Of a stretch of 11,070 nucleotides of DNA, positions 1 through 11,070 are shown one piece after another. The stretch is from assembly GCA_030590525.1 (NCBI GenBank), contig JAUUYI010000038.1:1-11070 (forward strand), in the 5' to 3' direction. The notes under the pieces were generated by a model. It was not told where the DNA came from. It saw only the letters and a program-made list of their open reading frames with translations, and searched no databases. Every line of letters begins with the position of its first letter. Position 1 is the first letter of the stretch. The position numbers and the translations under genes are program-made. Origin of the DNA: Sedimenticola sp. (GTDB lineage Bacteria; Pseudomonadota; Gammaproteobacteria; Chromatiales; Chromatiaceae).

Positions 1-1030
1 GCAGGCTGGTGATGCCCTTGTCGGAGTTCACCATCGCCAATTCAGGTCGCTTCGTATAACAGGCCTGGATGTCCGCCTCGATTGTGGCCCGCTGGTCTTC
101 CGGCAGGCCCTCTATCTTCGCATAGAGATCGCCCAGTCCATTGTTTGGGTCGACACCCAGTTGATCAAAGACAGCGGCATGCTTATCAAATACGTCCTCG
201 AAGAATACGGAGAGCACTTGACCGAAGATGATGGGGTCGGAGACCTTCATCATGGTAGCCTTCAGATGCAGGGAAAACAGTATCCCCTTCTCTTTTGCAT
301 CTTCTATCTGTTGTTCGAAAAAAATACGCAATGCGCGCTTGCTCATGTAGGTCGCATCGACCACTTCGCCGGCCAGAAGAGGATAGGTATCCTTGAGAAC
401 CGTCACCTTCCCTTCTGCATCGACAAACTCGATCCGAACATCCATCGCTTCACCGACCGTGACCGATATCTCGTTGGAACGGAAATCGCCACTTGTCATG
501 CTAGCCACATGAGATTTCGATTCTGCACTCCACTCCCCCATGGAATGCGGATGTTTCCTGGCATAATTCTTGACCGCGGCAGGCGCCCTGCGGTCGGAAT
601 TTCCTTCCCGCAACACCGGGTTCACGGCGCTCCCCAGCACCTTGGCGTATCGGGTTTTGATCTCACGCTCCGGGTCGTTTCGAGGATCTTCAGGATAGTC
701 CGGAATAGCGTAGCCTTGTGACTGTAACTCCTTGATTGCAGCCTTCAACTGTGGGATAGAGGCACTGATGTTCGGCAGCTTGATAATATTGGCCTTCGGA
801 TCCTGGGTCAGCGCACCCAATATGGCCAGATCATCGGACTGCCTTTGACTCTCCGTCAGATTGTCCGGGAAATTGGCGATGATCCTGCCCGCGAGGGAGA
901 TATCCCTGGTTTCGATGTTGATACCGGAACCTTGGGCAAACACCTTGATGACAGGGAGAAACGAGCACGTCGCCAATGCGGGCGCCTCGTCGGTTATTGT
1001 GTAGATGATCTTCGGTGTCTGGTCTGTCAT
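1..1030 (-). CDS. idh: Monomeric NADP-dependent isocitrate dehydrogenase, N-terminal 343 residues (3' end outside window)
   Basis: The frame is open from ATG at 1030 to the left edge. The family is about 740 residues, so roughly half is visible. The enzyme interconverts isocitrate and 2-oxoglutarate + CO2 with NADP in the cytosol. The translation carries the family's isocitrate-binding stretch: Ser134, Asn137 (GSAVNP), Arg141 and Arg147 ([11 protein letters not shown]). Recalled numbering for the Azotobacter enzyme is S132/N135/R139/R145, a constant offset of two. The same offset places the conserved lysine at Lys257 ([10 protein letters not shown]). The AG-rich stretch GAGAAAG just before the ATG supports the start. 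It lies downstream of aclA-aclB on the same strand, with a MITE-like element between. In Chlorobium a monomeric IDH is used for 2-oxoglutarate carboxylation in the reductive TCA cycle; the same role here is inferred from context. GC in hand-counted lines is near 45-62%, mostly lower than in the neighbours. Confidence 0.95.
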
Positions 1031-1104
1031 GTCTCTTTCTCGATTCGTGGCTGAAGGTAGCTGTTCAACATTATCCGTGGGTTGGGGTGGCTATGGGATG
1101 TTAG

Positions 1105-1365
1105 CCCGCATTTCTCACCAGGACGACGAGCCCTCGCTTGATCTTTGAATCCACAAGAAATTTTCCTCAGGTCGCTTCCGGCATCTGCCGTACAGGGATG
1201 TACCAATGCCGCGAGTGCAGGATGCACAGGAGCGGCCTGCCTCCCGCGACACTTGTACTTCCGTGTACGTCGTCAGAAATACAGCCCGTATTCCGCTCCT
1301 TCGGAAAATCCCTTGTGAATCCAAATCTCTGCGCGATCATCCCGCCCCCTGGTGAGAAATGCGGG
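1105..1365 (-). mobile_element. MITE-like element, complete copy (261 bp, 18-bp TIRs, TTAG target duplication)
   Basis: The ends are an 18-bp perfect inverted repeat, CCCGCATTTCTCACCAGG at 1105-1122 and its complement at 1348-1365. Both ends are flanked by the direct repeat TTAG (1101-1104 and 1366-1369), as expected for a 4-bp target duplication. No transposase is encoded; short ORFs through it look accidental. Inside lies a second, imperfect inverted repeat (1144-1166 with 1303-1325). A diverged relative occurs at 10901-11070 in the same orientation, so this is a dispersed family. The size, TIRs and lack of coding capacity fit a miniature element moved in trans. CC-starting ends with a 4-bp duplication would fit an IS1380-like transposase, but I cannot confirm the family. 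The left-hand TTAG ends three bases from the aclB stop codon, so the element fills most of the aclB-idh spacer. The orientation given (-) is the strand on which its RNA pairs best. Confidence 0.85.
1144..1325 (-). repeat. Inner imperfect inverted repeat of the element; can form a long stem in minus-strand RNA
   Basis: The arms are 1144-1166 and 1303-1325, 23 nt each, with 136 nt between. They match at 19 of 23 positions. All four mismatches become G-U wobble pairs when read as minus-strand RNA and A-C mismatches when read as plus-strand RNA. The minus-strand transcript, which is the aclB-to-idh direction, could therefore form an uninterrupted 23-bp stem. The loop holds the motif GAAGGAGCGG just inside the 5' arm (minus-strand sense), which the second copy shares. 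Whether this structure acts as a terminator, processing site or nothing at all cannot be told from sequence. Confidence 0.7.
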
Positions 1366-1372
1366 TTAGGGC

Positions 1373-4102
1373 TCATCCGACATAACTGCACTTGCTGGCC
1401 GGGGTTCGGGTATCCATGTTACGACCCCGGTTGGTATGGTCGTCGATCTCAGCAGCGGAGCCGATCATCCGCCCGAACAGGAAGGTTGTAAAGGCTGCTG
1501 ACTCCATCACCCGCTCACTGATTTCCCCCGCCATATAGGGTTTCCACAGCATCTTGAGCAGAATCACTGCGATTACCGCATCCACATTCACGCAGTAGAC
1601 AGTGCTGCTGACCCCGACCCGGTACAGGGCCTGCACCAGCTCATGGTAGAAGTCTAGAAACACGTTGTAGCTGCCTCTTTTGCTGAACAGTTCGTTGACG
1701 AACACCTCGCGGGGATCGTAGTTGACCGACTCCCCCTTGAACACCGGGTGGTTTATGCAGGGGATCTTGGTGTAGGTGATGTCACCCTCCGCCTTGGCCC
1801 GCTGCTTGTAAGCCAGATACTCCATGGCGTAATCGGTGGCCATCTGTTTCAGATCCAGACCGTGCTCCCGGGAGCCCGGATTGTTCAGTCCGGAGTCACG
1901 GAAGCGCTTCAGCAGGAAGGAGATCGCCTCGAAGCCATTGCCGCCGTGGGCGAAACCGGTGTGGGTGAGAAAACCGATGTAGCCCTTGTTCACCTGCACT
2001 CGCTCAGGGGCCTCCGGCCCGTCGGCACTGACCGCCCCCTTGGTGCCCTGAGCGGAGATGGTGCCCGGACCGTTGGATATGATCAACCCCAACAGTACCG
2101 AGAAGGCGAACAACGCCTCCTTGTCCGGACGATTCCCCAGCAGTGCCAGATGGGCCGTCTCGGTAAAACTCCACTGCTCCAGCAACTGCTGCTCCGGCAC
2201 ACCGCAGAAATCGCCTGCGGTCTGTTGTGCACTCTCTGCTGCCGACCCCACCAGGGCACTGTATATACGGAAGTGCCAGGGGAGATTCCGCAGGGTGAAG
2301 GCAGATATCCGTTTGCGCATCAGGGCCGGCCAGCCGAGGTGGCAGCTGATGGCAGCCAGTACCACCTGGCCCCGCAACGCCCGCCCCTCCTGCCTCGCCA
2401 GCGCCTTGAGAAACTCGAGGAAGACAGACTTTGCCCCCCGGGCAGCGACGGCGTCGAGCATGCTGTTACCACGGGCACAGGCCATTTCCGAGAGCAGCAG
2501 GCCGGCGGCCTCACCGCTGCCCGCCGCTTCCAGCTGGGCAGAGAAATCGAATGCCGTATCGGAAGGATCTTTCAGGCCACTCTTCTTGAACAGCTCCATC
2601 AGGAGCACCGCCGCCTGACGTGACGCATCCACCTCGTTAGGCCCCAGCACCGCGACCGCAGCAGTAAGTGCGGTATTTGGGCTGCTACCCGCCTGGCGAG
2701 CCGCTTCCACGGCGGTCAGCCCGATGTTGCCACTCTGGTTGACAAAGGCGTTCAGCGCCACGTTGGCCAGGGGCGTACCGTTCAGATCCGGATACTCCCG
2801 GATCAGACTCTGAACCAGATTCTCCTCGAATGTATGAGTGGAGGCATCCAGTACACTGGTGCCATGAATCCGGGTAACCTGGCTCTTCGGGTCCATCAGG
2901 GAGGCGCCGGAGGCATCCTTCATCATCTGTCGAGGAAATACCGCACCCACCTGCTCTCCAAGCCCGGCGATCTGATCGTTATAGGGTGAAACCGCATCCA
3001 CTACCGGCAGATTCAGCTGATCCGGCAGCTTCAGCCCCTGAGGATTATTGAACCAGCACTTGAGGGAGAGGTCCCCCCGGGATTCGAAGTCGGGCTCCAG
3101 GCCACGTTTTGCCATCACTGCAGTCATGGCAATCGGAATATGGGAGAGGTTGGTTACCACTGCCCCCTTTTCAGAACAGACCGGGTTCTCCGGGGTAAAC
3201 ACCTCATCCACCCCGAATTCCCGCATGAACCACTCCTCTTTGGCCGCGGCACTGTCGCCACTCCCGGCGATGGCTCCCGCATGCCCGCATGCCCTGGTCA
3301 GCTTTGCCTTCCAGCGGCCGACCACACAAGCCACCACTGGCTTATCGAACGCCAGGCCATGCTCATAATAGCCGCCCGGCTCGATGTACATCACCGCCGC
3401 CCGAGAACGATCATCATTGTGAAAGGCGTGGGCCCATTCCGGAGCCGAGTAGTGGATGTAGACATCCTTGCCAGAGGAGAGGGAGACGGTGGTGCCCCAG
3501 CCGGCGGTGAGTAGATAGACGGCGATGGTGGTGGTGAAGTTTCCGGAGTTGGAAAAAATGGCGACCGAACCCGGCACCAGGGACTCTTCCGGGCTGCTGC
3601 CACCCAGGGCACCACCGATCCGTATGCGGTTGTGGGCATCGGCGATACCCAGGCAGTTGGCCCCGAAGATATCGATACCGCGCATCTGACCGATGGCGCG
3701 AATCACCCGGGCGTCACGCACCGGCACCTTCTCGGTCAGGATCACAATCTTTCTCAGACCCGGATTGATCCGTACCACCTCCAGCACCCCGTCCCGCACC
3801 CCGGCCGGCGGCAGATAGACCACCGCCACATTGAACTGGTGCCCGGCCTCCATTGCCTCCGCCACATTGTCATAAACAGGTATCTCTCCTGCCGCTGTCT
3901 TAATACTGGTTCCGGAGCGCCCCGGTGCGGTACCGCAGACGACATTGCCACTCGAGAAGGCGTGGCTGACCGGGGTGACGCTGCGGCTCTCACCACCGGT
4001 GATGTTGAGCACACAGACCCGGTCCTCCGGGGTGGAGAGTTCTGCCAGCGAGTCGATACCGACGTAATAATGGGGAAAAGCAGCTACACCTTGGGGATGC
4101 AT
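1373..4102 (-). CDS. aclB: ATP-citrate lyase, large (beta) subunit AclB, type II form
   Basis: With AclA, it should cleave citrate with ATP and CoA to acetyl-CoA and oxaloacetate, the key reductive TCA step. I take ATG 4102 as the start (909 aa): AAAGGG lies 7 nt upstream, while the in-frame ATG at 4138 (921 aa) lacks a good ribosome site. Residues 1 to about 335 resemble succinyl-CoA synthetase alpha: GANCLGI (147-153), FSNSGNFT (183-190), and GHAGAI (273-278) with the phosphorylated His274. The rest is citrate-synthase-like: HGG at 719 (AHGGNGFEA), NHPVFKG...NYDPRE with His785 (compare GHRVYKNYDPRA), NVD with Asp841, and an Arg-rich tail ending YVG like a citrate synthase C-terminus. Type I AclB is about 600 aa; the surplus is residues 350-650, which partly repeat the later module. 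It follows aclA after a 110-bp spacer. The substrate assignment rests on pairing with aclA; a related citryl-CoA enzyme is less likely. Confidence 0.92.
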   Translation of the reverse strand: MHPQGVAAFPHYYVGIDSLAELSTPEDRVCVLNITGGESRSVTPVSHAFSSGNVVCGTAPGRSGTSIKTAAGEIPVYDNVAEAMEAGHQFNVAVVYLPPAGVRDGVLEVVRINPGLRKIVILTEKVPVRDARVIRAIGQMRGIDIFGANCLGIADAHNRIRIGGALGGSSPEESLVPGSVAIFSNSGNFTTTIAVYLLTAGWGTTVSLSSGKDVYIHYSAPEWAHAFHNDDRSRAAVMYIEPGGYYEHGLAFDKPVVACVVGRWKAKLTRACGHAGAIAGSGDSAAAKEEWFMREFGVDEVFTPENPVCSEKGAVVTNLSHIPIAMTAVMAKRGLEPDFESRGDLSLKCWFNNPQGLKLPDQLNLPVVDAVSPYNDQIAGLGEQVGAVFPRQMMKDASGASLMDPKSQVTRIHGTSVLDASTHTFEENLVQSLIREYPDLNGTPLANVALNAFVNQSGNIGLTAVEAARQAGSSPNTALTAAVAVLGPNEVDASRQAAVLLMELFKKSGLKDPSDTAFDFSAQLEAAGSGEAAGLLLSEMACARGNSMLDAVAARGAKSVFLEFLKALARQEGRALRGQVVLAAISCHLGWPALMRKRISAFTLRNLPWHFRIYSALVGSAAESAQQTAGDFCGVPEQQLLEQWSFTETAHLALLGNRPDKEALFAFSVLLGLIISNGPGTISAQGTKGAVSADGPEAPERVQVNKGYIGFLTHTGFAHGGNGFEAISFLLKRFRDSGLNNPGSREHGLDLKQMATDYAMEYLAYKQRAKAEGDITYTKIPCINHPVFKGESVNYDPREVFVNELFSKRGSYNVFLDFYHELVQALYRVGVSSTVYCVNVDAVIAVILLKMLWKPYMAGEISERVMESAAFTTFLFGRMIGSAAEIDDHTNRGRNMDTRTPASKCSYVG

Positions 4103-4212
4103 AATAGGGCCCTTTCTATCTTGCCGCCCTCTGCCCATAGCGGACTGGCGGCCGTTCCACGAACACCTCTGCAGGAGGGGATGAAAAACCTTCAGCGGTC
4201 ATCTTTGTCAAT

Positions 4213-5484
4213 TCAGCTGATCCCAAGCCTTTGCGCCAGCTGTTCCCGACCACCGCCGGCCATCCAGAGATCTGTCGCCTGAGCGAAGCTCACCACCTCG
4301 CTCATGGCCGAATCATGGCCAAACATCTGGTAGGGCAGCCCCAGGGAATCCAGGGTGTCACGCAGATAGCCCATCCCACGAATCAGATTAGGACCGCCCC
4401 TTCCCACCACCACGTAGAGGGGCCGGGGACCATAGGTGTTGAAGTAATCCCGCAGAGCGTCCGCCATGGCACGGAAGGTCTCATAGATATCCGTGTTGTT
4501 GGCCTTACCACCGATAATAAACAGTACGTTGGACTGCTCCAGCCAGTGCTTGTAGACGATTCGACTGATGTCGTGCATCTTGGCATAGGGCGGATTGCCA
4601 CCGAAATCGGAAGAGATGGTGGCGCTATTGCCCAACAGTTCGGTGACCAGGGCGTTGGCCCCGCCACCGAAAGTCATGGCGGTGATAGTGCCCTGTTCAT
4701 TGATCACGTAGACATCGGACTGCCCCTGGTAGGTACGCAGCTGATTCACCTCCTGCTCAAAATCCGAGTAACTGGAGGCATCCAGATCCGCCGGCAGGCC
4801 AAGGCGTTTCCAGTTGGGGTCATCCTCATCCAGGGCGCACTTGAAATCACAAGCGACTGGCAACAGCCGCCCGTTGCTACCAGGCGACATACGGATCGGG
4901 TTCAGCTCCAGGGTAGTCATTCCATAATGGTGGTACAGATCCCACAGCTTGGGCAGGTACTGAACCAGTGGACTGATCAGTTCACGGGGGGCCTTCAGCC
5001 GCTTGAGGGCAGTGGAGATCACGAAGCCCTTGAGCCCGGTAAGGGGGTCGAATGGAATGCGGGCGACCTTCTCCGCCGGCAGTTCCTCCACATCCATGCC
5101 CCCATAATGGGTGATGGTGATAATGGGTGCCCGGTACTCGGTACTGTCGGTGATAGAGAAATAGATCTCGTTTTCCGCCGGCACCGCCCCCTCGAAGGTG
5201 ACCCCCTCTGCCTTGTAGAGGGTATTGTTGTGAAAGTGCTCGGCAAAATAGAGCCGCGCCTTCTCCTTCATGGCAGAGCCCACGTCTCCGGCCCGGCCCA
5301 GCAGCCCCGCTTTACCCTTCTTGCCCACGCCACCCTTGAACATGGGTTTGATGAATACATCCCCGTGACGCTCGATCAAACCTTTGATCTGATCTGCGCT
5401 GGCTTCCGGGCCCAACACCTCGGCAGCGGGAAACTCCACTATACGGAGGAGTTTGGCACCCCAGTACATTCCTGTGATCTGCAT
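4213..5484 (-). CDS. aclA: ATP-citrate lyase, small (alpha) subunit AclA
   Basis: This 423-residue cytosolic protein matches the A half of ATP-citrate lyase, which binds ATP-Mg and citrate. Residues 1 to about 245 form an ATP-grasp-like, succinyl-CoA-synthetase-beta-like region. It has a Gly/Lys-rich loop (FIKPMFKGGVGKKGKAG, 44-60) and LELNP (192-196), where Glu193 should bind Mg; Asp213 is a likely second ligand. Residues 260-423 are the CoA-ligase-like domain: TFGGGANAL (271-279), IGGKANNTD (324-332), VGRGGPN (360-366) and a FGHDSAM segment (388-394) typical of citrate-binding AclA rather than SucC. GGAAGG lies 8 nt before the ATG. It follows hemY by 69 bp on the same strand and precedes aclB, so transcription from the hem block or from its own promoter are both possible. 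A sucCD pair is rejected because the partner has a citrate-synthase-like domain. Confidence 0.94.
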   Translation of the reverse strand: MQITGMYWGAKLLRIVEFPAAEVLGPEASADQIKGLIERHGDVFIKPMFKGGVGKKGKAGLLGRAGDVGSAMKEKARLYFAEHFHNNTLYKAEGVTFEGAVPAENEIYFSITDSTEYRAPIITITHYGGMDVEELPAEKVARIPFDPLTGLKGFVISTALKRLKAPRELISPLVQYLPKLWDLYHHYGMTTLELNPIRMSPGSNGRLLPVACDFKCALDEDDPNWKRLGLPADLDASSYSDFEQEVNQLRTYQGQSDVYVINEQGTITAMTFGGGANALVTELLGNSATISSDFGGNPPYAKMHDISRIVYKHWLEQSNVLFIIGGKANNTDIYETFRAMADALRDYFNTYGPRPLYVVVGRGGPNLIRGMGYLRDTLDSLGLPYQMFGHDSAMSEVVSFAQATDLWMAGGGREQLAQRLGIS

Positions 5485-5527
5485 CTTTTCGGCCTTCCGT
5501 TTTCGTTAACCGTTTCCACCGTGGCAT

Positions 5528-5553
5528 CGATCAGTATGCACCTTTCCTGATCG
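5528..5553. promoter_or_regulatory. Inverted repeat in the hemY-aclA spacer, possible operator or hairpin
   Basis: Perfect 7-bp arms, CGATCAG (5528-5534) and CTGATCG (5547-5553), are separated by 12 bp. They sit directly after the hemY stop codon and 44 bp before the aclA start. No T-run follows, so it is not a classical intrinsic terminator. Its position, at the only break between the tetrapyrrole genes and the citrate lyase genes, makes a regulator site or RNA hairpin plausible. No convincing -35/-10 pair was found in this 69-bp spacer. Confidence 0.3.
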
Positions 5554-6858
5554 TCACGACCTGGGTTTGGCAACCACTTCCAGCTTGGGCGGATTTATAT
5601 CCTCGTGGTAGGCAATCCCCTGATCCCCGTCGATCTGCCCGGCGGGGCCGGGAACGGCCGGCAGTCCCGGTGGCGATGAGCCACTGGCGAGCTCGAGACC
5701 GGCCCGAAAGCAGGAGAGCGCCTGCGACTGCTCTCCGATCTGCTCCAGCAGTATCCCCAGATCCCGGTAGGCCTCTGCAGATGGCCCTGCCCCGATACTC
5801 GCCTCCAGGTAACTGCGCGCCTTGCCCCACAGGCGGTTTCGAATACACAGCCGACCGAGCGCAAGCAGCAGCACCGGGTCATGGGGGTGCTCCTGCAGCC
5901 AGGTCTCTGTATGGGAGAGTTGCTGGGCACCGTCACTGCCACTCACCTGACCATAGAGTGCCACCAGATCCGGGCTCCAATGGTTGTTGATGGCATCCAG
6001 CAGCAGTGCCGCTACCTGTTCCTCCTCGCCCAACTCCTTCAGATAGCTGGCATAGAGTATCACCAGTCCCTCGTCGTTTCGGGCGGCAACCGGCAGCGCC
6101 CTCCAGGCTGCCGCCAGCTGACGGTTTTCGCCACTGATGGCGGCCTGGTCCAACAGGCTGCGAAACAACCTCAGTTCCAGCCGCAGCGCCTCCTCCCGGG
6201 GGATCACCTTGCGTCGCTTCAATACCGGCAGCAGCTTTCCCAGCTCATCCCATCTGCCTGTCCGCTGATAAATCTCCTTCAGCATCGCCAACACCTGAGG
6301 GTGCCGGGGTGCGATCTCCCGTAACTGCCCCAGCGTTTTCAGCGCCTGCTCCAGCTCATTGTGATCCAGCTGCAGTTCCGCCCGGGTAAGCCCCACTGCC
6401 ATCTCCGCCGCAGGCACCCGTTCCCGGGCCAGCTTCAGATAGTGATCACGTCGCTCATCCGCACCCTGCTGCTGGGCAGCACGTGCCGCTGCCAGGTAGT
6501 TCAGCAGCGGCGTCTCCGATAATCCGGCATATCTGAGCAGATCCTTCTCGGCTCGCTTCCACTGCCCCTCCGAGAGCTCCAGCAAGCCTCTGGTCAGAGC
6601 CTTCTGCGCCCGCTGGACACCCCGCTGTGCCTGCCACTGACGCAGACGGCCCGGTGCCGACCAGACACGGGCCGTCAGCCTGACCAGTAGATACAACAGC
6701 ACGAACAGTACGAGATTGAGCAGCAGAACTAAGGCCAGGCTCGCCTCCACTGTCCAGTTGCCGAAACTGATCAGCACATAGCCATTGTCCTGCTTTACCG
6801 CCAGTGCCAGAAACACCGAGGCAGCCACCACCAGCAGGCCGATGATCAGGCCTTTCAT
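5554..6858 (-). CDS. hemY: HemY-type membrane TPR protein of the tetrapyrrole operon
   Basis: This 434-residue protein has two N-terminal membrane segments (about 3-21 and 39-61). A long helical, TPR-rich region follows (about 75-390), with repeats such as GLLELSEGQWKRAEKDLLRY and AYRDLGILLEQIGEQSQALS. It matches the proteobacterial HemY family found after hemX. That family is not the Bacillus protoporphyrinogen oxidase of the same name. Its exact job is unsettled; a scaffold or assembly role for heme synthesis at the inner membrane is the usual proposal. The start ATG overlaps the hemX stop (ATGA, 6855-6858), so the two are translationally coupled. The last 40 residues are Pro/Gly-rich and look disordered, which makes this protein slightly longer than many homologues. 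It is the last tetrapyrrole gene before aclA. Confidence 0.9.
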   Translation of the reverse strand: MKGLIIGLLVVAASVFLALAVKQDNGYVLISFGNWTVEASLALVLLLNLVLFVLLYLLVRLTARVWSAPGRLRQWQAQRGVQRAQKALTRGLLELSEGQWKRAEKDLLRYAGLSETPLLNYLAAARAAQQQGADERRDHYLKLARERVPAAEMAVGLTRAELQLDHNELEQALKTLGQLREIAPRHPQVLAMLKEIYQRTGRWDELGKLLPVLKRRKVIPREEALRLELRLFRSLLDQAAISGENRQLAAAWRALPVAARNDEGLVILYASYLKELGEEEQVAALLLDAINNHWSPDLVALYGQVSGSDGAQQLSHTETWLQEHPHDPVLLLALGRLCIRNRLWGKARSYLEASIGAGPSAEAYRDLGILLEQIGEQSQALSCFRAGLELASGSSPPGLPAVPGPAGQIDGDQGIAYHEDINPPKLEVVAKPRS

Positions 6859-8063
6859 TGCGCGCCTCCCGTTTCACTCTGCTCGCCTTTCAGACGCTTG
6901 CGCAATGCAATCAAGGAACCCGATATGTTGGGAACGACCGGTTTTAACCGCTCCTGCTGCAACTTGTCCAACGCCTCCAGCATCACTCCGGTGCCCACCT
7001 TTTTCGGGTCAAAAAACTCCTTCAGCGATCGGGCGGCGACCTGCAAATGCTGTTGGAACAGCGCCTGATCCTGCAGCAACAGCGCCAACCGGGCTGACTG
7101 CAGTTGCAGACGCAGATTCTGACGCACGAAAAAGTGCTGTTCCGGCGGCAGTGTGGCTGCCATCGGCGTACCCTGGCGCCGGATCACCACTACCGACTTG
7201 AAGCCCTCCCAGGCGTCCTGCAGCAGGGTATCCAGATCACGTTCCTCCGCTTCGACACCCCCAGTTTCTACCGGCAGAGCCGGTAACGTCTCGGATCTGG
7301 CACCGGACCCAGGCATCACCAGCAAATCCACCTGCTGCGCCAACCCCGTGAGTTGCGCGGAGAGGCCCGCCAGGTCCGGCAGTTGCACCCCTTTCAGGTG
7401 ACTGATCTCCGTGGCCAGCAGTTCCCGCACTCCGATCCAGCCCGGATCACCACTGTCGCGCAACCGGGCATCCGCTGCCTGCAGTGCCAGAATTGCCGCC
7501 GGCACATCACCCGCCAACTGCAGCCGGGTATTCGCCACCTGCATCAGGTAATCCGCCTCGGCCGCCACCCATCGGTCACTGTCGCTTCCGATCCGGCGAC
7601 TCATCGCCTCCAGGGCGTCCCGCATCTCCAGGCTACGCCGCTGCTCATTCTCACGGGTCTGCTGCAGCTGAAACCGCTCTTTTTCCAACTGCGAATTACC
7701 CTCGGCAAAGCGCTTTTGCTCGGCCTCCAACTGCTGTGCCCTGCTATCGAATGCCTGGCGCACCGACGCCAGACCAGCCTGAAGTTCGGCCCGCTGCCGG
7801 GCGCTCTGATCGACGCGCTGCCCTACCCGGGCCAGCTCTCCCTCCATTCGCTGCCACTGCTGGTATCCGACGGCGAGACCGCCTGCCACCAGCAGGAGAG
7901 CCATTAGAGAGAAGAAGAGAGCGAATCGTCGCCTGCCCTTTCGGCCCTCTCCGGGCGGGACAGGGATCTCCCGGACCTCCGCATCTTCGACCCGCTCCGC
8001 ATCGATATCGATCTCCTGCCGGGTCTCTTCCAGCTCCGCATCCTCTTTTGCTCTCTCACTCAT
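6855..8063 (-). CDS. hemX: HemX family membrane protein of the tetrapyrrole operon
   Basis: The 402-residue protein begins with an acidic cytoplasmic segment (1-40) and a basic patch (RKGRRR). One membrane helix follows (about 47-67), then a long coiled coil (about 70-160), then a C-terminal domain. The layout and conserved stretches (AEADYLMQVANTRLQLAGD, RQNLRLQLQSARLALL) are those of the HemX family. That family is often labelled uroporphyrinogen-III C-methyltransferase, but I see no methyltransferase fold, so that label should not be used. The role is unknown; it is probably a membrane partner of the heme pathway together with HemY. The start at 8063 is preceded by GGAAAAAAG. Unusually, it is separated from hemD by 211 bp rather than adjoining it, and a candidate promoter lies in that gap. 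Confidence 0.9.
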   Translation of the reverse strand: MSERAKEDAELEETRQEIDIDAERVEDAEVREIPVPPGEGRKGRRRFALFFSLMALLLVAGGLAVGYQQWQRMEGELARVGQRVDQSARQRAELQAGLASVRQAFDSRAQQLEAEQKRFAEGNSQLEKERFQLQQTRENEQRRSLEMRDALEAMSRRIGSDSDRWVAAEADYLMQVANTRLQLAGDVPAAILALQAADARLRDSGDPGWIGVRELLATEISHLKGVQLPDLAGLSAQLTGLAQQVDLLVMPGSGARSETLPALPVETGGVEAEERDLDTLLQDAWEGFKSVVVIRRQGTPMAATLPPEQHFFVRQNLRLQLQSARLALLLQDQALFQQHLQVAARSLKEFFDPKKVGTGVMLEALDKLQQERLKPVVPNISGSLIALRKRLKGEQSETGGAQ

Positions 8064-8122
8064 CCGCTTTTTTCCAGTTTACAGCACCGTTTTCCGATCG
8101 ATTGCCCCATAAAAACATGTAA

Positions 8123-8151
8123 CTTATCAATAACCCGTGAACCCGTGGCAA
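8123..8151 (-). promoter_or_regulatory. Candidate sigma70 promoter for hemX-hemY
   Basis: On the minus strand, TTGCCA (8146-8151) and GATAAG (8123-8128) are separated by 17 bp, about 60 bp upstream of the hemX ATG. The -35 hexamer is 5/6 and the -10 4/6 against consensus. The same -35 hexamer occurs in the better hemC promoter. Part of the spacer and -35 overlaps a small hairpin (ACCCGT/ACGGGT, 8141-8157). The prediction is by eye only. Confidence 0.35.
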
Positions 8152-8197
8152 ACGGGTAGACCCGGTGATGGGTGAACCGAGGCCACGGCCTGTCCGC

Positions 8198-8247
8198 TGC
8201 GAGCGTCCTCCCAAGACCAATAGAACAGGATAACTCGAGCGCTCGCA
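8198..8247. repeat. Inverted repeat in the hemD-hemX gap
   Basis: Perfect 8-bp arms, TGCGAGCG (8198-8205) and CGCTCGCA (8240-8247), are separated by 34 bp, starting 27 bp past the hemD stop. No T-run follows on the minus strand, so it is not a standard intrinsic terminator. It could be a weak stem-loop 3' of hemD. The rest of the 211-bp gap holds the candidate hemX promoter and no coding sequence I would defend. Confidence 0.3.
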
Positions 8248-8274
8248 AGCACCTCTTCTCTGACAGACCAGGAC

Positions 8275-9042
8275 TCAACCGCTCCGCCACCTGCAGATCG
8301 CCTCCAGAATGGAATGGTCGTCTGCCCGCAGTGCCTGCAGCAGCCGTCGGCAACCGAGTGCCTCGGCCCGCTCCCGCATGCGCTCCGAGATCACCACCAG
8401 TGGGGTGTCCCGTAGTAACCCGGAACCAGACTCACCCAATAGCGTGAGCAGATTCTCCAGGAGTTCGACACTGGTGGCAGTCACCACATCCACCTCGGAG
8501 CGCCAGCGCCCGATCAAGGGCCCCGCATCCACCTGCGGACACTGCCGCCGATAGACCCCCGCATAGCTCACTCCGGCGCCCCGGGCGGCCAGGGTCTCAC
8601 CCAGCATGGCACGACCAATCTGACCACGAAAGATAAGAATGCGGCGCCCCGCCACTGATCTCATCGCCGGCATTGCCAACAACCCCTCGCTGTCATAGCG
8701 CTGTTCGGGAAAGATGTCCACCGGTTGCCCGGCAGCGGCCAGAGCGCGGGTGGTACCCTGCCCCACGGCAGCGATCAGAATCGACCCGGGCAGGCATCCG
8801 TCCGGCAGCAGTGGAAGACCTCGGGTCACTGCATTCGGGCTGATGAAGATGGCCATATCGAAGCGAGCGATGGACGCCAGCAGTCGCTTGACAGCAGCGG
8901 GATCAGCGGGCCCGGTAATCTCGAGCGCAGGGAACCGGAGCGCCCGTCCCCCATGCGCATCGATCAGGTGACACAAGGCAGCAGCCTGGTGCTCGGTGCG
9001 GGTGACCAGTACCCCGGCACCCGCCAGTTCACATCCGGTCAT
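8275..9042 (-). CDS. hemD: Uroporphyrinogen-III synthase
   Basis: This 255-residue cytosolic enzyme closes hydroxymethylbilane into uroporphyrinogen III, inverting ring D. The family is weakly conserved, but the pattern fits. There is an N-terminal GVLVTRTEHQA strand-helix, an IFISPNAV segment (about 89-96), the YDSEGLLA region (about 130-137), and a second Rossmann-like half with TATSVELLENLL and LVVISERMRERA. The length is typical. It begins 6 bp after the hemC stop, the usual hemCD arrangement. No strong ribosome site precedes ATG 9042, so translation is probably coupled to hemC. Identification rests on position as much as on sequence. Confidence 0.93.
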   Translation of the reverse strand: MTGCELAGAGVLVTRTEHQAAALCHLIDAHGGRALRFPALEITGPADPAAVKRLLASIARFDMAIFISPNAVTRGLPLLPDGCLPGSILIAAVGQGTTRALAAAGQPVDIFPEQRYDSEGLLAMPAMRSVAGRRILIFRGQIGRAMLGETLAARGAGVSYAGVYRRQCPQVDAGPLIGRWRSEVDVVTATSVELLENLLTLLGESGSGLLRDTPLVVISERMRERAEALGCRRLLQALRADDHSILEAICRWRSG

Positions 9043-9048
9043 AGGTGG

Positions 9049-9978
9049 TCACGACTGGTAAAGCCGCTTCAGGATCTGATCGGCACCCTGTCCCAGCAGA
9101 TCTTCCGCCAGCGCAGTTCCCAGCTCCTCCGTTTCCCCCACCGGACCCGTCAGTTCAGCCCGTATGATGCAGCTGCCATCCGGCTCCCCCACCAGACCAC
9201 GCAGATAGATCCGGTCATGATTGAGTATCGCATAGCCACCTATGGGGACCTGGCACCCCCCCATCAACCGGCGGTTCATGGCCCGCTCAGTCAGAACGCA
9301 GGCCGCGGTCTCCCTGTCGTGCAGCGGCTCCAGCAGCCGGTTGACCCGCAGGTCATCCACCCGACATTCGATGCCAATCGCCCCCTGACCAATGGCCGGG
9401 AGGCTCTGATCCGGCTCCAGCAGATCCGCGATACGATCCTGGAAACCGAGCCGCTTGAGCCCTGCAGAGGCGAGGATGATCCCGTCGTATTCCCCCTCAT
9501 CCAGCTTGCGCAGCCGTGTATTGACATTGCCGCGCAGGGAGCGGATCTGCAGATCCGGACGCCGCTCCCCCAGCTGGCACTGACGACGCAGGCTCGAGGA
9601 GCCCACCACCGCCCCCTGAGGCAGTTCATCCAGCTGACTGAATCGGTTGGAGACGAAAGCATCCCGGGGATCCTCACGCGCCATGATCACCGCCAGATGC
9701 AGCCCCTCAGGCAATTCCACCGGGACATCCTTCATGGAGTGCACGGCGATATCCGCCCGCCCCTCCAGTATCCCCTGCTCCAGTTCCTTCACAAACAGCC
9801 CCTTGCCACCGATCTTGGCCAGGGGGGTATCGAGGATCTTGTCGCCCTGGGTACTCATCCCGAGGATCTCCACCTGCAGCCCCGGATGGGCCAGCTGCAT
9901 CTGGCGAGAGACATGCTCGGCCTGCCACATGGCCAGGGGTGATTTGCGGGTGGCGATACGGACGGGCTGATCGGACAT
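9049..9978 (-). CDS. hemC: Hydroxymethylbilane synthase (porphobilinogen deaminase)
   Basis: It polymerises four porphobilinogens into hydroxymethylbilane. From ATG 9978 the protein has 309 residues and begins [20 protein letters not shown]. This start is preferred over ATG 10002 because GGGAG/CAGG precedes it and it gives the family's usual length and numbering. Key features are [18 protein letters not shown] with the catalytic Asp84, and [10 protein letters not shown] and [14 protein letters not shown] for cofactor and substrate binding. [11 protein letters not shown] contains Cys242, the dipyrromethane attachment site; both positions match recalled E. coli numbering. It heads the hemCD unit, with a good promoter 36 bp upstream, and lies downstream of the algR-type regulator as in many gammaproteobacteria. 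Confidence 0.97.
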
Positions 9979-10013
9979 GTAACCTGCTCCCGGTAGAGTC
10001 ATTGAAAGCAGGA

Positions 10014-10042
10014 ATGCTAGAGAGTCTGGCCAGTGCTGGCAA
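10014..10042 (-). promoter_or_regulatory. Probable sigma70 promoter of hemC
   Basis: On the minus strand, TTGCCA (10037-10042) is followed after exactly 17 bp by TAGCAT (10014-10019). The match to consensus is 5/6 and 4/6. The -10 lies 35 bp before the hemC ATG, leaving a leader of about 30 nt with the ribosome site. The 173-bp algR-hemC spacer (9979-10151) otherwise holds only a weak CCGGC/GCCGG stem and no clear terminator for algR. Confidence 0.5.
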
Positions 10043-10151
10043 ATAGAAGTTTATGCGTGCGCACCCGGTAAACCATCCCTGCCCGGCATAAAAGCGCTAG
10101 GAGCCGGTCCAAGAATAGAAGCCGTAGCGAGGGGAAGCTATATTGATGGAA

Positions 10152-10889
10152 TCATCGCCATCTCTTCAGCCATCGACGCACCTGGGCCAAGTGCCGGCGG
10201 CTAACCTCCAGCCCCTCTTCGGCCCCCTCCAACCGTACCAGACAACGGCCGTCTGGCATCTTCTCCAGTCCCTGTATATACCGGCGAGAGACCAGGGCAT
10301 TGCGATGGACCCGCATGAAGCTGTGACTGAAGCGCTGCTCCAGGGATTTAAGCGACTCTTCCAGCAGCGCCTCCCCACCGACGTGACGCAGGGTAACGTA
10401 TTTTTGCTCTGCCCGAAAATAGAGGATCTCTTCCAATGGAATCTGCCGTATCCCCCCCCGATAAAGGGTAGCGACGTAATCCGCCTCCTCCATCCGTAGC
10501 ACCTGGAGTGCCTGCAACTGAGGGCGGGTCAGGGCGGTGGCCCTGGCCAGGGCGCGCTCCAGCCGCTGCCGCCGGATCGGCTTCAGGAGATAATCCACCG
10601 CATTGCTGTCGAACGCCGCCAGGGCATGCTCCTCGTAGGCAGTGACAAAAATGACTGAAGGTGGCTCGTCCTGCTCTGCCAGCTGTGCCGCAGCCTGCAA
10701 TCCATCCATCGCCGGCATCTGCACGTCCATCAGAACCAGGTCCACCCCCAGCACCTGGCTCTGCACCAACGCCTCTTCCCCGTTGGCCGCCTCCCCCACC
10801 CATTCATAGGGAGGGCCGAGCTCCTCCACCAGACTGTGCAACCGCTCGCGGGCCGGCGCCTCATCATCCACAACCAGTATTTTCACCAT
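10152..10889 (-). CDS. algR: AlgR-type response regulator with LytTR DNA-binding domain
   Basis: The 245-residue protein has a receiver domain (1 to about 120) with the acidic pocket at Asp8/Asp9 (VVDDE), the phosphoacceptor Asp55 (LVLMDVQMPAMDG), Thr83 and Lys103 (LLKPI). A LytTR domain follows (about 141-243) with the FMRVHRNALVS signature and VSRRHLAQVRRW at the end. LytTR proteins bind short direct repeats upstream of target promoters. The position directly before hemC is the same as algR in Pseudomonas, so the symbol is reasonable, although the regulated genes here are unknown. The partner kinase (AlgZ/FimS type) is usually just upstream; that side is occupied by a repeat element and then the window ends. 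The ribosome site AAGGG lies at the junction with the element (10894-10898). Confidence 0.92.
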   Translation of the reverse strand: MVKILVVDDEAPARERLHSLVEELGPPYEWVGEAANGEEALVQSQVLGVDLVLMDVQMPAMDGLQAAAQLAEQDEPPSVIFVTAYEEHALAAFDSNAVDYLLKPIRRQRLERALARATALTRPQLQALQVLRMEEADYVATLYRGGIRQIPLEEILYFRAEQKYVTLRHVGGEALLEESLKSLEQRFSHSFMRVHRNALVSRRYIQGLEKMPDGRCLVRLEGAEEGLEVSRRHLAQVRRWLKRWR

Positions 10890-10900
10890 CTCTCCCTTAG

Positions 10901-11070
10901 CCCGAATCTTTCACAAATTGTGCTTGATCTCGCTTGTCTCTTGATTCCACAAGGAATATTTCCTCGGCAACTGCTCCATGCGTTGCTCTACCTCCTGCAT
11001 CCATGCAGTCGTCAGTCGGCCGTAGTCACCGATACGCCGCTCCTTCGGAAATTTCCTTGTGAAACCAATA
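10901..11070 (-). mobile_element. Second, diverged copy of the MITE-like element (truncated by window edge)
   Basis: TTAG (10897-10900) is followed by CCCGAATCTTTCAC (10901-10914), which matches 11 of 14 bases of the other copy's terminal repeat. A spacer of the same length leads to the shared TCGCTTG and an inner inverted repeat (10941-10963 with 11047-11068). These arms pair fully except for one bulged base, with two G-U pairs in minus-strand RNA. The right arm is preceded by the same CGCTCCTTCGG as in the first copy. The loop is shorter (83 versus 136 nt). The far terminal repeat is outside the window. The visible end lies 11 bp before the start codon of the LytTR regulator, so this element forms that gene's leader. 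Confidence 0.75.

Follow-up and report, generated by a model that had tools for sequence, protein, structure and literature searches.

The window analysed here – 11,070 nucleotides, the whole of one contig – carries hemC, hemD, hemX and hemY, the genes for the small and large subunits of a type II ATP-citrate lyase (ACL), and a partial gene for a monomeric isocitrate dehydrogenase (IDH), all on the minus strand as judged from open reading frame calls and Pfam searches (Table 1). Because the window is an entire contig, the truncation of idh is due to assembly; the remaining fragment scores 571 bits to TIGR00178 over model positions 1-343 of 744, below the whole-protein cut-off of 950 because the gene is truncated, and the IDH in the sister genome has 742 residues. 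The true start of the large ACL subunit is probably 12 codons further in, at the second methionine, giving a protein of 909 aa, the length of the four closest homologues among the matches listed. A 913-aa homologue in Magnetococcus massalia carries the label 'type II ATP citrate lyase AclA'; on this usage AclA is the name of the 921-aa subunit and AclB that of the 423-aa subunit. An earlier note on this DNA described aclA-aclB-idh following hemC-D-X-Y on one strand; the gene content and strand are as it described, although the two letters are swapped if the names follow gene order.

Table 1. Features of the window, in the order in which they are read on the minus strand
Feature	Coordinates	Strand	Basis
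LytTR response regulator	10889-10152	-	Pfam
hemC	10002-9049	-	Pfam
hemD	9042-8275	-	Pfam
hemX	8063-6855	-	Pfam
hemY	6858-5554	-	Pfam
Small ACL subunit (AclB, bacterial convention), 423 aa, ATP-grasp and citrate-binding parts	4213..5484	-	Pfam
Large ACL subunit (AclA), 921 aa	1373..4138	-	Full-length homologues
Citryl-CoA synthetase alpha-like part, aa 1-320 of large subunit	3179..4138	-	6hxq_A match
Second lyase-like domain, most lyase residues lost, aa 434-640	2219..2839	-	hhalign
Intact citryl-CoA lyase domain, aa 645-921	1376..2206	-	hhalign, invariant residues
Monomeric NADP-isocitrate dehydrogenase, N-terminal 343 residues	1..1030	-	TIGR00178

Type II ACL is known but little studied. It is widespread, one scan giving 394 relatives, and 80 loci in named genomes were kept. 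These include records titled Thiomargarita, Nitrospinae, Nitrospirae and Deltaproteobacteria, a wider range than the tubeworm symbionts and Magnetococcus of the earlier note. Many of the fetched flanks are truncated; within them, idh is present at 30 of the 80 loci and mdh at 10. Attachment of the acl set to a hem block, also claimed earlier, is true of the window as a local adjacency: hemX/hemY adjoin acl at a single locus of the 80 (many with truncated flanks), that of the sister species, and a functional tie between hem and acl is unsupported. The AclA relatives and an AclA tree – a quick reconstruction of 57 rows with SH-aLRT support only, from which L091 is absent – show the organism to be Sedimenticola-like.

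Assignment of the two subunits to type II ACL draws on several comparisons. The small subunit is over the Pfam cut-off for both Citrate_bind (67.4 bits, cut-off 26.8) and ATP-grasp_2 (49.3 bits), its nearest solved structure is the large subunit of a citryl-CoA synthetase (124 bits), and its homologues, 66-94% identical, lie beside the large subunit in 76 of the 80 loci. The large subunit has at least 120 homologues with 65-91% identity over 98-100% of its length, a homology that is not due to chance, and is 77% identical to the Endoriftia protein and 68% to the M. massalia type II AclA. Its N-terminal 320 residues match citryl-CoA synthetase chain 6hxq_A in a profile search (140 bits), and H286, in the motif CGHAGA and presumably the phospho-histidine, is present in all 198 rows of a large-subunit alignment to which 77 of the 80 loci contributed a row.

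The best NCBIfam models for the two subunits are both of succinyl-CoA synthetase (beta, 57.8 bits; alpha, 123.2 bits), as might be expected of a pair that had no citrate-cleaving role and was instead a divergent synthetase of succinyl-CoA or another acyl-CoA. These scores are far under the cut-offs of 375.55 and 336, however, and the proteins show no succinyl-CoA synthetase behaviour; none of the refuting outcomes named in the earlier note was seen. With Citrate_bind above its cut-off, citryl-CoA synthetases ahead of succinyl-CoA synthetases as the nearest solved relatives of both subunits, and a lyase domain, its lyase residues invariant, following the synthetase part, we consider such an identity very improbable, and reject succinyl-CoA synthetase on the Pfam, NCBIfam and solved-structure comparisons alike. 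The closest chain in the searched PDB copy, a citryl-CoA synthetase, spans one third of the large subunit. Scores are low for the Chlorobium-type ACL chains, at 48.7 for 6hxj_B and 29.5 for 6hxj_A, the latter exceeded by a succinyl-CoA synthetase (33.6), and library models of the lyase domain are weak (PF00285, 21.4 bits with a cut-off of 27; citryl-CoA lyase NF004869, 26.5 of 212). Type II ACL was still termed 'postulated' in the available text of a 2019 paper (PMC6783814).

Type I ACL also has a lyase domain at its end, and the large subunit of the window is longer, with 619 residues past the synthetase part compared to 328 in 6hxj_B, about 290 more as measured from match ends. The C-terminal domain aligns with 18 citryl-CoA-lyase-like proteins (hhalign 96.1%, score 69.8), and nine lyase positions are invariant in 198 of 198 rows, with H731, H797 and D853 among the intact lyase residues. 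The 18 proteins come from 18 of the 20 top-scoring loci and were retained for a GxGH motif, so that the histidine is found in 18/18 by selection; a match over the lyase-family cut-off occurs in only one of 249 genomes searched for lyases, and the set is therefore mostly 'lyase-like'. The preceding segment, aa 434-640, aligns with the C-terminal domain (hhalign 96.2%, score 69.8) far above 60 shuffles (at most 25.7), a reversed control (15.3) and the N-terminal third (12.7), and with the lyase-like proteins at 51.1 (60 shuffles, at most 21.2), and the same middle residues face the same lyase residues in both alignments. Most of the roughly 300 residues that the large subunit has beyond type I thus appear to be a second citryl-CoA-lyase-like domain, which retains hardly any of the lyase residues and, judged by this, appears to be catalytically dead; E502, R589 and Q591 are among its residues standing opposite those of the live domain.

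Could the middle part instead be an unrelated linker or regulatory domain with an accidental profile match? Its match to the lyases is weak with distant rows alone (36.7), single-sequence support is weak (33.2, and 32.4 for the window against the lyases), citrate synthases are unmatched (15.95), Pfam has no assignment for this stretch of the window's protein, a weak Pyridox_ox_2 call is made in 6 of 24 proteins (position in the chain not given), and a single genome of the 249 supplied a lyase match over the family cut-off. Set against the shuffled and reversed controls, the agreement between the two alignments and the excess length over 6hxj_B, these points leave that explanation distinctly unlikely. 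The score of 15.95 likewise lends no support to a citrate synthase identity for the middle domain, nor does that of 12.7 to its having been copied from the N-terminal part. No mention of a second lyase-like domain in the type II large subunit was found in the portions of the literature covered by our searches. One live and one dead lyase would provide a testable reason for the size of the enzyme, and the alignments name residues to change.

The genome to which the window belongs is 70% complete. It encodes a KorAB-like two-subunit 2-oxoacid:acceptor oxidoreductase (alpha 509.7 bits, subfamily cut-off 482.75; beta 229.4 of 261.9), a match that does not tell the substrate, together with a PorA/PorB-like pair, one ordinary citrate synthase, and a TfrA-like flavoprotein (43% identity, 436 bits) plus more distant flavoproteins, which are not told apart from ordinary succinate dehydrogenase. 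At this completeness the genome yielded no TfrA like that of tubeworm symbionts (54-100% in other genomes) and no complete reverse-TCA cluster. Monomeric IDH is also common as an oxidative enzyme. These last observations, with the citrate synthase, would suit a lyase that gives acetyl-CoA from citrate or operates alongside an oxidative TCA cycle in an organism living mixotrophically or heterotrophically, with no net fixation by the reverse TCA cycle and any fixing done by RuBisCO. Citrate synthase is nonetheless present in all nine ACL-bearing genomes of the family, including a tubeworm symbiont, the KorAB-like and TfrA-like proteins are present, and the E. laminata symbiont strongly expresses both gene sets according to the accessible text of its description (PMC6315080); we regard this alternative as unlikely.

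A PF00016 search of the same 70%-complete genome gave no RuBisCO match (0/1), but this apparent absence was overturned when alignment with the sister's cbbM contig located a truncated gene at a contig end: the N-terminal 119 codons of a form II RuBisCO, the catalytic half lying outside the assembly. The earlier proposal of a dual-pathway organism is borne out in part, by this form II RuBisCO gene; phosphoribulokinase (PF00485) had no match in this genome (70% complete) or in the sister (84%). The RuBisCO search covered 50 of the 80 genomes, and that for phosphoribulokinase 21 of those 50 together with the window's own genome and one more (G032). Neither was found in any of eight Sedimenticola-like mdh-aclBA-idh genomes outside the window's branch, for one of which completeness is known, and this absence from Sedimenticola-like ACL genomes is not mentioned in the sections of the literature searched. 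HyVt-446 and its kin are among the Sedimenticola-like populations without a RuBisCO match. Comparing ACL carriers in which neither is seen with dual-pathway tubeworm symbionts could bear on the role of the second pathway.

Taken together, we favour, with a probability of about 0.8, a type II ACL and monomeric IDH acting as reverse-TCA enzymes in an uncultured Sedimenticola-like gammaproteobacterium with form II RuBisCO, an explanation that includes the dead lyase-like domain; the sequence comparisons support the earlier assignment of both enzymes to this type. In this scheme the small subunit would bind citrate and ATP; citryl-CoA would be made by the N-terminal third of the large subunit, with phosphate passing via H286, and split by the C-terminal lyase domain into acetyl-CoA and oxaloacetate, with IDH carboxylating 2-oxoglutarate to isocitrate in the reductive direction. 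Since enzymes with the citrate synthase fold function as dimers, the dead domain, placed between the two working parts, most likely pairs with the live lyase as a structural partner. A bolder proposal, for which we would give even odds, is that type II ACL is not simply a long type I enzyme, its large subunit being a fusion of citryl-CoA synthetase alpha, pseudo-lyase and live lyase – a single-chain lyase pseudo-dimer that leaves the holoenzyme with as many inactive as active lyase folds – and that two or more AclA lineages of the Sedimenticola-like group use it in place of the Calvin cycle altogether. If true, the reverse TCA cycle would be the sole route of CO2 fixation in those gammaproteobacteria.

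The gene set and its setting are not new, and are ordinary for relatives of tubeworm symbionts. In the portions of the published accounts available, a reverse TCA cluster with aclAB and idh, and aclBA-idh together with RuBisCO, are already described for tubeworm symbionts (PMC6315080), the pairing of two carbon-fixation pathways is reported (PMC6315080, PMC3522073, PMC6194059), and proteomic and enzymatic work supports the Endoriftia pathway (PMC3522073). Large subunits of these symbionts (Candidatus Endoriftia persephone and its kin) are 75-77% identical to that of the window, with idh directly downstream of acl and RuBisCO in the same genome, as in the window's species; in contrast, flx-hdr-like electron-transfer genes lie upstream of acl where the window has hem genes, and their own TfrA type is not found in the window's draft genome. 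The Magnetococcales, with a postulated type II ACL, are more distant (large subunits about 66-70% identical), and have no RuBisCO match in 17 genomes so titled, among the 50 searched, and no monomeric idh in fetched flanks, whereas the window's genome has a RuBisCO fragment and the window has idh after aclA.

The type I enzyme (6hxj, which we take to be from Chlorobium limicola) has a synthetase alpha part that matches the window's large subunit at 48.7 bits in a profile search, but is 617 aa rather than 921 aa in length, the extra length in the window housing the apparent second lyase-like domain. Where citryl-CoA synthetase and lyase are separate proteins, the window's two synthetase parts have the synthetase as their closest relative of solved structure and the lyase domains align to lyase-like proteins, whereas the window fuses synthetase alpha and two lyase domains in one chain. 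In the sister, Sedimenticola sp. CSMAG_2797, hemX-hemY and aclB-aclA-idh have the same order, the large subunit is 91% identical, and form II RuBisCO is likewise encoded, by a gene that is whole; the sister differs in that mdh, for malate dehydrogenase, is inserted between hemY and aclB and in an aclA-idh gap about 270 bp shorter.

The draft genome G000, of 2.34 Mb in 389 contigs and 70% complete, contributes the window as one complete contig (G000:C19), whose minus strand carries, in order, genes for a LytTR response regulator, hemC, hemD, hemX, hemY, the small and large subunits of ATP-citrate lyase (ACL; 'small' and 'large' are used here because naming conventions differ) and a monomeric NADP-isocitrate dehydrogenase (idh), which the contig edge cuts off after codon 343. 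Gene calls and family matches thus bear out the hemC-D-X-Y, ACL and IDH content described in the earlier note, which had also raised the case that the ACL chains are succinyl-CoA synthetase-like. They are not: both fall far short of the NCBIfam succinyl-CoA synthetase cut-offs, and the nearest solved structure of each is citryl-CoA synthetase. For the small subunit this scores 124 bits, followed by a 'Citrate lyase, subunit 1' chain (82.4 bits), human ATP-citrate synthase (63.8 bits), the top succinyl-CoA synthetase structure (33.6 bits) and the ATP-citrate lyase beta-subunit 6hxj_A (29.5 bits); a 24-sequence profile of the N-terminal third of the large subunit gives 140 bits, with succinyl-CoA synthetase at 111 bits and the ATP-citrate lyase alpha-subunit 6hxj_B at 48.7 bits. 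By sequence, the enzyme is a type II ATP-citrate lyase.

The large subunit has 921 aa, compared with 617 aa for 6hxj_B. In a profile of 198 rows (the window, 120 homologous proteins and 77 of the 80 loci kept from named genomes), aa 330-640 matched aa 645-921 with a score of 69.8 (96.2%) over 206 columns, aligning aa 434-640 against 655-902; the best of 60 column shuffles scored 25.7, and the profile run in reverse and the N-terminal third gave 15.3 and 12.7. Against 18 citryl-CoA-lyase-like proteins (only one of 249 genomes matched above the citryl-CoA lyase family cut-off) the C-terminal part scored 69.8 and the middle part 51.1, with 60 shuffles of the middle part at or below 21.2 and the N-terminal third at 17.1. 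The corresponding comparison with 14 citrate synthases gave 48.3 for the C-terminal part and 15.95, which is chance level, for the middle part. Against the C-terminal part and the lyases, the middle part scored 69.7 and 50.6 when built from 25 gammaproteobacterial rows, 64.9 but a weak 36.7 from 21 distant rows only, and a weak 33.2 and 32.4 from the window sequence alone.

Nine lyase positions of the C-terminal part (H731, G732, G733, H797, D808, R810, N851, D853 and R890) agree with most lyases and are the same in all 198 rows, although G[YF]AHGGNG was one of two search patterns for the locus rows, so that invariance in that stretch is partly by selection; they are equally constant in the 120 proteins chosen without that pattern. 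Their counterparts in the middle domain of the window are, in order, E502, V503, D504, a gap, C554, R556, R589, Q591 and A628, with R556 the one lyase residue of nine retained. Some other rows retain lyase residues here: of the 198, 39 have D at position 591, 29 have D at position 554 and 114 have R at position 556. We read the large subunit as a putative synthetase alpha part followed by a dead lyase domain and a live one. The two lyase domains would probably pair with each other, as this fold does in citrate synthase.

The nearest named relatives of the large subunit are in Sedimenticola sp. CSMAG_2797 (91%; genome G001, assigned to the window's genus and hereafter the sister) and S. thiotaurini HyVt-443 (80%), followed by tubeworm symbionts. 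Nine of the 34 family genomes, G000 included, have a close match (63-100% identity), and the remaining listed family matches are at 25-35%, chiefly over the synthetase part. Scanning named genomes yielded at least 394 relatives from 584 candidate stretches, and the best 80, kept as loci, bear the titles Gammaproteobacteria, Sedimenticola, Magnetococcales, Thiomargarita, Nitrospinae, Nitrospirae, Deltaproteobacteria and others. Two loci titled Candidatus Polarisedimenticolaceae (L086 and L118; Acidobacteriota in the tree tool) have an AclA very near that of Sedimenticola sp.-titled records, and these titles may reflect a name mix-up.

The small subunit is present in 76 of the best 80 loci, monomeric idh lies in the flanks of at least 30, sister-type malate dehydrogenase (mdh) in those of at least ten, and hemX/hemY adjoin acl in at least one, the sister; these neighbour counts are lower bounds, since flanks were at most 6 kb and many ended at contig edges. 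The sister has the order hemX-hemY-mdh-aclB-aclA-idh, and the window differs in having no mdh at the locus. Because ten loci from several AclA branches carry mdh upstream of acl, the window's lineage more likely lost the gene than the sister gained it. Parts of the aclA-idh interval (69 bp at 96% and 99 bp at 87%) recur on contig C229 of G000, and the extra sequence is probably a dispersed repeat.

Intervals and side features of the acl loci and the sister genome
Feature	Sequence	Coordinates	Observation
hemY-aclB interval	window	5485-5553	~42 bp in place of ~1.19 kb, including the malate dehydrogenase gene, in the sister
mdh gap by alignment	window / sister	5535 aligned to 7740, 5578 aligned to 8933	
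aclA-idh interval	window	1031-1372	exceeds the sister's by ~270 bp
Open frame between aclA and idh	L096 (Sedimenticola sp. HyVt-446, RuBisCO-negative)	8805-9176	123 aa, no Pfam match
Short repeats	L037 (sister genome)	6326-6563 and 6591-6669	match 24 and 12 window-genome contigs, among matches listed

A RuBisCO family search of G000 gave zero matches. Alignment of the sister's RuBisCO contig, where the gene is complete (459 aa), identified contig C212 of G000, which stops within the RuBisCO gene; its open frame encodes 119 residues of form II RuBisCO, scoring 213 bits to positions 1-119 of 459 in NF010002, and its match to the RuBisCO N-terminal domain has 112 bits. Phosphoribulokinase was found in six of the nine ACL-bearing family genomes, with no match in G000, G001 or G013. 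Form II RuBisCO with no phosphoribulokinase match in both genomes of the window's genus may be due to chance, because both are incomplete (70% and 84%). G000 also has one citrate synthase, a 2-oxoacid:acceptor oxidoreductase of two subunits, with alpha above its cut-off (509.7 bits) and beta below (229.4 bits), and, on a different contig, a PorA/PorB-like pair; no four-subunit KorABCD was identified, judged by the family scores of its four POR_N matches. Its TfrA-like flavoprotein is 43% identical to TfrA of the tubeworm symbiont G021, and none at the 54-100% of other TfrA carriers was found. A 76-residue stretch at a contig edge resembles the end of DsrA (64.6 bits, under the family cut-off). 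The proposal that the organism has two carbon-fixation pathways therefore gains RuBisCO, with support not reaching a complete cycle of either kind.

RuBisCO matches were present in 21 of 50 genomes searched among those of the best 80 loci. The mdh-acl-idh arrangement occurs in at least ten of these loci, of which two, the sister's (L076) and L130, are RuBisCO-positive and fall beside the window in a quick AclA tree. In the genomes of the other eight (L086, L087, L091, L096, L097, L104, L117 and L118) neither RuBisCO nor phosphoribulokinase was matched; the same search found phosphoribulokinase in seven of nine RuBisCO-positive genomes, the two without it being G000, with RuBisCO counted from the fragment, and the sister. 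Seven of the eight RuBisCO-negative loci are in the tree, forming two separate groups (2 and 5 rows; SH-aLRT 100). TfrA is present at 54-57% in seven of the eight genomes, and L087 has, besides a 43% paralogue, just a 49% piece. One of the eight has a completeness figure, G013 (the L096 genome) with 95%, and no dsrA over the cut-off was found there. Assembly gaps probably account for some of the RuBisCO misses, because three genomes (G006 and G010 of the family and that of L112) match phosphoribulokinase and not RuBisCO, and the window's own genome shows such a gap.

Within the titles, abstracts and passages searched, Sedimenticola-like genomes that carry ACL and lack RuBisCO did not come up, and the passages on type II ACL made no mention of a second lyase domain. 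Two extensions are worth pursuing: how the large subunit is laid out in domains, and the relatives negative for RuBisCO. As a gene find the window is ordinary, its enzyme type, setting and pathway pairing all being known. In print, type II ACL is termed 'postulated' in 2019 (PMC6783814), RuBisCO is paired with the reverse TCA cycle (PMC6315080, PMC3522073, PMC6194059), and ccsB and ccl are described as fused into aclA in relatives (PMC5459899).
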